From: Terrabacter sp. MAHUQ-38
Lineage (GTDB): Bacteria; Actinomycetota; Actinomycetes; Actinomycetales; Dermatophilaceae
DNA: 64,000 bases
Assembly (NCBI RefSeq): GCF_014518425.1
Contig: NZ_JACVCU010000005.1
Span: forward strand, 124,678-188,677
Direction of reading: 5' to 3'
Both the position numbers and the translations under genes were made by a program. Numbering within the stretch: the first letter of the stretch is position 1; each line of letters starts with the position of its first letter. A model generated the notes under the pieces. That model was given only the letters and a program-made list of their open reading frames with translations, ran no database searches and was not told the origin of the DNA. Shown here piece by piece: positions 1 through 64,000 of this stretch.

Positions 1-2
1 AG

Positions 3-1376
3 CTCTACGACGGCGTCGGTGGTCTTCCGGACCAGGCGAAGCCGCTCCACGCCGGAATCGCAAGGCTCCGGGCAGGTCTCGGGGACAAGGGCCAGTCCGG
101 AACGCTCATCGACGGCGTGGACCAGGTCCGTTCCGGTCTGACCGCAGCCACGAAGGACGGCGGGAGCCTCGACCAGCTCATGGGTGGTGTCAACCAGTCC
201 AAGGGCGGGGTCGACACGTCGAAGGGGGGCGTCGACCAGGTCCGCTCCGGACTCCAGGGAGCGCTCTCGGTCGGCGGTGGCATCGACCGGCTCGACGGTG
301 GCGTGGCCCTGGCGAAGGGCTCGGACTGCGGGGTGGTCTGCAAGGGAATCCTCGCGCAGGTCCAGGTGGGGCTCGGCGAGCTGCGGACGAAGACGAAGGC
401 GGGAGCCGACGGTCTCGGTCAGGTGTCCGATGGTCTCGGTCAGGTCTCCGGTGGTCTGGGCCAGGTGTCCGGTGGCCTGTCGCAGCTCAAGGGCAAGCTC
501 AGCGACGCGGCTTTCGGGCTCGCCAAGGTCGAGTGCGGCCTCAGCAACACCACGCTGTCGGTGTGCGATCCGCAGGTGCCGGGGCTGCTCGAGGGTGTCG
601 ACCTCGTCGACGCCGGCGTGTCCACGCTTGTCGACCGTGTTGTCACCAAGGTGCAGAGGGGCCTCGGCGCGCCCACTGATCAGCCGAACGACAAGACGCT
701 GCGTGGGGGCATCAACGGTCTCCAGTCCGGCGTGGACCTGCTCGGTCTCGGCGGCCTCGACCTGCTCGATGCAGTCGACGCCCTCACGGTCGGTGCAGAC
801 GCGGTCCACGGGGGGACGTCGCAGATCGCGACGAAGTCCAAGGTCCTGGCGGTGGGCGCCACGAAGCTCGCGAACGGGTCGAGCGACCTCGCGACCGGTG
901 CGGGTCGACTCGATGCGGGCGTCGGCAAGCTCACCGACGGTGCGGGCAAGCTCGACGAGGGCGCGGCCCGGCTCGCGGACGGCGCGGGACGGCTCTCGGA
1001 CGGTCTCGTCGACGCGGCATCCGGCACGAGCCGGCTCGCGGCCGGCCTGACCGATGCGGCGGCCGGTGCTCCGCAGCTCGAGGACGGTGCTCAGCGCCTG
1101 TCCGACGAGGGTACGAAGAAGCTCGTCGCTGCAGGCAAGGCGACGGCATCCGACTACGGCCAGAAGTACGCCCTCATCGAGATGGGTACCCGCCGGGCGA
1201 AGGCCGAGGGCATGGCCTACGGCGCGCCGCAGGATGCGGTCGGGGCCACGGCCTACTCGTTCGAGCTCGCAGGCGTCGACGGTGCGGGCCCGGCCAACCT
1301 CGGCCGGGCGGCAGGCGCGGCCGCGGTGTTCGGTTTGGCGGGTGGGACGGTGCTGCTCCGGCGCCGCTTCCTCTGA
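3..1376 (+). CDS. Heptad-repeat (xxxLxxG) membrane-anchored surface protein, 5' end missing
   Basis: The reading frame is open from the first bases, so the gene begins outside the window. What is visible is a long run of seven-residue units with Leu and Gly in fixed places (GLGQVSG, KLTDGAG, RLADGAG), the xxxLxxG heptad seen in the C-terminal part of YhgE/Pip-like actinobacterial membrane proteins. A short hydrophobic segment ends in Arg residues (LLRRRFL), consistent with a C-terminal membrane anchor exposing the repeats outside the cell. Several Cys residues (SDCGVVCK, KVECGL, SVCDP) could form disulfides, as expected of an exported domain. A strong hairpin follows the stop. The role is unknown; YhgE/Pip relatives are linked to export or surface organisation, but I cannot assign one here. 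Confidence 0.7.
   Translation, partial: LYDGVGGLPDQAKPLHAGIARLRAGLGDKGQSGTLIDGVDQVRSGLTAATKDGGSLDQLMGGVNQSKGGVDTSKGGVDQVRSGLQGALSVGGGIDRLDGGVALAKGSDCGVVCKGILAQVQVGLGELRTKTKAGADGLGQVSDGLGQVSGGLGQVSGGLSQLKGKLSDAAFGLAKVECGLSNTTLSVCDPQVPGLLEGVDLVDAGVSTLVDRVVTKVQRGLGAPTDQPNDKTLRGGINGLQSGVDLLGLGGLDLLDAVDALTVGADAVHGGTSQIATKSKVLAVGATKLANGSSDLATGAGRLDAGVGKLTDGAGKLDEGAARLADGAGRLSDGLVDAASGTSRLAAGLTDAAAGAPQLEDGAQRLSDEGTKKLVAAGKATASDYGQKYALIEMGTRRAKAEGMAYGAPQDAVGATAYSFELAGVDGAGPANLGRAAGAAAVFGLAGGTVLLRRRFL
411..494 (+). repeat. 21-bp tandem repeat inside the heptad-repeat gene
   Basis: Three near-identical 21-bp units start at 411, 432 and 453, and a diverged fourth at 474. Each encodes a seven-residue unit of the GLGQVSG type. 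They are in-frame coding repeats and a likely place for copy-number change by slippage. Confidence 0.75.
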
Positions 1377-1383
1377 CCTCGAC

Positions 1384-1425
1384 CGCCGAGAGGCCACGAA
1401 CCATCCGGTTCGTGGCCTCTCGGCG
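1384..1425. terminator. Bidirectional terminator hairpin
   Basis: A perfect 19-bp stem (1384-1402 pairing with 1407-1425) with the 4-base loop ATCC starts 8 bases after the stop of the upstream gene. The minus-strand methyltransferase ends just beyond it, so the hairpin can serve both converging genes. There is no clean U-tract, as is usual at this G+C content. Confidence 0.8.
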
Positions 1426-1456
1426 TTGTCGAGCGGGACAGGCGGTGGGTGGGAGC

Positions 1457-2266
1457 TCAGGCGGGCTTGCGGCAGACGAACACTGCCGTGCCAGGGATGA
1501 TGCGCCCGCGCAGGGGAGACCAGCCGCCCCAGGGGGCGTCGTGGCCCCGAGGCCACTCGGGCTCCACGAGGTCGACGAGGACGAGCCCCGCCGCCGCGAT
1601 CTCGCGGACCCGGTCGCCCAGGGTGCGGTGGTGCTCCACGTAGGTGGCCCGACCCCGCTCGTCCTGCTCGACGTACGGCGTGCGGTCGAAGTAGGAGTGC
1701 CGAGCCGTCAGGCCGTCCGGCCCCGGGTCGTCGGGAAAGGCCCACCGCACCGGGTGCGTGGTGGAGAAGACGAACCGGCCGCCCGGGCGCAGCACTCGCG
1801 CCGCCTCGGCCATGACGACGTCGGAGTCGGCGACGAAGGGCACGACGCCGTAGGCCGTGAACACCGAGTCGAAGACGCCGTCGGCGAAGGGCAGGGCCCG
1901 TCCATCGCACTGGGCGAACGGCACGCGCGCCACGGAGTCGACGGCGGCGTTGACGGCGACACCCGTGGCCACCATGCCGGCGGACAGGTCGGTCGCGACC
2001 ACTGTGGCCCCGTGCGCGGCGAGCCAGCGCGAGCACTGCCCAGAGCCGGCCCCGATCTCGAGGACGACCTGGTCCCGTGGGTCGCCGAGCAGGTGGGCGT
2101 CCTCCTCGCGGAGGCGCTCGGGCCCCCAGACGAAGTCGGTGTCACCGAGGAACACGCCGTGCTCGACGTAGTAGTCGGTGGCCTCCGCGTCCCACCAGGT
2201 CCGGTTCGCCGTGGCCGTCTCGGTGGCGGGAGCGGGGCGGCGCGTGGCCTCGGACGGCGTGCTCAC
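1457..2266 (-). CDS. Class I SAM-dependent methyltransferase
   Basis: A 269-residue protein with the Rossmann-type methyltransferase fold. Motif I reads VLEIGAGSGQCSRWL, followed by the acidic residue after the second strand (VATDLSAGM) and the Methyltransf_11-like segment (GRALPFADGVFDSVF). It should move a methyl group from S-adenosylmethionine to an unknown small substrate in the cytosol. I chose GTG at 2266 because GGGAG lies about 7 bases upstream; a further upstream ATG would put the N terminus inside the rpsA promoter. The gene is divergent from rpsA and converges on the preceding gene. Nothing nearby suggests the substrate. Confidence 0.8.
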   Translation of the reverse strand: MSTPSEATRRPAPATETATANRTWWDAEATDYYVEHGVFLGDTDFVWGPERLREEDAHLLGDPRDQVVLEIGAGSGQCSRWLAAHGATVVATDLSAGMVATGVAVNAAVDSVARVPFAQCDGRALPFADGVFDSVFTAYGVVPFVADSDVVMAEAARVLRPGGRFVFSTTHPVRWAFPDDPGPDGLTARHSYFDRTPYVEQDERGRATYVEHHRTLGDRVREIAAAGLVLVDLVEPEWPRGHDAPWGGWSPLRGRIIPGTAVFVCRKPA

Positions 2267-2283
2267 GGCATACTCCCGCTCTT

Positions 2284-2313
2284 TTGACCCGGTACTGACG
2301 GCGCGGATAGGAT
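2284..2313 (+). promoter_or_regulatory. rpsA promoter
   Basis: TTGACC (2284-2289) and TAGGAT (2308-2313) are separated by 18 bases, a good sigma-70-family (SigA) promoter. It predicts a transcript start near 2320 and a leader of about 120 nt before rpsA. The leader holds a small palindrome (2334-2339 with 2341-2346) that could act in translational control. Confidence 0.65.
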
Positions 2314-2440
2314 TGCCGGGCACATCCGTGTGCGCAGTGTCACTGCTGCACCTGTCCACGAGGACACCGGGGCTCCGAGCCGTCAGGCGCGTCGCCGCGA
2401 GGTCCCCAATCTAACTGTCCACAATCGGAGTTCCTACTAC

Positions 2441-3949
2441 ATGACTGCCAACACGGTCGAGAAGACCGCGCCTGAGATTGCCATCAACGACATCGGCTCT
2501 CAGGAAGACATCCTTGCGGCGATCGACGCCACCATCAAGGACTTCAACGACGGCGACATCGTCGAGGGTCGCATCGTCAAGGTCGACCGGGACGAGGTCC
2601 TGCTCGACATCGGCTACAAGACCGAGGGCGTCATCCCCTCGCGCGAGCTGTCCATCAAGCACGACGTCGACCCGGGCGAGATCGTCAAGGTCGGTGACGA
2701 GGTCGAGGCCCTCGTCCTCCAGAAGGAGGACAAGGAAGGCCGTCTGATCCTGTCCAAGAAGCGTGCGCAGTACGAGCGCGCCTGGGGCACGATCGAGAAG
2801 GTCAAGGAAGAGGACGGCGTCGTCACCGGCACCGTCATCGAGGTCGTCAAGGGTGGTCTCATCCTCGACATCGGCCTGCGCGGCTTCCTTCCCGCCTCGC
2901 TCGTCGAGATGCGTCGCGTCCGCGACCTGCAGCCGTACGTCGGCAAGGAGATCGAGGCCAAGATCATCGAGCTCGACAAGAACCGCAACAACGTGGTCCT
3001 GTCGCGCCGTGCCTGGCTCGAGCAGACGCAGTCCGAGGTGCGCACGACGTTCCTCAAGGAGCTCCAGAAGGGCCAGGTCCGTTCGGGCGTCGTGTCCTCC
3101 ATCGTCAACTTCGGTGCGTTCGTGGACCTCGGCGGCGTCGACGGTCTCGTGCACGTCTCCGAGCTGTCGTGGAAGCACATCGACCACCCGTCAGAGGTCG
3201 TCGAGGTCGGCACCGAGGTCACCGTCGAGGTGCTCGACGTCGACATGGACCGCGAGCGTGTCTCCCTGTCGCTGAAGGCGACGCAGGAGGACCCGTGGCA
3301 GCACTTCGCCCGCACGCACGCCATCGGCCAGGTCGTCCCGGGCAAGGTCACCAAGCTCGTCCCCTTCGGTGCGTTCGTGCGTGTCGAGGACGGCATCGAG
3401 GGCCTCGTCCACATCTCCGAGCTGGCCGAGCGCCACGTGGAGCTGCCGGAGCAGGTCGTCAACGTCGGCGACGAGATCTTCGTCAAGGTCATCGACATCG
3501 ACCTCGAGCGTCGTCGTATCTCCCTGTCGCTCAAGCAGGCCAACGACCAGTCCGTTCCGGTGTCGGAGTTCGACCCGACCCTCTACGGCATGGCCGCCGA
3601 GTACGACGAGCAGGGCAACTACAAGTACCCCGAGGGCTTCGACCCGGAGACGAACGAGTGGCTCGAGGGCTTCGAGTCGCAGCGCGAGAAGTGGGAGCGG
3701 CAGTACGCCGAGGCCCACGCCCGCTGGGAGGCCCACAAGGCCCAGGTCGACGCCGCGACGAAGGCCGACGCCGAGGCTGCGGCCAACGCCGGCTCCGCGA
3801 CGTCGTACTCGTCCGCGACCGGTGACGTCGCCGACGCGGGTGACACCGACCGCGACCGTGGCCAGCGCAGCGCGCCGGCTCCGGCCGAGGGCACGCTCGC
3901 TTCCGACGAGGCGCTCGCCGCGCTTCGCGAGAAGCTGACCGGCAACTGA
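2441..3949 (+). CDS. rpsA: 30S ribosomal protein S1
   Basis: A 502-residue protein built from four S1/OB-fold RNA-binding repeats (roughly residues 37-105, 122-188, 208-277 and 292-363), then an acidic, low-complexity C terminus, as usual for actinobacterial S1. Repeats three and four show the classic GVVSSIVNFGAFVDLGG and GKVTKLVPFGAFVRVEDG signatures. S1 holds mRNA on the 30S subunit and helps unfold structured leaders. ATG 2441 gives the family start (MTANTVEKTAPEIAINDIGS) and has CGGAG 10 bases upstream; earlier in-frame codons fall in the leader. It is a single-gene unit with its own promoter and a strong terminator. Confidence 0.97.
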   Translation: MTANTVEKTAPEIAINDIGSQEDILAAIDATIKDFNDGDIVEGRIVKVDRDEVLLDIGYKTEGVIPSRELSIKHDVDPGEIVKVGDEVEALVLQKEDKEGRLILSKKRAQYERAWGTIEKVKEEDGVVTGTVIEVVKGGLILDIGLRGFLPASLVEMRRVRDLQPYVGKEIEAKIIELDKNRNNVVLSRRAWLEQTQSEVRTTFLKELQKGQVRSGVVSSIVNFGAFVDLGGVDGLVHVSELSWKHIDHPSEVVEVGTEVTVEVLDVDMDRERVSLSLKATQEDPWQHFARTHAIGQVVPGKVTKLVPFGAFVRVEDGIEGLVHISELAERHVELPEQVVNVGDEIFVKVIDIDLERRRISLSLKQANDQSVPVSEFDPTLYGMAAEYDEQGNYKYPEGFDPETNEWLEGFESQREKWERQYAEAHARWEAHKAQVDAATKADAEAAANAGSATSYSSATGDVADAGDTDRDRGQRSAPAPAEGTLASDEALAALREKLTGN

Positions 3950-3977
3950 GCCCCACCGCTCAGGGCTGATCGCTCTG

Positions 3978-4010
3978 AAGGAGCCCCGGACCCATGGTCC
4001 GGGGCTCCTT
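3978..4010 (+). terminator. rpsA terminator
   Basis: A perfect 15-bp stem (3978-3992 with 3996-4010) and a 3-base loop begin 28 bases after the rpsA stop. The right arm ends in CTCCTT. Confidence 0.8.
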
Positions 4011-4100
4011 CGCATTGCCACGCCCGTCGAGGGCTCCAGGAGTTCAGACACGCGTCGAAAGCCCGACGCACCAAAGCCGCATTCCGTGCAAATGTGTGGC

Positions 4101-4106
4101 TAGGTT
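4101..4106 (+). promoter_or_regulatory. -10 element of the ugp-like operon, leaderless type
   Basis: TAGGTT matches the actinobacterial TANNNT -10 element and lies 6 bases before the GTG at 4113, so transcription probably starts at or next to the start codon. No Shine-Dalgarno sequence precedes the codon. The -35 region is poor. Confidence 0.5.
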
Positions 4107-4112
4107 GACGGG

Positions 4113-5075
4113 GTGCAGTCACCGGAGACCGTTCCACCCGACGAGCCTCGACACGGAGCCGGCGCGCCCGCACCGGTCGGGCCGCCACCGCGGCGATCGA
4201 GCGGACGGGCCTGGGAGTGGACGCTCGCGGCGCTCCTGCTCCTGCCCAACCTCGTCCTGCTCATCGTCTTCACGTACCGCCCGCTGCTCGACAACATCCG
4301 GCTGTCGTTCACGGACTGGAACATCAGCTCGCCCATCGCCAACCCGGTCGGGCTCGCCAACTACATCGAGTGGTTCGGTCGCGATGACACCCGGGTCGTC
4401 GTCCGCAACACGGTGGTCTTCACCGTGGCCACCGTCGGCATCTCGATGGCGCTCGGTCTCGGCCTCGCGCTGCTGCTCGACCAGAGGCTCAGGGGTCGCA
4501 ACCTCGTCCGCTCGGTCGTCTTCGCGCCGTTCGTCATCTCGGGTGCCGCGATCGGGATCGCCTTCCAGTTCGTCTTCGACCCGCAGTTCGGCCTCGTCCG
4601 TGATCTGCTGACGCGCGTCGGCGTGACCTCGCCCGACTTCTACCAGCAGTCGGGGTGGGCGCTGTTCATGGTGACGGTCACCTACATCTGGAAGAACCTC
4701 GGCTACACGTTCGTCATCTATCTCGCTGCGCTGCAGGGCCGCCGGGCCGACCTCGACGAGGCGGCCGAGATCGACGGGGCGTCGGCGTGGGCCCGGTTCC
4801 GGCGCGTCCTCATGCCGCAGCTGCGGCCGACGACGTTCTTCCTGTCGATCACGGTGCTGCTGAGCTCGGTGCAGGTCTTCGACATCATCAACGTGATGAC
4901 CCGTGGCGGTCCCGCCGGCAACGGCACGGCGACGCTCGTCTACCAGGTGTACCAGGAGACGTTCGTCAACCAGCGCGCCGGCTACGGCGCGACGGTGGCG
5001 ACCATCATGTTCGTCATCCTGTTGGCGGTCACGGTGGTCCAGGTGCGCTTCATGGACAAGGGGCAGAGGTCATGA
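4113..5075 (+). CDS. ugpA: Sugar/glycerol-3-phosphate ABC transporter permease (UgpA/MalF type)
   Basis: A 320-residue inner-membrane permease of the CUT1 carbohydrate family. The N terminus is cytoplasmic and Pro/Arg-rich, the first membrane span is near residue 37 (AALLLLPNLVLLIVF), and the EAA loop that docks with the ATPase is at about 215-235 (DEAAEIDGASAWARFRRVLM). It opens an operon of permease, permease, binding protein, ATPase and phosphodiesterase. The phosphodiesterase points to glycerophosphodiesters or glycerol-3-phosphate as cargo, hence the tentative symbol. GTG 4113 is chosen because a -10 sits just upstream. A sugar substrate cannot be excluded from sequence alone. Confidence 0.82.
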   Translation: MQSPETVPPDEPRHGAGAPAPVGPPPRRSSGRAWEWTLAALLLLPNLVLLIVFTYRPLLDNIRLSFTDWNISSPIANPVGLANYIEWFGRDDTRVVVRNTVVFTVATVGISMALGLGLALLLDQRLRGRNLVRSVVFAPFVISGAAIGIAFQFVFDPQFGLVRDLLTRVGVTSPDFYQQSGWALFMVTVTYIWKNLGYTFVIYLAALQGRRADLDEAAEIDGASAWARFRRVLMPQLRPTTFFLSITVLLSSVQVFDIINVMTRGGPAGNGTATLVYQVYQETFVNQRAGYGATVATIMFVILLAVTVVQVRFMDKGQRS

Positions 5076-6004
5076 GCACCCCCGCCATCGTCGGGACGCT
5101 CGACGACGAGACGACCACCACGCCGCGTTCGCGCCGCCGGCGCCGCGACGACGCCCACGGGGCCGAGGCCGGGACGCACCACCGCGGTCCCGTGTGGACC
5201 GTCCTCGGCTACGCCGGCATGGTCCTCGTCGTCCTGCTCGTCGCCGTCCCACTGTTCTGGATCCTCATCACCTCGTTCAAGGAGCGCGGCGACATCTACG
5301 TACGCCCCGCACAGTGGTGGCCCGAGCCGGCGACCGGCGAGAACTACCACGAGCTGACGACCCGGATCCCGTTCTTCGACTACGTCCGCAACTCGGTCAT
5401 CATCACGTCGGCGACCTCCGTCGCGAAGATCGTCCTCGGCGTCCTCAGCGCGTACGCCCTGTCCCTGCTGCGCTTCCCGGGGCGTGGGGTCGTCTTCCTC
5501 GTCGTCATCGCGGCACTCATGGTGCCCAACCAGATCACCGTGATCAGCAACTACGCGCTCGTCGCACAGCTCGGCTGGCGAAACACGTTCCAGGGCATCA
5601 TCATCCCACTGGCGGGGGTGGCGTTCGGCACCTTCCTGATGCGCAACCAGTTCCTCAACCTGCCCGGCGAGATCATCGAGGCCGCCCGGCTCGACGGGGC
5701 CGGCCCGATGAAGCTGCTGTGGCGCGTGGTCCTGCCCATGTCGTGGCCGACGCTCGTGGCGTTCGCGCTCATCACCGTCGTCAACGAGTGGAACGAGTAC
5801 CTCTGGCCGTTCCTCATGTCCGACGACGAGACGACCGCCCCGCTTCCCGTCGGCCTGACCTTCCTGCAGAACAACGACGGCGTCACGAACTGGGGCCCCG
5901 TCATGGCCGGCACGGTCCTCGCCATGCTGCCGATCCTCGTGCTCTTCCTCTTCCTCCAGCGCCAGATGATCAAGGGCCTGACGGCCGGCGCCGTGAAGAG
6001 CTGA
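5072..6004 (+). CDS. ugpE: Sugar/glycerol-3-phosphate ABC transporter permease (UgpE/MalG type)
   Basis: A 310-residue partner permease. After a basic N terminus (SRRRRRDD) there are about six membrane spans, with the EAA loop near residues 200-222 (EIIEAARLDGAGPMKLLWRV), the usual ATPase contact. The ATG overlaps the stop of the preceding permease (ATGA), so the two are translationally coupled, as expected for subunits of one heterodimer. A much longer open frame upstream in the same phase overlaps the first permease and is not the real N terminus. Confidence 0.85.
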   Translation: MSTPAIVGTLDDETTTTPRSRRRRRDDAHGAEAGTHHRGPVWTVLGYAGMVLVVLLVAVPLFWILITSFKERGDIYVRPAQWWPEPATGENYHELTTRIPFFDYVRNSVIITSATSVAKIVLGVLSAYALSLLRFPGRGVVFLVVIAALMVPNQITVISNYALVAQLGWRNTFQGIIIPLAGVAFGTFLMRNQFLNLPGEIIEAARLDGAGPMKLLWRVVLPMSWPTLVAFALITVVNEWNEYLWPFLMSDDETTAPLPVGLTFLQNNDGVTNWGPVMAGTVLAMLPILVLFLFLQRQMIKGLTAGAVKS

Positions 6005-6062
6005 CGCGCGGGTCAGCACCCACGACCCACCGCAACCACCACTACAGGGAAAGGCACCATCC

Positions 6063-7364
6063 ATGAACGAGTTCTCACGTCGAGGCTTCCTCGGTCTCGC
6101 CGGTGCGGCCGGTGTCGCCGGCCTCTCCGCCTGCGCCGGCACCGGTACGGCCCCGTCGTCGGGCGCCGGGGGCGGCTCGAGCAACACCATCGAGTTCTGG
6201 AGCAACCACCCCGGCAACAGCAAGCCGGTCGAGCAGCAGATCATCAAGGCGTTCGAGGCGGCCAACTCCGGCCTCAGGGTCAAGCTCGTCGACGCGGGCA
6301 AGAACTACGAGGAGGTCGCGCAGAAATTCAACGCCTCCCTCGCCGGAGGGCAGCTGCCCGACGTCGTCGTGGTCTCCGACGTGACGTGGTTCAACTTCGC
6401 GCTCAACAAGCAGCTGGCCCCGCTCGACGACCTGCTCTCGGCCGCGAAGATCGACACGAGCGACTACGTCGACGCGCTCTACAACGACTACAACCTCGAC
6501 GAGAAGCACTACGCGCTGCCGTTCTCCCGCTCGACGCCGCTCTTCTACTACAACAAGGACCTCTGGAAGGCGGCCGGTCTCGAGGACCGCGGCCCGAAGG
6601 ACTGGGACGAGTTCCTCACCTGGGCGCCGAAGCTCAAGGCGGCAGCGGGCTCCGACACGATCGTCATGGAGCTGCCCGACGGCTCCAACTACCTCGACTG
6701 GGTCTTCCAGAACATCGTCTGGGGCTACGGCGGTGCCTACTCCAAGGAGTGGACGCCGACCTTCTCCGACCCCAACACCGTCAAGGCCGGGGCGTACCTG
6801 CAGGACCTCGCGAAGAAGGGCTTCCTCAAGCTGTCCAAGGACCCTGCGCCCGACTTCACCGCCGGAATCGTGGGCTGCAGCATGATGTCGACGGGCTCGC
6901 TCGGTGGCGTCACCAAGGACGCGAAGTTCGCCGTGGGCACGGCGTTCCTGCCGGGGGACGGCAACTGCCCGACCGGCGGCGCCGGCGTCGGCATCCCGGC
7001 GAGCCTCTCCGACGAACGCAAGAAGAACGCCCTGAAGTTCATCGAGTTCCTGACGAACGCGCAGAACACCGTGACCTTCACGCAGGCCACCGGCTACATG
7101 CCCGTGCGCAAGTCGGCGGTCGAGCTGCCGGAGGAGAAGGCGTTCCTCGAGAAGAACCCCAACGCCAAGACGGCGATCGACCAGCTGCCCAAGACGCGTT
7201 CGCAGGACAACGTCCGCGTGCTGCTCCCCGGTGGCGGCGCCCGCATCGGCAAGGCCCTCGACCAGATCGTCCAGGGCCAGGACGTCGGGACGGTCTTCAA
7301 GGCGCTCGACGCCGAGAGCCAGCAGGTCTTCGACTCGCAGATCAAGAGCAAGCTCGGCGCCTGA
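6063..7364 (+). CDS. ugpB: ABC transporter substrate-binding lipoprotein (UgpB type), Tat-exported
   Basis: A 433-residue extracellular solute-binding protein of family 1. The N terminus carries a twin-arginine signal (SRRGFLG, residues 5-11) directly followed by a lipobox, LSAC with Cys24 as lipidation site. It should therefore be exported folded and tethered to the outer face of the membrane, where it captures the substrate for the two permeases. The mature part starts with a Gly/Ser linker and the typical IEFWSNHPGN strand. A GGGAAAGG ribosome site precedes the ATG. A hairpin follows the gene, which may keep its mRNA more abundant than the downstream ATPase mRNA. Confidence 0.88.
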   Translation: MNEFSRRGFLGLAGAAGVAGLSACAGTGTAPSSGAGGGSSNTIEFWSNHPGNSKPVEQQIIKAFEAANSGLRVKLVDAGKNYEEVAQKFNASLAGGQLPDVVVVSDVTWFNFALNKQLAPLDDLLSAAKIDTSDYVDALYNDYNLDEKHYALPFSRSTPLFYYNKDLWKAAGLEDRGPKDWDEFLTWAPKLKAAAGSDTIVMELPDGSNYLDWVFQNIVWGYGGAYSKEWTPTFSDPNTVKAGAYLQDLAKKGFLKLSKDPAPDFTAGIVGCSMMSTGSLGGVTKDAKFAVGTAFLPGDGNCPTGGAGVGIPASLSDERKKNALKFIEFLTNAQNTVTFTQATGYMPVRKSAVELPEEKAFLEKNPNAKTAIDQLPKTRSQDNVRVLLPGGGARIGKALDQIVQGQDVGTVFKALDAESQQVFDSQIKSKLGA

Positions 7365-7400
7365 GGCGCCTTCGTTCGACCAGCACGACCCGGCCGTATG

Positions 7401-7436
7401 CCGTCCGGCGGGCACCCGCTCGTGTCCGCCAGACGG
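7401..7436 (+). terminator. Intercistronic hairpin after the binding-protein gene
   Basis: The 15-base arms 7401-7415 and 7422-7436 pair with one mismatch and one G-U. Hairpins here in ABC operons typically act as attenuator or 3' stabiliser, so the binding protein is made in excess of the ATPase. The site overlaps a GTATGCCG octamer. Confidence 0.5.
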
Positions 7437-7472
7437 TGTACGCACTGACCAGAACGACCCGAGAGGCCATCG

Positions 7473-8573
7473 ATGGCAACCGTGTACTTCGACGAGGCGA
7501 CTCGTCGGTTCTCCAAGGACGATGCCCCGGCGGTCGACGGCATCACCCTCGACATCGCCGACGGTGAGTTCCTCGTCCTCGTCGGCCCCTCGGGCTGCGG
7601 CAAGTCGACGACGCTGCGAATGCTCGCGGGCCTCGAGCCCGTCGATGGCGGCCGGATCCTCGTCGACGGACACGACCAGAAGGGCGTACGGGCCCGCGAC
7701 CGCGACATCGCGATGGTCTTCCAGAGCTACGCGCTCTACCCCAACATGACCGCGGCCCAGAACATGGCCTTTGCGCTCGACAACGCGAAGGTGAGCAAGG
7801 CGGAGACGAGGCAGCGCGTCGCCGAGGCCGCCAGGATCCTCGAGCTCGAGCCCCTGCTCGACCGCAAGCCCGGCCAGATGTCCGGTGGCCAGCGCCAGCG
7901 CGTCGCGATGGGGCGCGCGATCGTGCGCAACCCCAAGGTCTTCTGCATGGACGAACCGCTCAGCAACCTCGACGCCAAGCTGCGTGTGTCGACGCGCTCA
8001 CAGATCGCGGGCCTGCAGCGTCGCCTCGGCATCACGACCGTGTACGTGACGCACGACCAGGTCGAGGCCATGACGATGGGCCACCGGGTCGCGGTGCTGC
8101 GCGACGGCAGGCTCCAGCAGGTCGACACACCGGAACGCCTCTACGACAGCCCGGTCAACACCTTCGTCGCGTCGTTCATCGGCTCGCCGGCGATCACTCT
8201 CGTCGAGTCAGAGGTACGCGAGGGCGTGGCGCACGTGCACGGGGTTCCCGTGCCCCTCGACCGGGCCGTCGCCGGGAAGGCGGGGGAGAAGGCCGTCATC
8301 GGTCTGCGCCCGGAGTCGTGGCACGTCGTCGCGTCGCCGACGAGCGGCTCGAACGGGTCGGCGGTCGCCCTCAACGTGGAGCTCGTCGAGTCGCTCGGGT
8401 CCGAGTCGTTCGTCTACGGCCGGCCCGCAGGCGCCGGTGAGGAGGCGGGCCGGGTGACGGTCCGCCTCGACAAGCGCACTCACCTCACGGTCGGCGACGT
8501 CGTGCACGTCGAGCCGAACCGGGGCGAGGTGCACGTCTTCGACGCGTCGACCGGCGATCGGATCGAGGCCTGA
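7473..8573 (+). CDS. ugpC: ABC transporter ATP-binding protein (UgpC/MsmK type)
   Basis: A 366-residue ATPase that powers the permease pair from the cytoplasmic side. Visible motifs are Walker A GPSGCGKST (38-46), Q-loop FQSYALYPNM, signature MSGGQRQR (136-143), Walker B VFCMDEP near 157-162 and the switch His in VTHDQVEAM. The last 120 residues form the TOBE/OB regulatory domain typical of the MalK/UgpC group. GAGAGG lies a few bases before the ATG. Only one base separates its stop from the phosphodiesterase start. MsmK-type ATPases may serve several sugar importers, so it could be shared. Confidence 0.9.
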   Translation: MATVYFDEATRRFSKDDAPAVDGITLDIADGEFLVLVGPSGCGKSTTLRMLAGLEPVDGGRILVDGHDQKGVRARDRDIAMVFQSYALYPNMTAAQNMAFALDNAKVSKAETRQRVAEAARILELEPLLDRKPGQMSGGQRQRVAMGRAIVRNPKVFCMDEPLSNLDAKLRVSTRSQIAGLQRRLGITTVYVTHDQVEAMTMGHRVAVLRDGRLQQVDTPERLYDSPVNTFVASFIGSPAITLVESEVREGVAHVHGVPVPLDRAVAGKAGEKAVIGLRPESWHVVASPTSGSNGSAVALNVELVESLGSESFVYGRPAGAGEEAGRVTVRLDKRTHLTVGDVVHVEPNRGEVHVFDASTGDRIEA

Positions 8574-8574
8574 C

Positions 8575-9453
8575 ATGAGCTCGCGCCCCGGCCCGTGGGC
8601 GTCGGGCCGCTTCGACGTCGAGGGCCACCGAGGGGCCAAGGGGCTGGTGGTCGAGAACACCCTCGCGAGCTTCGCGGCGGCCTACAGCGCCGGGGTGACC
8701 GGGGTGGAGCTCGACGTGCGGCGGACGGCGGACGGCCACCTCGTCGTCTGGCACGACCCCGTCCTGCTGCCGCTCAAGTGCCTTCCGACAGGTCCTGACC
8801 TCATCGGTGCGCGCGTCGCGGACCTGACGCTGGCCCAGCTGCGCACCGTCGACATCGGCAGCCGGGCCCTTCCGGGGTTCCCCGGCCAACGCACGTCGCC
8901 GGGGGCCCGGATCGCCACCCTCTCCGAGGTGTTGCGACACGGGCTGGCGCGCGCCCCTGACGTGTGGTGGACGATCGAGGTCAAGGTCGACCCTCGGGAC
9001 CAGCGCGAAGCCGACCAGCGCCAGGCGCTCGTCGAGGGCGTCCTGTCGATCGTTCATGACCTCGGTCTGGAGGGCCAGTGCTTCGTGCACTCCTTCGACT
9101 GGTCGGTGCTCGAGCTGTCTGCGCAGCTCGCCCCGGACGTGCTGCGCTCGGCCCTCGTCGAGGCGTCCGTGACGTGGCTGCCGGGCAGCCCGTGGACGGG
9201 CAGTGTCACCGTGGGGGAGTCTCACGACGAGGTGTGCGAGGGGGCGGCGGCCGTCGGAGCGCACGTCATCTCGCCCGAGCACGTGCTCGTCGACGCGGCG
9301 CTCGTCGACCGGGCGCACGCGCTGGGGCTCAGCGTGCTCCCGTGGACCGTGAACGACCCGAAGCGGATGGTGGAGCTCGCCGAGACGGGCGTCGACGGCA
9401 TCGTGTCGGACTACCCAGACAGAGCCCTTGCGGTGCTGGCGCCAGGAGCATGA
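8575..9453 (+). CDS. ugpQ: Glycerophosphodiester phosphodiesterase
   Basis: A 292-residue TIM-barrel enzyme of the GDPD family. Hallmark residues are present: HRG at 18-20, Glu45 and Asp47 (VELDVRRT) for metal binding, and the catalytic His60 (VVWHDP). It hydrolyses glycerophosphodiesters to glycerol-3-phosphate and an alcohol. No signal peptide is visible, so it acts in the cytosol on imported substrate, like E. coli UgpQ. Its placement one base after the ATPase is the best evidence that the transporter handles deacylated phospholipids or glycerol-3-phosphate. Confidence 0.9.
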   Translation: MSSRPGPWASGRFDVEGHRGAKGLVVENTLASFAAAYSAGVTGVELDVRRTADGHLVVWHDPVLLPLKCLPTGPDLIGARVADLTLAQLRTVDIGSRALPGFPGQRTSPGARIATLSEVLRHGLARAPDVWWTIEVKVDPRDQREADQRQALVEGVLSIVHDLGLEGQCFVHSFDWSVLELSAQLAPDVLRSALVEASVTWLPGSPWTGSVTVGESHDEVCEGAAAVGAHVISPEHVLVDAALVDRAHALGLSVLPWTVNDPKRMVELAETGVDGIVSDYPDRALAVLAPGA

Positions 9454-9502
9454 GCGGTCGGCCGAGTCGGCCGACCCAGGCAGCGCTCGCCCGGGTCCGG
9501 TC

Positions 9503-9539
9503 AGCGAGGGACCGGATCCCCGTGGTCCGGCCCCTCGCT
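9503..9539 (+). terminator. Terminator of the ugp-like operon
   Basis: The 14-base arms 9503-9516 and 9526-9539 pair with one mismatch, giving a GC-rich stem about 50 bases after the operon. A second palindrome (9456-9476) lies just after the stop. The rest of 9454-9720 holds only the TetR-gene leader and a candidate operator. Confidence 0.6.
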
Positions 9540-9674
9540 CCCCCTCAGATGCCCCTGGGGGCCGGGAGCCGGGGCGCTCGTGGCACACTCGTGCGGTCGA
9601 CAGTCGCCGGTGTCGGCGCTGCGGACGCCCGAGGGCAGCAGCAGGGTGGGGACCCCTGGACCCCACCCATTCAC

Positions 9675-9689
9675 TAGAACGCCGTTCCA
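9675..9689 (+). promoter_or_regulatory. Candidate TetR operator
   Basis: TAGAAC-GCC-GTTCCA is an inverted repeat (GAAC/GTTC arms, 3-base centre) 32 bases before the TetR gene. TetR-family repressors commonly autoregulate through such sites; the link to this regulator is inference. Confidence 0.4.
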
Positions 9690-9720
9690 GCGAACTCATG
9701 ATGCTTTTCGAAGGGCACGG

Positions 9721-10437
9721 ATGTCAACAGACCGGGCGTACGACAACCGCTCGCGTGCAGAGGCGGCCCTCGCGACACGACGCCGGATCATCGACGCGGC
9801 ACGCGAGATGCTGCTCCGTGACGGCTACCACGCGATGTCGGTGAGCCAGCTCGCCTCGTCCGCGGGCGTGAGTGCACAGACCGTCTACAACGCGATCGGC
9901 GGCAAGGCCGCCGTCGTCAAGGCCGTCTACGACGTCATGCTCGTCGGCGACGACGAACCGGTCGCGATGCAGGACCGTCCGGAGTTCCGAGCCATGTCCC
10001 AGGCACCCGACCGCGAGGGCTTCGTGCGCGCGTACGCGGCGCTGTGCGCCACCATCTACGAGCGCGTGGGCCCCCTGCTCGGCGTCCTCCTCGCCCAGGG
10101 CGCAGGTGGGGACGTGGGGCTGCAGGACTTCGTCGCGACCATCGACCGCGAGCGCCGCGCCGGTAACACCAACGCGCTCAACGCGCTCGAGCGAGCGCAC
10201 GGCCTGCCGCTGCAGCTCGACCGGCAACGCTTCATCGACATCGTCTGGACCGTGACCGCACCCGAGATCTACGACCGGTTCGTGCGTCGCAGCGGGTGGA
10301 CCCACGCGATGTATGCCGCATGGCTCGCCGAGGCGCTCGTCGCCATCTTCGACCGCGCCAGCGTCCGACCCGCCGCGGGCGTCGAGCTCGCCGCTCCGGT
10401 CGGAGCGTCCACGAACGCCGCACTCCAGGAGGACTGA
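9721..10437 (+). CDS. TetR/AcrR family transcriptional regulator
   Basis: A 238-residue regulator with an N-terminal TetR helix-turn-helix at about residues 20-65 (RRIIDAAREMLLRDGYHAMS, then VSAQTVYNAIGGKAAVV) and an unrecognised ligand-binding C-terminal domain. The chosen ATG has GAAGGG 8 bases upstream; the frame is open further up but lacks a good site there. The next gene starts 3 bases after its stop, so the pair is an operon, probably with the regulator controlling the PPOX enzyme. An inverted repeat just upstream may be its operator. The ligand is unknown. Confidence 0.88.
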   Translation: MSTDRAYDNRSRAEAALATRRRIIDAAREMLLRDGYHAMSVSQLASSAGVSAQTVYNAIGGKAAVVKAVYDVMLVGDDEPVAMQDRPEFRAMSQAPDREGFVRAYAALCATIYERVGPLLGVLLAQGAGGDVGLQDFVATIDRERRAGNTNALNALERAHGLPLQLDRQRFIDIVWTVTAPEIYDRFVRRSGWTHAMYAAWLAEALVAIFDRASVRPAAGVELAAPVGASTNAALQED

Positions 10438-10439
10438 TC

Positions 10440-10901
10440 ATGCCCCGTCAGATCGCGACCAACACCGCTGTCGACCGCGACGGGCTTCTCGACTTCGTGC
10501 GACCGCGGCACTCGATGGTCCTCGTCACGCAGCGGGCCGACGGCCGACCGCAGACGTCGCCGGTGACGGGCGGCGTCGACGAGCAGGGCCGCATCGTCAT
10601 CTCGACCTACCCCGAGCGCGCCAAGACCGCGAACGCCCGACGGCGTCCCGCCGTCAGCGTCCTCGTCCTGTCCGACGACTTCGGCGGCGAGTGGGTGCAG
10701 GTCGACGGCGACTGCGAGGTCATCGACCTGCCCGACTCCGTGGAGGCGCTCGTCGGCTACTACCGCTCCATCTCGGGCGAGCACCCCGACTGGGACGAGT
10801 ACCGCCAGGCGATGCGCGACCAGGGGAAGTCGCTGCTGCGCATCACGCCGACCCGGTGGGGTCCCATCGCGAAGGGCGGCTTCCCGGCGCGGCTGGCCTG
10901 A
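10440..10901 (+). CDS. PPOX-class F420-dependent oxidoreductase-like protein
   Basis: A 153-residue single-domain split-barrel flavin/F420-binding protein. The N-terminal strands (HSMVLVTQRADGRPQTSPV) and the ISTYPERAKTANARRRPAVS segment fit the small PPOX-class enzymes of actinobacteria that use F420H2 or FMN to reduce small molecules. AGGAGG precedes the ATG and partly overlaps the end of the TetR gene, indicating coupled translation. Substrate and exact cofactor cannot be read from sequence; heme utilisation or pyridoxamine phosphate oxidation are alternatives for this fold. Confidence 0.8.
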   Translation: MPRQIATNTAVDRDGLLDFVRPRHSMVLVTQRADGRPQTSPVTGGVDEQGRIVISTYPERAKTANARRRPAVSVLVLSDDFGGEWVQVDGDCEVIDLPDSVEALVGYYRSISGEHPDWDEYRQAMRDQGKSLLRITPTRWGPIAKGGFPARLA

Positions 10902-10924
10902 GCAGCCGGCCGCGTGGCGGCCCC

Positions 10925-10930
10925 TAGGCT
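10925..10930 (+). promoter_or_regulatory. -10 element of coaE, leaderless type
   Basis: TAGGCT ends 6 bases before the GTG at 10937. The same TAGGCT-N6-GTG arrangement recurs at two other genes in this window. No Shine-Dalgarno sequence is present. Confidence 0.55.
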
Positions 10931-10936
10931 GGCCAC

Positions 10937-12139
10937 GTGCTGCGCGTCGGAGTCACCGGAGGCATCGGGTCGGGCAAGTCGACGGTCTCGCGCCGTCTGG
11001 CCGAGCTCGGCGCCCACGTCGTCGATGCGGATACGGTCGCCCGCGCGGTCGTCGAGCCGGGGGAGCCCACGCTCGACCGCATCCGCGGACGCTTCGGCCC
11101 CGACGTGATGCACGCCGACGGGTCGCTCGACCGGGGGGCGCTGGCGGCTCTCGTCTTCCCCGACCCGGAAGCCCTCGCGGCACTCGACGCCATCACCGGG
11201 CCCGCGATCGGCGAGCGGGTGGCGGCGCAACGCGCGCAGGTGCCGGACGGCGTGGTCTCCGTCTACGACATGCCGCTCCTCGTCGAGCGCGGGCTCTGGG
11301 TCCACGAGCATCTCGTCGTCGTCGTCGAGGCCGACGTCGAGACCCGGGTGCAGCGGCTCGTGGAGCAGCGTGGTCTCGGGGAGCAGGACGCGCGGCACCG
11401 CATCGCCGCGCAGGCCACCGACGACCAGCGACGAACGGTCGCCGACGTCGTCCTCGACAACACCGGCGTGCCGGAGGCGCTCGTCGCTGCCGTCGACGAG
11501 CTGTGGACGTCGCGGCTCGCGCCCTGGGAGGACAACCTCGTGGCGGGTCGCCGCAGCCGCGTGCCGGGCCGTGCCGCCGTCGTCGCCCCCCGAGCCGACT
11601 GGGACGCACGCGGCGCTCGCTTGGTGGCGCGGATCGGCGCCGCCCTCGCCCGCTCGGGGGTCGCGACCGAGGTGTCGCACATCGGGTCGACGGCAGTCCC
11701 GGGCCTCGCGGCGAAGGACGTCATCGACGTCCAGGTCGGGGTGCGCGACCTCGCCGACGCCGACCGCGACGACGTGCGTGCGTCACTGCGCGATGCCGGC
11801 TACGTCCTCTCCGAGGGAAACACGGTCGACACCCCGCACCCGACGGGTGCCCCGAGCGAGGAGTGGAGCAAGCGCTTCTGGGGCGGCTGCGACCCAGGGC
11901 AGGTCGTGCACGTCCACGTCCGCGAGCACGGCTCTGCCGGTTGGCGTTTCGCGCTCCTCTTCCGGGACTGGCTCGTCCACGAACCGGGTGAGCGGGACGC
12001 GTACGCCGCCGAGAAGCTGCGCCTCATCACCCTCGACGACAGGACGGATGCCTACGTGGAGGCCAAGGAGCCGTGGTTCGACGGTGCGTGGCATCGCGCG
12101 ACCGACTGGGCCACGCGCACCGGATGGCAGCCCCGCTGA
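10937..12139 (+). CDS. coaE: Dephospho-CoA kinase fused to a GrpB/UPF0157 domain
   Basis: A 400-residue two-domain protein. Residues 1 to about 195 are dephospho-CoA kinase, which phosphorylates the ribose 3'-OH of dephospho-CoA in the last step of CoA synthesis: P-loop GVTGGIGSGKST (5-16), VVDADTVARAVV and the lid region. From about 215 a GrpB/UPF0157 domain follows, a nucleotidyltransferase-like fold (VSHIGSTAVPGLAAKDVIDV). This fusion is known in mycobacteria and other actinobacteria, where the second domain has been proposed to help folding or stability. The upstream -10 supports GTG 10937. Confidence 0.93.
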   Translation: MLRVGVTGGIGSGKSTVSRRLAELGAHVVDADTVARAVVEPGEPTLDRIRGRFGPDVMHADGSLDRGALAALVFPDPEALAALDAITGPAIGERVAAQRAQVPDGVVSVYDMPLLVERGLWVHEHLVVVVEADVETRVQRLVEQRGLGEQDARHRIAAQATDDQRRTVADVVLDNTGVPEALVAAVDELWTSRLAPWEDNLVAGRRSRVPGRAAVVAPRADWDARGARLVARIGAALARSGVATEVSHIGSTAVPGLAAKDVIDVQVGVRDLADADRDDVRASLRDAGYVLSEGNTVDTPHPTGAPSEEWSKRFWGGCDPGQVVHVHVREHGSAGWRFALLFRDWLVHEPGERDAYAAEKLRLITLDDRTDAYVEAKEPWFDGAWHRATDWATRTGWQPR

Positions 12140-12202
12140 GCCCACCACCCGGCATACGGCAGCTCGCGGCATACCTTGGTGGCCCTCGGTGTTGAGCGTG
12201 AC

Positions 12203-13252
12203 ATGCGTGGTGAGTACAAGGTCCCCGGTGGCAAGCTCGTGGCGGTCGACGTCGAGGTGAAGGATGGGAGGCTGGCCGAGGCCAGCGTCTCCGGCGACTT
12301 CTTCCTCGAACCGGACGAGGCGCTCGACGACATCAACGCGGCGCTGACCGGGATGTCCGTCGACGCCGGCGTCGACCAGCTCGCGGCGGCAGTCACCGGC
12401 GCGCTCGCCGACGACGTCACCCTGATCGGCTTCACGGCAGAGGCCGTCGGCATCGCCGTCCGGCGCGCGCTCGGAAAGGCGACCGGCTGGGACGACCATG
12501 TCTTCGACGTCATCCCCGCGCGGGTGCTGCACCCGGCGATGCACGTCGCCCTCGACGAGGTCATCGCGCGCGAGGTCGCATCCGGGGAGCGTCCGCCGAC
12601 GCTCCGGTTCTGGGACTGGGACAGCCCGCTCGTCGTCATCGGGTCGTTCCAGTCGGTGCGCAACGAGGTCGACCCGGACGGAGCGGCACGGCACGGCATC
12701 GACGTCGTGCGCCGGGTCTCCGGGGGTGGCGCGATGTTCATGGAGCCGGGCAACACCATCACGTACTCCCTCGTCGTGCCCACCTCGCTCGTCGAGGGCC
12801 TGAGCTTCGAGAGGTCGTACGCGTTCCTCGACGAGTGGGTCATCGGTGCGCTCGCCGACGTCGGCGTCAACGCCCACTTCGTGCCCCTCAACGACATCGC
12901 GAGCGACACGGGCAAGATCGGCGGAGCCGCGCAGAAGCGCTTCGTCTCCGGCGCCGTGCTGCACCACGTCACGATGGCCTACGACATCGACGCCGACAAG
13001 ATGCTCGAGGTGCTGCGGATCGGCCGGGAGAAGATGAGCGACAAGGGCACGAAGTCGGCGAACAAGCGCGTCGACCCGATGCGCTCGCAGACCGGTCTCA
13101 GCCGCGCCGCGATCCTCGAGTCGTTCGCGGCGTCCTTCGCGCGGCGCTACCGCACGAAGGACGCCGACTACACGGCGGCTGAGCTGGCCGAGGCGCAGCG
13201 ACTCGTCGACGAGAAGTTCGCGACGACGGAGTGGACACTCCGGGTGCCGTGA
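12203..13252 (+). CDS. Lipoate-protein ligase family protein with N-terminal accessory domain
   Basis: About 349 residues. The first ~90 (MRGEYKVPGGKLVAVDVEV, then FFLEPDEALDDINAAL) resemble the lipoate-ligase accessory domain, which in E. coli LplA is C-terminal. The catalytic BPL/LplA domain follows, with VVRRVSGGGAMFMEPGNTIT for ligand binding and ASDTGKIGGAAQKR bearing the conserved Lys. It should attach lipoate to E2 or GcvH lipoyl domains through lipoyl-AMP. ATG 12203 is preferred because the protein then begins with the family's usual sequence; TTG 12176 and GTG 12179 are in frame but overlap a -10-like TACCTT (12172-12177). Confidence 0.87.
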   Translation: MRGEYKVPGGKLVAVDVEVKDGRLAEASVSGDFFLEPDEALDDINAALTGMSVDAGVDQLAAAVTGALADDVTLIGFTAEAVGIAVRRALGKATGWDDHVFDVIPARVLHPAMHVALDEVIAREVASGERPPTLRFWDWDSPLVVIGSFQSVRNEVDPDGAARHGIDVVRRVSGGGAMFMEPGNTITYSLVVPTSLVEGLSFERSYAFLDEWVIGALADVGVNAHFVPLNDIASDTGKIGGAAQKRFVSGAVLHHVTMAYDIDADKMLEVLRIGREKMSDKGTKSANKRVDPMRSQTGLSRAAILESFAASFARRYRTKDADYTAAELAEAQRLVDEKFATTEWTLRVP

Positions 13253-13327
13253 CGTCGAGACGGGGCCGGCGGCTCCGACGTCTCCTTCGAAGCGGCAGAC
13301 TGGCCGCCCCGACCGAAGGAGCCTTCC

Positions 13328-13711
13328 ATGAAGTACGTCATCCTCATCCACTCGAACCCGCAGCCCTGGGGCCACCCGACGGGTGACTTCGTCGCCGAGG
13401 CGCTAGCCCGACCCCAGGAGGAGCGGGAGCGCAGCGGCGCCGCCTTCGACGCGATGCTCGAGGAGCTGTCGGCGAGCGGTGAGCTCAAGGGCGGCGAGGC
13501 TCTGGGCGACCCTGCGTCGGCACGGCTATACCGGTGGGACGCCGGCGGCACCGTCGCGACGGACGGGCCGTACGCGGAGTCGAAGGAGCACCTGGCCGGG
13601 TTCTTCCTGCTCGACGTCGCGAGCCGAGAGCGCGCCGAGGAGCTGGCTGCGCGGTTCGCGGGCCCGGGTGACACGGTCGAGCTGCGTCCGGCTCACGTCT
13701 GGGAGGAGTGA
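13328..13711 (+). CDS. YCII/DGPF-domain protein
   Basis: A 127-residue protein of the YCII-related superfamily, starting MKYVILIHSNPQPWG and containing the DGPYAESKEHLAGFFLLDV stretch typical of the DGPF subgroup. Such proteins adopt a ferredoxin-like alpha-beta fold with a conserved His-Asp pair; they are often encoded next to ECF sigma factors, but none is present here. GAAGGAG lies 7 bases before the ATG. Function is not established for the family. Confidence 0.8.
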   Translation: MKYVILIHSNPQPWGHPTGDFVAEALARPQEERERSGAAFDAMLEELSASGELKGGEALGDPASARLYRWDAGGTVATDGPYAESKEHLAGFFLLDVASRERAEELAARFAGPGDTVELRPAHVWEE

Positions 13712-13738
13712 GCGGTGGGCGCTGTCGGTCGTGCGACG

Positions 13739-13744
13739 TACGGT
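13739..13744 (+). promoter_or_regulatory. -10 element of uvrB, leaderless type
   Basis: TACGGT ends 6 bases before ATG 13751, matching the TANNNT-N6 pattern. No LexA-type box (GAAC-N4-GTTC) is visible upstream. Confidence 0.45.
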
Positions 13745-13750
13745 TGAGCC

Positions 13751-15865
13751 ATGCGTCCCACGACCGACCTCCAGCGCACCGTGTCACCCTTCGAGGTCAT
13801 CTCCGACTACACCCCGAGCGGTGACCAGCCCACGGCCATCGCCGAGCTCGCGCGACGGGTCAAGGCGGGCGCGACCGACACCGTCCTGCTCGGGGCCACC
13901 GGCACCGGCAAGTCGGCCACCACGGCCTGGCTCATCGAGCAGGTGCAGCGCCCCACGCTCGTCATGGCCCCCAACAAGACGCTCGCCGCCCAGCTCGCCA
14001 ACGAGTTCCGCGAGCTGCTGCCCAACAACGCGGTCGAGTACTTCGTCAGCTACTACGACTACTACCAGCCCGAGGCGTACATCCCCCAGACCGACACCTA
14101 CATCGAGAAGGACAGCTCGGTCAACGACGAGGTCGAGCGGCTGCGGCACTCCGCCACCAACTCGCTGCTGACCCGCCGCGATGTCATCGTCGTCGCCTCG
14201 GTGTCGTGCATCTACGGCCTCGGCACACCGCAGGAGTACGTCGACCGGATGGCCCGGCTCAAGGTGGGCCAGGAGATCGTGCGCGACGACCTGCTGCGCC
14301 GGTTCGTCGAGATGCAGTACACCCGCAACGACCTCGCGTTCACGAGGGGCACGTTCCGGGTGCGCGGCGACACCGTCGAGATCATCCCCGTCTACGAGGA
14401 GCTCGCGATCCGCATCGAGTTCTTCGGCGACGAGATCGAGCGCATCTACACGCTGCACCCGGTGACCGGTGAGGTCGTCAACGAGGAGCAGGAGATGTAC
14501 GTCTTCCCGGCGTCGCACTACGTCGCCGGCCCCGAGCGCATGGAGCGAGCGATCCGCGGCATCGAGCTCGAGCTCGAGGACCAGCTCGCGCTCTTCGAGA
14601 AGCAGGGCAAGCTCCTCGAGGCCCAGCGACTGCGCATGCGGACCACGTACGACGTCGAGATGATGCGGCAGGTCGGCTTCTGCAACGGCATCGAGAACTA
14701 CAGCCGCCACATCGACGGCCGCACTGCCGGCTCGGCCCCGAACTGCCTGCTCGACTACTTCCCCGAGGACTTCCTCCTCGTCCTCGACGAGTCACACCAG
14801 ACCGTGCCCCAGATCGGTGCGATGTACGAGGGCGACATGTCGCGCAAGCGGATGCTCGTCGAGCACGGCTTCCGGCTGCCGAGCGCCATGGACAACCGGC
14901 CGCTCAAGTGGGAGGAGTTCCTGGAGCGCATCGGCCAGACCATCTACCTGTCGGCCACGCCGGGGGAGTACGAGCTGGCCAAGTCGGGTCCGCCGGTGGA
15001 GCAGATCATCCGGCCGACGGGCCTCGTCGACCCCGAGGTCGTGCTCAAGCCGACCAAGGGGCAGATCGACGACCTCATGCACGAGATCCAGGAGCGCACG
15101 AAGCGCGACGAACGCGTCCTTGTCACGACCCTGACGAAGAAGATGGCGGAGGACCTGACCGACTACCTCCTCGACAAGGGCATCCGGGTCCGCTACCTCC
15201 ACAGCGACATCGACACCCTCCGTCGCGTCGAGCTGCTGCGCGAGCTGCGCACCGGTGTCTTCGACGTGCTCGTCGGGATCAACCTGCTGCGTGAGGGCCT
15301 CGACCTCCCCGAGGTCTCCCTGGTGTCGATCCTCGACGCCGACAAGGAGGGCTTCCTGCGTTCCGCGCGGTCGCTCATCCAGACCATCGGTCGTGCGGCG
15401 CGAAACGTGTCGGGCCAGGTGCACATGTACGCCGACAAGGTCACGCCCTCGATGGAGCAGGCTCTCGACGAGACGAACCGTCGCCGCGAGAAGCAGGTCG
15501 CCTACAACACCGCGAACGGCATCGACCCCACGCCGCTGCGCAAGAAGATCGCCGACATCACCGACCTGCTCGAGCGTGAGGACGCCGACACCCAGGAGCT
15601 GCTCGGGTCCGGGCGCATGCAGTCGCGCGGCAAGAGCGGTGCCGGTCGTGGCGCGATGGCGGCCGACGTCGGCGTCTCCGCGGGTGGCTCCACCAACCGC
15701 CCGGCCGACATGGCGGCCGCGGACCTCGCCGGCCTGATCCAGGAGCTGACGACGCAGATGCACCAGGCCGCCGCCGAGCTGCACTTCGAGCTCGCGGCGC
15801 GCCTGCGCGACGAGATCGGAGACCTCAAGAAGGAGCTGCGGCAGATGAGCGCCGCCACCCGATGA
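13751..15865 (+). CDS. uvrB: UvrABC excinuclease subunit B
   Basis: A 704-residue helicase-like subunit of nucleotide excision repair. UvrA loads it on damaged DNA, where it verifies the lesion and recruits UvrC. Seen are Walker A GATGTGKS (48-55), the beta-hairpin that clamps DNA ([20 protein letters not shown]), the DEAH-like box VLDESHQT, the helicase motif (QTIGRAARN) and a C-terminal UVR domain ([20 protein letters not shown]) that contacts UvrC. A Gly/Ser/Arg-rich linker near residues 618-655 precedes the UVR domain. Its stop overlaps the next start (ATGA). uvrA and uvrC lie 12-18 kb downstream. Confidence 0.98.
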
Positions 15866-16227
15866 CGGCGCGGCGCTCTTCCGACCCGGGCGTCCCGGGT
15901 CGCCTGCGGGCGGCTGCGCTCGCCCTGCCCGGCGCCTGGGAGGACTCGCCGTGGGAGGGCGACGCGGTCGCCAAGGTGGGCGACAAGATCTTCGTCTTCC
16001 TCGGCGGGGAGTCGATCGGCGTCAAGAGCGCACGCACCCGCCAGGAGGCCGACGAGTGGTTGCACCGTTACCCCGACGACGCCTCCGTCATGGCCTACAT
16101 CGGCCGTCACGGGTGGAACACCCTGCGGGTCGGTGGGGCGATCCCCGAGGACGAGCTGCTCGAGGCGCTGGAGACGTCGTACGAGATCGTCGTCGCAGGC
16201 CTGCCCCGCGGCAAGCGGCCGTCGTGA
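15862..16227 (+). CDS. MmcQ/YjbR family DNA-binding-fold protein
   Basis: A 121-residue protein of the MmcQ/YjbR family (double-wing, CyaY-like fold). Typical are the start of the fold ([20 protein letters not shown]), [12 protein letters not shown], and the C-terminal [20 protein letters not shown] with [10 protein letters not shown]. Proteins of this family bind DNA or have no known role. Its ATG overlaps the uvrB stop by four bases, so it is co-translated with uvrB, a hint at DNA repair but no more than that. Confidence 0.83.
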
Positions 16228-16283
16228 CCAGGGGACGGGACCGACTTGAGGCTTGACCCCTGCGGGTGAAACACTCAGGCGTT

Positions 16284-16400
16284 CACGGAGGGGAGTATCC
16301 CCGAAACGACGGGCTCGTCATCACGGAGTGGGTCTCACCGCCGCTCCCGGTCCCGTCGGTCCCGGCCCGCAGGGTCAGGGCGGGAGAGACCTCCGGTTAC
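16284..16400 (+). ncRNA. yybP-ykoY manganese riboswitch
   Basis: The leader of terC contains the two invariant parts of this riboswitch: GGGGAGTA at 16290-16297, and GAGACCTCCG at 16386-16395. They are brought together by P1, where CGGAGG (16286-16291) pairs with CCTCCG (16390-16395). The family senses Mn2+ and often controls TerC/MntP-type exporters. A competing hairpin (16393-16400 with 16408-16415) shares the P1 3' strand and abuts the GGAAGG ribosome site (16414-16419). Mn2+ binding would thus plausibly free the ribosome site and turn terC on. A TTGACC at 16253-16258 may be the -35. Confidence 0.85.
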
Positions 16401-16427
16401 TGATCTGGTGACCGGAAGGTTGTGCCC

Positions 16428-17531
16428 ATGAACGTTCCAGCTTGGGGCTGGTTCCTCACGATCGGTCTGATGACCGTGTTCCTGCTTCTCGACGTGTTCG
16501 TCATCGCGCGACGACCACACGTCCCGACGATGGGCGAGGCCGGACGCCATCTGGCGTTCTACGTCGCCGCCGCCGTGCTCTTCGGACTGTTCGTCTGGTT
16601 CGAGTGGGGCGGTCAGTACGCCGGTGAGTTCTACGCCGGCTGGCTGACCGAGTACTCCCTGTCGGTCGACAACCTCTTCGTCTTCCTGCTCATCATGGCC
16701 AGTTTCAAGGTGCCGCAGAAGCTGCAGCAGTCCGCCCTGATGATCGGCATCATCATCGCGATCGTGCTGCGCGGCATCTTCATCGCGCTCGGCGCGGTCG
16801 TCATCAACGCGTACGCCTGGGTCTTCTACCTCTTTGGCGCGTTCCTCATCTACACCGCCGTCAAGCTCGCGACCGGCGGCGAGAGCGACGACGACGAGTA
16901 CCACGAGAACCGGCTCCTGATCTGGGTCGAGAAGCGCTTCCCGGCGACGAAGGCGTGGAACGGCACCCGCCTCACGGTTCTCGAGAAGGGCAAGCGGCTC
17001 GTCACGCCGATGTTCATCGTCATCCTGGCGCTGGGCACGACCGACCTGCTCTTTGCGCTGGACTCGATCCCGGCCATCTACGGTCTGACGAAGGAGCCGT
17101 TCCTCGTCCTGACGGCGAACATCTTCGCCCTCATGGGTCTGCGCCAGCTCTACTTCCTCATCGGTGGCCTGCTCAAGAAGCTCGTCTACCTCAGCATCGG
17201 CCTGGCGGTCCTGCTCGCCTTCATCGGCGTCAAGCTCGTCATGCACGCGCTGCACGAGAACAACCTGCCGTTCGTCAACGGCGGCGAGCCGATCCACGGC
17301 GTGCCGGACATCCCCATCTCCGTGTCGCTCGGCGCCATCGTCGTCATCCTCGGGGTCACGACGGTCGCCAGCCTCTGGAAGTCGCGCCGTGACGCGGCAC
17401 TCGAGGCGGCCACCGGCACGAGCGCCGTGGAAGGCCCGGACGCTTCGACGCCCGATGCCTCACGCGACGAGACGGGCGCCACAGGCCGCGGCGCCTCCGC
17501 CGCCCGCGCGCGCACGAACGACCCCCTCTGA
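16428..17531 (+). CDS. TerC/Alx family membrane protein, probable manganese exporter
   Basis: A 367-residue integral membrane protein of the TerC family, with about eight or nine spans and the conserved acidic residues within them (WGGQYAGEFYAGWLTEYSLS, then SVDNLFVF, and GTTDLLFALDSIPAIYG). TerC/Alx proteins export Mn2+ or metalate secreted enzymes. The yybP-ykoY riboswitch upstream independently supports Mn2+. ATG 16428 is favoured over GTG 16422 because GGAAGG sits 8 bases before the ATG but only 2 before the GTG. The C terminus is a soluble Ala/Thr/Arg-rich tail. A strong hairpin follows. Confidence 0.93.
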   Translation: MNVPAWGWFLTIGLMTVFLLLDVFVIARRPHVPTMGEAGRHLAFYVAAAVLFGLFVWFEWGGQYAGEFYAGWLTEYSLSVDNLFVFLLIMASFKVPQKLQQSALMIGIIIAIVLRGIFIALGAVVINAYAWVFYLFGAFLIYTAVKLATGGESDDDEYHENRLLIWVEKRFPATKAWNGTRLTVLEKGKRLVTPMFIVILALGTTDLLFALDSIPAIYGLTKEPFLVLTANIFALMGLRQLYFLIGGLLKKLVYLSIGLAVLLAFIGVKLVMHALHENNLPFVNGGEPIHGVPDIPISVSLGAIVVILGVTTVASLWKSRRDAALEAATGTSAVEGPDASTPDASRDETGATGRGASAARARTNDPL

Positions 17532-17546
17532 GCCGTCTGCCGTTCT

Positions 17547-17580
17547 GAGCGCCCGTCGACCCCTGGGTCGGCGGGCGCTC
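17547..17580. terminator. Terminator shared by terC and the MFS gene
   Basis: The 16-base arms 17547-17562 and 17565-17580 pair with one G-U. The hairpin lies between converging genes and can stop transcription from both sides. Confidence 0.75.
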
Positions 17581-17606
17581 ACGGCTGTCGCAGCGGCCTG
17601 GCCGCG

Positions 17607-18980
17607 TCAGCGTACGCGGTGCGCGGCGAGCCAGCCGACGACGGCCGGGACCGCCATGACGGCGAACACCGTGACGTACGCGCCGGGAAGAGCAGAGCCC
17701 GCCGCCGCGAAGACGATGGCCGACAGGGCGATCGCGGTGGCCGCCCCAGCGGAGTCGCCGATCTGGAGCGCCGAGCTGACGAAGCCCTGCTCGGTCGACT
17801 CGGCGCGGGAGAGGGCCTGCGCGGTGACCCTGGGGTAGAGCGTCCCGATGCCGAAGCCGAGCACCGGGAACGTCGCGACCAGCACCCAGGTCGGTGCGCC
17901 CAGGGCGACCGCGAGTGCGAGCCCACCGAGGGTCAGCGTCATCGCCGCGAGCGACGCGGACGCGGTCCGCCCGATCTCGAACCGCCGGTCCCATCGGCCC
18001 TGCACCCACGACCCGACGAACCACGCGACGCCCGTGACGGTGAGGGCGATGCCGGCGAGGCTCGGGCTCAGGCCGTCGCGATCGGTGAGCAGCCGAGGCA
18101 GGTAGACCTCGGCGCCGCTGAACGCCGCGAACGCCAGGGCTCGCAGGGCGATGTCGGTCGGCAGCCCTCGGGCCGCGCGCAACGTGCCGCGCGGGGTCAG
18201 CGGCAGAAGGGTCAGTCCGACGACGACGAGAGCGAGGATCGCGAGCGTGACCCCGAACGGGTCGAGCCGGTCCGCGACGGCATTGAGGCCGAGGACGGCG
18301 ACGGCGAGCACGACGGATGCGGCGATCGAGCGCCACCGCCAGGGCACGTCGACGAGGTCCTGGCGCAGTCCGGCGATGATCCGGCCGAGGAGCACGGCGG
18401 CGACCAGCAGGACGACGAGCGCGAGCCCGAAGACCCACCGCCAGCCGATCGTCTGCGCGATGAGGCCCGCCACGAACGGACCCGCGATCGAGGGGACGAC
18501 CCACGCCGCCGAGAAGCCTGCGAGGATCGCGGTGTGCAGGCGCTGCGGGTAGACGCGCGTCACGAGGACGTAGAGCGCGGTGCTCGTCATTCCGGCGCCA
18601 AGCCCTTGGACGACGCGGGCCACGACGAGCACCACCATGTCCGGCGCGAGCCCCGCCACGACGAGCCCGGCCGCGAAGAGGACCAGGCCGAGCAGCAAGG
18701 GTGGCCGGGGCCCACGCCGGTCGGCCAGGTTGCCCGACCAGACGATGCTCACGATGCCGGCCGCCAGGGTCGCCGTGAACGCCATGGCGTAGAGCGAGGC
18801 GCCGTCGAGGTCGCGGGCGATCGTCGGCATCACCGTCGTCAGCGCGAGCGCCTCGAACGCGTGCAGCGAGACGAGGGCGAGGACACCGATCGTCGTGGCC
18901 CGCAGCGTCGGCGACAGCAGTCCACCGGGCGGTTCGAGGTCGGGCTTCGTGGGCTCAGCTCTCATGGTGTTCGAGGTCAT
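17607..18980 (-). CDS. MFS transporter (probable drug/solute efflux)
   Basis: A 457-residue major facilitator protein with about 12-14 predicted membrane spans. After a 30-residue cytoplasmic N terminus come TTVMPTIARDLDGASLY in span 1 and the family's A-motif-like loop GNLADRRGPRPPLLLG between spans 2 and 3. Most similar by feel to actinobacterial DHA-type multidrug efflux proteins; the substrate is unknown. The ATG is preceded by TAGCGT 6 bases away and a TTGACC 19 bases further, an unusually long spacer typical of MerR-controlled promoters. Confidence 0.85.
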   Translation of the reverse strand: MTSNTMRAEPTKPDLEPPGGLLSPTLRATTIGVLALVSLHAFEALALTTVMPTIARDLDGASLYAMAFTATLAAGIVSIVWSGNLADRRGPRPPLLLGLVLFAAGLVVAGLAPDMVVLVVARVVQGLGAGMTSTALYVLVTRVYPQRLHTAILAGFSAAWVVPSIAGPFVAGLIAQTIGWRWVFGLALVVLLVAAVLLGRIIAGLRQDLVDVPWRWRSIAASVVLAVAVLGLNAVADRLDPFGVTLAILALVVVGLTLLPLTPRGTLRAARGLPTDIALRALAFAAFSGAEVYLPRLLTDRDGLSPSLAGIALTVTGVAWFVGSWVQGRWDRRFEIGRTASASLAAMTLTLGGLALAVALGAPTWVLVATFPVLGFGIGTLYPRVTAQALSRAESTEQGFVSSALQIGDSAGAATAIALSAIVFAAAGSALPGAYVTVFAVMAVPAVVGWLAAHRVR

Positions 18981-18986
18981 GGGCAG

Positions 18987-19017
18987 ACGCTAGAACTTCG
19001 AGTCGACCTGAGGTCAA
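18987..19017 (-). promoter_or_regulatory. MFS gene promoter with a MerR-like 19-base spacer
   Basis: Read on the minus strand: TTGACC (19017-19012), a 19-base spacer containing an imperfect dyad centred on GTCGAC, then TAGCGT (18992-18987), 6 bases before ATG 18980. Long spacers with a dyad are the signature of MerR-family activation. No merR gene is in the window. Confidence 0.4.
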
Positions 19018-19028
19018 GCCGGACGTCA

Positions 19029-19904
19029 TCAGCCGGGTCCGAGGGCGGCGTCGGGGGACTCGGGACGCGCCTGGGCGCCGAGCACGATGAGGCTGGCGAG
19101 CACGACGAGCACCATGCCGGCGACCTGCCAGCGGTCGAGCACCTGCCGGAGGACGACGAACCCGGCCAGGGCGCCGAGGACGGGCTCGAGGCTGAGCAGG
19201 ATCCCGAAGACGCGCTGCGCGAGGTGGCGCAGCGCGACGAGCTCGAGCGAGTAGGGCAGCACGGACGAGAGGATGGCGATGCCGAGCCCGAGCGCAACGT
19301 CCCCTGGCGTCCACTCGTCCACCGAGGCAAGCCCGAGCGGCGTCACCGCGACCGACGAGACGATCAGCGCCAGGGCGAGTCCGTCGAGGCCGCCGAAGGC
19401 GCGACCGGTGCGCTGGCTGAGGACTATGTATGCGGCCCACAGGACGCCGGCCAGGGCGGCGAGCCCGACCCCGACCAGGTCGAGACGATCCCACGACGTG
19501 TGCAGGACGCCGGACACGAGGACGACGCCGAGTGCTGCTGCGGCGACGGCGAGGACGTCGCGCGTTCGTCGGCTGAGCGCGGCCGCGAGGCCGAGCGGTC
19601 CGAGGAACTCGACGGTGACGGCGACCCCGAGGGGCAGGTGCGCGAGCGAGGCGTAGAACGAGGTGTTCATCGCTCCGAGGACGAGGCCGAAGAGGACGAC
19701 CGTGCCCCAGTCCCGGCGGCTGCGCCGGCGCCACGACGGGCGGGCAACGGCGTAGAGGATGACCATGGCGAAGACGAGCCGCAGCAGGACGGAGCCCGGC
19801 GCACCGATCCGGGGGACGAGCGTGGCCGCGAAGGCACCGCCGAACTGGACCGAGACGACGCCGCCGAGGACCAGCAGAGGAGCCGTTCGACGGTCCACGC
19901 TCAC
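19029..19904 (-). CDS. EamA/RhtA family transporter
   Basis: A 291-residue membrane protein with two EamA repeats of about five spans each (first repeat near residues 10-135, second 145-280). It starts RTAPLLVLGGVVSVQFGGAF and shows the duplicated ARPSWRRRSRRDW-type loops. Family members (RhtA, YdcZ-like) export amino acids or metabolites. The GTG start overlaps the stop of the upstream peptidase gene (GTGA), so both are co-translated. The substrate cannot be inferred. Confidence 0.85.
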   Translation of the reverse strand: MSVDRRTAPLLVLGGVVSVQFGGAFAATLVPRIGAPGSVLLRLVFAMVILYAVARPSWRRRSRRDWGTVVLFGLVLGAMNTSFYASLAHLPLGVAVTVEFLGPLGLAAALSRRTRDVLAVAAAALGVVLVSGVLHTSWDRLDLVGVGLAALAGVLWAAYIVLSQRTGRAFGGLDGLALALIVSSVAVTPLGLASVDEWTPGDVALGLGIAILSSVLPYSLELVALRHLAQRVFGILLSLEPVLGALAGFVVLRQVLDRWQVAGMVLVVLASLIVLGAQARPESPDAALGPG

Positions 19905-20680
19905 GGCATCGGCAGGCGGCCGGCGGCGACGAGGGTCGTGAGGCGCTCCGCGGAAAGGTCCTCCTCGACCAGCACGCTGCCGGTCTCGGACGCGTGGACC
20001 ATGCGGCCGGGACGGACGACGATGCCGACGTGGTGGATGGGTCGGCCGGGGCGGGCGAAGAAGTACAGGTCGCCCGCGTGCACGTCGTCGAGGTCGACCG
20101 GCGCAGCGAAGTCGGCCTGCGCGTAGGCGTCACGCGCCACCACCACGCCCAGCCGGCGCCAGGCGTACAGCACGAGGCCCGAGCAGTCGAACCCGAGCGG
20201 CGAGAGTCCGGACCAGAGGTACGGCAGGCCGATGTGGCGCCGTGCCTCCGTGATGGCGGGGTGCTCGTCTCCGTCCGCAGATGCCGGCTCCCGTCCGGGC
20301 CACCCCACGTCGGCCGCGACCGGGAGCGTCTCGAGGTGCGCAGTGACCACCCATCCGGGGTAGCCGCGGTCGTCCTTGGGCGAGATCTGCCACGGCGCGA
20401 CGACGTGAGACCACCGCCCGGACGAGTCCGTCTCGGTGACGGTCACCGGCTCGCCGAGGAGCAGCTGCGACTCGACCCTGCCGTGCAACCCCAGCCGTCC
20501 GTCGCCGGACTCGTCGTCCGCGCTGTTCGCGTCGAGAGCGGCCAGCCACCGGAGGACGTCCGGCTCGTCGGCGACGACGGGAGCATCGACGGGACGGGGG
20601 CTCCCGGGGGTGGACCAGATGGTGGTCACGGGGACGCGGACACGATGGGTGGCGGTGACGGTCGAGCTCACGCTCGCCAT
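19901..20680 (-). CDS. C40 (NlpC/P60) peptidase with SH3-like domain
   Basis: A 259-residue cell-wall hydrolase-like protein. The N-terminal half is an SH3b-like targeting region (VTETDSSGRWSHVVAPWQ, then GYPGWVVTAHL). The C-terminal half is NlpC/P60 with catalytic Cys166 (FDCSGLV), His216/His217 (IHHVGIV) and His229 (MVHAS). It should cut D-Glu-DAP/Lys peptide bonds of peptidoglycan fragments. No signal peptide is visible, so it may act in the cytosol, for example on recycled muropeptides like YkfC. GTG 20671 is an alternative start with GAGG 9 bases upstream. Confidence 0.85.
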   Translation of the reverse strand: MASVSSTVTATHRVRVPVTTIWSTPGSPRPVDAPVVADEPDVLRWLAALDANSADDESGDGRLGLHGRVESQLLLGEPVTVTETDSSGRWSHVVAPWQISPKDDRGYPGWVVTAHLETLPVAADVGWPGREPASADGDEHPAITEARRHIGLPYLWSGLSPLGFDCSGLVLYAWRRLGVVVARDAYAQADFAAPVDLDDVHAGDLYFFARPGRPIHHVGIVVRPGRMVHASETGSVLVEEDLSAERLTTLVAAGRLPMP

Positions 20681-20829
20681 CCTCGCACCACGCCCGCGTC
20701 ACCGTTCACGCCGGCGGGCGCCGTTGCCGCTCAGAGGCGCCGGCTGGGCTTCCTGACACTCCGCTGGCACTCACCTGCCGAGTCGATGTGGACCGGGCCG
20801 AGGTGCTGGCCCGTGCGCGTCGGTGGCCG

Positions 20830-20835
20830 TACCTT
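20830..20835 (+). promoter_or_regulatory. -10 element of the small unknown gene, leaderless type
   Basis: TACCTT ends 7 bases before ATG 20843. The AGAGG directly before the ATG is too close for a normal ribosome site. Confidence 0.45.
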
Positions 20836-20842
20836 CAGAGGT

Positions 20843-21154
20843 ATGGAAGAGCGAATCACCCTAGAAGGATTCGACCCGCCGAAGAACCGTCGGCACGGCC
20901 CGGACGGCGACCTCGTCGACGTACAGGGTTGGCTCCACGCCCCGGTCGACTGGACGGGAGGACCGCGGCTCGAGCGGGCCTGGCGCGACCGTCACGGCCA
21001 GTCACGGCTCGGCGTCGGTCTCTCGGTGGCGAACAACCCGAGGCGCCACATCCTCGTGACGAACGTCTCGGCCGACCTCGACTTCGTGAGGTCCGAGCTC
21101 GAGTCGCTCATCGCCGAGTTCGAGCCCCAGGAGTCGCTCGAAGGCGCCCAGTAG
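20843..21154 (+). CDS. Small uncharacterised protein
   Basis: A 103-residue soluble protein that I do not recognise. It starts MEERITLEGFDPPKNRRHGP, is Arg/Asp-rich, has no Cys, no signal peptide and no membrane span. The central part (VQGWLHAPVDWTGGPRLERA) and the end (RRHILVTNVSADLDFVRSEL) look like a compact alpha-beta fold with a terminal helix. A longer upstream open frame overlaps the divergent peptidase gene and is unlikely to be coding; the -10 just before ATG 20843 supports the short form. It precedes the fused response regulator gene but has its own promoter. Confidence 0.6.
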   Translation: MEERITLEGFDPPKNRRHGPDGDLVDVQGWLHAPVDWTGGPRLERAWRDRHGQSRLGVGLSVANNPRRHILVTNVSADLDFVRSELESLIAEFEPQESLEGAQ

Positions 21155-21277
21155 GTCGGCTCGGCCGGTGGGCCTTTGTGACCACGCCGCGTCCGGCTTG
21201 TCCGATTGGTGTGGTGTGCGGGCCGGCGACATCGCGGCGAACCTCGCGAGTGCGGCCCCGCGGAGCCCGCTCGCTCG

Positions 21278-21284
21278 TAGTCTG
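21278..21284 (+). promoter_or_regulatory. -10 element of the response-regulator/reductase fusion gene
   Basis: TAGTCT lies about 6 bases before the GTG at 21290, again the leaderless TANNNT-N6-GTG layout. Coordinates are good to one base. Confidence 0.45.
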
Positions 21285-21289
21285 AGGGC

Positions 21290-22948
21290 GTGACGAGACC
21301 GGCCATCATCACGGTCGACGACGACGCGCCGGTCTCCGCCGCGATCGCCAGGGACCTCAGGGCGCGCTACGGCGCGGACTACCGCATCGTGCGCGCCGGC
21401 TCGGGGGCCGAGGCGCTCGACGTCGTCGGCCGGCTCGTCCTGCGCGGCCAGTCGGTCGCGCTCGTCGCCTCCGACCAGCGGATGCCGGGCATGACCGGCA
21501 TCGAGCTGCTCGCCCGGGTGCGCGTCGACGCCCCGGACGCGAAGCTGTTGTTGCTCACGGCGTACGCCGACACCGACGTCGCCATCTCGGCGATCAACGA
21601 CATCGGCCTCGACCACTACCTGCTCAAGCCGTGGGACCCGCCAGAGGACCGGCTGTACCCCGTCGTCGACGACCTGCTCTCGGACTGGCGCAACGCTCAT
21701 CCGGAGGAGACCAACGACGTCCGCGTCGTCGGCGACCGGTGGTCGGAAGGCAGCCAGCTCGTCAAGGCGTTCCTCGCGAACAACCACGTGCCGTACGTGT
21801 GGCTCGATGTCGAGCGCGACGAGGAAGGTGCCCGCCTGCGGGACCTCGCCCAGGCGAAGCCGGACGACCTTCCGCTGGTCCTCGTGCCGGACGGCGAGAC
21901 GCTCCGGGCACCCACGACGGTCGCGGTCGCGACGGCCCTCGGCCTGCGGACCCGGGCCGAGCGCGACCTCTACGACCTCTGCATCGTCGGTGGTGGTCCG
22001 GCCGGTCTCGCCGCCGCGGTCTACGCCGCGTCCGAGGGACTGAGCACCGTCATCGTCGAGCACGACGCTCCCGGGGGTCAGGCCGGCCAGAGCGCGGCCA
22101 TCGAGAACTACCTCGGGTTCCCGCGCGGGCTCTCGGGGTCCGACCTGGCGCAGCGGGCCATCGCGCAGGCGCGACGGTTCGGCGCCGAGATGGTGCTGGC
22201 CCGTGACGTGGTGGCGCTGGAGTCCCGCGGCCCGGTTCGCGCGGTGCGGCTCGAGGGCTCCGACGACATCGAGGCCCGCAGCATCGTGCTGGCCACCGGC
22301 GTCGCGTACCGGCGGTTGGAGGCAGCCGGGGTCGACTCCCTCACCGGGCGTGGGGTGCACTACGGCTCGAACGCCGCCCAGGCCGCCGCCTGCAAGGGCG
22401 ACGAGGTCTACGTCGTCGGCGCCGCGAACTCCGCGGGGCAGGCTGTGCTCAACCTCGCGAGGTTCGCCCGGCGCGTCACGCTGCTGGTCCGCGGCGACTC
22501 TCTCGAGGCGAGCATGTCGCAGTACCTCGTGGAGCGGATCCGCGCCGACGACCGGATCCGGGTGCTGTGCCGCACCGAGGTCGTCGGCGCCGACGGCGAC
22601 GGACATCTCGAGCGGCTCACTCTCGCCGACAGGCACACCGGCGCGACGACCCTGGTCGAGGCGGCGTGGCTGTTCGTCTACATCGGGGCCTCGCCCCGCA
22701 CGGACTGGCTCGGGTCCGACGTCTCTCGTGACGACCACGGCTTCGTCGTCACGGGGCACGACCTCGTCACTGGCCCGCACGCCGGCGGCTGGTCCCTGTC
22801 CCGCCCCCCGTTCGCGCTCGAGACCAGCCTGCCCGGTGTGTTCGCGGCCGGTGACGTGCGCTCCGACTCGATGAAGCGCGTCGCCTCGGCGGTCGGCGAG
22901 GGGTCGATGTCGGTGTACTTCGTCCACCGGTACCTCGCCACGATCTGA
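21290..22948 (+). CDS. Response regulator fused to glutaredoxin-like and thioredoxin-reductase-like domains
   Basis: 552 residues in three parts. (1) Receiver domain, 1-128: acidic pocket Asp10-12, phospho-acceptor Asp62 (SDQRMPGM), Thr90 and Lys113 (LLKPW). (2) Residues ~143-222: thioredoxin/glutaredoxin-like fold, but the CxxC position reads DRWSEGSQ. (3) Residues ~226-552: FAD/NAD(P)H oxidoreductase of the thioredoxin reductase type, with GGGPAG (234-239), the NADPH-site GAANSAG (377-383) and FAGD-like PGVFAAGDVR. The redox CxxC of TrxR is missing (GVHYGSNAAQ, 355-364). So both disulfide centres are gone while phosphorylation, FAD and NADPH sites look intact. The kinase gene starts 18 bases later. 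The architecture exists in other bacteria, but I know of no characterised function. Confidence 0.85.
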   Translation: MTRPAIITVDDDAPVSAAIARDLRARYGADYRIVRAGSGAEALDVVGRLVLRGQSVALVASDQRMPGMTGIELLARVRVDAPDAKLLLLTAYADTDVAISAINDIGLDHYLLKPWDPPEDRLYPVVDDLLSDWRNAHPEETNDVRVVGDRWSEGSQLVKAFLANNHVPYVWLDVERDEEGARLRDLAQAKPDDLPLVLVPDGETLRAPTTVAVATALGLRTRAERDLYDLCIVGGGPAGLAAAVYAASEGLSTVIVEHDAPGGQAGQSAAIENYLGFPRGLSGSDLAQRAIAQARRFGAEMVLARDVVALESRGPVRAVRLEGSDDIEARSIVLATGVAYRRLEAAGVDSLTGRGVHYGSNAAQAAACKGDEVYVVGAANSAGQAVLNLARFARRVTLLVRGDSLEASMSQYLVERIRADDRIRVLCRTEVVGADGDGHLERLTLADRHTGATTLVEAAWLFVYIGASPRTDWLGSDVSRDDHGFVVTGHDLVTGPHAGGWSLSRPPFALETSLPGVFAAGDVRSDSMKRVASAVGEGSMSVYFVHRYLATI

Positions 22949-22966
22949 CGTCAGAGAGGACAGTGC

Positions 22967-24370
22967 ATGCTCGACCTCGCCGACCTACGGAAGGTCCCGC
23001 TGTTCGACGGTCTCCGCGACGACCAGCTCGCGGTGCTGCTCGCCGACGGGGCGGAGCAGCCGGTGATCCCGGGCGAGGTCGTGTTTCGCGAAGGCGACCA
23101 CGCGGACGACTGGTGGGTGCTCGTCGACGGGGCGCTCGACCTCTCGCGGCACATCGGGCGCGAGGACGTCGTCGTCGGCCGGATGGACGTCCCGGGCCGC
23201 TGGGCGGGCGGCTTCCGCGCCTGGGACGAGCAGGGCGTCTACCTCGCCACCGCACGCGGCGTGACGGCCGGGCGCCTACTGCGCGTATCGTCCGAGCGGC
23301 TCCACGAGCTCGCCAACGAGTGGTTCCCCTTCGCGGCGCACCTGGTCGCCGGCCTCTACGGGACGGCGCGGTCGATCGAGGCCACGGCGCGCCAGCGCAA
23401 CGGGCTCGTCACCCTCGGCACGCTCGCCGCTGGTCTCGCCCACGAGATCAACAACCCGGCAGCCGCAGCCACTCGGTCGGCGGCGGAGCTCGAACGGGCC
23501 TGCGACGGCCTGCTCGACTCACTTCGGCACATGGCCGTCAGCGAGGTGACCGCGGCGCAGTTCAACGAGCTCGACGCGCTGCGCCGCGAGCTGAAGCCGC
23601 CGACGGCGCTTGCGGATCCGCTCGAGACCGCAGATCGCGAGGAAGTGCTGGGCGACTGGCTCGAACGCTCCGGCGTCGACAAGCCGTGGGATCTCGCGCC
23701 GGCGCTCGTGTCGGCCGGGGCCGACGTGGCGTGGCTCGAGCGCGCGGCCGCCGCGACCGCGCCTGACGCGCTCGATGCCTCGCTCGGGTGGGTCGCGCGC
23801 ACCATCGACGTGTCGGCGCTGCTCGCCGAGGTCCGCGAGTCGACGCGTCGTGTGTCGGAGCTCGTCGCCGGCATCAAGACGTACTCGCAGATGGACCGCG
23901 CGTCACACCAGCGGCTCGACGTCCGTGAAGGTCTCGAGAGCACGTTGCTGGTCATGGGCCCGCGGCTGCGCGAGGGCGTCACGGTCGTGCGCGACTGGGG
24001 GACTGACGTACCCCTCGTCGACGGGCTGCCCGGTGAGCTCAACCAGGTGTGGACCAACCTCGTCGACAACGCCGTCGACGCGATGGAGGGCTCGGGCACC
24101 CTCACGGTGCGGACGCGGCGCGACGGCGACGCGGTCCTCGTGGAGGTCCGCGACACCGGCGTGGGCCTGAGCCCCGAGGCGCAGCAGCGTGCCTTCGAGG
24201 CGTTCTACACGACGAAGGACGTCGGTCGCGGGACCGGCCTCGGACTCGACATCGCACAACGCATCGTCGTCGACCGCCACGGGGGCACGATCGAGGTCGA
24301 GTCGCGGCCGGGGGACACGCGCTTCCGCGTGCGGCTGCCGATCACCTCGCCGACGCCGACCGGCCCCTGA
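22967..24370 (+). CDS. Sensor histidine kinase with N-terminal cyclic-nucleotide-binding-like domain
   Basis: 467 residues, no membrane span, so a cytosolic kinase. Residues 1-120 resemble a CRP/cNMP-binding barrel (PGEVVFREGDHADDWWVLVD), though the phosphate-binding cassette is not clearly conserved. The kinase core has the H-box GLAHEINNPAAAA with His159, N-box NQVWTNLVDNAVDAM, G1 DTGVGL and G2 GRGTGLGLDIAQ. It should phosphorylate itself and then the receiver of the upstream fusion protein. GAGAGGA lies about 9 bases before the ATG. A pair of 32-base direct repeats follows the stop. Confidence 0.88.
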   Translation: MLDLADLRKVPLFDGLRDDQLAVLLADGAEQPVIPGEVVFREGDHADDWWVLVDGALDLSRHIGREDVVVGRMDVPGRWAGGFRAWDEQGVYLATARGVTAGRLLRVSSERLHELANEWFPFAAHLVAGLYGTARSIEATARQRNGLVTLGTLAAGLAHEINNPAAAATRSAAELERACDGLLDSLRHMAVSEVTAAQFNELDALRRELKPPTALADPLETADREEVLGDWLERSGVDKPWDLAPALVSAGADVAWLERAAAATAPDALDASLGWVARTIDVSALLAEVRESTRRVSELVAGIKTYSQMDRASHQRLDVREGLESTLLVMGPRLREGVTVVRDWGTDVPLVDGLPGELNQVWTNLVDNAVDAMEGSGTLTVRTRRDGDAVLVEVRDTGVGLSPEAQQRAFEAFYTTKDVGRGTGLGLDIAQRIVVDRHGGTIEVESRPGDTRFRVRLPITSPTPTGP

Positions 24371-24372
24371 CC

Positions 24373-24456
24373 GCGCGCGAAGTCCGCCGGGGCGCAGCTG
24401 GCGTCTGGGTGGCGGCCGTTCGGGGCGCGCGAAGTCCGCAGGGGCGCAGTTGGCGT
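24373..24456. repeat. Two 32-bp direct repeats
   Basis: 24373-24404 and 24425-24456 match at 30 of 32 positions, with a 52-bp period. They lie between the converging kinase and MBL genes. The unit GCGCGCGAAGTCCGC is the conserved start. The second copy runs into a GTATGCCG octamer. It looks like a short intergenic repetitive element. Confidence 0.7.
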
Positions 24457-24479
24457 ATGCCGCATGGCCGGCGAGCGGT

Positions 24480-25163
24480 TCACCAACCGCGAGCGCGCCA
24501 CTCGTCGAGGTGCGGGCGTTCCGCCCCGAGGGTCGAGTCGTCGCCGTGGCCGGGGTAGAACCAGGTGGCGTCGTCGTAGACGTCGAAGACGCGCGTCGTG
24601 ACGTCCTCGATGAGTGAGTCGAAGCTCTGGCCGGGGTTCTTCGTGTTGCCGATGCCGCCGGGGAAGAGGCTGTCGCCCGTGAACAGGTGGGTGTGGCCCC
24701 CGGGGTCGGCATAGGCCAGCGCGATCGAGCCCGGCGTGTGGCCGCGCAGGTGGACGACGTCGAGTGTCACGTCGCCGACATCGACGGTGTCACCCTGGCC
24801 GACGCGCACGTCGACATCGACCGGCAGGGCGTCCGCGTCGTCCGTGCCGGCGACCGTGCGGGCGCCAGTCGCGGCCACGACCTCCGCCAGCGCCCCCACG
24901 TGGTCGTGGTGCTGGTGCGTGGTCACCACCGTCTCGAGCCCCTCGCCGCCCGAGGTGACGAGGTCGAGGAGGCGCCCGGCCTCGGCGGCCGCGTCGATGA
25001 GGAGCTGGCGTCCCGTCGCGCGGCATGTCAGCAGGTAGGCGTTGTTGTCGAACGAGCCCACCGACAGCTTGCGGATGATCAGTCCGGGCAGCTCGCGCAC
25101 CTGTGCCGGCCCGCCCGGGGTGGCGTGGCCCATGTAACCGTCGGACGTCTGCGAGCCGGTCAC
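24480..25163 (-). CDS. MBL-fold metallo-hydrolase (glyoxalase II-like)
   Basis: 227 residues with the metallo-beta-lactamase fold. The metal ligands are visible: HxHxDH at 83-88 (HQHHDH), the second-shell His in HLRGHTPGS, Asp in FTGDSLF and a late His in YPGHGDD. Members of this group hydrolyse thioesters, such as glyoxalase II, or oxidise persulfides. The gene is last in a three-gene minus-strand operon, 3 bases after a mycothiol-dependent-enzyme gene, which suggests a mycothiol thioester as substrate. That is inference from context. Confidence 0.87.
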   Translation of the reverse strand: MTGSQTSDGYMGHATPGGPAQVRELPGLIIRKLSVGSFDNNAYLLTCRATGRQLLIDAAAEAGRLLDLVTSGGEGLETVVTTHQHHDHVGALAEVVAATGARTVAGTDDADALPVDVDVRVGQGDTVDVGDVTLDVVHLRGHTPGSIALAYADPGGHTHLFTGDSLFPGGIGNTKNPGQSFDSLIEDVTTRVFDVYDDATWFYPGHGDDSTLGAERPHLDEWRARGW

Positions 25164-25166
25164 GGG

Positions 25167-25868
25167 TCAGCCTCCGAACGGCAGGGTCGGGACCGGGCCG
25201 TCGAACTCGACGCCGTCGGTGCTCCCTCGGGCGAGCCACATCAGCACGTCGGCGCGCGCGCCCGAGACCCGGGTCGTTCCGTCGCCCACCGTGTAGTCGT
25301 CGCCCTCGGTGGTCCTGACGCGCATCGACGGCGGGTTGTCGTCGTGGGTCAGGCGGTTGACGGCGTCGCGCAGGAACAGGGCGACGACCTCGGCCGGGGC
25401 GCCCGCGAACGTGTATCCGGCATCGAGGTCGACGTGGTGGTAGACGACCTCGCGCAGCCGCATGAACGGGACCATCCGGACCTCGATCGGGAACCCGCCC
25501 GGCGTCCGCTCGACCCGCACCTCGGCGTGCTCCGGTCCCAGGGCCTGGAGCCGCTCGGCCAGACGCGCGGCGCTGTCGCGGATGTCCGTCGCCTGGTCGT
25601 CCGCCGACCGGCGGGCACCGCGGGCGATGTCGGCATCGCGGGCCTCGGCGTCGTCGTACATGGTGTCGGGGGTGCCGGTCAGGGCCACGTCGCACACCCG
25701 GGCGAGCGCGTCGGCATTGCGGGCCACGTGCGACAGGACGTGGCCGCGCGACCAGCCCTCGCACAGCGACGGTGCGAGGACGGCGTCGTTGCGGAAGCTG
25801 GCCGCGGTGGCGAGCAGCCGTTCCGTCTCGGCGGTGACGAGCTCGGCCGTCACGTCAGCGTGCTTCAT
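25167..25868 (-). CDS. Maleylpyruvate isomerase family mycothiol-dependent protein
   Basis: 233 residues of the DinB/MDMPI superfamily: an N-terminal four-helix-bundle metal-binding domain ([20 protein letters not shown], then [16 protein letters not shown]) and a C-terminal MDMPI domain. Characterised relatives use mycothiol, the actinobacterial thiol, to isomerise maleylpyruvate or to conjugate electrophiles. Its ATG lies inside the end of the GH15 gene (14-base overlap), and the MBL gene follows after 3 bases, so the three are co-transcribed. The actual substrate is unknown. Confidence 0.82.
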
Positions 25869-27678
25869 GGGTGGCCTTTCCGGTCGCCTTCTCGAGGGCC
25901 AGCGCGGCCCCGACGAGGGTCAGGTGCGAGAACGCCTGGGGGAAGTTGCCCACCATGCGCTCGCCAATCGGGTCGTACTCCTCCGAGAGCAGGCCGACAT
26001 CGTTCGTGAGGCCGACGAGGCGGTCCATCAGCTCGGTGGCTTGCGTCGTCATACCCGCCTTCGCGTAGGCGGTCACGAGCCAGAAGGAGCAGGCCAGGAA
26101 GGGGTGCTCGTCACCGGAGATCCCGTCGACGTTGGTCTCGGTGCGGTAGCGCATGACGAGGCCGTCGCGCAGCAGGTCGTTCTCGACCGCGGCGATGGTG
26201 CCGAGCATCCTCGGGTCGTCGCCGTCGACGAACCCGACCGACGACAGCGTCAGGAGCGAGGCGTCGACCTCCGTCGTGTCGTAGTGCTGGACGAACGTGT
26301 TCCTCTCGACGCTGAAGCCCTTCTCCATGACCTCCTCGCGCACCCGGTCACGCAGCTCGCGCCACTCGTCCACCGGGCCCTCGAGACCGTAGCGCTCCAC
26401 GGCGCGGATGGCCCGGTCGAAGGCCGCCCACACCATCACCCGGGAGTGCGTGAAGTGCCGGAGCGGGCCACGGACCTCCCACAGGCCGTTGTCGGCCTCC
26501 TCCCAGTGCTTCGCGAGGTGGTTGACCAGGGCGCGCTGGAGGTACCACGAGTCGTCGTTGTCCTCGAGCCCCCGCGAGCGGGCGTGGTCGAGCGAGATCA
26601 TCACCTCGCCCAGCACATCCGTCTGCCGCTGGTCCACGGCGGCGTTGCCGACACGTACGGGCTGCGACCCGGCATACCCCGGGAGATGGCTCAGCACCCG
26701 CTCGGGGAGGTCACGTCCGCCGTCGACGCGGTACATGATCTGCATGTCCTCGGGGTCACCGGCGACGGCCCTCAGCAGCCAGGCCCGCCACAGCTCGGTC
26801 TCCTGGACGTAGCCGCAGCCGAGCAGCGCCTCGAGAGTCAGCGCGGCGTCGCGCAGCCAGCAGAACCGGTAGTCCCAGTTGCGCTCGCCCCCGAACTCCT
26901 CGGGCAACGACGACGTGGCGGCTGCCACGATGCCGCCCGTCGCCTGGTGCGTGAGCGCGCGCAGCACGAGCAGCGAGCGGGTGACGGTCGACGCGTACGG
27001 GCCGGTGTAGTGGCTCCGTGCCGCGTACTCCTCGCTGAGCGCGATCGTCTCCAGGATGCGCGCGCGGATGCGGAGCGGCGGCGGGATGGGCTCGTGGCTG
27101 CGGAACCACGTGGTCGAGAACGTCAGCACGTCGCCGGCCGACACGTCGAACTCGTCGACGTGGTGACCGTCCTGGGCATGTGGGAGCCTGGCGCCACGGA
27201 GCACGAGCATGTCGGGGCCCGCGATCGCCGTGATGATCTCGTCGGTGCGTCCCTCGAGGTCCTCGGTGTCGCGCATGACCCAGGGGCGGGTGCGGCCGTA
27301 GTTGAACCGCACCGTCCACTCGTGGACCATCCGCACCGTTCCCTCGAGCCCCTCGACGCGGCGCAGGACGTCGGACCGGCCGTCGCCGAGCGGCATGACG
27401 TCGGTGACCTTGACCCGGCCGGTCGAGGTCTCGTGCGTCGTCTCGAGCACGAACGAGTTACCGACGTAGCGGCGCGTGGTCACGGCGTCCTCGTCGACGG
27501 GCGCGATGAGCCACCGGCCGTGCTCGGGCGTGCCGAGCAGCGCCGAGAAGCATGCGCGCGAGTCGAAGCGGGGCAGGCACAACCAGTCGATGGAGCCGCG
27601 CCGGCTCACGAGGGCGGCCGTGCCGAGGTCGCCGAGCATGGCGTAGTCCTCGATCGGGGTGGGCACGTGCTCACTCAT
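25855..27678 (-). CDS. Glycoside hydrolase family 15 protein (glucoamylase/trehalase-like)
   Basis: A 607-residue enzyme. The N-terminal beta-sandwich domain ([32 protein letters not shown]) is followed by the alpha/alpha-barrel with the signature [18 protein letters not shown]. In actinobacteria this GH15 group includes acid trehalases and glucoamylases that release glucose from trehalose or alpha-glucans. No signal peptide, so cytosolic. ATG 27678 gives the family start [17 protein letters not shown]. The frame stays open far upstream on this strand, but that part is only the antisense of uvrA. It is the first gene of a three-gene operon and diverges from uvrA. Confidence 0.88.
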
Positions 27679-27779
27679 GACTGCGAGTATGCCGTTCCGC
27701 CGGGCCGGAAGTGCTGCGCCCCGCCCCGTCCGTGTCGTCTCCGCCCGCCGCCGATGAGGGTACTGTCGGCGACCCCACC

Positions 27780-27785
27780 TAGCAT
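27780..27785 (+). promoter_or_regulatory. -10 element of uvrA, leaderless type
   Basis: TAGCAT ends 7 bases before GTG 27793 and itself contains part of the upstream in-frame ATG (27784). This makes the GTG the likelier start. Confidence 0.5.
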
Positions 27786-27792
27786 GTTGCGC

Positions 27793-30917
<3,125 letters not shown>

Positions 30918-30921
<4 letters not shown>

Positions 30922-31475
30922 CCGAGCCCACCCAGTCCAGCACCACCGAGCCGACCGGCAGCACGTCCGGCGTCCCAGGCGAGCGCTCCACCGATCGGGT
31001 CGTCTTCATCGCGGACCGACGCTCGATCCTGCGCGCGGGCGGGTTCGCGCTCTGCGCGGGTGCCCTCGCCGCGTGCAGCAGCCCGCCCCTCCCGAGCGTC
31101 TCCCAGTCCTCCGGCACCGCCGGATCCTCGTCGCCCGCGGCGAGCTCGGCCGGAGCCACCTCGACGAGCGGGGCCGCGGCGGGCACCGGCGCGGGTGGCA
31201 CCCCGGTCTCGGAGGTTCCGATCGGCGGAGCGGCGTTCTACCCCGACACGAGCACGATCGTCACGCAGCCGAAGGCCGGCGTCCTCAAGGCCTTCGACAT
31301 GACGTGCCCACACCAGCAGAACCCTGTCAGGACGGTCGAGGACGGCCAGCTCGTGTGCCCGTCGCACGGGAGCCACTTCGACCTCACGACCGGCGCCCGT
31401 CTGTCCGGCCCGGCCGAGCAGGGCCTGACGGCCAAGACGGTCACCGTCACCGGAGACACCTTCACGGTGAGCTGA
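30918..31475 (+). CDS. Rieske (2Fe-2S) lipoprotein
   Basis: 185 residues. A twin-Arg stretch ([10 protein letters not shown]) and hydrophobic segment end in a lipobox-like LAAC near residue 53, so Tat export and lipid anchoring are likely. A Ser/Ala/Gly-rich linker leads to a Rieske domain with CPHQQNPV (Cys130, His132) and CPSHGSHF (Cys147, His150), the four ligands of a 2Fe-2S cluster. An electron-transfer role at the outer membrane face is likely, partner unknown. Translation is coupled to uvrA by an ATGA overlap, yet an exported redox protein has no obvious link to DNA repair. Confidence 0.87.
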
Positions 31476-31519
31476 GGCACCTGCGCCGGAGGCCGTGCCG
31501 GGCCGTCGGTGGCCCGACA

Positions 31520-31525
31520 TAGGGT
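31520..31525 (+). promoter_or_regulatory. -10 element of uvrC, leaderless type
   Basis: TAGGGT ends 6 bases before GTG 31532, with no Shine-Dalgarno sequence between. Confidence 0.55.
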
Positions 31526-31531
31526 GGAACC

Positions 31532-33649
31532 GTGGCCGACCCGACGACCTATCGACCGAAGCCGGGGGAGATCCCGACCGACCCGGGCGTCTACCGGTTC
31601 CGCGACTCCCACGGTCGGGTGATCTACGTCGGCAAGGCCAAGTCCCTGCGTCCCCGGCTGTCGTCGTACTTCCAGGACATCACGGCGCTGCACCCGCGCA
31701 CGGCGACGATGGTCACGACTGCATCCTCCGTCGAGTGGACTGTCGTGCGCACCGAGGTCGAGGCGCTACAGCTCGAGTACTCCTGGATCAAGGAGTTCGA
31801 CCCGCGCTTCAACGTCAAGTACCGCGACGACAAGTCCTACCCGTTCCTCGCCGTGACCATGGGCGAGGAGTTCCCCCGGGCCCAGGTGATGCGTGGCGCG
31901 AAGCGCAAGGGCACCCGCTACTTCGGTCCCTATGGGCATGCCTGGGCGATCCGCGAGACCCTCGACCTGCTGCTGCGGGTCTTCCCGCTGCGCACGTGCT
32001 CCTCCGGTGTCTTCAAGCGCGCCGCCTCGAGCGGCCGCCCGTGCCTGCTCGGCTACATCGACAAGTGCTCGGCGCCGTGCGTCGGCAGGGTCACCGCCGA
32101 CGAGCACCGGGCCATCGCCGAGGACTTCTGCGACTTCATGGCCGGCAACACCACTCGCTTCGCCAAGCGGCTCGAGACCCGGATGAAGGAGGCCGCGGCA
32201 GAGCTGGACTTCGAGCAGGCGGCCCGGCTCCGCGACGACATCGGCGCTCTGACCAAGGCGCTCGAGAAGCAGGCCGTCGTCCTCGGCGACGGCACCGACG
32301 CCGACGTCTTCGCCCTCGCCGATGACGACCTCGAGGCCGCGGTCCAGGTCTTCCACGTGCGCGGTGGTCGCATCCGCGGTCAGCGCGGCTGGGTCGTCGA
32401 GAAGGAGAGCGAGGACGTCCCCACGCTCGTCGAGCACCTCCTCCAGCAGGTCTACGGCGACGCCGACCGCGACGCCGTGCCGCGCGAGGTCCTCGTCCCG
32501 ACGGTGCCGACCGACCTCGAGGCGGTCACCGAGTGGCTGACGTCGGTGCGCGGCTCGGGGGTCAGCGTGCGGGTGCCGCAGCGCGGCGACAAGCGGACCC
32601 TGATGGAGACGGTGCGGCGCAACGCCGAACAGTCCCTCGCCAGGCACAAGGTCGCCCGGGCCGGCGACCTCACCCTGCGCAGCCGGGCCCTGCAGGAGCT
32701 GCAGGACTACCTCGGCCTCGACGACCCCCCGCTGCGCATCGAGTGCTACGACGTGAGCCACGTGCAGGGCACCAACGTCGTCGCGTCGATGGTCGTCTTC
32801 GAGGACGGCCTCGCGCGCAAGAGCGAGTACCGCCGCTTCATCGTGCGCGGCGCGGCCTCCGCCGCCGAGGCCGGTCCCACCCGCAACGGCCTGGAGCGCC
32901 AGGCCACGGTCGACGACACCGCGGCGATGCGCGAGGTGCTGACCCGCCGCTTCCGCCGCTACCTCGAGGAGGCCGAGGGTGTCGGTGACCTCGACCTGTC
33001 CACGGGTGTCGTGGGCGCGTCCGATGCCGAGGGGGACACGACGGGCGGCCGCGCCGCGGACACGGGTGTCGCCGGCAGAGGCCCGGGTGGCGCGATCGAC
33101 GAGGACGAGGGTCCGTCGTCGTCCGGTCCGATCGACCCCCAGACCGGCCGCCCCCGCCGCTTCGCCTACCCACCCAGCCTCGTCGTCGTCGACGGCGGTC
33201 TCCCGCAGGTCAACGCCGCGCAGGCCGTCCTCGACGAGCTCGGCATCGAGGAGGTCGCGCTCGTCGGGCTCGCCAAGCGCCTCGAGGAGGTGTGGCTCCC
33301 GCGCGACGACCACCCCGTGATCCTGCCCCGCACCAGCGAAGGCCTCTACCTGCTCCAGCGCCTCCGCGACGAGGCCCACCGGTTCGCCATCACGTTCCAC
33401 CGCCAGCGCCGTTCGAAGGCGATGACGACGTCCCAGCTGGACGGCATACCCGGGCTCGGCGCGAGCCGGCAGAAGGCTCTGCTGCGCCACTTCGGTTCGG
33501 TCAAACGCCTTCGTGCTGCGGACGTGACGGACATCATGGCCCTACCCGGCTTCGGCCGGTCGCTTGCCTCGGCGGTCGTCAACCACTTGGCTGAGGGAGC
33601 CCCGCAGGAGCCAGCCGTGAACCTCACGACGGGAGAAGTGCTCGAATGA
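31532..33649 (+). CDS. uvrC: UvrABC excinuclease subunit C
   Basis: 705 residues. UvrC makes the two incisions around the lesion. Order: GIY-YIG nuclease ([20 protein letters not shown]), Cys-rich segment ([17 protein letters not shown]), UVR domain ([20 protein letters not shown]), RNase H-like nuclease ([20 protein letters not shown] and [13 protein letters not shown]), and a C-terminal helix-hairpin-helix pair. An acidic Gly/Asp/Ser-rich insert of ~60 residues (about 484-546) interrupts the RNase H-like part. It starts a tight uvrC-rapZ-yvcK run; the stop overlaps rapZ (ATGA). Confidence 0.97.
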
Positions 33650-34563
33650 CCGCCGACACCGGCCGCACGCCGCAGACCCGCTTGGCCGACGCGCCGATCG
33701 TCATCGTCACCGGGATGAGCGGCGCCGGCCGCAGCACGACCGCCAACGTCCTCGAGGACCTCGGCTGGCTCGTCGTCGACAACCTGCCACCGCAGCTGCT
33801 GACACACCTCGCCGAGCTGCGTGACGAGGCGCGCGAGCGGCAACCCGAGTCGCACCTCCAACAGGTGGCCGTCGTCGTCGACGTCCGGTCTCGCGGCTGG
33901 TTCGCCCAGCTCGAGGACGCGATCGCCGCGGCTCGCGAACGCGGCGAGCGACCAAGCCTGCTGTTCCTCGACGCCACGGACGAGGCGCTCGTGCGGCGTT
34001 TCGAGAGCGTCCGGCGGCCGCACCCGCTCCAGGGGGAGGGGCGGTTGCTCGACGGCATCCAGCGCGAGCGCGAGCTGCTGCTCGACCTGCGCTCGTCGGC
34101 CGATGTCGTCATCGACAGCTCGGGCCTCAACGTCCACCAGCTGAGCGCCAAGCTGTCCTCGCTCTTCGCCGGTGACCGTGGTGTGCAGCTGCGCATCGCC
34201 GTCATGTCGTTCGGCTTCAAGTACGGCCTGCCGCTCGACGCCGACGTCGTCTTCGACATGCGCTTCCTGCCCAACCCCTTCTGGGTGCCCGAGCTGCGCG
34301 GGCTGACGGGCCGCGACAAGCCAGTCGCCGAGTTCGTCATGAAGCAGCCGGGCGCCGAGGAGTTCCTCGACCGTGCCTCCGAGCTGCTCGACACGATGAT
34401 CGACGGCTACGTGCGCGAGGGGCGCCGCTACGTGACCGTCGCCGTCGGGTGCACGGGCGGCAAGCACCGGTCGGTCGCCACCGCCGAGGCGCTCAGCGCG
34501 CGGCTGGGCGGTCGCCACGGAGTCGACACCTTCGTGGTGCACCGCGACCTGGGGCGGGAGTGA
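33646..34563 (+). CDS. rapZ: RapZ/YvcJ family nucleotide-binding protein
   Basis: 305 residues. P-loop GMSGAGRST, with Arg in place of the usual Lys as often in actinobacteria, then [12 protein letters not shown] and [13 protein letters not shown], and the C-terminal domain with [20 protein letters not shown] and [14 protein letters not shown]. In E. coli RapZ is an RNase adapter controlling glmS; in Gram-positives (YvcJ) the role is less clear but it binds ATP/GTP. The order rapZ-yvcK-whiA is conserved across Firmicutes and Actinobacteria. Start and stop overlap both neighbours, so expression is tightly linked. Confidence 0.95.
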
Positions 34564-34577
34564 CCGGAGCACCTGAC

Positions 34578-35546
34578 GTGACCCCTCCTCCCGGGCCCCT
34601 TGCCCCACCGCATCACCGCCGCATCGTCGCGCTCGGCGGCGGCCACGGCCTGGCCGCCGCCTTGACCGCCCTCCGGCTCCTCACCGACAGCGTCACGGCC
34701 GTGGTCACCGTCGCCGACGACGGTGGCTCGAGCGGCCGCCTGCGCGAGGACTTCGACGTCCTGCCGCCGGGCGACCTGCGGATGGCCCTGTCCGCGCTCT
34801 GCGACGACAGCGACTGGGGCCACACGTGGCGTGATGTGCTCCAGCACCGCTTCGCCGGCACGGGCGAGCTGAGGGGCCATGCGCTCGGCAACCTCATGAT
34901 CGTCTCGATCTGGGAGCTGCTCGGCGACACTGTCGAGGGGCTCGACCTCGTCGGCCGCCTCCTCGGGGCCCGTGGCCGCGTGCTGCCGATGGCCGCCGTG
35001 CCGCTCGAGATCGTCGCCGAGATCCGAGGCCACGACCCGCAGCGTCCCGACGAGACCGTCGAGGTACGCGGCCAGCACCGCGTCGCGTCGTCGCCAGGAG
35101 TCGTGTCGTCCATCGGCATCCTGCCCACCTGCCCCGAACCGTGCCACGAAGCCATGGCAGCCGTCGCCGACGCCGACTGGGTCATGCTCGGGCCCGGCTC
35201 GTGGTTCACCTCGGTCATGCCGCACCTGCTCGTTCCCGGGCTCGCCGACGCGCTGGTCGCGACCCCGGCCAAGCGTCTGCTCAACCTCAACCTCGAGGTG
35301 AACAAGGGGGAGACCCGCGACTTCCGTGCAGAGGACCACCTCGCCTCGTTCGCGGCCAACGCTCCCGACCTGCGACTCGACGTCGTGCTCGCCGATCCGA
35401 GCGTCGTCCCCGACGGTGCGTCGCTGCGGGCGGCCGCCGCCGACCTGGGCGCCGAGCTCGTCGTCGCACCCGTGGCGGCCAGGGGAGCGCCCGGAGTCCA
35501 CGATCCGCTCCGGCTCGCCGCAGCCCTGCGCGACGTCGTCTCCTGA
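34578..35546 (+). CDS. yvcK: YvcK/CofD-like gluconeogenesis factor
   Basis: About 322 residues of the CofD-like fold that binds UDP-sugars. The glycine-rich start RRIVALGGGHGLAAALTALR and TVADDGGSSGRLREDF, LPPGDLRMALSAL, HALGNLM and LGPGSWFTSVMPHLL are all family blocks. YvcK/CuvA is needed for growth on gluconeogenic carbon and for cell shape. GTG 34578 has GGAG 8 bases upstream; GTG 34560, overlapping the rapZ stop as GTGA, would add six residues and is a real alternative. Confidence 0.93.
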   Translation: MTPPPGPLAPPHHRRIVALGGGHGLAAALTALRLLTDSVTAVVTVADDGGSSGRLREDFDVLPPGDLRMALSALCDDSDWGHTWRDVLQHRFAGTGELRGHALGNLMIVSIWELLGDTVEGLDLVGRLLGARGRVLPMAAVPLEIVAEIRGHDPQRPDETVEVRGQHRVASSPGVVSSIGILPTCPEPCHEAMAAVADADWVMLGPGSWFTSVMPHLLVPGLADALVATPAKRLLNLNLEVNKGETRDFRAEDHLASFAANAPDLRLDVVLADPSVVPDGASLRAAAADLGAELVVAPVAARGAPGVHDPLRLAAALRDVVS

Positions 35547-35675
35547 CGCCTCGGTCGTCCGCCCGTCGGCGTTCCCTCGCGCGCCGCGCCCACCGTCGGG
35601 CTCCTGACCTCGTCGGCAGAGGACCGGACGGCCTCCCGCGCGAAGGTGCTTGATCAGGATGGCAGGATGTCGCCC

Positions 35676-36656
35676 ATGGCCATGACAGCGAAGGTGAAGG
35701 ACGAGCTCTCACGCCTCGAGGTGACCAAACCCTGCTGTCGCAAGGCCGAGGTCTCGACGATGCTCCGCTTCGCCGGTGGCCTGCACATCATCGGCGGCCA
35801 GATCGTCGTCGAGGCCGAGCTCGACACGGCCAACGCGGCTCGCCGCCTGCGTCGCAACATCGCGGAGGTCTACGGCCACAAGAGCGACGTGCTGGTCCTC
35901 GCGGCCGGCGGCCTGCGCCGGGGCTCACGCTACGTCGTGCGCGTCGTCGAGGATGGCGCGACCCTCGCGCGACAGACGGGCCTCATCGACACCCGCGGCC
36001 GACCCGTACGCGGCCTGCCCCCCAAGGTGGTCAGTGCGGCGACGTGCGACTCCGAGGCGGCCTGGCGCGGGGCCTTCCTCGCCCACGGCTCGCTGACCGA
36101 GCCAGGCCGCTCCTCAGCCATGGAGGTCACCTGCCCGGGACCCGAGGCCGCGCTCGCCCTCGTCGGCGCTGCGCGTCGGCTGGGCATCCAGGCGAAGGCG
36201 CGCGAGGTCCGGGGCGTCGACCGGGTCGTCATCCGTGACGGCGACGCCATCGGCGCCATGCTGACGCGGCTCGGCGCGCACGACGCGGTCCTCGCCTGGG
36301 AGGAGCGCCGCATGCGCCGGGAGGTGCGCGCGACCGCGAACCGCCTCGCCAACTTCGACGACGCCAACCTGCGCCGCTCCGCTCGTGCCGCCGTCGCGGC
36401 CGGGGCTCGCGTCGAGCGCGCCATGGAGCTGCTCGGCGAGGAGATCCCGGACCACCTGCGCGAGGCCGGCGACCTCAGGCTCGAGCACAAGCAGGCGAGC
36501 CTCGAGGAGCTCGGCCAGCTGGCCAAGCCGCCAATGACGAAGGACGCCGTGGCGGGTCGAATCCGTCGGCTCCTCGCGATGGCCGACAAGCGAGCCGAGG
36601 AGCTCGGGGTGCCCGGCACCGACGCGAACCTCACCCCCGACATGCTCGAGAGCTGA
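35676..36656 (+). CDS. whiA: DNA-binding protein WhiA
   Basis: 326 residues starting with the canonical [14 protein letters not shown]. The N-terminal part resembles a LAGLIDADG homing endonuclease without catalysis ([19 protein letters not shown]), and the C terminus is a helix-turn-helix ([36 protein letters not shown]). In Streptomyces WhiA acts with WhiB to switch on sporulation division genes; in non-sporulating bacteria it affects division and metabolism. There is no clear ribosome site; CAGGAT (35663-35668) 7 bases upstream may be a leaderless -10. Confidence 0.96.
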
Positions 36657-36677
36657 GCTCCCGGCTCCCTTCCCCGT

Positions 36678-36725
36678 CCGGCTCCTCATCCGGCTCCTCA
36701 TCCCGCTCCTCATCCCGCTCCTCAC
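36678..36725 (+). repeat. Four 12-bp tandem repeats downstream of whiA
   Basis: Units start at 36678, 36690, 36702 and 36714, the first two being CCGGCTCCTCAT and the last two CCCGCTCCTCA(T/C). They lie 21 bases after the whiA stop. The remainder of 36657-36911 holds the gap promoter and leader. Confidence 0.8.
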
Positions 36726-36827
36726 CGAGCGAGGCCGTCCGACGCCACGCCTGCGGAGGCTGCGTCGGGGCTGAGCACACGCTCACCAAGCCCTGAGACT
36801 GCCGGTTCGTCGCCACGAGCGACGCAC

Positions 36828-36833
36828 TAGGGT
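36828..36833 (+). promoter_or_regulatory. gap -10 element
   Basis: TAGGGT predicts a start near 36840 and a leader of about 70 nt. In contrast to many genes here, gap has a good ribosome site (AGAGG, about 8 bases before the GTG). The -35 is weak. Confidence 0.4.
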
Positions 36834-36842
36834 GGGCTGTGA

Positions 36843-37916
<1,074 letters not shown>

Positions 37917-37922
37917 GCCACC

Positions 37923-37967
37923 CGGCCACCGCCCTCGGCTGTCATCGACACGCCGGGGCGGTGGCCG
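37923..37967 (+). terminator. Hairpin between gap and pgk
   Basis: Perfect 12-bp arms (37923-37934 with 37956-37967) around a 21-base loop directly after the gap stop. It may be a partial terminator or a processing/stability element. Confidence 0.55.
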
Positions 37968-38011
37968 TCTCCATGCCCGGCTGACCCCCAACCACTGAAG
38001 AGGCATACCGC

Positions 38012-39220
38012 GTGAAGAACACCAGCGACCTCGGGGACCTGCGCGGCAAGCGCGTCCTCGTCCGGTCCGACCTCAACGTGCCGCTCGACGGCTCGACGAT
38101 CACCGACGACGGCCGCATCCGCGCCTCCGCCCCGACGATCCAGGGCCTCGCCGACGCCGGCGCCCGCGTCATCGTGTGCGCCCACCTCGGGCGGCCCAAG
38201 GGATCTCCCGAGGCCAAGTACTCCCTGGCACCCGTCGCGAAGCGCCTCGGCGAGGTGCTCGGCACCGACGTCGTCTTCGCCGACGACACCGTCGGTGACG
38301 ACGCCAAGGCCAAGGCAGCGGCTCTCGAGGACGGCCAGGTCCTGCTCCTCGAGAACCTCCGTTTCAACGCGGGCGAGACCGCCAAGACCGACGAGGAGCG
38401 CGCCGAGTTCGCCGGCGAGCTCGCCTCTCTCGCAGACGTCTTCGTCTCGGACGGCTTCGGCGTCGTGCACCGCAAGCAGGCGTCCGTCTACGACGTCGCC
38501 CGGCTCCTGCCGCACGCCACCGGCGGGCTCGTGCAGACCGAGGTCGACGTCCTGCGCCGCCTGACGAAGGACCCCGAGCGGCCGTATGCCGTCGTGCTCG
38601 GAGGCGCGAAGGTGTCCGACAAGCTCGGCGTCATCGGCAACCTCCTCGGCACGGCCGACCGCCTCCTCATCGGCGGCGGCATGGTCTTCACCTTCCTCGC
38701 GGCCCAGGGCCACGAGGTCGGCAAGAGCCTGCTCGAGGCCGACCAGGTGGACACGGTCAAGGGCTACCTCGACCGCGCCGAGAAGGAGGGCGTCGAGATC
38801 GTCCTGCCCGTCGACGTCGTGGCAGCGGACGCCTTCAGCGCGGACGCCCAGCACGAGGTCGTCGCAGCCGACGCGATCCCGGCCGACCGGATGGGCCTCG
38901 ACATCGGACCCGAGTCGAGCCGTCTGTTCGGCGAGAAGCTCGCAGACTGCCGAACCGTCTTCTGGAACGGCCCGATGGGCGCGTTCGAGATGGAGCCCTA
39001 CGCCGCAGGCACGAAGGTGCTGGCGCAGGCCCTCGTCGACATCACGAAGGGCGGCGCCCTGACGGTCGTCGGCGGCGGCGACTCCGCGGCTGCCGTGCGT
39101 CAGCTCGGCTTCGAGGACTCCGACTTCGGCCACATCTCCACCGGTGGCGGCGCCAGCCTCGAGTACCTCGAGGGCAAGGAGCTGCCCGGACTGACCGTTC
39201 TCGAGGAGGGCGACGCCTGA
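38012..39220 (+). CDS. pgk: Phosphoglycerate kinase
   Basis: 402 residues, both lobes complete. It makes ATP from 1,3-bisphosphoglycerate. The substrate-binding block [13 protein letters not shown], the basic patch [15 protein letters not shown], and the nucleotide site [15 protein letters not shown] with [14 protein letters not shown] are clear. GAAGAGG precedes the GTG by about 8 bases, and the site also overlaps a GGCATAC. The last base of its stop is the first base of the tpiA start (TGATG). Confidence 0.98.
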
Positions 39221-40032
39221 TGGCGAAGGACACGAAGCCGGCCGGGCGCACCCCGCTCATGGCCGGAAACTGGAAGATGAACCTCGACCACCTCCAGGCG
39301 ACGCACCTGGTGCAGAAGCTCGACTGGACCCTGAAGGACGCGAAGCACGACCACACGGCCGTCGAGGTCGCCGTGCTGCCGCCGTTCACCGACCTCCGCT
39401 CGGTGCAGACGCTCGTCGAGGGTGACAAGCTCGACCTGAAGTACGGCGCGCAGGACCTCTCGCCGCACACCTCGGGCGCCTACACCGGAGACATCTCCGG
39501 TGCGTTCCTCGCCAAGCTCGGCTGCACGTACGTGGCGATCGGGCACAGCGAGCGGCGCGAGGGCCACGGCGAGACCGATCAGCTCGTCAACGCGAAGGTC
39601 AAGGCGGCGTACGCCCACGGCCTGACGCCGATCCTGTGCTGCGGCGAGGCCCTCGACGTGCGCAAGGAGGGCCGTCAGGTCGAGCACGTCGTCGAGCAGC
39701 TGCGCGCCGACCTCGACGGTGTCACGAAGGAGCAGGCCGCCACGATCGTCATCGCGTACGAACCCATCTGGGCGATCGGCACCGGCGAGGTCGCCACGCC
39801 TGACGACGCGCAGGAGGTCTGCGCGGCCATCCGGACGCTCCTCGCCGAGCTCTACAGCGGCGACGTCGCCGACGGCGTCCGCGTGCTCTACGGCGGGAGC
39901 GTCAAGGCGGGCAACGTGGCCGCGATCATGGCCCAGGAGGACGTCGACGGCGCCCTCGTCGGTGGCGCGTCGATCGACCCGGCCGAGTTCGCGTCGATCT
40001 GCCGCTACCGCGAGCACCTGACGACGGCCTGA
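39220..40032 (+). CDS. tpiA: Triose-phosphate isomerase
   Basis: 270 residues, TIM barrel. It interconverts dihydroxyacetone phosphate and glyceraldehyde-3-phosphate. Visible are the N-terminal [11 protein letters not shown] with the active-site Asn and Lys, the catalytic His in [12 protein letters not shown], the catalytic Glu in [15 protein letters not shown] and the phosphate-binding YGGSVKAGN. The ATG overlaps the pgk stop by one base, so the two are translationally coupled. No other glycolytic genes follow; secG has its own promoter. Confidence 0.98.
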
Positions 40033-40106
40033 CCGTACGCGCGTACCCACCCGAGCACGGCCCGTCGGCAGAGCGTGCCCCCGCCGGGGCGTTCGGCCGA
40101 TGGGCC

Positions 40107-40130
40107 CTCGGGCAGGTATCCTTGCCCGAG
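40107..40130 (+). promoter_or_regulatory. secG promoter -10 inside a palindrome
   Basis: TATCCT (40117-40122) lies between perfect 8-base arms CTCGGGCA (40107-40114) and TGCCCGAG (40123-40130). The structure could be a regulator site or a hairpin at the end of the tpiA transcript. It predicts an ~80-nt leader for secG. Confidence 0.45.
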
Positions 40131-40210
40131 CCCCGGAACACACCGGAACCCGCGGGGGAGCGGCCGACCGGCCCGAGGCCCCCGAGATCCCGACGATTTG
40201 GAGTGACCAC

Positions 40211-40456
40211 GTGGATGCGGTTCGCATCGTGCTGCAGGTCCTGCTGGTGCTGTCCAGCATGGTCCTGACCCTGTTCATCCTGCTGCACAAGGGCAAGGGT
40301 GGCGGCCTGTCCGACATGTTCGGCGGGGGCATGTCGACCTCCCTCGGTGGATCCTCCGTCGCCGAGCGCAACCTCGACCGCTTCACGGTGGCCGTGGCCG
40401 CCGTCTGGGCGGCATCCATCATCGGTCTGGGCCTGCTGGCCCGCTTCGCGAGCTGA
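40211..40456 (+). CDS. secG: Preprotein translocase subunit SecG
   Basis: 81 residues with two membrane spans (IVLQVLLVLSSMVLTLFILL and FTVAVAAVWAASIIGLGLLA) separated by the family loop HKGKGGGLSDMFGGGMSTS. SecG associates with SecYE and eases protein translocation. GTG 40211 has GGAG 7 bases upstream and gives the usual SecG length; a longer in-frame start would add a non-conserved Pro-rich stretch. Its position after tpiA is conserved in actinobacteria. Confidence 0.95.
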   Translation: MDAVRIVLQVLLVLSSMVLTLFILLHKGKGGGLSDMFGGGMSTSLGGSSVAERNLDRFTVAVAAVWAASIIGLGLLARFAS

Positions 40457-40466
40457 GAGGAACGAC

Positions 40467-40817
40467 ATGGCCAGCGGTAACGCCATTCGCGGAAGCCGGG
40501 TCGGCGCCGGCCCGATGGGCGAGGCCGAGCGCGGCGACGCCGCGCCCCGCGTCCACATCTCCTACTGGTGCTCCAACGGGCACGAGACGCGTCCGAGCTT
40601 CGCGGAGGAGCCCGGCATGGTGCTGCCCGAGACGTGGGACTGCCCGCGCTGCGGCTTCCCCGCCGGCCAGGACAAGGACAACCCGCCCGCCCCACCGAAG
40701 GTGGAGCCCTACAAGACCCACCTCGCCTACGTGAAGGAGCGTCGCAGCGACGCCGACGGCGCCGCGATTCTCGACGAAGCCCTGAGCACCCTGCGCGAGC
40801 GCGGCCTCATCCAGTGA
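40467..40817 (+). CDS. rbpA: RNA polymerase-binding protein RbpA
   Basis: 116 residues. It starts with the family's basic region (AIRGSRVGAGPMGEAER) that contacts promoter DNA and sigma, followed by a zinc-binding core (YWCSNGHETRPSF and WDCPRCGFPAG) and a C-terminal sigma-interaction helix (HLAYVKERRSDADGAAILDE). RbpA stabilises open complexes with the principal sigma factor and is specific to actinobacteria. GAGAGGA lies 7 bases before the ATG, and the gene probably shares the secG transcript (10-base gap). Confidence 0.95.
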   Translation: MASGNAIRGSRVGAGPMGEAERGDAAPRVHISYWCSNGHETRPSFAEEPGMVLPETWDCPRCGFPAGQDKDNPPAPPKVEPYKTHLAYVKERRSDADGAAILDEALSTLRERGLIQ

Positions 40818-40844
40818 CCTGACCGGTCACGCACCGACACGGCC

Positions 40845-40878
40845 GAAAGGGCCCGGGAGATCTCTCCCGGGCCCTTTC
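40845..40878. terminator. Terminator between rbpA and the PPP operon
   Basis: Perfectly complementary 16-base arms (40845-40860 with 40863-40878) centred on AGATCT, 27 bases after the rpbA-side stop and 25 before the end of pgl. It serves both converging units. Confidence 0.8.
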
Positions 40879-40903
40879 CGCATACCGAGCGCCGGAGCCG
40901 GCG

Positions 40904-41638
40904 TCAGCCGAGGCCGGATGCGGCGTCGGCGTCGACGAGCCAGAGGGTCGCCTCGCTGCCGCGTACACCCGCCGCCGGCACGTCCCACCGGTCGGCACCC
41001 GGCGCCAGTGCGGCCGCCACGGCATCGGCCTTGTCGGCCCCGGCGACGAGGAACCACACCTCACGCGAACGCTCGAGGCACTCGAAGGTCAGGCTCACCC
41101 GGTCCGGCGGCGGCTTCGGGGAGTCGTGCACGGCCACCGCCACGGCGTCGGTCGTGCGCTGCGCGGGGTGGTGCGGGAACAGCGACGCGACGTGGCCGTC
41201 GGGCCCGACGCCGAGCAGCACGACATCGAAGGCGCCCTGCCCGTGCTCCCTGACCGTGAGGGCGTACGCCTCGGCGCTGGCCTCGGCGCTCTCTGACACG
41301 TCGGGTCCGGCGACCCGGTGCACCTTCGCCGGGTCGAGCCCCAGAGCGCTGAGCCCGGCGTCGTCGTTCTGGGTGTCGTTGCGGTCGGGGTCGCCGGCCG
41401 GCAGGTAGCGCTCGTCGCCCCACCACACGCGGACGCGGGCCCAGTCGACCGCGGAGCGTCCCGGCACCTTCGTGACGGAGGCGATGATCGCCGAGCCCAT
41501 CGAGCCGCCGGTGAGGGCGACCTGGGCCTCGGACCCGCGCGACTGCGCGTCGAGGAGCGCGATGACGAGACGAGCCGCCGCGGCATCCGCGAGCGCCGAC
41601 TTCTCCGCGTGGACCACGACACGGGGGTCGGCCGTCAC
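40904..41638 (-). CDS. pgl: 6-phosphogluconolactonase
   Basis: 244 residues of the DevB/NagB-like family. It hydrolyses 6-phosphogluconolactone, the product of Zwf. Seen are VALTGGSMGSAIIASV for the phosphate loop, VRVWWGDERYLPAGDPDRND, VLLGVGPDGHVASLFPHHPA with the catalytic His, and RVSLTFECLERSREVWFLVAG. It is the last gene of the tkt-tal-pgi-zwf-opcA-pgl operon and overlaps the opcA stop by four bases, as expected for a single metabolic unit. Confidence 0.95.
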   Translation of the reverse strand: MTADPRVVVHAEKSALADAAAARLVIALLDAQSRGSEAQVALTGGSMGSAIIASVTKVPGRSAVDWARVRVWWGDERYLPAGDPDRNDTQNDDAGLSALGLDPAKVHRVAGPDVSESAEASAEAYALTVREHGQGAFDVVLLGVGPDGHVASLFPHHPAQRTTDAVAVAVHDSPKPPPDRVSLTFECLERSREVWFLVAGADKADAVAAALAPGADRWDVPAAGVRGSEATLWLVDADAASGLG

Positions 41639-42990
41639 GACATCGCCTTCCGAGCCGTGCCCTTCCTGGCGGTGGCCTTCCTCGTGCCTGCGGTCTTCTT
41701 CGCAGCCGCCTTCTTGGCCGTCGTCTTCTTGGCCGTCGTCTTCTTGGCCGTCGACTTCGTCGGCGTGCTCTTCGTCGGTGCGGTGCTCGTGCCCGTCGTC
41801 CCCGTCTTCGTACCGGCGGAGGCGCCGTCGGCCGAGACCTTGGTACGGCGTTTGGCGGTCTGCTTCTCGCGCGAGGTGCGCTTGCCCGCGAGCTTGCGCA
41901 CCGTCGCTGCGTGGACCTGGGCGGTCTCGGCGTGCTCGGGGGCCGGGGGCGCCGAGATCATCGCACTGGCCTCCTGCGCGGACTCGTCACGACTCAGGCG
42001 GGCCGCCAGGCGGCGCGACTCGGCGGGGTCGGGTGCCTTGCCGGCGCGGGCGGCGGCGGCCGCGGTGAGCCGCACCGGTTGGAGGGCATCCAGGCCGTGC
42101 AGGAGGGCCTCCTCGTACGTCTCGTCGGGGTCGAGGCGACGCAGCTCGTCGGCGAGGCACTCGGGCAGCTCACGGCGGGGCAGGCTGATCCGACGATCGG
42201 GCTGACCGTTCTGCGAGAGGGTGGCGACCGTGTCGCCGGGGCGCACGAGGTCGATGGGCCCGCTCTTGCGCTCGAGGCGCACCGCGCTGATGCCGGAGCC
42301 ACGCGGTGTCGACACCCGGTGCACCGGCACCTTGAGCCGTCGGTGGAGCCAGGCCGCGAGCAGGTCCGACGACGGCGAGTCGGGTGCACCACTGACCACG
42401 GCTCCCGTGATCGGCTCGTAGGGCGGCTGGTCGAGCGCCGCCGCGAGCAGACCGCGCCATCGCGTCAGGCGCGTCCAGGCCAGGTCGGTGTCTCCCGGCC
42501 GGTACGTCGCCGCGCGCTTCTTGAGCATGTGTCGCGGGCTGCGGTGCTCTGCGGCGTCCGTGATGCGACGTTGCGCCATGGCCCCGATGGGGTCCCTGCC
42601 GACGTCGGCAGGAGCCTCGCCGGGCCACCACGCGACGATGGGGGAGTCGGGAAGCAGGAGCGGGACCACGACACTGGGGCCGTGGTTGGCGAGCGCGCCG
42701 TAGAGCCGCAGCACGACGATCTCGCTCGCACCCGCGTCGCCGCCGAGCCGGATCTGGGCGTCGAGGCGGTTCTTGCCGCGCCGGTCACCGGAGATGACGA
42801 CGATGATGCGGCAGGGGTGCTGCCGGCTGGCCTGGTTGGCGACGTCGATGGCGTTGCCGGCGTCGGTGTCATCGACGACGACGACGAGCGTCAGCACGCG
42901 TCCGAGGGCCATCGCGCCGACCTCGTTGCGCAGCCGGACGAGCGTCTTGCTGATGCCGGTGGTCGTGGTGTCGGTCAGGTCGCGGATCAC
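41635..42990 (-). CDS. opcA: Glucose-6-phosphate dehydrogenase assembly protein OpcA
   Basis: 451 residues. OpcA is needed for activity or assembly of Zwf in actinobacteria and cyanobacteria. Family blocks are RVLTLVVVVDDTDAGNAIDV, PCRIIVVISGDRRGKNRLDA and PDSPIVAWWPGEAPADVG. From about residue 387 a basic tail of AKKTT-type repeats follows, unusual for the family. GTG 42990 is chosen: GGAGG lies 5 bases upstream, and the codon overlaps the zwf stop (GTGA). The frame stays open upstream opposite zwf, but that is not coding. Confidence 0.94.
   Translation of the reverse strand: MIRDLTDTTTTGISKTLVRLRNEVGAMALGRVLTLVVVVDDTDAGNAIDVANQASRQHPCRIIVVISGDRRGKNRLDAQIRLGGDAGASEIVVLRLYGALANHGPSVVVPLLLPDSPIVAWWPGEAPADVGRDPIGAMAQRRITDAAEHRSPRHMLKKRAATYRPGDTDLAWTRLTRWRGLLAAALDQPPYEPITGAVVSGAPDSPSSDLLAAWLHRRLKVPVHRVSTPRGSGISAVRLERKSGPIDLVRPGDTVATLSQNGQPDRRISLPRRELPECLADELRRLDPDETYEEALLHGLDALQPVRLTAAAAARAGKAPDPAESRRLAARLSRDESAQEASAMISAPPAPEHAETAQVHAATVRKLAGKRTSREKQTAKRRTKVSADGASAGTKTGTTGTSTAPTKSTPTKSTAKKTTAKKTTAKKAAAKKTAGTRKATARKGTARKAMS
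41711..41755 (-). repeat. Three 15-bp coding repeats in the opcA tail
   Basis: Units at 41711, 41726 and 41741 are identical except for the last two bases. On the minus strand they encode AKKTT repeats within a Lys/Ala/Thr-rich C-terminal extension. Confidence 0.75.
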
Positions 42991-44528
42991 GGCATCCTCC
43001 ACGTGCGTCCGTCGCGCTCGAGCATGTGGTCCGCCGAAGGCGGCCCCCAGGTGCCGGCGGGGTACTGCTCCGGCTTGCCCGACTTGGCCCAGTGCCGCAT
43101 GAGCGGGTCGAGGATCCGCCAGGACGACTCGACCTCCTCGTGCCGCGGGAAGAGCGGCGGGTCGCCGAGCAGGACGTCGAGGATGAGCCGCTCGTACGCC
43201 TCGGGCGAGGCCTCGGTGAACGACGAGCCGTAGCCGAAGTCCATCGTGACGTCGCGCACCTCCATCTGGGCGCCGGGCACCTTGGAGCCGAAGCGGATCG
43301 TCACACCCTCGTCGGGCTGCACCCTGATGACGATGGCGTTCTGACCCAGCTCCTCGGTCGCCGTGTGCTCGAAGGGGAGGTGCGGCGCCCGCTTGAAGAC
43401 CACCGCGATCTCCGTGACGCGCTTGCCGAGGCGCTTGCCGGTGCGCAGGTAGAACGGGACCCCGGCCCAGCGCCGGGTGTCGACCTCGAGGGTGACGGCC
43501 GCGAACGTCTCGGTGGTCGACGAGGGGTTGACGCCCTCCTCCTGGAGGTAGCCGACGACCTCCTCGGCGCCCTGCCAGCCGGTGGCGTACTGCCCGCGAG
43601 CCGCACCCTTGTCGAGGTTGTCGGGCAGCCGCACCGCAGAGAGCACCTTCTCCTTCTCCGCGCGAAGGTCCTTGGCGTCGAAGGAGACCGGCTCCTCCAT
43701 GGCCGTCAGGGCGAGCAGCTGGAGCAGGTGGTTCTGGATGACGTCGCGCGCGGCCCCGATGCCGTCGTAGTAGCCGGCGCGGCCGGCGATGCCGATGTCC
43801 TCGGCCATCGTGATCTGCACGTGGTCGACGTAGTTGGCGTTCCAGACGGGCTCGAAGAACTGGTTCGCGAAGCGCAGGGCGAGGAGGTTCTGGACCGTCT
43901 CCTTGCCGAGGTAGTGGTCGATGCGGAACACCGAGTCGGGTGGGAAGACGCCCTCGACGATCTCGTTGAGCTCCTGGGCGCTCTTGAGGTCGTGCCCGAA
44001 CGGCTTCTCGATGATCACGCGGCGCCAGCTGTCGCCCTCGGCCTTCGTCAGCCCGCAGCGCTCGAGCTGCTCGCACACGGTCGCGAAGAAGCCGGGAGGG
44101 ATCGACAGGTAGAACGCGTGGTTGCCGCCGGTGCCGCGGTCCTCGTCGAGCTCGTCGACCGTCTTGGCGAGCAGGTCGAACGCCGCCGGGTCGTCGAAGG
44201 TGCCGGGCACGAACCGGAAGCCCTCGGAGAGGTTGCGCCACACGTCCTCGCTGAAGGGCGTGCGGGCGTGCTGCTTCACGGCGTCGTGGACGACCTGACC
44301 GAAGTCCTGCGCGGCCCAGTCGCGGCGGGCGAAGCCGACGAGCGAGAAGCCCGGCGGCAGGAGCCCGCGGTTGGCGAGGTCGTAGATCGCGGGCATGAGC
44401 TTCTTGCGGGCGAGGTCACCAGTCACACCGAAGAGCACCAGGCCGCAAGGCCCGGCGATGCGGGGGAGACGCTTGTCCTCGGCCGTGCGAAGCGGGTTGT
44501 GTCCGTGGGCGATTCGCGCCGGACTCAT
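42987..44528 (-). CDS. zwf: Glucose-6-phosphate 1-dehydrogenase
   Basis: 513 residues, full length. It oxidises glucose-6-phosphate with NADP+ in the first PPP step. The nucleotide fold LVLFGVTGDLARKKLMPAIY, the substrate site RIDHYLGKETVQNLLALRFA with the catalytic His, and IIEKPFGHDLKSAQELN are diagnostic. Start and stop overlap pgi and opcA by four bases each (ATGA, GTGA), so Zwf and its assembly factor OpcA are co-translated. Confidence 0.98.
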   Translation of the reverse strand: MSPARIAHGHNPLRTAEDKRLPRIAGPCGLVLFGVTGDLARKKLMPAIYDLANRGLLPPGFSLVGFARRDWAAQDFGQVVHDAVKQHARTPFSEDVWRNLSEGFRFVPGTFDDPAAFDLLAKTVDELDEDRGTGGNHAFYLSIPPGFFATVCEQLERCGLTKAEGDSWRRVIIEKPFGHDLKSAQELNEIVEGVFPPDSVFRIDHYLGKETVQNLLALRFANQFFEPVWNANYVDHVQITMAEDIGIAGRAGYYDGIGAARDVIQNHLLQLLALTAMEEPVSFDAKDLRAEKEKVLSAVRLPDNLDKGAARGQYATGWQGAEEVVGYLQEEGVNPSSTTETFAAVTLEVDTRRWAGVPFYLRTGKRLGKRVTEIAVVFKRAPHLPFEHTATEELGQNAIVIRVQPDEGVTIRFGSKVPGAQMEVRDVTMDFGYGSSFTEASPEAYERLILDVLLGDPPLFPRHEEVESSWRILDPLMRHWAKSGKPEQYPAGTWGPPSADHMLERDGRTWRMP

Positions 44529-46168
44529 CCAGGACCTCCTGCGGCGAGGGCCTTCCGCAGCTGCTCGAGGCCCGCGTCGTGGTCGGTGAGGTGCAGCTGG
44601 AGCACGGGCCGCCCGTGGTCGGCGAGCACCGCCGCGTCGCCACCGGCCTGCGAGGCGATGAAGTCACCGAAGGTGAACTCGCGCCCCGGGACGGCGAGGT
44701 CTTCCTTGGGTGCGGCAGTCACCTGGAGATAGACGCCCACCGACGGCCCGCCCTTGTGGAACTGACCGGTCGAGTGGAGGAAGCGAGGTCCCCAGCCGAA
44801 GGTCACCGGACGCTCGGTGCGCAGGGCCAGCGGCACACGGCACTCGGCGAGGTCGGCGTCGGCCAGCCGGTCGAGGTAGGCCATGACGGCGACGTAGCCG
44901 CGGTCGGCGTCGAGCTGCGCGAAGAGCGCGTCGAGTGCAGCCGGCACGGTTCGGGCGTCGCCGAGCCAGGCGCCGTCGCCGCCGAGCGCCCGGATCTCGA
45001 TGGCGCCGTCGGTCGCCGCCGGCGCCGCCACGGAGCCGGTGCCCTGGTCGAGCAGCTGACGCGCAGCCTTCTTGGCGCTCTCGACGTCGGGCTGGTCGAA
45101 CGGGTTGATGCCGAGCAGGCGGCCGGCGACGGCGGTCGCGACCTCCCACAGGAGCAGCTGTGCCCCGAGGGCGCCGCCGACGCGTACCTCCGAGGCCGCA
45201 TCGGTGGCGGGTGCGTCGCCGTCGGAGTCTGCCGCCACGAGGCGCGCCACGGTGACGTCGGCAGCGGGCCACTTCACCTCGGGGTCGTCGTCGCCACCGA
45301 CGACGACGGGAAGCACACCGGTGCCGTTCTTGCCCGTGGACTCGGCGATGAGCTGCTCGGCCCAGTCGGCGAACCCGACGATGCCGGAGCCGTTGTCGAC
45401 GATGACGAGCTTGTCGCGCAGGGGGTCGGTGCCGCCCATCGCCGCGCCGAGACGCAGGCCGGGGTTGGCGTCGTCGTCGGTGGCGAGCACGTCGGCGACC
45501 GACTCGGCCTCGTCGAGGAGCGCCTCGACGTCGACGCCGGCGAGACCACTCGGCACCAGGCCGAACGCGGTGAGCGCGGAGTAGCGCCCACCGACGTTGG
45601 GGTCGGCGTTGATGACGCGGTAGCCCTTCTCGCGGGACTCCTTGTCGAGCGGGCTTCCCGGGTCGGTGACGATGACGATGCGCGTGGCCGGGTCGATGCC
45701 GGCGTCGGTGAACGCCTGCTCGTAGGCCCGGCGCTGCGAGTCGGTCTCGACGGTGGAGCCGGACTTGCTCGACACGACGACGACGGAGTGCTCGAGGTCG
45801 TCGGCGACGGCAGCGCGCACGTAGTCAGGGTCGGAGGAGTCGAGCACGACGAGCGGCTTGCCGGCCGTCGCGCAGATGACCTCAGGCGCCAGTGAGGACC
45901 CACCCATGCCGCACAGCACGACGTGGGTCAGCCCGTCTGCGGTCAGCGACTCACGCAAGGCGGCGATCTCACCGACGAGCGGTCGCGACGAGCGGGGAAG
46001 ACCCACCCAGGAGAGGCGGATCCGCGACTCGGCCTCGGCGTCCGCACCCCACAGCGTCGCGTCCTGGGCGAAGAGCCGGCTGGCGACGGAATCGTCGACG
46101 AGGGCCGGCACGTGCCGACCGATCGCGTCCGCCGCAGCGCCTGATGCGCTGACGGACAGCGAGCTCAT
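44525..46168 (-). CDS. pgi: Glucose-6-phosphate isomerase
   Basis: 547 residues. It interconverts glucose- and fructose-6-phosphate. Sugar-isomerase (SIS) blocks are visible: [37 protein letters not shown], and [20 protein letters not shown]. The protein belongs to the divergent actinobacterial form found inside the tal-zwf cluster rather than to the classic E. coli type. It overlaps tal upstream and zwf downstream by four bases each, linking glycolysis and the PPP in one operon. Confidence 0.92.
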
Positions 46169-47277
46169 GCCGTCACCTTCTCCATCTCCACGGTGACGCC
46201 GTCGAGGAGCTCACCCCACGCCTTCTCGAACTTGTCGACACCCTCGACCTCGAGGAGGTCGACCACCTCGTTGTAGGAGACGCCGGCGGACTCGAGGTCG
46301 TCGAGCACCTGGCTCGCCCCGGCGTAGCCACCGGTGATGGTGTCGCCGGTGATCGTGCCGTGGTCGGCCGTGGCCTCGAGCGTCTTCTCCGGCATCGTGT
46401 TGACGACGCCAGGCGCGACGAGCTCGGTGACGTACATCGTGTCGGGGTAGGCCGGGTCCTTGACGCCCGTGGACGCCCACAGCGGTCGCTGCTTGTTGGC
46501 CCCCTCGTCGGCGAGGCTCTTCCAGCGCGGCGTCGAGAAGACCTCCTCGAACGCCTGGTACGCGAGGACCGCGTTGGCGATCCCGGCCTTGCCGCGCAGG
46601 CCGGTGGCCTCGTCGCTGCCGATGGCGTCGAGGCGCTTGTCGATCTCGGTGTCGACGCGCGAGACGAAGAACGAGGCCACGGAATGGATCGTCGACAGGT
46701 CGTGGCCGTTGGCGTGCGCCTTCTCGAGACCCTCGAGGTAGGCGTTCATGACGGCTCGGTAGCGCTCGAGGGAGAAGATCAGGGTCACGTTGACGCTGAT
46801 GCCCTCGGCGATGGTCGCCGTGATGGCCGGCAGGCCGGCCTTCGTGGCGGGGATCTTGATGAGGACGTTCGGGCGGTCCACGGCGGCATACAGCTGCTTG
46901 GCCTGCTCGACCGTCTTGTCGGTCTCGTGGGCGAGGCGGGGGTCGACCTCGATCGAGGCCCGGCCGTCGACGCCGCCCGTCGACTCGTAGAGCGGCAGGA
47001 ACAGGTCGCACGCCTCGCGCACGTCGGCGGTGGTCAGCTCGAAGACGACCTCCTCGACGTCCTTGCCGTCCTTCGTCAAGGCGGCGAGGTCGTCGTTGTA
47101 GCGGTCGCCCTTCGACAGGGCGGCCTGGAAGATCGACGGGTTGGACGTGAGACCGACGACGTTGCGCTCCTCGATGAGCTCGGAGATCTTGCCGGTCTCG
47201 ATGAGGTCGCGGGACAGGTCGTCGAGCCAGATGGAGACTCCGGCGTCGGACAGGGCCTTGGTGTTCGGGTTGGTCAT
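46165..47277 (-). CDS. tal: Transaldolase
   Basis: 370 residues of the longer actinobacterial transaldolase type. The enzyme transfers dihydroxyacetone between sugar phosphates. The N-terminal [33 protein letters not shown], and the Schiff-base Lys region [18 protein letters not shown] are present. ATG 47277 has GGGGAAG upstream and lies 2 bases after the tkt stop; the more upstream open frame lies within tkt. The stop overlaps the pgi start. Confidence 0.97.
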
Positions 47278-47279
47278 GC

Positions 47280-49634
47280 TCACTTCCCCTTGCTCGATGC
47301 GGATGCGGCGGCCTTCTTCGCGGCCGGAGTCTTCAGCTCGTCGCCCATGACGTCGGTGGCAGCGCTCTGGGCTGCGCGAGCCGGGTTGGTCTCGGTCACG
47401 CCGGGAGCTTTGGTCGCTGCCCCCTTGGCGGCCTTGAGCGAGTCCTTGGCGGCCTTGACGACGGCGTCCGCCGTGAGGCCGAACTCCCGGTAGAGCGTCT
47501 GGAAGTCGGCCGAGGCGCCGAAGTGCTCGATGCTCACGACGCGGCCGGCGTCGCCGACGATGTCGTGCCAGCCCATGGACACTCCCGCCTCGACGCTGAC
47601 GCGGGCGCGGACGGCCGGGGGGAGCACCTTGTCCTGGTAGGCACGGGTCTGCTTCTCGAACCACTCACGGCACGGCATGGAGACGACACGTGTCGCGATC
47701 TTCGACTTCTCGAGGCGCTCTGCTGCCTGGACGGCGAGCTGGACCTCGGAGCCGGTGGCGACGATGACGACGTCGGGGTCGCCGGCGCGGGACTCCTCGA
47801 CGAGGACGTAGGCACCCTTGGCGACGCCGCTGACCTTGCCGTGCGTCGAACGGTCCCACGTCGGCACCGGCTGGCGCGTCAGGCAGAGGGCCGCAGGGCC
47901 GTCGGTGCGGGTGAGGATCTGGGCCCAGGCGGCCGCGGTCTCGTTGGCGTCGGCCGGGCGGACGACGTCGAGGCCGGGGATCGCGCGCAGGGCGGCCAGG
48001 TGCTCGATCGGCTGGTGCGTAGGACCGTCCTCGCCGAGACCGATCGAGTCGTGGGTCCACACGTAGGTGACGGGCACCTGCTGGATCGCAGCGAGACGGA
48101 CGGCGGGGCGCATGTAGTCGGAGAAGACGAGGAAGGTGCCGCCGTAGGGGCGGGTCAGGCCCTCGAGCGCGATCCCGTTGAGGATCATGCCCATGCCGTT
48201 CTCACGGATGCCGAAGTGGAGCGTGCGGCCGTAGGGGCCACCCTTCCACTCGCGCGTCTGCTTGCCGCTGGGGACGAACGAGGGCTGGCCCTCCATCGTC
48301 GTGTTGTTGGACTCGGCGAGGTCGGCGGAGCCACCCCACAGCTCCGGCATGACGTCGGCGAGGGCGCCGAGGACCTTGCCCGAGGCCGCGCGGGTCGCGA
48401 TGCCCTTGGCGTCGGCGGGGAAGGTCGGCAGCGCCTTGGCGAGGCCCTGGGGCGCCTTGCCGGCGACGACGCGGTCGAGCAGCTCGGCGCGGTCGGGGTT
48501 GGCCTTGCGCCACGCGTTGTAGGACTTGTCCCACTCGCGGTGGGCCGCCTTGCCGCGCTTGACGACCTCGCGGGCGCGCTTGAGGACAGCCGGGTCGACG
48601 GCGAAGGTCTTCTTCGGGTCGAAGCCGAGCAGCTCCTTCGTCGCGCCGATCTCCGCGTCGCCGAGCGCCGAACCGTGCGACTTGCCGGTGTTCTGCTTCG
48701 TCGGGGCGGGCCAGGCGATGATGGTGTGGAGCACGACGAGGGTCGGCTTGTCCAGGACCTTGTCACCGGAGCTGATCGCCGCGAGGAGTGCGTCGACGTC
48801 CTCGACGTAGGTGGCACCATCGGCGTCCTTGCGCCAGTCGACCTCGACGACGTGCCAGCCGTATGCCGCGAAGCGCGCCGCGACGTCCTCGCTGAACGCG
48901 ATGTCGGTGTCGTCCTCGATGGAGATCTGGTTGGCGTCGTAGACGACGGTGAGGTTGCCGAGCTCCTGGTGGCCGGCCAGGGCGCAGGCCTCGTGCGAGA
49001 CGCCCTCCTGCATGTCGCCGTCGGACGCGATGACGTACACGTTGTGGTCGAACGGGCTCGTGCCCGGCTTGGCGTCGGGGTCGAAGAGGCCGCGCTGGCG
49101 ACGTTGCGCCATGGCCATGCCGACGGCGGAGGCCAGGCCCGAGCCGAGCGGCCCGGTGGTGATCTCGACGCCGGGTGTGTGGTGGACCTCGGGGTGGCCC
49201 GGGGTCAGCGACCCCCAGGTGCGCAGCGACTTGAGGTCGTCGAGGGAGAGGCCGTAGCCGGAGAGGTAGAGCTGGATGTACTGGGTGAGGCTCGAGTGGC
49301 CGCAGGAGAGCACGAAGCGGTCACGACCGAGCCACGTCGGGTCGGAGGGGTCGTGCGTCATGACGTTCTGGTAGAGCAGGTACGCGAGGGGTGCGAGCGA
49401 CATCGCGGTGCCGGGGTGGCCGTTGCCGACCTTCTGCACGGCGTCTGCGGCGAGCAGGCGCGTCGTGTCGACCGCACGGACGTCGAGGTCGTTCCATCCG
49501 GCCTTCTTCGCGACGGGCAGCGGCAGACCCGGGTCGCGCTGTGCCAGCTGGCCCTTCGTCTTCGCCGTCCTCGTGCTGCTGGATCGGGTGGGCTTCTTCG
49601 CCTTGACGGCGGTGCTGGAAGCAGCGGTGGGCAC
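47280..49634 (-). CDS. tkt: Transketolase
   Basis: 784 residues. Thiamine-diphosphate enzyme that moves two-carbon units between sugar phosphates. Blocks: [40 protein letters not shown], the ThDP motif [20 protein letters not shown], and [20 protein letters not shown]. Compared with typical ~700-residue forms it has a ~36-residue basic N-terminal extension ([18 protein letters not shown]) and a Lys/Ala/Ser tail. GTG 49634 is supported by AAGGAG 9 bases upstream. It leads the six-gene PPP operon and diverges from ctaB. Confidence 0.97.
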
Positions 49635-49677
49635 GGAACGGGTCTCCTTCGGAAAACGTGGATCGCGTACGGGCACG

Positions 49678-49683
49678 AGCCTA
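49678..49683 (-). promoter_or_regulatory. -10 element of the PPP operon
   Basis: TAGGCT on the minus strand predicts a start near 49671 and a leader of about 37 nt containing the AAGGAG ribosome site of tkt. A plausible but weak -35 (TGTCAT) is 18 bases upstream. Confidence 0.45.
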
Positions 49684-49770
49684 GACCGTGGTTTGTGACC
49701 GATGACACCTCGCCCGAGGAGCGGTACGTACGTCGGGCCGGTGCGGTCCCGAGCGCTGTCGGCGACGGTC

Positions 49771-49776
49771 TAGACT
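49771..49776 (+). promoter_or_regulatory. ctaB -10 element
   Basis: TAGACT predicts a start near 49783 and a leader of about 53 nt. Confidence 0.4.
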
Positions 49777-49835
49777 TGCGTCGCAATGCTCCGTACCCAG
49801 CGGGCCGGAGCGACGTACCAGCGATGAGGATCTCA

Positions 49836-50798
49836 GTGACAACGGTGGACCCCCGCGCCGACCTCTCGGCGCTGCACGGTCCGGACGGCAGTGGGCTGAA
49901 GTTCCTCGTCGGACAGTACGTCTCGCTGATGAAGCCGCGGATCATCGAGCTGCTCCTCATCACGACGATCCCCGTCATGTTCCTGGCCGAGCAGGGTGTG
50001 CCGGACCTCTGGCTCGTCGTCGCGACCGTCGTCGGCGGCACGCTGTCGGCGGGAGCCGCCAACACCCTCAACTGCTACATCGACCGCGACATCGACGCGG
50101 TCATGCACCGCACGAGCCGACGCCCGCTCGTGACCGGGACGGTCACCCCCCGCGGGGCGCTGGTGTTCGGTGTCGCGCTGGCCGTCGGCTCCACGGCCTG
50201 GCTCGGCCTGCTCGTCAACTGGCTGAGCGCCTGGCTCGCCCTCGGTGCGCTGCTCTTCTACGTCTTCGGCTACACGCTGCTGCTCAAGCGCCGCACGCGC
50301 CAGAACATCGTCTGGGGCGGCGCGGCCGGTTGCATGCCGGTCCTCATCGGGTGGTCGGCCGTCACCGACACGCTGTCGTGGTCGGCGTTCATCCTCTTCA
50401 TGGTGATCTTCTTCTGGACGCCGCCGCACTACTGGCCGCTCTCGATGCGCTACAAGGACGACTACGCCACGGCCCACGTGCCGATGCTTCCCGTCGTCGA
50501 ACGCTTCGTCGTCGTGGCGAAGCAGGTCGTCGCCTACTCGTGGGCCATGGTCCTGACGTCGCTCGCGCTCATCCCGGTCCAGCAGGTCGGCTGGGTCTAC
50601 TCCGTCGCGGCGCTCGTCTCGGGTGCGCTCTTCCTCACCGAGGCCCACCGCCTCCTCGCCCGTGCCAACGCCGGTGCTGCAGAGGACGTGCTCAAGCCGA
50701 TGCGGCTCTTCCACTTCTCCATCACCTACCTGACGATCCTGTTCGTCGGCGTCGCGCTCGACCCGATCTGGCACCTGCCCCTGCCCGTCTTCTCCTGA
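49836..50798 (+). CDS. ctaB: Protoheme IX farnesyltransferase (heme O synthase)
   Basis: 320 residues with about nine membrane spans, UbiA family. It adds a farnesyl group to heme b, giving heme O. The prenyl-diphosphate-binding block [20 protein letters not shown] is diagnostic, with a second acidic region [21 protein letters not shown] 49836 has GAGGA 5 bases upstream; ATG 49824 is in frame but poorly spaced. The partner heme A synthase is 3 kb away on the other strand. The long open frame upstream is the antisense of tkt. Confidence 0.96.
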
Positions 50799-50849
50799 GG
50801 GGTTGCGGGCGCAATCCGCGGGGCTCTCCCGAGGCTCAGACTTGCGAGC

Positions 50850-51866
50850 TCACGCGAGCGGCGCGCCGTCCTCCAGGTAGAGGGTGGTGGCGCCGGGGTG
50901 GCCGTCCAGCACCGTGAGCAGCCGCTCGTTGTACGGGGCGACCTGCCCGGCCCAGTCGTTCGGTCCCGTCCAGTGGAGGTCGCGGATCTCCCGCTGCTGC
51001 AGGTGCGCCCGCTCGACGATGCGGTCATCGACGGTGCCGAGGTCGAAGACGAAGACGGTCGCGTCGGTCCACCCGTGCAGTGACGGCAGCCAGTTGACGG
51101 CGAGGAGCCGGCCGGCGGTGACGGTGAGGTCGAGCTCCTCCCGCAGCTCGCGGACGACGCACGCGGCCGGCGACTCGTTGCGGTCGACGACCCCTCCCGG
51201 CAGGTCCCACTCGCGTTTGTAGACGAGCTCGCACAGCAGCACCTGCCCGCTCGTCGACCGGATGACGCCCTGTGCGATGGCTCGCTTGGTCGGCAGGGCC
51301 GAGTCGAGCATCGCGGTGAAGCCCTCGCGGGTGTCGGGGTGGGCGTCGTCGCGGCGGCGGCCGAGGACGACGGTGTCCTGCCGTATGCCGCCGAGCGTGG
51401 CGTTGCCACGCAACAGCCCTTCGCGCCTCAGGCCCGCGCGCAGGGCCGTCCGGACGGCGGCCCGGTTGTCCGGGTTGACGTGCGCCTCGACGCGTTCGAG
51501 CCCGAGCGCGTCGAAGGCCCACTCGACGAGCAGGCGCACGGAGCGCCAGGTGAGCCCCTGACCCCGGAAGGGCGCGAAGACGGCCCAGGACAGCAGCCCG
51601 ACACCAGGGTCCTGCACGCGTACGTCGACCGTGCCGGCGGCGCGGCCGCGCCACTCGACCAGGAAGGTGACCTTCGAGCGTTCCGCCCACCCGGCGGCGG
51701 TCCGCGTGATCCAGTCGCGGTGCTGCTCAGCGAGCGGCTCGACGGCGGCGAAGTCGAACCAGTGGGCGATCTCCGCGTCGTGCAGGCCGCGTGTGGGCTC
51801 GCTGTCATCGAGGCTCCACGGCCGCAGCACCAGCTCGCCGTCGCGCAGGGTCGGCTGGTCGGTCAC
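50850..51866 (-). CDS. GNAT acetyltransferase fused to a Nudix hydrolase
   Basis: 338 residues in two domains. Residues 1 to ~168 are a RimJ/RimL-type GNAT N-acetyltransferase (LRDGELVLRPWSLDDSEPT; acetyl-CoA site near FRGQGLTWRSVRLLVEWA; ERVEAHVNPDNRAAVRTALR). Residues ~190-330 are Nudix, with the full box GGVVDRNESPAACVVRELRE continuing EELDL (224-247). The pairing suggests an enzyme that both acetylates and hydrolyses nucleotide-like substrates, but no substrate can be named. GTG 51866 follows TAGGCT by 6 bases, a leaderless start whose -10 contains the stop of the kinase gene upstream. Confidence 0.85.
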   Translation of the reverse strand: MTDQPTLRDGELVLRPWSLDDSEPTRGLHDAEIAHWFDFAAVEPLAEQHRDWITRTAAGWAERSKVTFLVEWRGRAAGTVDVRVQDPGVGLLSWAVFAPFRGQGLTWRSVRLLVEWAFDALGLERVEAHVNPDNRAAVRTALRAGLRREGLLRGNATLGGIRQDTVVLGRRRDDAHPDTREGFTAMLDSALPTKRAIAQGVIRSTSGQVLLCELVYKREWDLPGGVVDRNESPAACVVRELREELDLTVTAGRLLAVNWLPSLHGWTDATVFVFDLGTVDDRIVERAHLQQREIRDLHWTGPNDWAGQVAPYNERLLTVLDGHPGATTLYLEDGAPLA

Positions 51867-51872
51867 CGCACC

Positions 51873-51878
51873 AGCCTA
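51873..51878 (-). promoter_or_regulatory. -10 element of the GNAT-Nudix gene, overlapping the kinase stop codon
   Basis: TAGGCT on the minus strand, 6 bases before GTG 51866. Its first three bases (TAG) are the stop codon of the histidine kinase gene. Confidence 0.55.
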
Positions 51879-52895
51879 GGGACGGCCGTCCGCGAGGAGA
51901 GGCAGGGTCAGCTCGAAGCGGCAGCCGGTCCCGGCGTTGGCGACGGTGACCTCGCCGCCATGGGCGCGGGCGATGCCCCGGGCCACGGCGAGGCCGAGCC
52001 CGGCGCCGACACCCGCGGCCGGCGTCCGGGCGCTCGTGCCGCGCCATCCCGGCTCGAAGAGCCGGTCGAGCTCGTCGGCCGGGATGCCGCCGCAGCCGTC
52101 GGCGACGGCGATGCGGGCGACGTCGCTGCCCGCCGTGAGGGAGATGTCGACGGTCCCGCCGGCGTCGGTGTGCGTCAACGCGTTCGTCACGAGGTTGGCC
52201 AGGGCGCGCGACACCTCCCCTGCATCCACGGGGGCGGTGACGGCCTCGTCGGGGGCGGCCCCCTCGACCCGGACGCCGCGCCGGTCGGCGAGGACACGCG
52301 CGGACGCGAGCGCGTCGGACACCAGGTCACCGAGGTCGACGGGCATCCGGTCGAGGCGCAGGGTGCCCGACTGGAGACGGGACAGGGCCAGCAGTCCACC
52401 GACCATGTCGGACATGCGGTCGGCCTCGGCACGGATCCGCGCCGGGTAGGAGTCGTCGGCGGGTGCGTGCCCGTCCTCGAGGGCCTCGGCCATGGCCCGG
52501 ATGCCGGCGAGCGGAGTACGCAGGTCGTGCGAGACCCAGGCCACGAGCTCGCGCCGGTTCTCCTCGACCTGCCGGTCGCGCTCGCGCTCGGCTGCCTGCT
52601 CCGCGGCACGGCGCATGAGCTGTTGGACACGTCTGGCGATGAGCCAGCCGAAGACGGCCGCGATGGGCAGCGAGGTGGCGGTGACGACGAGCACCACGCC
52701 CTGGTCGTGCTCGTTGATGAACATCGCGCGCGTGGTGACCACGACCCCTGCCGCGACACTGAGGATGACGACGAGGGGCGCGACGACTGCGGCTGCGACC
52801 AGCGAACGCGCGGCGATGGCCCGCACCGCGACCGCTCCGACAGCCCCGACCGCGACGGCGGTCCCCGCGGCCAGGAGCGCGGCCTCGACGATCAC
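51876..52895 (-). CDS. Sensor histidine kinase
   Basis: 339 residues. Two or more N-terminal hydrophobic stretches (residues ~5-50 and ~62-82) anchor it in the membrane, with only a short loop outside, so it probably senses a membrane or small-molecule signal. The kinase part has H-box AWVSHDLRTPLAGIRAMAEA with His123, N-box LANLVTNALTHTDAGG, and G1/G2 motifs (VADGCGGIP, GVGAGLGLAVARGIARAHGG). GTG 52895 overlaps the stop of the response regulator gene (GTGA), so the two are a cognate pair. The signal is unknown. Confidence 0.9.
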   Translation of the reverse strand: MIVEAALLAAGTAVAVGAVGAVAVRAIAARSLVAAAVVAPLVVILSVAAGVVVTTRAMFINEHDQGVVLVVTATSLPIAAVFGWLIARRVQQLMRRAAEQAAERERDRQVEENRRELVAWVSHDLRTPLAGIRAMAEALEDGHAPADDSYPARIRAEADRMSDMVGGLLALSRLQSGTLRLDRMPVDLGDLVSDALASARVLADRRGVRVEGAAPDEAVTAPVDAGEVSRALANLVTNALTHTDAGGTVDISLTAGSDVARIAVADGCGGIPADELDRLFEPGWRGTSARTPAAGVGAGLGLAVARGIARAHGGEVTVANAGTGCRFELTLPLLADGRP

Positions 52896-53581
52896 GGCAC
52901 GCCGTCCCAGCGGTATCCGACACCCCACACGGTGGCGAGGCGGACCGGCTTCGCCGGGTCCGCCTCGACCTTCTCGCGAAGGCGCCGCACGTGGACGGTC
53001 ACGGTCGACTCGTCGCCGTACTCCCAGCCCCACACCTGCTCCATGAGCTCACGCCGGGAGAACGCCGTGCCCGGATGGGTCATCAGGTGCGCCAGGAGGT
53101 CGAACTCCCGGCTCGTGAGGTTCAGTGGCTCTTCGCCGATCCACGCCTGGTGCCGCCGCACGTCGACGCGCAGGTCGCCGTCGACGAGCGGGCCGGTCTG
53201 GGGAGCGGCCGGGGTCGGCGCCGAGCGGCGCAGGATGGACTGGATCCGCAGGACGAGCTCACGGCTGCTGAACGGCTTGGTCACGTAGTCGTCGGCACCG
53301 ATCTCCAGGCCGAGCACTCGGTCGGACTCCTCGCCCCGCGCCGTCAGCATGACGACGGGCAGGTCGCCGCGCTCGGACCGCATCCGACGGAAGACCTCCA
53401 GCCCGTCGAGACCGGGCAGGGTCAGGTCGAGGACGACGAGGTCGGGGGACCGGTCGCGTGCGGTGTCGACCGCGGCCAGCCCGTCACCCGCCAGGACGAC
53501 CTCGAGCCCAGCGCGCTCGAGGTAGCCCGCGACGACCTCGCGGACCGTGGGGTCGTCGTCGACGACGAGGACGGTGGGCAC
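52892..53581 (-). CDS. OmpR/PhoB-family response regulator
   Basis: 229 residues. Receiver domain with acidic pocket Asp8-10, phospho-acceptor Asp52 (VVLDLTLPGLDG), Thr in VVMLTARGEES and Lys in YVTKPFSSREL; then a winged-helix DNA-binding domain (LNLTSREFDLLAHLMTHPG, then GWEYGDESTVTVHVRRLREK). It should activate or repress genes on phosphorylation by the kinase encoded downstream. The GTG start follows TAGGCT by 6 bases and is probably leaderless. Confidence 0.93.
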   Translation of the reverse strand: MPTVLVVDDDPTVREVVAGYLERAGLEVVLAGDGLAAVDTARDRSPDLVVLDLTLPGLDGLEVFRRMRSERGDLPVVMLTARGEESDRVLGLEIGADDYVTKPFSSRELVLRIQSILRRSAPTPAAPQTGPLVDGDLRVDVRRHQAWIGEEPLNLTSREFDLLAHLMTHPGTAFSRRELMEQVWGWEYGDESTVTVHVRRLREKVEADPAKPVRLATVWGVGYRWDGVP

Positions 53582-53587
53582 GCCTCC

Positions 53588-53593
53588 AGCCTA
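53588..53593 (-). promoter_or_regulatory. -10 element of the two-component operon, leaderless type
   Basis: TAGGCT on the minus strand, then GGAGGC, then the GTG at 53581. The GGAGG is only one base from the start codon and so is probably not used as a ribosome site. Confidence 0.5.
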
Positions 53594-53654
53594 GGCAGGC
53601 CGCACGCAGCGCGTACCGCGAAACTCCTTGCGATCCGGTGACGTCGGATGACGC

Positions 53655-54620
53655 TCAGACCGGGTGCCGACGGGTTGCGAGGACGCCGAAGGCCAGGACG
53701 ACGACGAGCAGGCTGGCGCCGAGCATGTGGACGAGCACGAGCACCTCGGGCAGGTGCGTGAAGTACTGCACGTAGCCGACGAGGCCCTGCGCGACCGTGA
53801 CGACGAGGACCATGTCCCAGGCTCGTCGGGCCTCGTCCGTGGTGGCGGTGATGCGCACCGCGACGAGGGTCGCGATGACGAGGCCGCAGAAGAGCATGAC
53901 GGCGTCGGCGTGCATCCATGACACGAAGCGAGGGTCGAAGCCCGTCCGGGCCGGCGTGTCCGCGTCGCCCGAATGGGGGCCCGACCCGGTGACGACGGTG
54001 CCGAGCAGCAGGACGACGCCGCCGACGCCCGCCGTGCCCAGAGCCAGCCGCCGCGCAAGGGGGTGGACGACGAGCTCGCCCGGCCCGGACGCGTCGTCGC
54101 GCGCGCCGCGGACGAGAGCCGTCGAGAGGGCGACGAGGACCATCGACATGAGGAAGTGGAACATGACGGTCCACGGGTTGAGGCCCGTGCGCACCGTGAT
54201 GCCGCCGACGACGGCCTGCGCCGCGACGCCGCCGAGGACGGCGAGCGCCAGACGGTGCAGCCGTGGACGCGACGGCCAACGCAGGAGGACGACCAGGAGC
54301 GAGGCCACGGCGAGCAGGCCGACGACGCCGGTCAACGTGCGGTTCCCGAACTCCACGAGGTCGTGGTAGCTGCTCTCCGCGGTGCGCACCGGCGTGAACG
54401 AGCCGGGCTGGCACTCCGGCCACGTGCTGCAGCCCAGTCCGCTGCCGGTCAGGCGCACGATGCCTCCGGTGACGACGATCCCGACCTCGCCGACGAGGTT
54501 GGCGACGAGCAGCGGACGGGCCCAACGGGCGAGCGGGGCGGGCAGGTGGCTCGCGACGCGCGGAAGCACGCCCACGGCGGCTCCCCGGTCGGGGTCGGTC
54601 ACGGATGGCGTGGAGGACAC
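53655..54620 (-). CDS. ctaA: Heme A synthase (COX15/CtaA)
   Basis: 321 residues with about eight membrane spans. It oxidises the C8 methyl of heme O to give heme A for the aa3-type cytochrome oxidase. The first-half signature GGIVRLTGSGLGCSTWPECQ with its Cys pair, the heme-ligand His residues (ESSYHDLVEFGNR, MFHFLMS, SWMHADAV, LVHMLGA) are all present. GTG 54620 follows TACCCT by 6 bases and gives the right length; the earlier ATG in frame would add a non-conserved Arg-rich stretch. Acts after CtaB, encoded 3 kb away. Confidence 0.95.
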   Translation of the reverse strand: MSSTPSVTDPDRGAAVGVLPRVASHLPAPLARWARPLLVANLVGEVGIVVTGGIVRLTGSGLGCSTWPECQPGSFTPVRTAESSYHDLVEFGNRTLTGVVGLLAVASLLVVLLRWPSRPRLHRLALAVLGGVAAQAVVGGITVRTGLNPWTVMFHFLMSMVLVALSTALVRGARDDASGPGELVVHPLARRLALGTAGVGGVVLLLGTVVTGSGPHSGDADTPARTGFDPRFVSWMHADAVMLFCGLVIATLVAVRITATTDEARRAWDMVLVVTVAQGLVGYVQYFTHLPEVLVLVHMLGASLLVVVLAFGVLATRRHPV

Positions 54621-54626
54621 CCCGCA

Positions 54627-54632
54627 AGGGTA
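54627..54632 (-). promoter_or_regulatory. ctaA -10 element, leaderless type
   Basis: TACCCT on the minus strand, 6 bases before GTG 54620. It overlaps a GTATGCCG octamer. Confidence 0.45.
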
Positions 54633-54713
54633 TGCCGCGAGGTCGCGGCGTCCCGCATCGCCTCGGGTCGTGGGCTGCCGCACCTCCCGGCGCGTCGGAG
54701 AGGTCCGTGACCG

Positions 54714-55196
54714 TCAGCCCAGGCCGTCCCAGACCACGGCCGAACCAGCGTGGCCGGCCAGGACGACGGTGATGGTCGCGGCCAGTGCGGACAGCACGAC
54801 GAGGGTGCCCACGAGCACGTCCATGGCGTGGCCGCGAGGCGACTCCTCCTGCGGCGGGCGCGCGAACCAGAGCGCGACGAGGGTCAGCACCATGAACGCG
54901 AGGCAGAAGAGCTTCGCCCGGTCGCCCCAGTCGGTGTGCTCCGCGAGCAGGTCGAAGTTCGTCGTGTCCGGCCGACCCGCGTTGATGCGACGCTCGAGCG
55001 CCTCACCGCTCTCGGCGGCCACGAACGCGGAGGCGCCCGAGACGACCGCGCCGAGGGCCGTCGGCCAGCGCAGGAGACGTCGCCACCCCGGCCGCACGGC
55101 GTACGCGATGGCGGCGAGCGCTGACAGGGGCACGAGCACGACCACGGCGTGGATCACGAGGGCGTGCATCGGAAGACCGAGGATGTAGTCGAACAC
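54714..55196 (-). CDS. DUF2231 family membrane protein
   Basis: 160 residues with four membrane spans (MHALVIHAVVVLVPLSALAA, then around 45-60, 97-112 and 128-148). It matches DUF2231, which has conserved His residues in the first span (H11 and H16 here, LPMHALVIH) and is often encoded near respiratory or heme genes; the His residues could bind heme. Function is unestablished. It lies between the ABC exporter and ctaA on the same strand, with a 53-base gap after the permease gene. Confidence 0.8.
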   Translation of the reverse strand: MFDYILGLPMHALVIHAVVVLVPLSALAAIAYAVRPGWRRLLRWPTALGAVVSGASAFVAAESGEALERRINAGRPDTTNFDLLAEHTDWGDRAKLFCLAFMVLTLVALWFARPPQEESPRGHAMDVLVGTLVVLSALAATITVVLAGHAGSAVVWDGLG

Positions 55197-55249
55197 GTCG
55201 CCTCCAGGCCGGGTCGGGGTGGTCGGATGGTGCGGTCAGGGTGCTCGAG

Positions 55250-56020
55250 TCAGTCGTCGAACCGGAACAGGCGCGCCGCGAGGGCGCTGGCCACCGCTCC
55301 CCACGCGAGGACGACGCCGAGGGCGAGAAGGTTCAGGCTGCCGTCGACGAAGGCCGACCGGAGCCCGTCGGCGAGGCCCGCCGACGGGAGGTACGCGGCC
55401 ACCGCACCCAGACCTCCCGGCAGCTCGGTGCGCGGCACCACCACCCCGCCGAGGGCGAGCAGCAGCACCCACACGAGGTTGGCGATCGCGAGCACCGCCT
55501 CGGCCCGGAGCGTCCCGGCGAGCAGGAGGGCGAGCGCCACGAAGGCCCACGTGCCCGCGACGAGGAAGAGGACGGCATACGCCGTGCCCGCCAGGAGGGG
55601 CTCCCACCCCAGCGCCAGACCGAGACCCGCGATGACGACGACCTGGACCAGCTCGACGGCCAGCGTCGCGAGGACCTTCGCTGCGACGAGACCGCCGCGA
55701 CCGAGCGGCGTGACGCCCAGGTAGCGCAGAACCGCGTACCGCCGGTCGAAGCCGGTGGCGATGGCCTGGGCGGTGAAGGCCGCCGAGATGACGCAGAGGG
55801 CGACGACACCCGGCGTCGCCACGTCGAGGCGCTCACCTGGTCCGAGTGACGGCGAAGACGTGACGCTGAGGCCGAAGAGCGCGAGGGCGGGCAGCACGAG
55901 CGAGACCAGCAGCTGCTCGCCGTTGCGCAGGAGGCTGCCCATCTCGAACCCGGCTTGCGCGAGCACGCGTCGGCGTGGCGACGCCGCCCGTGGGGTCGTG
56001 GAGGTGGCGGCGGTGCTCAC
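55250..56020 (-). CDS. ABC-2 type exporter permease
   Basis: 256 residues with six predicted membrane spans, typical of an ABC-2 permease (MGSLLRNGEQLLVSLVLPAL is the usual amphipathic lead-in). It forms the channel powered by the ATPase encoded just upstream. GTG 56020 overlaps the ATPase stop (GTGA). The arrangement next to ctaA is common in actinobacteria. Substrate unknown: candidates are drugs, lipids or heme-related compounds. Confidence 0.87.
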   Translation of the reverse strand: MSTAATSTTPRAASPRRRVLAQAGFEMGSLLRNGEQLLVSLVLPALALFGLSVTSSPSLGPGERLDVATPGVVALCVISAAFTAQAIATGFDRRYAVLRYLGVTPLGRGGLVAAKVLATLAVELVQVVVIAGLGLALGWEPLLAGTAYAVLFLVAGTWAFVALALLLAGTLRAEAVLAIANLVWVLLLALGGVVVPRTELPGGLGAVAAYLPSAGLADGLRSAFVDGSLNLLALGVVLAWGAVASALAARLFRFDD

Positions 56021-56727
56021 GCGGCTCCCTTGCGGGTCAGGCTGAAGTAGACGTCCTCGAGCGACCGTCCCTGCGTCACGGCATCGGGCGAGCCCTCGGC
56101 CACCGTGCGCCCGGCGTTCATGATGACGAGGTGGTCGCCGAGCCGCTCGGCCTCCTCGAAGGAGTGGGTCGTGACGACGACGGTCGCACCGGCGTCGCGC
56201 TGCTCGATGACGAGGTCCCACACGTCGAGGCGGCCGTGGGGGTCGAGCCCGGCGGCAGGCTCGTCGAGGAAGAGGACCTCCGGGCGTCCCAGCAGGGCCG
56301 CCGCGAGCGCGAGGCGCTGCTTCTGCCCACCCGAGAGGCGGCGCACGGTCGTCGCCGCGAAGTCCGTCACACCCAGCCGCGCGGCGACCACGTCGGCGTC
56401 GACCGGGTCGGCGTAGAGGCGGGCGAGGTGGTGCAGGAGCCGCAGCGGCTTCGTGCCGTTGGGCAGCCCGCCGGACTGGAGCATGACCCCGACGCGGGCC
56501 CGGTGGTCGGCGCCCGCATGCCACGGGTCGGTGCCGAGGACGCGCACCGTCCCGCCGTCGGGGCGCCCGAGCCCGACCGCGCACTCGACCGCCGTGGTCT
56601 TGCCGGCGCCGTTCGGGCCGAGGACGGCAGTGATGCGGCCCGCGGGGGCCGACCACGTCAGTCCGTCGAGCGCCGTGACGGGACCGAACGCGCGGTGAAG
56701 GCCGGACAGTGTCACCGCTGCGGTCAT
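56017..56727 (-). CDS. ABC transporter ATP-binding protein
   Basis: 236 residues: Walker A GPNGAGKTT, Q-loop GVMLQSGGLPNG, signature RLSGGQKQRLALAAALLG, Walker B VLFLDEPAAGLDP, switch His in VVTTHSFEEAERLG. These place it with the ABC-2 exporter ATPases (CcmA/DrrA type). It pairs with the permease encoded immediately downstream. The ATG at 56727 lies 8 bases after TAGACT; this -10 overlaps the divergent psd -10. The frame is open further upstream but would run through the psd promoter. Confidence 0.9.
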   Translation of the reverse strand: MTAAVTLSGLHRAFGPVTALDGLTWSAPAGRITAVLGPNGAGKTTAVECAVGLGRPDGGTVRVLGTDPWHAGADHRARVGVMLQSGGLPNGTKPLRLLHHLARLYADPVDADVVAARLGVTDFAATTVRRLSGGQKQRLALAAALLGRPEVLFLDEPAAGLDPHGRLDVWDLVIEQRDAGATVVVTTHSFEEAERLGDHLVIMNAGRTVAEGSPDAVTQGRSLEDVYFSLTRKGAA

Positions 56728-56735
56728 GGCCCATG

Positions 56736-56745
56736 AGTCTAGGCT
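56736..56745. promoter_or_regulatory. Overlapping divergent -10 elements (ABC exporter and psd)
   Basis: In the ten bases AGTCTAGGCT, the minus strand reads TAGACT (56741-56736) toward the ATPase gene and the plus strand reads TAGGCT (56740-56745) toward psd. Two polymerases could not occupy them at once, so the operons may compete. Confidence 0.45.
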
Positions 56746-56823
56746 CGGTCCCGACGACATCGACCGCGACCTCCACGTGGCGGTCGGACCTGCCCCGCCT
56801 CGACCCTGACGGAGACCACACCC

Positions 56824-57489
56824 GTGAAGATCGACCCAGCCGCCAAGCCCTTCACAGCGCTGGCCGCCGTTCCCACGGTGATCGCCGCGCTGGCCCGCCG
56901 ACCGCGCACGACCGCCGCCCTCGGCCTGCTCACCGCCGGGGTGACCCTCTTCTTCCGCGACCCCGACCGCACACCGGACCACACCCCCGTCACCGACCCC
57001 GACGTCGTCCTCGCGCCGGCCGACGGCATCGTCATGCACGTCGGAGAGCCGCAGCGCGGCATCGCGCCGCCGGGGGAGTGGCAACAGGTCAGCATCTTCC
57101 TGTCACTGCTCGACGTCCACATGAACCGCTCGCCCTACGGCGGCCGGGTCATCGACGTGACGCACACTCCCGGCCGCTTCCTGGCCGCCTACCGCGCCGA
57201 GAGCGCGACCAAGAACGAGCGCAGCGAGATCATCGTCGAGCGGGTCGTCGGCGGGCAGGCGCGTCGCGTGATCTACCGCCAGCTCGTCGGTCAGCTCGCG
57301 CGCCGCATCGTGACCCGCATCCAGCCCGGCGACGAGATCGCCACGGGCGGGCGCATGGGGCTGATGAAGTTCGGCTCCCGCATGGACGTCTTCGTGCCGC
57401 CGGAGGTGCAGCTCGAGGTGACGAAGGGCAAACGGGCCATCGGGGGAGAGACGGTGCTGGGTCGCTTCCCGGCGACGGACCCGTCGTGA
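56824..57489 (+). CDS. psd: Phosphatidylserine decarboxylase proenzyme
   Basis: 221 residues. It decarboxylates phosphatidylserine to phosphatidylethanolamine at the membrane. Conserved are FFRDPDRTPDH, VVLAPADGIVMHVGE, ISIFLSLLDVHMNR-like VSIFLSLLDVHMNR and the self-cleavage site MKFGSRMDVFVP, where Ser becomes the pyruvoyl cofactor. The short form (~220 aa) is the PSD-A type. One hydrophobic stretch near residue 35 could anchor it. The next gene, pssA, makes its substrate and overlaps its stop (GTGA). Confidence 0.95.
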   Translation: MKIDPAAKPFTALAAVPTVIAALARRPRTTAALGLLTAGVTLFFRDPDRTPDHTPVTDPDVVLAPADGIVMHVGEPQRGIAPPGEWQQVSIFLSLLDVHMNRSPYGGRVIDVTHTPGRFLAAYRAESATKNERSEIIVERVVGGQARRVIYRQLVGQLARRIVTRIQPGDEIATGGRMGLMKFGSRMDVFVPPEVQLEVTKGKRAIGGETVLGRFPATDPS

Positions 57490-58517
57490 GCGGCGAGCCG
57501 GCGTCCGAGCGAGGCAGGCGGGGCGTCGACCCCGACTCCGACGCGGAACGACCTCGTCGCCGCGACCGGGTGACGCGGCGCATCAGGCTCGTCTCGGCGA
57601 CCGGCGCGCGGGTCATCCCGTTCGACCGGCTCAACCCGCGGGTGCGCGCGCGCGCGACGCTGCCCAGCCTCTTCACGCTCGGCAACATGCTGTGCGGCTT
57701 CTCGGCCGTGCTGCTGTCGTTCCAGGGCCAGTTCCGCGCCGCCGCCGTGCTCATCGGCATCTCGATCGTGCTCGACATCTGTGACGGTGCGGTGGCCCGT
57801 GCGGTGGGGGCCATCACCCCGTTCGGCCTGCAGTTCGACTCGCTCGCCGACCTCATCTCCTTCGGCATCGCCCCCGCTGTGCTCGTCTACACCTGGGCGC
57901 TACCGGCGTACCCCGTGTGGGCGTGGGCCGGGGCCATGTTCTGGCTCGCCTGCGCGGCGTACCGCCTCGCCCGGTTCAACGTGACGATCGACCCGCTCGC
58001 CGACAAGCGGTACTTCGTCGGGCTGGCGAGCCCCGGTGCGGCGGGCGTCGTCATCGCCACGGTGATGGCGATCGGCGAGCCGCTCCTCGACTGGGACCCG
58101 CTCCTGCCGATCGTGGCCGGGGTGCTGCCGGCCGCGCTGATGGCGTCGTCGTTCCGCTTCCGGTCCTTCCGTGACCTGCTGTCACCACGGCACCTCCGGA
58201 TCAGCGTGCCGCTCGCGGTCCTCGTCCTGCTCGGGCTCGTCCTCGTCCCGGGCCCGACCGGCCTGGCGCTCGCGTACGGCTACGTCCTCACGAGCCCGCT
58301 CGGGTGGCTCACCGCGCCGCTACGACGTCGGTGGTTCGGGCCTGATGCCGTCGCGCCGCCGCGCACGAGGCTGCCGTCGGTGATCATGCCGCCACAGCCC
58401 GACGGGCAGGCGGACGAGGATGCCGACGATGCCGACGTCGACGACGAGGACGCATTCGAGGTCGACGACCCGGACGACGACTGTGCCGCGGGTCCGGAGG
58501 ACCTGCCGAGCCGGTAA
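57486..58517 (+). CDS. pssA: CDP-diacylglycerol-serine O-phosphatidyltransferase
   Basis: 343 residues. It makes phosphatidylserine from CDP-diacylglycerol and serine, feeding Psd. After a basic ~35-residue N terminus come about eight membrane spans with the CDP-alcohol phosphotransferase motif DGAVARAVGAITPFGLQFDS continuing LAD. The C terminus is a strongly acidic tail (Asp/Glu-rich from about residue 310). GTG 57486 overlaps the psd stop, so the pathway pair is co-translated. The stop codon overlaps a candidate iron-regulator box that faces sufR. Confidence 0.95.
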   Translation: MSGEPASERGRRGVDPDSDAERPRRRDRVTRRIRLVSATGARVIPFDRLNPRVRARATLPSLFTLGNMLCGFSAVLLSFQGQFRAAAVLIGISIVLDICDGAVARAVGAITPFGLQFDSLADLISFGIAPAVLVYTWALPAYPVWAWAGAMFWLACAAYRLARFNVTIDPLADKRYFVGLASPGAAGVVIATVMAIGEPLLDWDPLLPIVAGVLPAALMASSFRFRSFRDLLSPRHLRISVPLAVLVLLGLVLVPGPTGLALAYGYVLTSPLGWLTAPLRRRWFGPDAVAPPRTRLPSVIMPPQPDGQADEDADDADVDDEDAFEVDDPDDDCAAGPEDLPSR

Positions 58518-58528
58518 GGCGTACCTAA
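58510..58528 (+). promoter_or_regulatory. Candidate IdeR/DtxR iron box upstream of sufR
   Basis: The 19 bases match the IdeR consensus TTAGGTTAGGCTAACCTAA at 13 positions by my count. The box spans the pssA stop codon and lies 35 bases before the sufR start, a suitable place for repression by iron. Confidence 0.35.
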
Positions 58529-58553
58529 CTGGAACTCTCGCGGGTAATTACGT

Positions 58554-58565
58554 CACAATGGTGTG
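58554..58565 (+). promoter_or_regulatory. Candidate SufR operator at the sufR start
   Basis: CACA-ATGG-TGTG is an inverted repeat that covers the sufR start codon (58563), following a TAATTA -10-like element (58545-58550). SufR autoregulates suf operons in other bacteria; the assignment here is inference. Confidence 0.4.
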
Positions 58566-59411
58566 GTGTTTATCGGAGAGCACGCCCAGCGTGAGACGAA
58601 GGACGGCGAGCACGTCTCGCCGCTCGAGTCGCGCACGCGCTCGCGGGTGCTCCACATGGTCTCCGCAGACGGCCCCATCACGGCCGCCGAGCTCGGCCGT
58701 CACCTCGACCTGACCCCGGCCGCGGTCCGCCGCCACCTCGACGCGCTCGTCGAGCAGGGCGCGGTCGTCCCGCACGAGCCCACGAGCGGCCGCCGGGGCC
58801 GCGGTCGTCCGGCCCGCGCCTACGTCGTCTCCGACGCCGGGCACAACTCCCTCGAGGCCGACTACGACTCGCTGGCCGTCGAGGTCCTGCGCTACCTCGA
58901 GACCAACGCGGGTGCCGACGCGGTCAGCGACTTCGCCCGCACCCGGGTCGCGGCGCTCGAGGAGCGGTATGCCGCCCGGCTCGAGGCCGCCGGCGACGAC
59001 CCCGCCGCTCGCACCGAGGCCCTCGTCGAGGCGCTCAGTGAGGACGGCTTCGCCGCCACGGCCCGCCCCGTCGGTGCCGGGGGCCTGACCGGCGTCCAGC
59101 TGTGCCAGGGACACTGCCCGGTGCAGCACGTCGCCACCGAGTTCCCGGCCTTCTGCGAGGCCGAGACCGACGCGTTCTCCCGGCTCCTCGGGGTCCACGT
59201 CCAGCGACTGGCGACCCTCGCGGGCGGGCACCACGTCTGCACCACCTTCGTCCCGACCGGTGGGATCACCGCCCGCACCCGGAAGACCCCGCCCACCCCG
59301 GGTGTTGTCGCCGACGACGACTCGACCCAGATCACGCCGGACCCGACCGCCGGCACGCCCACGACCGCACGGACCGACACGCTCACGCACGTCAAGGAAG
59401 GTTCCTCATGA
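58563..59411 (+). CDS. sufR: Fe-S cluster-sensing transcriptional regulator SufR
   Basis: 282 residues. N-terminal winged helix-turn-helix ([40 protein letters not shown]) and a C-terminal cluster-binding region with Cys181, Cys185, Cys198 ([18 protein letters not shown]) and Cys226. SufR with a bound cluster represses the suf operon and releases it when clusters are short. Its Ser/Thr-rich end is not conserved. GTG 58563 is the first of two adjacent GTGs; an ATG at 58558 is out of frame. The stop overlaps the sufB start (ATGA). Confidence 0.93.
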
Positions 59412-60829
59412 CCACCCACATCGAAGAGCTGAACCCCGGCCTCAAGGGCATCGGCACCTATGAGTACGGCTGGGCCGACAGCGACGTGGCCGGCTCGTCA
59501 GCGCGCCGTGGACTCAACGAGGACGTCGTGCGAGACATCTCAGCCCGCAAGAACGAGCCCGAGTGGATGACGAAGCTGCGGCTCAAGAGCCTCAGCCTCT
59601 TCGGCAAGAAGCCGATGCCCTCCTGGGGCTCGGACCTGACCGGCATCGACTTCCAGAACATCAAGTACTTCGTGAAGTCCACCGAGAAGCAGGCGGCCAC
59701 GTGGGACGACCTGCCCGAGGACATCAAGAACACCTACGACCGCCTGGGCATCCCGGAGGCCGAGAAGCAGCGCCTCGTCTCCGGCGTCGCCGCGCAGTAC
59801 GAGTCCGAGGTCGTCTACCACCAGATCCGTGAGGACCTCGAGCAGCAGGGTGTCATCTTCCTCGACACCGACACCGCCCTCAAGGAGCACGAGGACATCT
59901 TCCGCGAGCACTTCGCGACGGTGATCCCCGCCGGCGACAACAAGTTCGCCGCCCTCAACACCGCGGTCTGGTCCGGTGGCTCGTTCATCTACGTGCCCAA
60001 GGGCGTCCACGTCGACATCCCGCTCCAGGCGTACTTCCGGATCAACACCGAGAACATGGGCCAGTTCGAGCGGACGCTGATCATCGCCGACGAGGGCTCC
60101 TACGTGCACTACGTCGAGGGCTGCACCGCCCCGATCTACAAGTCGGACTCGCTGCACTCGGCCGTTGTCGAGATCATCGTCAAGAAGAACGCCCGCGTGC
60201 GCTACACGACCATCCAGAACTGGTCCAACAACGTGTACAACCTCGTCACGAAGCGCGCCACCTGCGAGGAGGGCGCGACCATGGAGTGGATCGACGGCAA
60301 CATCGGCTCCAAGGTGACGATGAAGTACCCGGCGGTCTTCCTCATGGGTGAGCACGCCAAGGGCGAGACGCTCTCGATCGCGTTCGCCGGCGAGGGCCAG
60401 CACCAGGACACCGGCTCCAAGATGGTTCACTGCGCTCCCAACACGAAGAGCTCGATCATCAGCAAGTCGGTCGCCCGCGGTGGCGGTCGCGCCTCCTACC
60501 GCGGTCTCGTGCAGGTCCTCGAGGGCGCCTCGCACTCGGCTTCGACCGTGCGCTGTGACGCCCTGCTCGTCGACACGATCAGCCGCTCCGACACCTACCC
60601 GTACGTCGACATCCGCGAGGACGACGTGTCGATGGGTCACGAGGCCACGGTCTCGAAGGTGTCCGAGGACCAGCTCTTCTACCTCATGTCCCGCGGTATG
60701 GCCGAGGACGAGGCGATGGCGATGATCGTGCGCGGCTTCATCGAGCCGATCGCGCGCGAGCTGCCCATGGAGTACGCCCTCGAGCTCAACCGACTCATCG
60801 AACTGCAGATGGAAGGAGCCGTCGGCTGA
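59408..60829 (+). CDS. sufB: Fe-S cluster assembly scaffold protein SufB
   Basis: 473 residues. Scaffold subunit on which the cluster is built in the SufBC2D complex. Family blocks: [60 protein letters not shown] with a conserved Cys, [20 protein letters not shown], and the C-terminal [20 protein letters not shown]. No intein is present, unlike in mycobacterial SufB. ATG 59408 overlaps the sufR stop, and the stop shares one base with the sufD start (TGATG). Confidence 0.97.
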
Positions 60830-62124
60830 TGAGCCTTCTGGCTGACACGACCACCGACACCCCCGACACCCAGCAGAGCGAGACCACGGTGCACGACGCC
60901 GCCACGACCACCGCCGTCCCCGGTTCCACGGCGCACACCGACTCCGCCGCGGCCTTCGTGCCGAGCCAGTCGCGTGCCGAGCGCACGGCGTCCTTCGACG
61001 TCGCTGCCTTCCCGCTGCCATCGGGTCGCGAGGAGGACTGGCGCTTCACGCCGGTCAAGAAGCTCGCCCGCCTGCTCGCCGAGGGTGCGACGGGCCGCCT
61101 CGACGTGCGCAGCCTGCTGCCCGAAGGGGTCACGACGTCGACGATCACGGCCGAGCAGGCCCAGGGCCTCGGCATCCTCCCGCCCCAGGACCGTGCCGCG
61201 GTCGTCGCGGGCGCGGCTGACGGCGCGCTGCTGCTCGACATCCCGGCGGAGGCCGAGCTCGACGCGCCGGTGCGCCTCTCGCTGGTCGGCACGGGCGGGG
61301 AGCCCGTGCACGGCCACCTGGTCGTGCGCACCGGGCGCTTCTCGAAGGCGACCGTCGTCGTCGAGCACACGGGCTCGGCCCGCTACTCACAGCTCGTGTC
61401 CGTCGTCACCGGCGACGGGTCCGACCTCACTCTCGTGTCCGTGCAGCGCTGGGACGACGACGCCCAGCACCTGGCTCAGCACGACGCCCTCGTCGGGCGC
61501 GACGCCCGCTACAAGCACCTGGCGGTGTCGTTGGGCGGCCAGGTCGTCCGCGTCAACGCCAACGTGCGCTACGCCGGTCCCGGCGGTGACGCGACCCTGC
61601 TCGGTGTGTACTTCGCCGACGCCGGTCAGCATCTCGAGCACCGCTCGTACATCGACCACAACACGGCACACTGCAAGAGCAGGGCCACCTACAAGGGCGC
61701 CCTCCAGGGCGAGACGGCCCGCACCGTGTGGGTCGGCGACGTGCTCATCCGCGCCGCGGCCGAGGGCACCGACACCTACGAGCTCAACCGCAACCTCGTG
61801 CTCACCGACGGCGCGCGCGCCGACTCGGTGCCGAACCTCGAGATCGAGACGGGCGAGATCGAGGGCGCCGGGCACGCTTCTGCCACGGGCCGTTTCGACG
61901 ACCTGCAGCTGTTCTACCTGCAGTCGCGCGGCATCAACGAGGACGAGGCCAAGCGTCTCGTCGTGCGCGGCTTCTTCGCCGACATCATCCGTGAGATCCC
62001 GCTCGGAGACCTCCGCGACGAGATCACCGCGGCCATCGAGGAGGAGCTCGCGTCGACGGCATACGCCGCTCCCACCCAGCAGACCCCCAGCACTGTCACC
62101 CCCAGCACGAACAAGGAGAACTGA
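60829..62124 (+). CDS. sufD: Fe-S cluster assembly protein SufD
   Basis: 431 residues. Partner of SufB in the scaffold complex. A Thr/Asp-rich N terminus precedes the family region PSGREEDWRFTPVKKLARLL; the beta-helix core ends in GAGHASATGRFDDLQLFYLQ and SRGINEDEAKRLVVRGFFAD as in SufB. Translation is coupled to sufB by a one-base overlap. Five bases separate it from sufC. Confidence 0.95.
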   Translation: MSLLADTTTDTPDTQQSETTVHDAATTTAVPGSTAHTDSAAAFVPSQSRAERTASFDVAAFPLPSGREEDWRFTPVKKLARLLAEGATGRLDVRSLLPEGVTTSTITAEQAQGLGILPPQDRAAVVAGAADGALLLDIPAEAELDAPVRLSLVGTGGEPVHGHLVVRTGRFSKATVVVEHTGSARYSQLVSVVTGDGSDLTLVSVQRWDDDAQHLAQHDALVGRDARYKHLAVSLGGQVVRVNANVRYAGPGGDATLLGVYFADAGQHLEHRSYIDHNTAHCKSRATYKGALQGETARTVWVGDVLIRAAAEGTDTYELNRNLVLTDGARADSVPNLEIETGEIEGAGHASATGRFDDLQLFYLQSRGINEDEAKRLVVRGFFADIIREIPLGDLRDEITAAIEEELASTAYAAPTQQTPSTVTPSTNKEN

Positions 62125-62129
62125 CCCAC

Positions 62130-64000
<1,871 letters not shown>

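Follow-up and report, generated by a model that had tools for sequence, protein, structure and literature searches.

A receiver-linked flavoprotein of thioredoxin reductase type without CxxC motifs, adjoined by a soluble histidine kinase, in Terrabacter sp. MAHUQ-38

The window, i.e., the whole stretch of 64,000 nucleotides of Terrabacter sp. MAHUQ-38 DNA that was analyzed, includes a response regulator with a flavoprotein-like output (P0001) and a histidine kinase (P0002). The following features were assigned:

21290..22948, + strand: flavoprotein response regulator P0001 (GTG start, 552 aa), with receiver, glutaredoxin-like and thioredoxin-reductase-like domains and without CxxC
21305..21643, + strand: receiver domain of P0001 (residues 6-118; Response_reg PF00072, 55.9 bits; D10, D11, D62, T90, and K113 present)
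21716..21955, + strand: glutaredoxin-like domain (residues ~143-222; from the family alignment, with PF00462 in relatives L185 and L218; DRWSEGSQ 149-156 at the CxxC site of CxxC relatives)
21971..22903, + strand: FAD/NAD(P) oxidoreductase domain (residues 228-538; Pyr_redox_2 PF07992, 117.4 bits)
Landmarks within the FAD/NAD(P) domain: GGGPAG 234; Y358-G359 at the lost CxxC; GAANSAGQ 377-384; R401; MSQYL 409-413; R530
22967..24370, + strand: soluble histidine kinase P0002 (467 aa; cNMP-fold N-domain 35-117, H159 in the phospho-acceptor motif, HATPase_c 356-460)

The two genes lie on the same strand and, by the window ORF coordinates, are separated by 18 nt, as an earlier note on this DNA had claimed. 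The Kyte-Doolittle value stays at or below 1.6 over every 19-residue stretch of both proteins, and by this measure the kinase lacks a membrane span, again as claimed. The source genome also carries two further paralogues of P0001 (L004, identical with L175, and L005, identical with L198) and a separate TrxB-TrxA pair with CATC.

The complete receiver described earlier (D62, T90, K113) was confirmed by the Response_reg match and by the aligned columns. The middle domain gave no Pfam match in P0001 itself; Glutaredoxin (PF00462) was matched by the aligned relatives L185 (25.8 bits) and L218 (40.1 bits). The glutaredoxin active site, CxxC or CxxS, is absent from P0001, which has DRWSEGSQ there, and CxxC was found in 0/83 relatives. 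The second site reads GVHYGSNAAQ (355-364), with G359-S-N-A362 in place of CxxC. The earlier statements that both disulfide centers are gone and that the FAD/NADPH motifs are kept (GGGPAG at 234, GAANSAG at 377) therefore stand. Judged as a low-Mr thioredoxin reductase (TrxR), P0001 has the fold and the FAD/NAD(P) motifs and lacks CxxC; its NCBIfam TIGR01292 score is 212.5 bits, below the curated cut-off of 343.45. Of the arginines that contact the NADP phosphate in TrxR, R401 is kept and the second position is mostly Gly in the class alignment, so that the coenzyme may be either NADH or NADPH. The Pfam and NCBIfam matches shown for P0001 include no DNA-binding family, in agreement with the earlier note, and a DNA-binding output of the regulator was rejected on this ground.

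In P0002, the N-domain (35-117) matched Pfam cNMP_binding (PF00027) with 32.3 bits, above the cut-off of 27.5, and HATPase_c scored 94.9 bits; PF00512 was sub-threshold (16.8 vs 26.9 bits). The sequence features of a two-component system are present on both sides, with D10, D11, D62, T90, and K113 in the receiver and H159, N364, DTGVGL, and GTGLGL in the adjoining kinase. Among aligned family kinases, H159 and N364 are each found in 77/79. The canonical cNMP phosphate-binding cassette contains Glu and Arg. Both are absent from P0002, where the window sequence is GGFRAWDEQGVYLATARG; some relatives (L042, L091) keep GE..LL..PR.AS in the cassette. The cNMP-like barrel proposed earlier was thus upheld as a fold and lacks the canonical Glu/Arg, and canonical cNMP binding by P0002 appears doubtful. 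At least one PAS-type kinase (L039) is among the rows behind the profile of the kinase N-domain, and counts made with this profile are not clean cNMP counts.

The pairing of flavoprotein and kinase is ancient and broadly distributed. The best 80 of 515 genome-contig loci, a sample leaning towards the P0001 query, share 45-90% identity over most or all of P0001 and span eight named phyla (Planctomycetota, Thermomicrobiota, Gemmatimonadota, and Armatimonadota by one metagenome-assembled genome each). On its kinase side, the phylogenetic profile of the pair suggested in the earlier note revealed a family kinase adjoining 79 of these 80 receiver-type loci, on the same strand, 67 downstream and 12 upstream. 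In the 69 phylum regions that could be scored, the kinase accompanied 42/43 receivers in which the five key residues are complete and 0/26 other receivers (Fisher p = 3.8e-18); on a tree that took one in three of the 80 genome-contig rows this link amounts to one or two changes, so the p-value is not usable as independent evidence. Outside the test were 23/92 receiver-type rows with <1.4 kb on a side: six intact with kinase, five intact without, 11 non-intact without, and one non-intact with (L232, whose N-terminus is cut off).

The same core also occurs under divergent receivers (37/137 regions) or cNMP domains (23/137), and the family kinase was found in none of these 60 fetched regions, 43 of which extend 1.4 kb or more to either side. 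Kinase-less receivers kept D62 in 17/37 cases, for which reason we rejected the label "decayed" in favor of "divergent"; D62, T90, and K113 together were kept in 4/37. Judging from these residues, some divergent receivers may be phosphorylated by other kinases. Two loci, L031 and L136, have no kinase despite full flanks, and a Nostoc plasmid relative has a transposase gene, not a kinase, after it. L057 and L121 look like one locus. Tandem kinases, two or three per flavoprotein, were present in 6/49 phylum regions, all six from one family (f18), and more than one kinase per locus was seen in 0/77 genome-contig loci with a kinase >150 bits.

These distributions bear on the possibility that P0001 is an NAD(P)H/FAD redox sensor, in which the flavoprotein would read the pyridine-nucleotide or flavin state and alter phosphate flow between receiver and kinase, with the kinase downstream. 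The loss of the dithiol output with retention of the cofactor sites, the nearly universal adjoining kinase in the true-receiver class, and the lack of a DNA-binding or other classical output domain are all consistent with such a role. However, the occurrence of the core under divergent receivers and cNMP domains in regions without the family kinase implies that it acts without this kinase, and the sensor was ranked second for this reason; we consider it rather unlikely. The tandem kinases would also fit many inputs with one output instead, although their confinement to one family weakens that support.

A zf-UBP protein was linked to the flavoprotein. This link, like the two paralogues in the same genome, was absent from the earlier note. 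In 396 genomes, the two co-occurred in 69, with 20 having the regulated flavoprotein alone, 26 zf-UBP alone, and 281 neither (odds ratio 37; catalase control 4.2); zf-UBP is thus present in 69 and absent from 20 of the 89 genomes with a regulated flavoprotein. The per-genome scan scored the top three candidates in each genome among the matches listed, with some fragment matches left out (e.g., G308, G336, G141). A further 25 genomes were excluded from the co-occurrence groups as being of CxxC or canonical type, 14 by reading the sequences and 11 by match strength alone. In 27/137 flavoprotein regions a zf-UBP gene is present; L133 has zf-UBP and kinase joined in one protein, and Streptomyces fungicidicus has a cluster of three overlapping genes. 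None was found beside the window pair; the two zf-UBP genes of the source genome are on contigs C1 and C13. Two C-x2-C pairs and a CC pair are each invariant in 39/39 aligned zf-UBP rows, those from phylum regions being matches of 80 bits or more. In eukaryotes zf-UBP binds ubiquitin. The zf-UBP protein is a probable third component of the kinase-flavoprotein system.

Cysteine loss is a family-wide state, not peculiar to the window protein. Neither CxxC motif is kept in any of the 83 aligned relatives, while the reductase CxxC is kept in 13/13 unregulated glutaredoxin-reductase fusions from the same phylum. In a tree of P0001 with 30 other receiver rows, 22/39 divergent-receiver rows, and 12/13 CxxC fusions, a single branch (SH-aLRT 100) separates the CxxC-less proteins from the rest; the loss is about one event on the tree, and sample-level p-values overstate independence. 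Proteins of this side share a signature, Y358, N380-S-A-G-Q384, M409-S-x-Y-L, and R530, whether the N-terminal domain is a true receiver, a divergent receiver or a cNMP domain. A 48-sequence alignment of the CxxC-less side has 75/592 invariant columns, among them Y358, N380, Q384, S410, Y412, L413, and R530, and the FAD/NAD(P) motifs are nearly invariant in every N-terminal class. The earlier term "redox-dead" was therefore too strong: dithiol chemistry alone is lost, and new residues at the flavin/NAD(P) site are conserved. The record of at least one relative, whose protein is devoid of CxxC, reads "cyclic nucleotide-binding domain-containing thioredoxin-disulfide reductase," a name that promises a reaction impossible by the usual route.

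The AlphaFold2 model of P0001 (mean pLDDT 89.2, pTM 0.72) resembles the flavin-reducing form of Lactococcus lactis TrxR (5mh4; TMt 0.91, rmsd 2.6) more closely than the flavin-oxidizing form (5mjk_A; TMt 0.63, rmsd 7.7); the model is one conformer without cofactors, and the flavin-oxidizing conformer may still be reachable. If P0001 were a pseudoenzyme scaffold, its cofactors would be structural and phosphorylation would control protein binding alone, for instance to the zf-UBP protein. The loss of both redox centers and the strong co-occurrence of zf-UBP agree with this, whereas the conservation of cofactor motifs and old active-site positions and the flavin-reducing arrangement of the model speak against it, making a scaffold improbable.

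Disulfide reduction through another cysteine is very improbable. One such residue is C368, near the old active site, which is Cys in 50/83 relatives, 90/136 true-receiver rows, and 17/23 cNMP rows; yet it is a single Cys, gives way to Tyr, His or Thr in other rows, and is found in 2/39 divergent-receiver rows. In these per-class counts the source-genome paralogues are counted twice and L210 stands with the CxxC group (outside it in the trees, region and zf-UBP counts). Recent decay to a functionless thioredoxin reductase, which the missing CxxC motifs might suggest and which intact homologues were earlier expected to reveal, was rejected and is scarcely credible, since a branch with full support sets those homologues apart as a group, conservation on the CxxC-less side is strong, CxxC occurs in 0/83 relatives, and the source genome has its own TrxB-TrxA pair.

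We tentatively favor, as an almost even call, the reading that P0001 is an NAD(P)H flavoenzyme gated by phosphorylation, which passes electrons to an external acceptor, in a two-component module whose output is an enzyme. The kinase probably switches the flavoprotein, to judge from the paired genes. The barrel domain of P0002 would sense a cytoplasmic signal, the ligand probably not being plain cAMP or cGMP, and P0002 would then phosphorylate D62. We infer that the phosphorylated receiver would sit differently on the flavoprotein and so gate the passage of hydride from NAD(P)H to FAD. With neither the internal disulfide nor the glutaredoxin dithiol left, electrons would go straight from the flavin to an external acceptor, as in CxxC-less ferredoxin reductases of TrxR type. 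The glutaredoxin-like domain may persist because it serves as a hinge or a surface for docking, and the foremost candidate for a partner, as acceptor or adaptor, is the zf-UBP protein. A more elaborate proposal, which we regard as doubtful, is that a Grx-TrxR fusion shed its entire dithiol relay in a single step, remodeled its active site (Y358, NSAGQ, MSxYL, R530), and acquired interchangeable N-terminal control (receiver, divergent receiver or cNMP domain), with zf-UBP cysteines supplying a dithiol in trans as redox-responsive target. If the flavoenzyme reading is true, bacteria of many phyla have a kinase that switches a flavoenzyme directly, bypassing transcription, and the participants include a zinc-finger domain otherwise known mainly from work on ubiquitin. 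Material for tests is provided by the signature residues, by the sister group that kept CxxC, and by the overlapping three-gene cluster.

In 2011 Burroughs, Iyer, and Aravind reportedly described in bacteria a ZF-UBP "cyclic nucleotide-dependent redox signaling system" linking ZF-UBP, cyclic-nucleotide domains, and redox proteins; compared with that system, zf-UBP is unlinked in the source genome and lies in the flavoprotein region of part of the relatives, as counted above. AhpF and NTRC operate through dithiols. Like P0001, they join a thioredoxin-fold domain to a TrxR core, and AhpF (4o5q) was the first Foldseek match by E-value; P0001 differs in having lost both dithiols and added a receiver. 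Ferredoxin/flavodoxin-NAD(P)+ reductases of TrxR type, such as FNR1 and FNR2 of Bacillus cereus, also lack CxxC on a TrxR fold and pass FAD electrons to an external acceptor (PMC10294844). The glutaredoxin-like domain and receiver set P0001 apart from them, and by match scores, as opposed to a tree with FNRs, it is closer to TrxR (5uth, 158.1 bits) than to FNR (3ab1, 74.6 bits). A literature search, with most subscription journals outside its coverage, found no experimental study of the CxxC-less flavoprotein family. The receiver-flavoprotein architecture is already known. Response regulators combining REC with thioredoxin reductase have been called a "Mycobacterium-like combination," with no mention of missing CxxC, a kinase pair or zf-UBP in the available part of that source (PMC5847659). 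In plasmid records such proteins are annotated "FAD-dependent oxidoreductase." Their domain order is the same as in P0001, which is an ordinary member of this group.

The flavoprotein P0001 and the kinase P0002 are separated by 18 nt on the forward strand of the window; domain limits are from Pfam.

21290-22948, forward strand: flavoprotein P0001, ORF of 552 residues
P0001 residues 6-118: receiver
P0001 residues 228-538: pyridine-nucleotide oxidoreductase
22967-24370, forward strand: kinase P0002, ORF of 467 residues
P0002 residues 35-117: cNMP-fold domain
P0002 residues 356-460: HATPase_c

An earlier note on this DNA listed receiver residues as well as FAD and NAD(P) glycine motifs, all of which P0001 has; the kinase, described there as lacking a membrane span, has no span-like stretch, nor has P0001. 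The cNMP-like N-terminal barrel claimed for P0002 is borne out by the Pfam domain; however, the canonical-looking cassette seen in this kinase domain in some relatives (L042, L091) is absent. P0001 scored 212.5 bits against the TIGR01292 thioredoxin reductase model, below its cut-off of 343.45. An ORF of 103 aa without a Pfam match (20843-21154) lies just 5′ of the pair, which is flanked by ORFs that we take, by their look, to be UvrB (13751-15865), UvrA (25462-30921), and UvrC (31532-33649).

A search of genome contigs returned at least 515 stretches encoding relatives of P0001, of which the best 80 were kept; the closest named ones among these were from Terracoccus and Terrabacter (89-90% identity). 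By phylum, these best 80 of at least 515 comprised Acidobacteriota (32), Actinomycetota (27), Bacteroidota (8), Chloroflexota (8), one unassigned, and one metagenome-assembled genome each from Planctomycetota, Thermomicrobiota, Gemmatimonadota, and Armatimonadota; plasmid records added Deinococcota, Pseudomonadota, and Cyanobacteriota. An alignment of the 80, P0001, and the two full-length paralogues from its genome has 83 rows: none has CxxC in the reductase window, and the glutaredoxin window is free of both CxxC and CxxS in every row. Both disulfide centers are thus missing from P0001, as had been noticed earlier, and the five plasmid-borne flavoproteins examined lack CxxC anywhere. Y358 (83/83), G359 (81/83), and E364 (78/83) were conserved, and 75 of 592 columns were invariant in an alignment of 48 of these rows. 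Cysteine loss is a property of the whole family, not of P0001 alone.

A sister group has kept CxxC. Searching 396 Actinomycetota genomes gave matches in 114 at E ≤ 1e-50, and 137 regions from these were typed with profiles built for this analysis: 55 true-receiver, 37 divergent-receiver, 23 cNMP-type, 13 glutaredoxin-reductase fusions without a recognized regulatory domain, 3 plain TrxB proteins, and 6 whose N-terminus is of another kind or unrecognized. The unregulated fusions have CxxC at the reductase site in all 13 cases and at the glutaredoxin site in 12 (L223 has CPDS). From the first recognized domain to the end, CxxC was present in 13/13 fusions and 3/3 TrxB, and in none of the 121 other proteins. 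On a quick-method tree of the reductase domain without the CxxC columns (97 rows), the CxxC-less proteins form one side of a single branch (SH-aLRT 100); a 167-row tree likewise gave one change of state. Eleven of the fusions (L215-L227) come from genomes in which no zf-UBP was found; the genomes of the other two, L223 (G189) and L227 (G092), also carry the regulated type and zf-UBP.

Proteins on the CxxC-less side share a signature of their own. Y358 was conserved in 136/136 true-receiver, 39/39 divergent-receiver, and 21/23 cNMP rows, N380 and Q384 in all 198, and R530 in 135/136, 39/39, and 23/23, respectively; CxxC proteins have Gln at 530 (one of 13 is cut before it). M409-S410 with Y412-L413 is almost invariant in CxxC-less rows, columns 409-410 being gaps in fusions and TrxB. 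Of the two TrxR arginines, R401 is retained and the other is usually replaced by Gly. C368, close to the former active site, is Cys in 90/136 true-receiver, 2/39 divergent-receiver, and 17/23 cNMP rows. Judged by sequence, this is the pattern of an altered enzyme or ligand site rather than of decay.

A P0002-type kinase adjoins 79 of the best 80 (of at least 515) genome-contig loci, always on the same strand (67 downstream, 12 upstream); L031 is the sole one without. A kinase match above 150 bits was obtained in 49/55 true-receiver regions of the Actinomycetota sample. Contig ends cut the kinase in four more (L098, L123, L130, L143), the contig of L139 stops at the flavoprotein gene, and L136 has complete flanks with a zf-UBP gene and no kinase. 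None of the 37 divergent-receiver and none of the 23 cNMP regions yielded such a kinase; both flanks measure 1.4 kb or more in 26 and 17 of them, respectively. Among 69 scorable regions, those with all five receiver residues had the kinase in 42 cases and lacked it in one; those missing at least one never had it (0 of 26). This association amounts to one or two changes on the tree, and D62 is retained in 17/37 divergent receivers. Catalytic residues of the kinases are conserved. Two or three tandem kinases, all in one family of genomes (f18), stand beside a single flavoprotein in 6/49 regions of the sample (three in L106, L107, L111, and L118; two in L102 and L122) and in 0/77 from the best 80 of at least 515. 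On the Nostoc edaphicum plasmid pNe_3, typed as conjugative, a receiver-type copy (L236) is followed by a transposase-family gene instead of the kinase, with an 'ATP-binding protein' about 2.6 kb further on.

The window genome encodes two further full-length relatives (45 and 41% identity), both with divergent receivers, and a TrxB-TrxA pair with CATC.

G000:C1:627426-629135 and L175:2524-4248: second CxxC-less flavoprotein of this genome (L004/L175), divergent receiver, with the ORF directly after it
G000:C1:1320123-1321787: third full-length paralogue (L005/L198)

L004/L175 (45% identity) is directly followed by a class III cyclase-domain ORF (PF00211, 86.2 bits, four hydrophobic stretches), which overlaps it as measured stop to stop. 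This neighbor leaves room for a cyclic-nucleotide link, one that is hypothetical for the window pair. The L005/L198 copy has lost nearly all key receiver residues, and its fetched region holds no P0002-type kinase.

The zf-UBP domain (PF02148), a candidate third component, was found in 95/396 Actinomycetota genomes. The regulated group was defined as the 114 genomes minus 25 judged CxxC or canonical type (14 fetched and inspected); zf-UBP was found in none of these 25. Both occurred in 69 genomes, the flavoprotein alone in 20, zf-UBP alone in 26, and neither in 281 (odds ratio 37, over genomes that are not independent). Catalase (PF00199), the control for genome size and lineage, gave odds ratios of 4.2 when paired with the flavoprotein and 4.5 when paired with zf-UBP; the flavoprotein/zf-UBP ratio was 14 in catalase-positive and 50 in catalase-negative genomes. 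The window genome (5.16 Mb, 18 contigs, estimated 100% complete) had no candidate of the PF00199 family. Locally, zf-UBP above 50 bits was detected in 16/55 true-receiver, 8/23 cNMP, and 3/37 divergent-receiver regions and in 0/13 unregulated, 0/3 TrxB, and 0/6 other regions, about 0.45 being expected in the 1.15 Mb that the regions span at the window-genome density (2 in 5.16 Mb); above 30 bits, it was present at 9 of the best 80 (of at least 515) loci. One polypeptide adjoining a true-receiver flavoprotein (L133:2328-4085, reverse strand) combines cNMP (76.9 bits), HATPase (78.1), and zf-UBP (40.3), and in Streptomyces fungicidicus the flavoprotein, kinase, and zf-UBP genes overlap by 4 nt each. 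Both C-x2-C pairs and a CC pair are invariant in 39 aligned bacterial zf-UBP sequences, including two from the window genome unlinked to P0001/P0002. At L002 52-1698, a zf-UBP domain lies at the C-terminus of an antiporter-like protein, presumably a NhaP-type cation/proton antiporter.

An AlphaFold2 model of P0001 (48 sequences) had mean pLDDT 89.2 and pTM 0.72, with residues 271-277 below 50. AhpF (4o5q) was the top Foldseek match by E-value. The model fits the flavin-reducing form of L. lactis TrxR (5mh4; TMt 0.91, rmsd 2.6) better than the flavin-oxidizing form (5mjk_A; TMt 0.63, rmsd 7.7), and so appears in the arrangement where TrxR passes hydride to FAD; as a single cofactor-free model, it is not proof of a locked flavin-reducing state.

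No experimental study of this family was found in the literature searched. Transfer of electrons to external proteins by CxxC-less TrxR-like enzymes is documented for TrxR-like FNRs (PMC10294844). For this reason we tentatively rank first, at close to an even chance, a putative NAD(P)H flavoenzyme gated by phosphorylation, whose electrons would go to an external acceptor. That P0001 would instead be a redox sensor seems unlikely, and a role as scaffold is more doubtful still. The putative gated flavoenzyme differs from the TrxR-like FNRs in that its sequence is closer to TrxR than to FNR, so that its cysteine loss looks independent of theirs.
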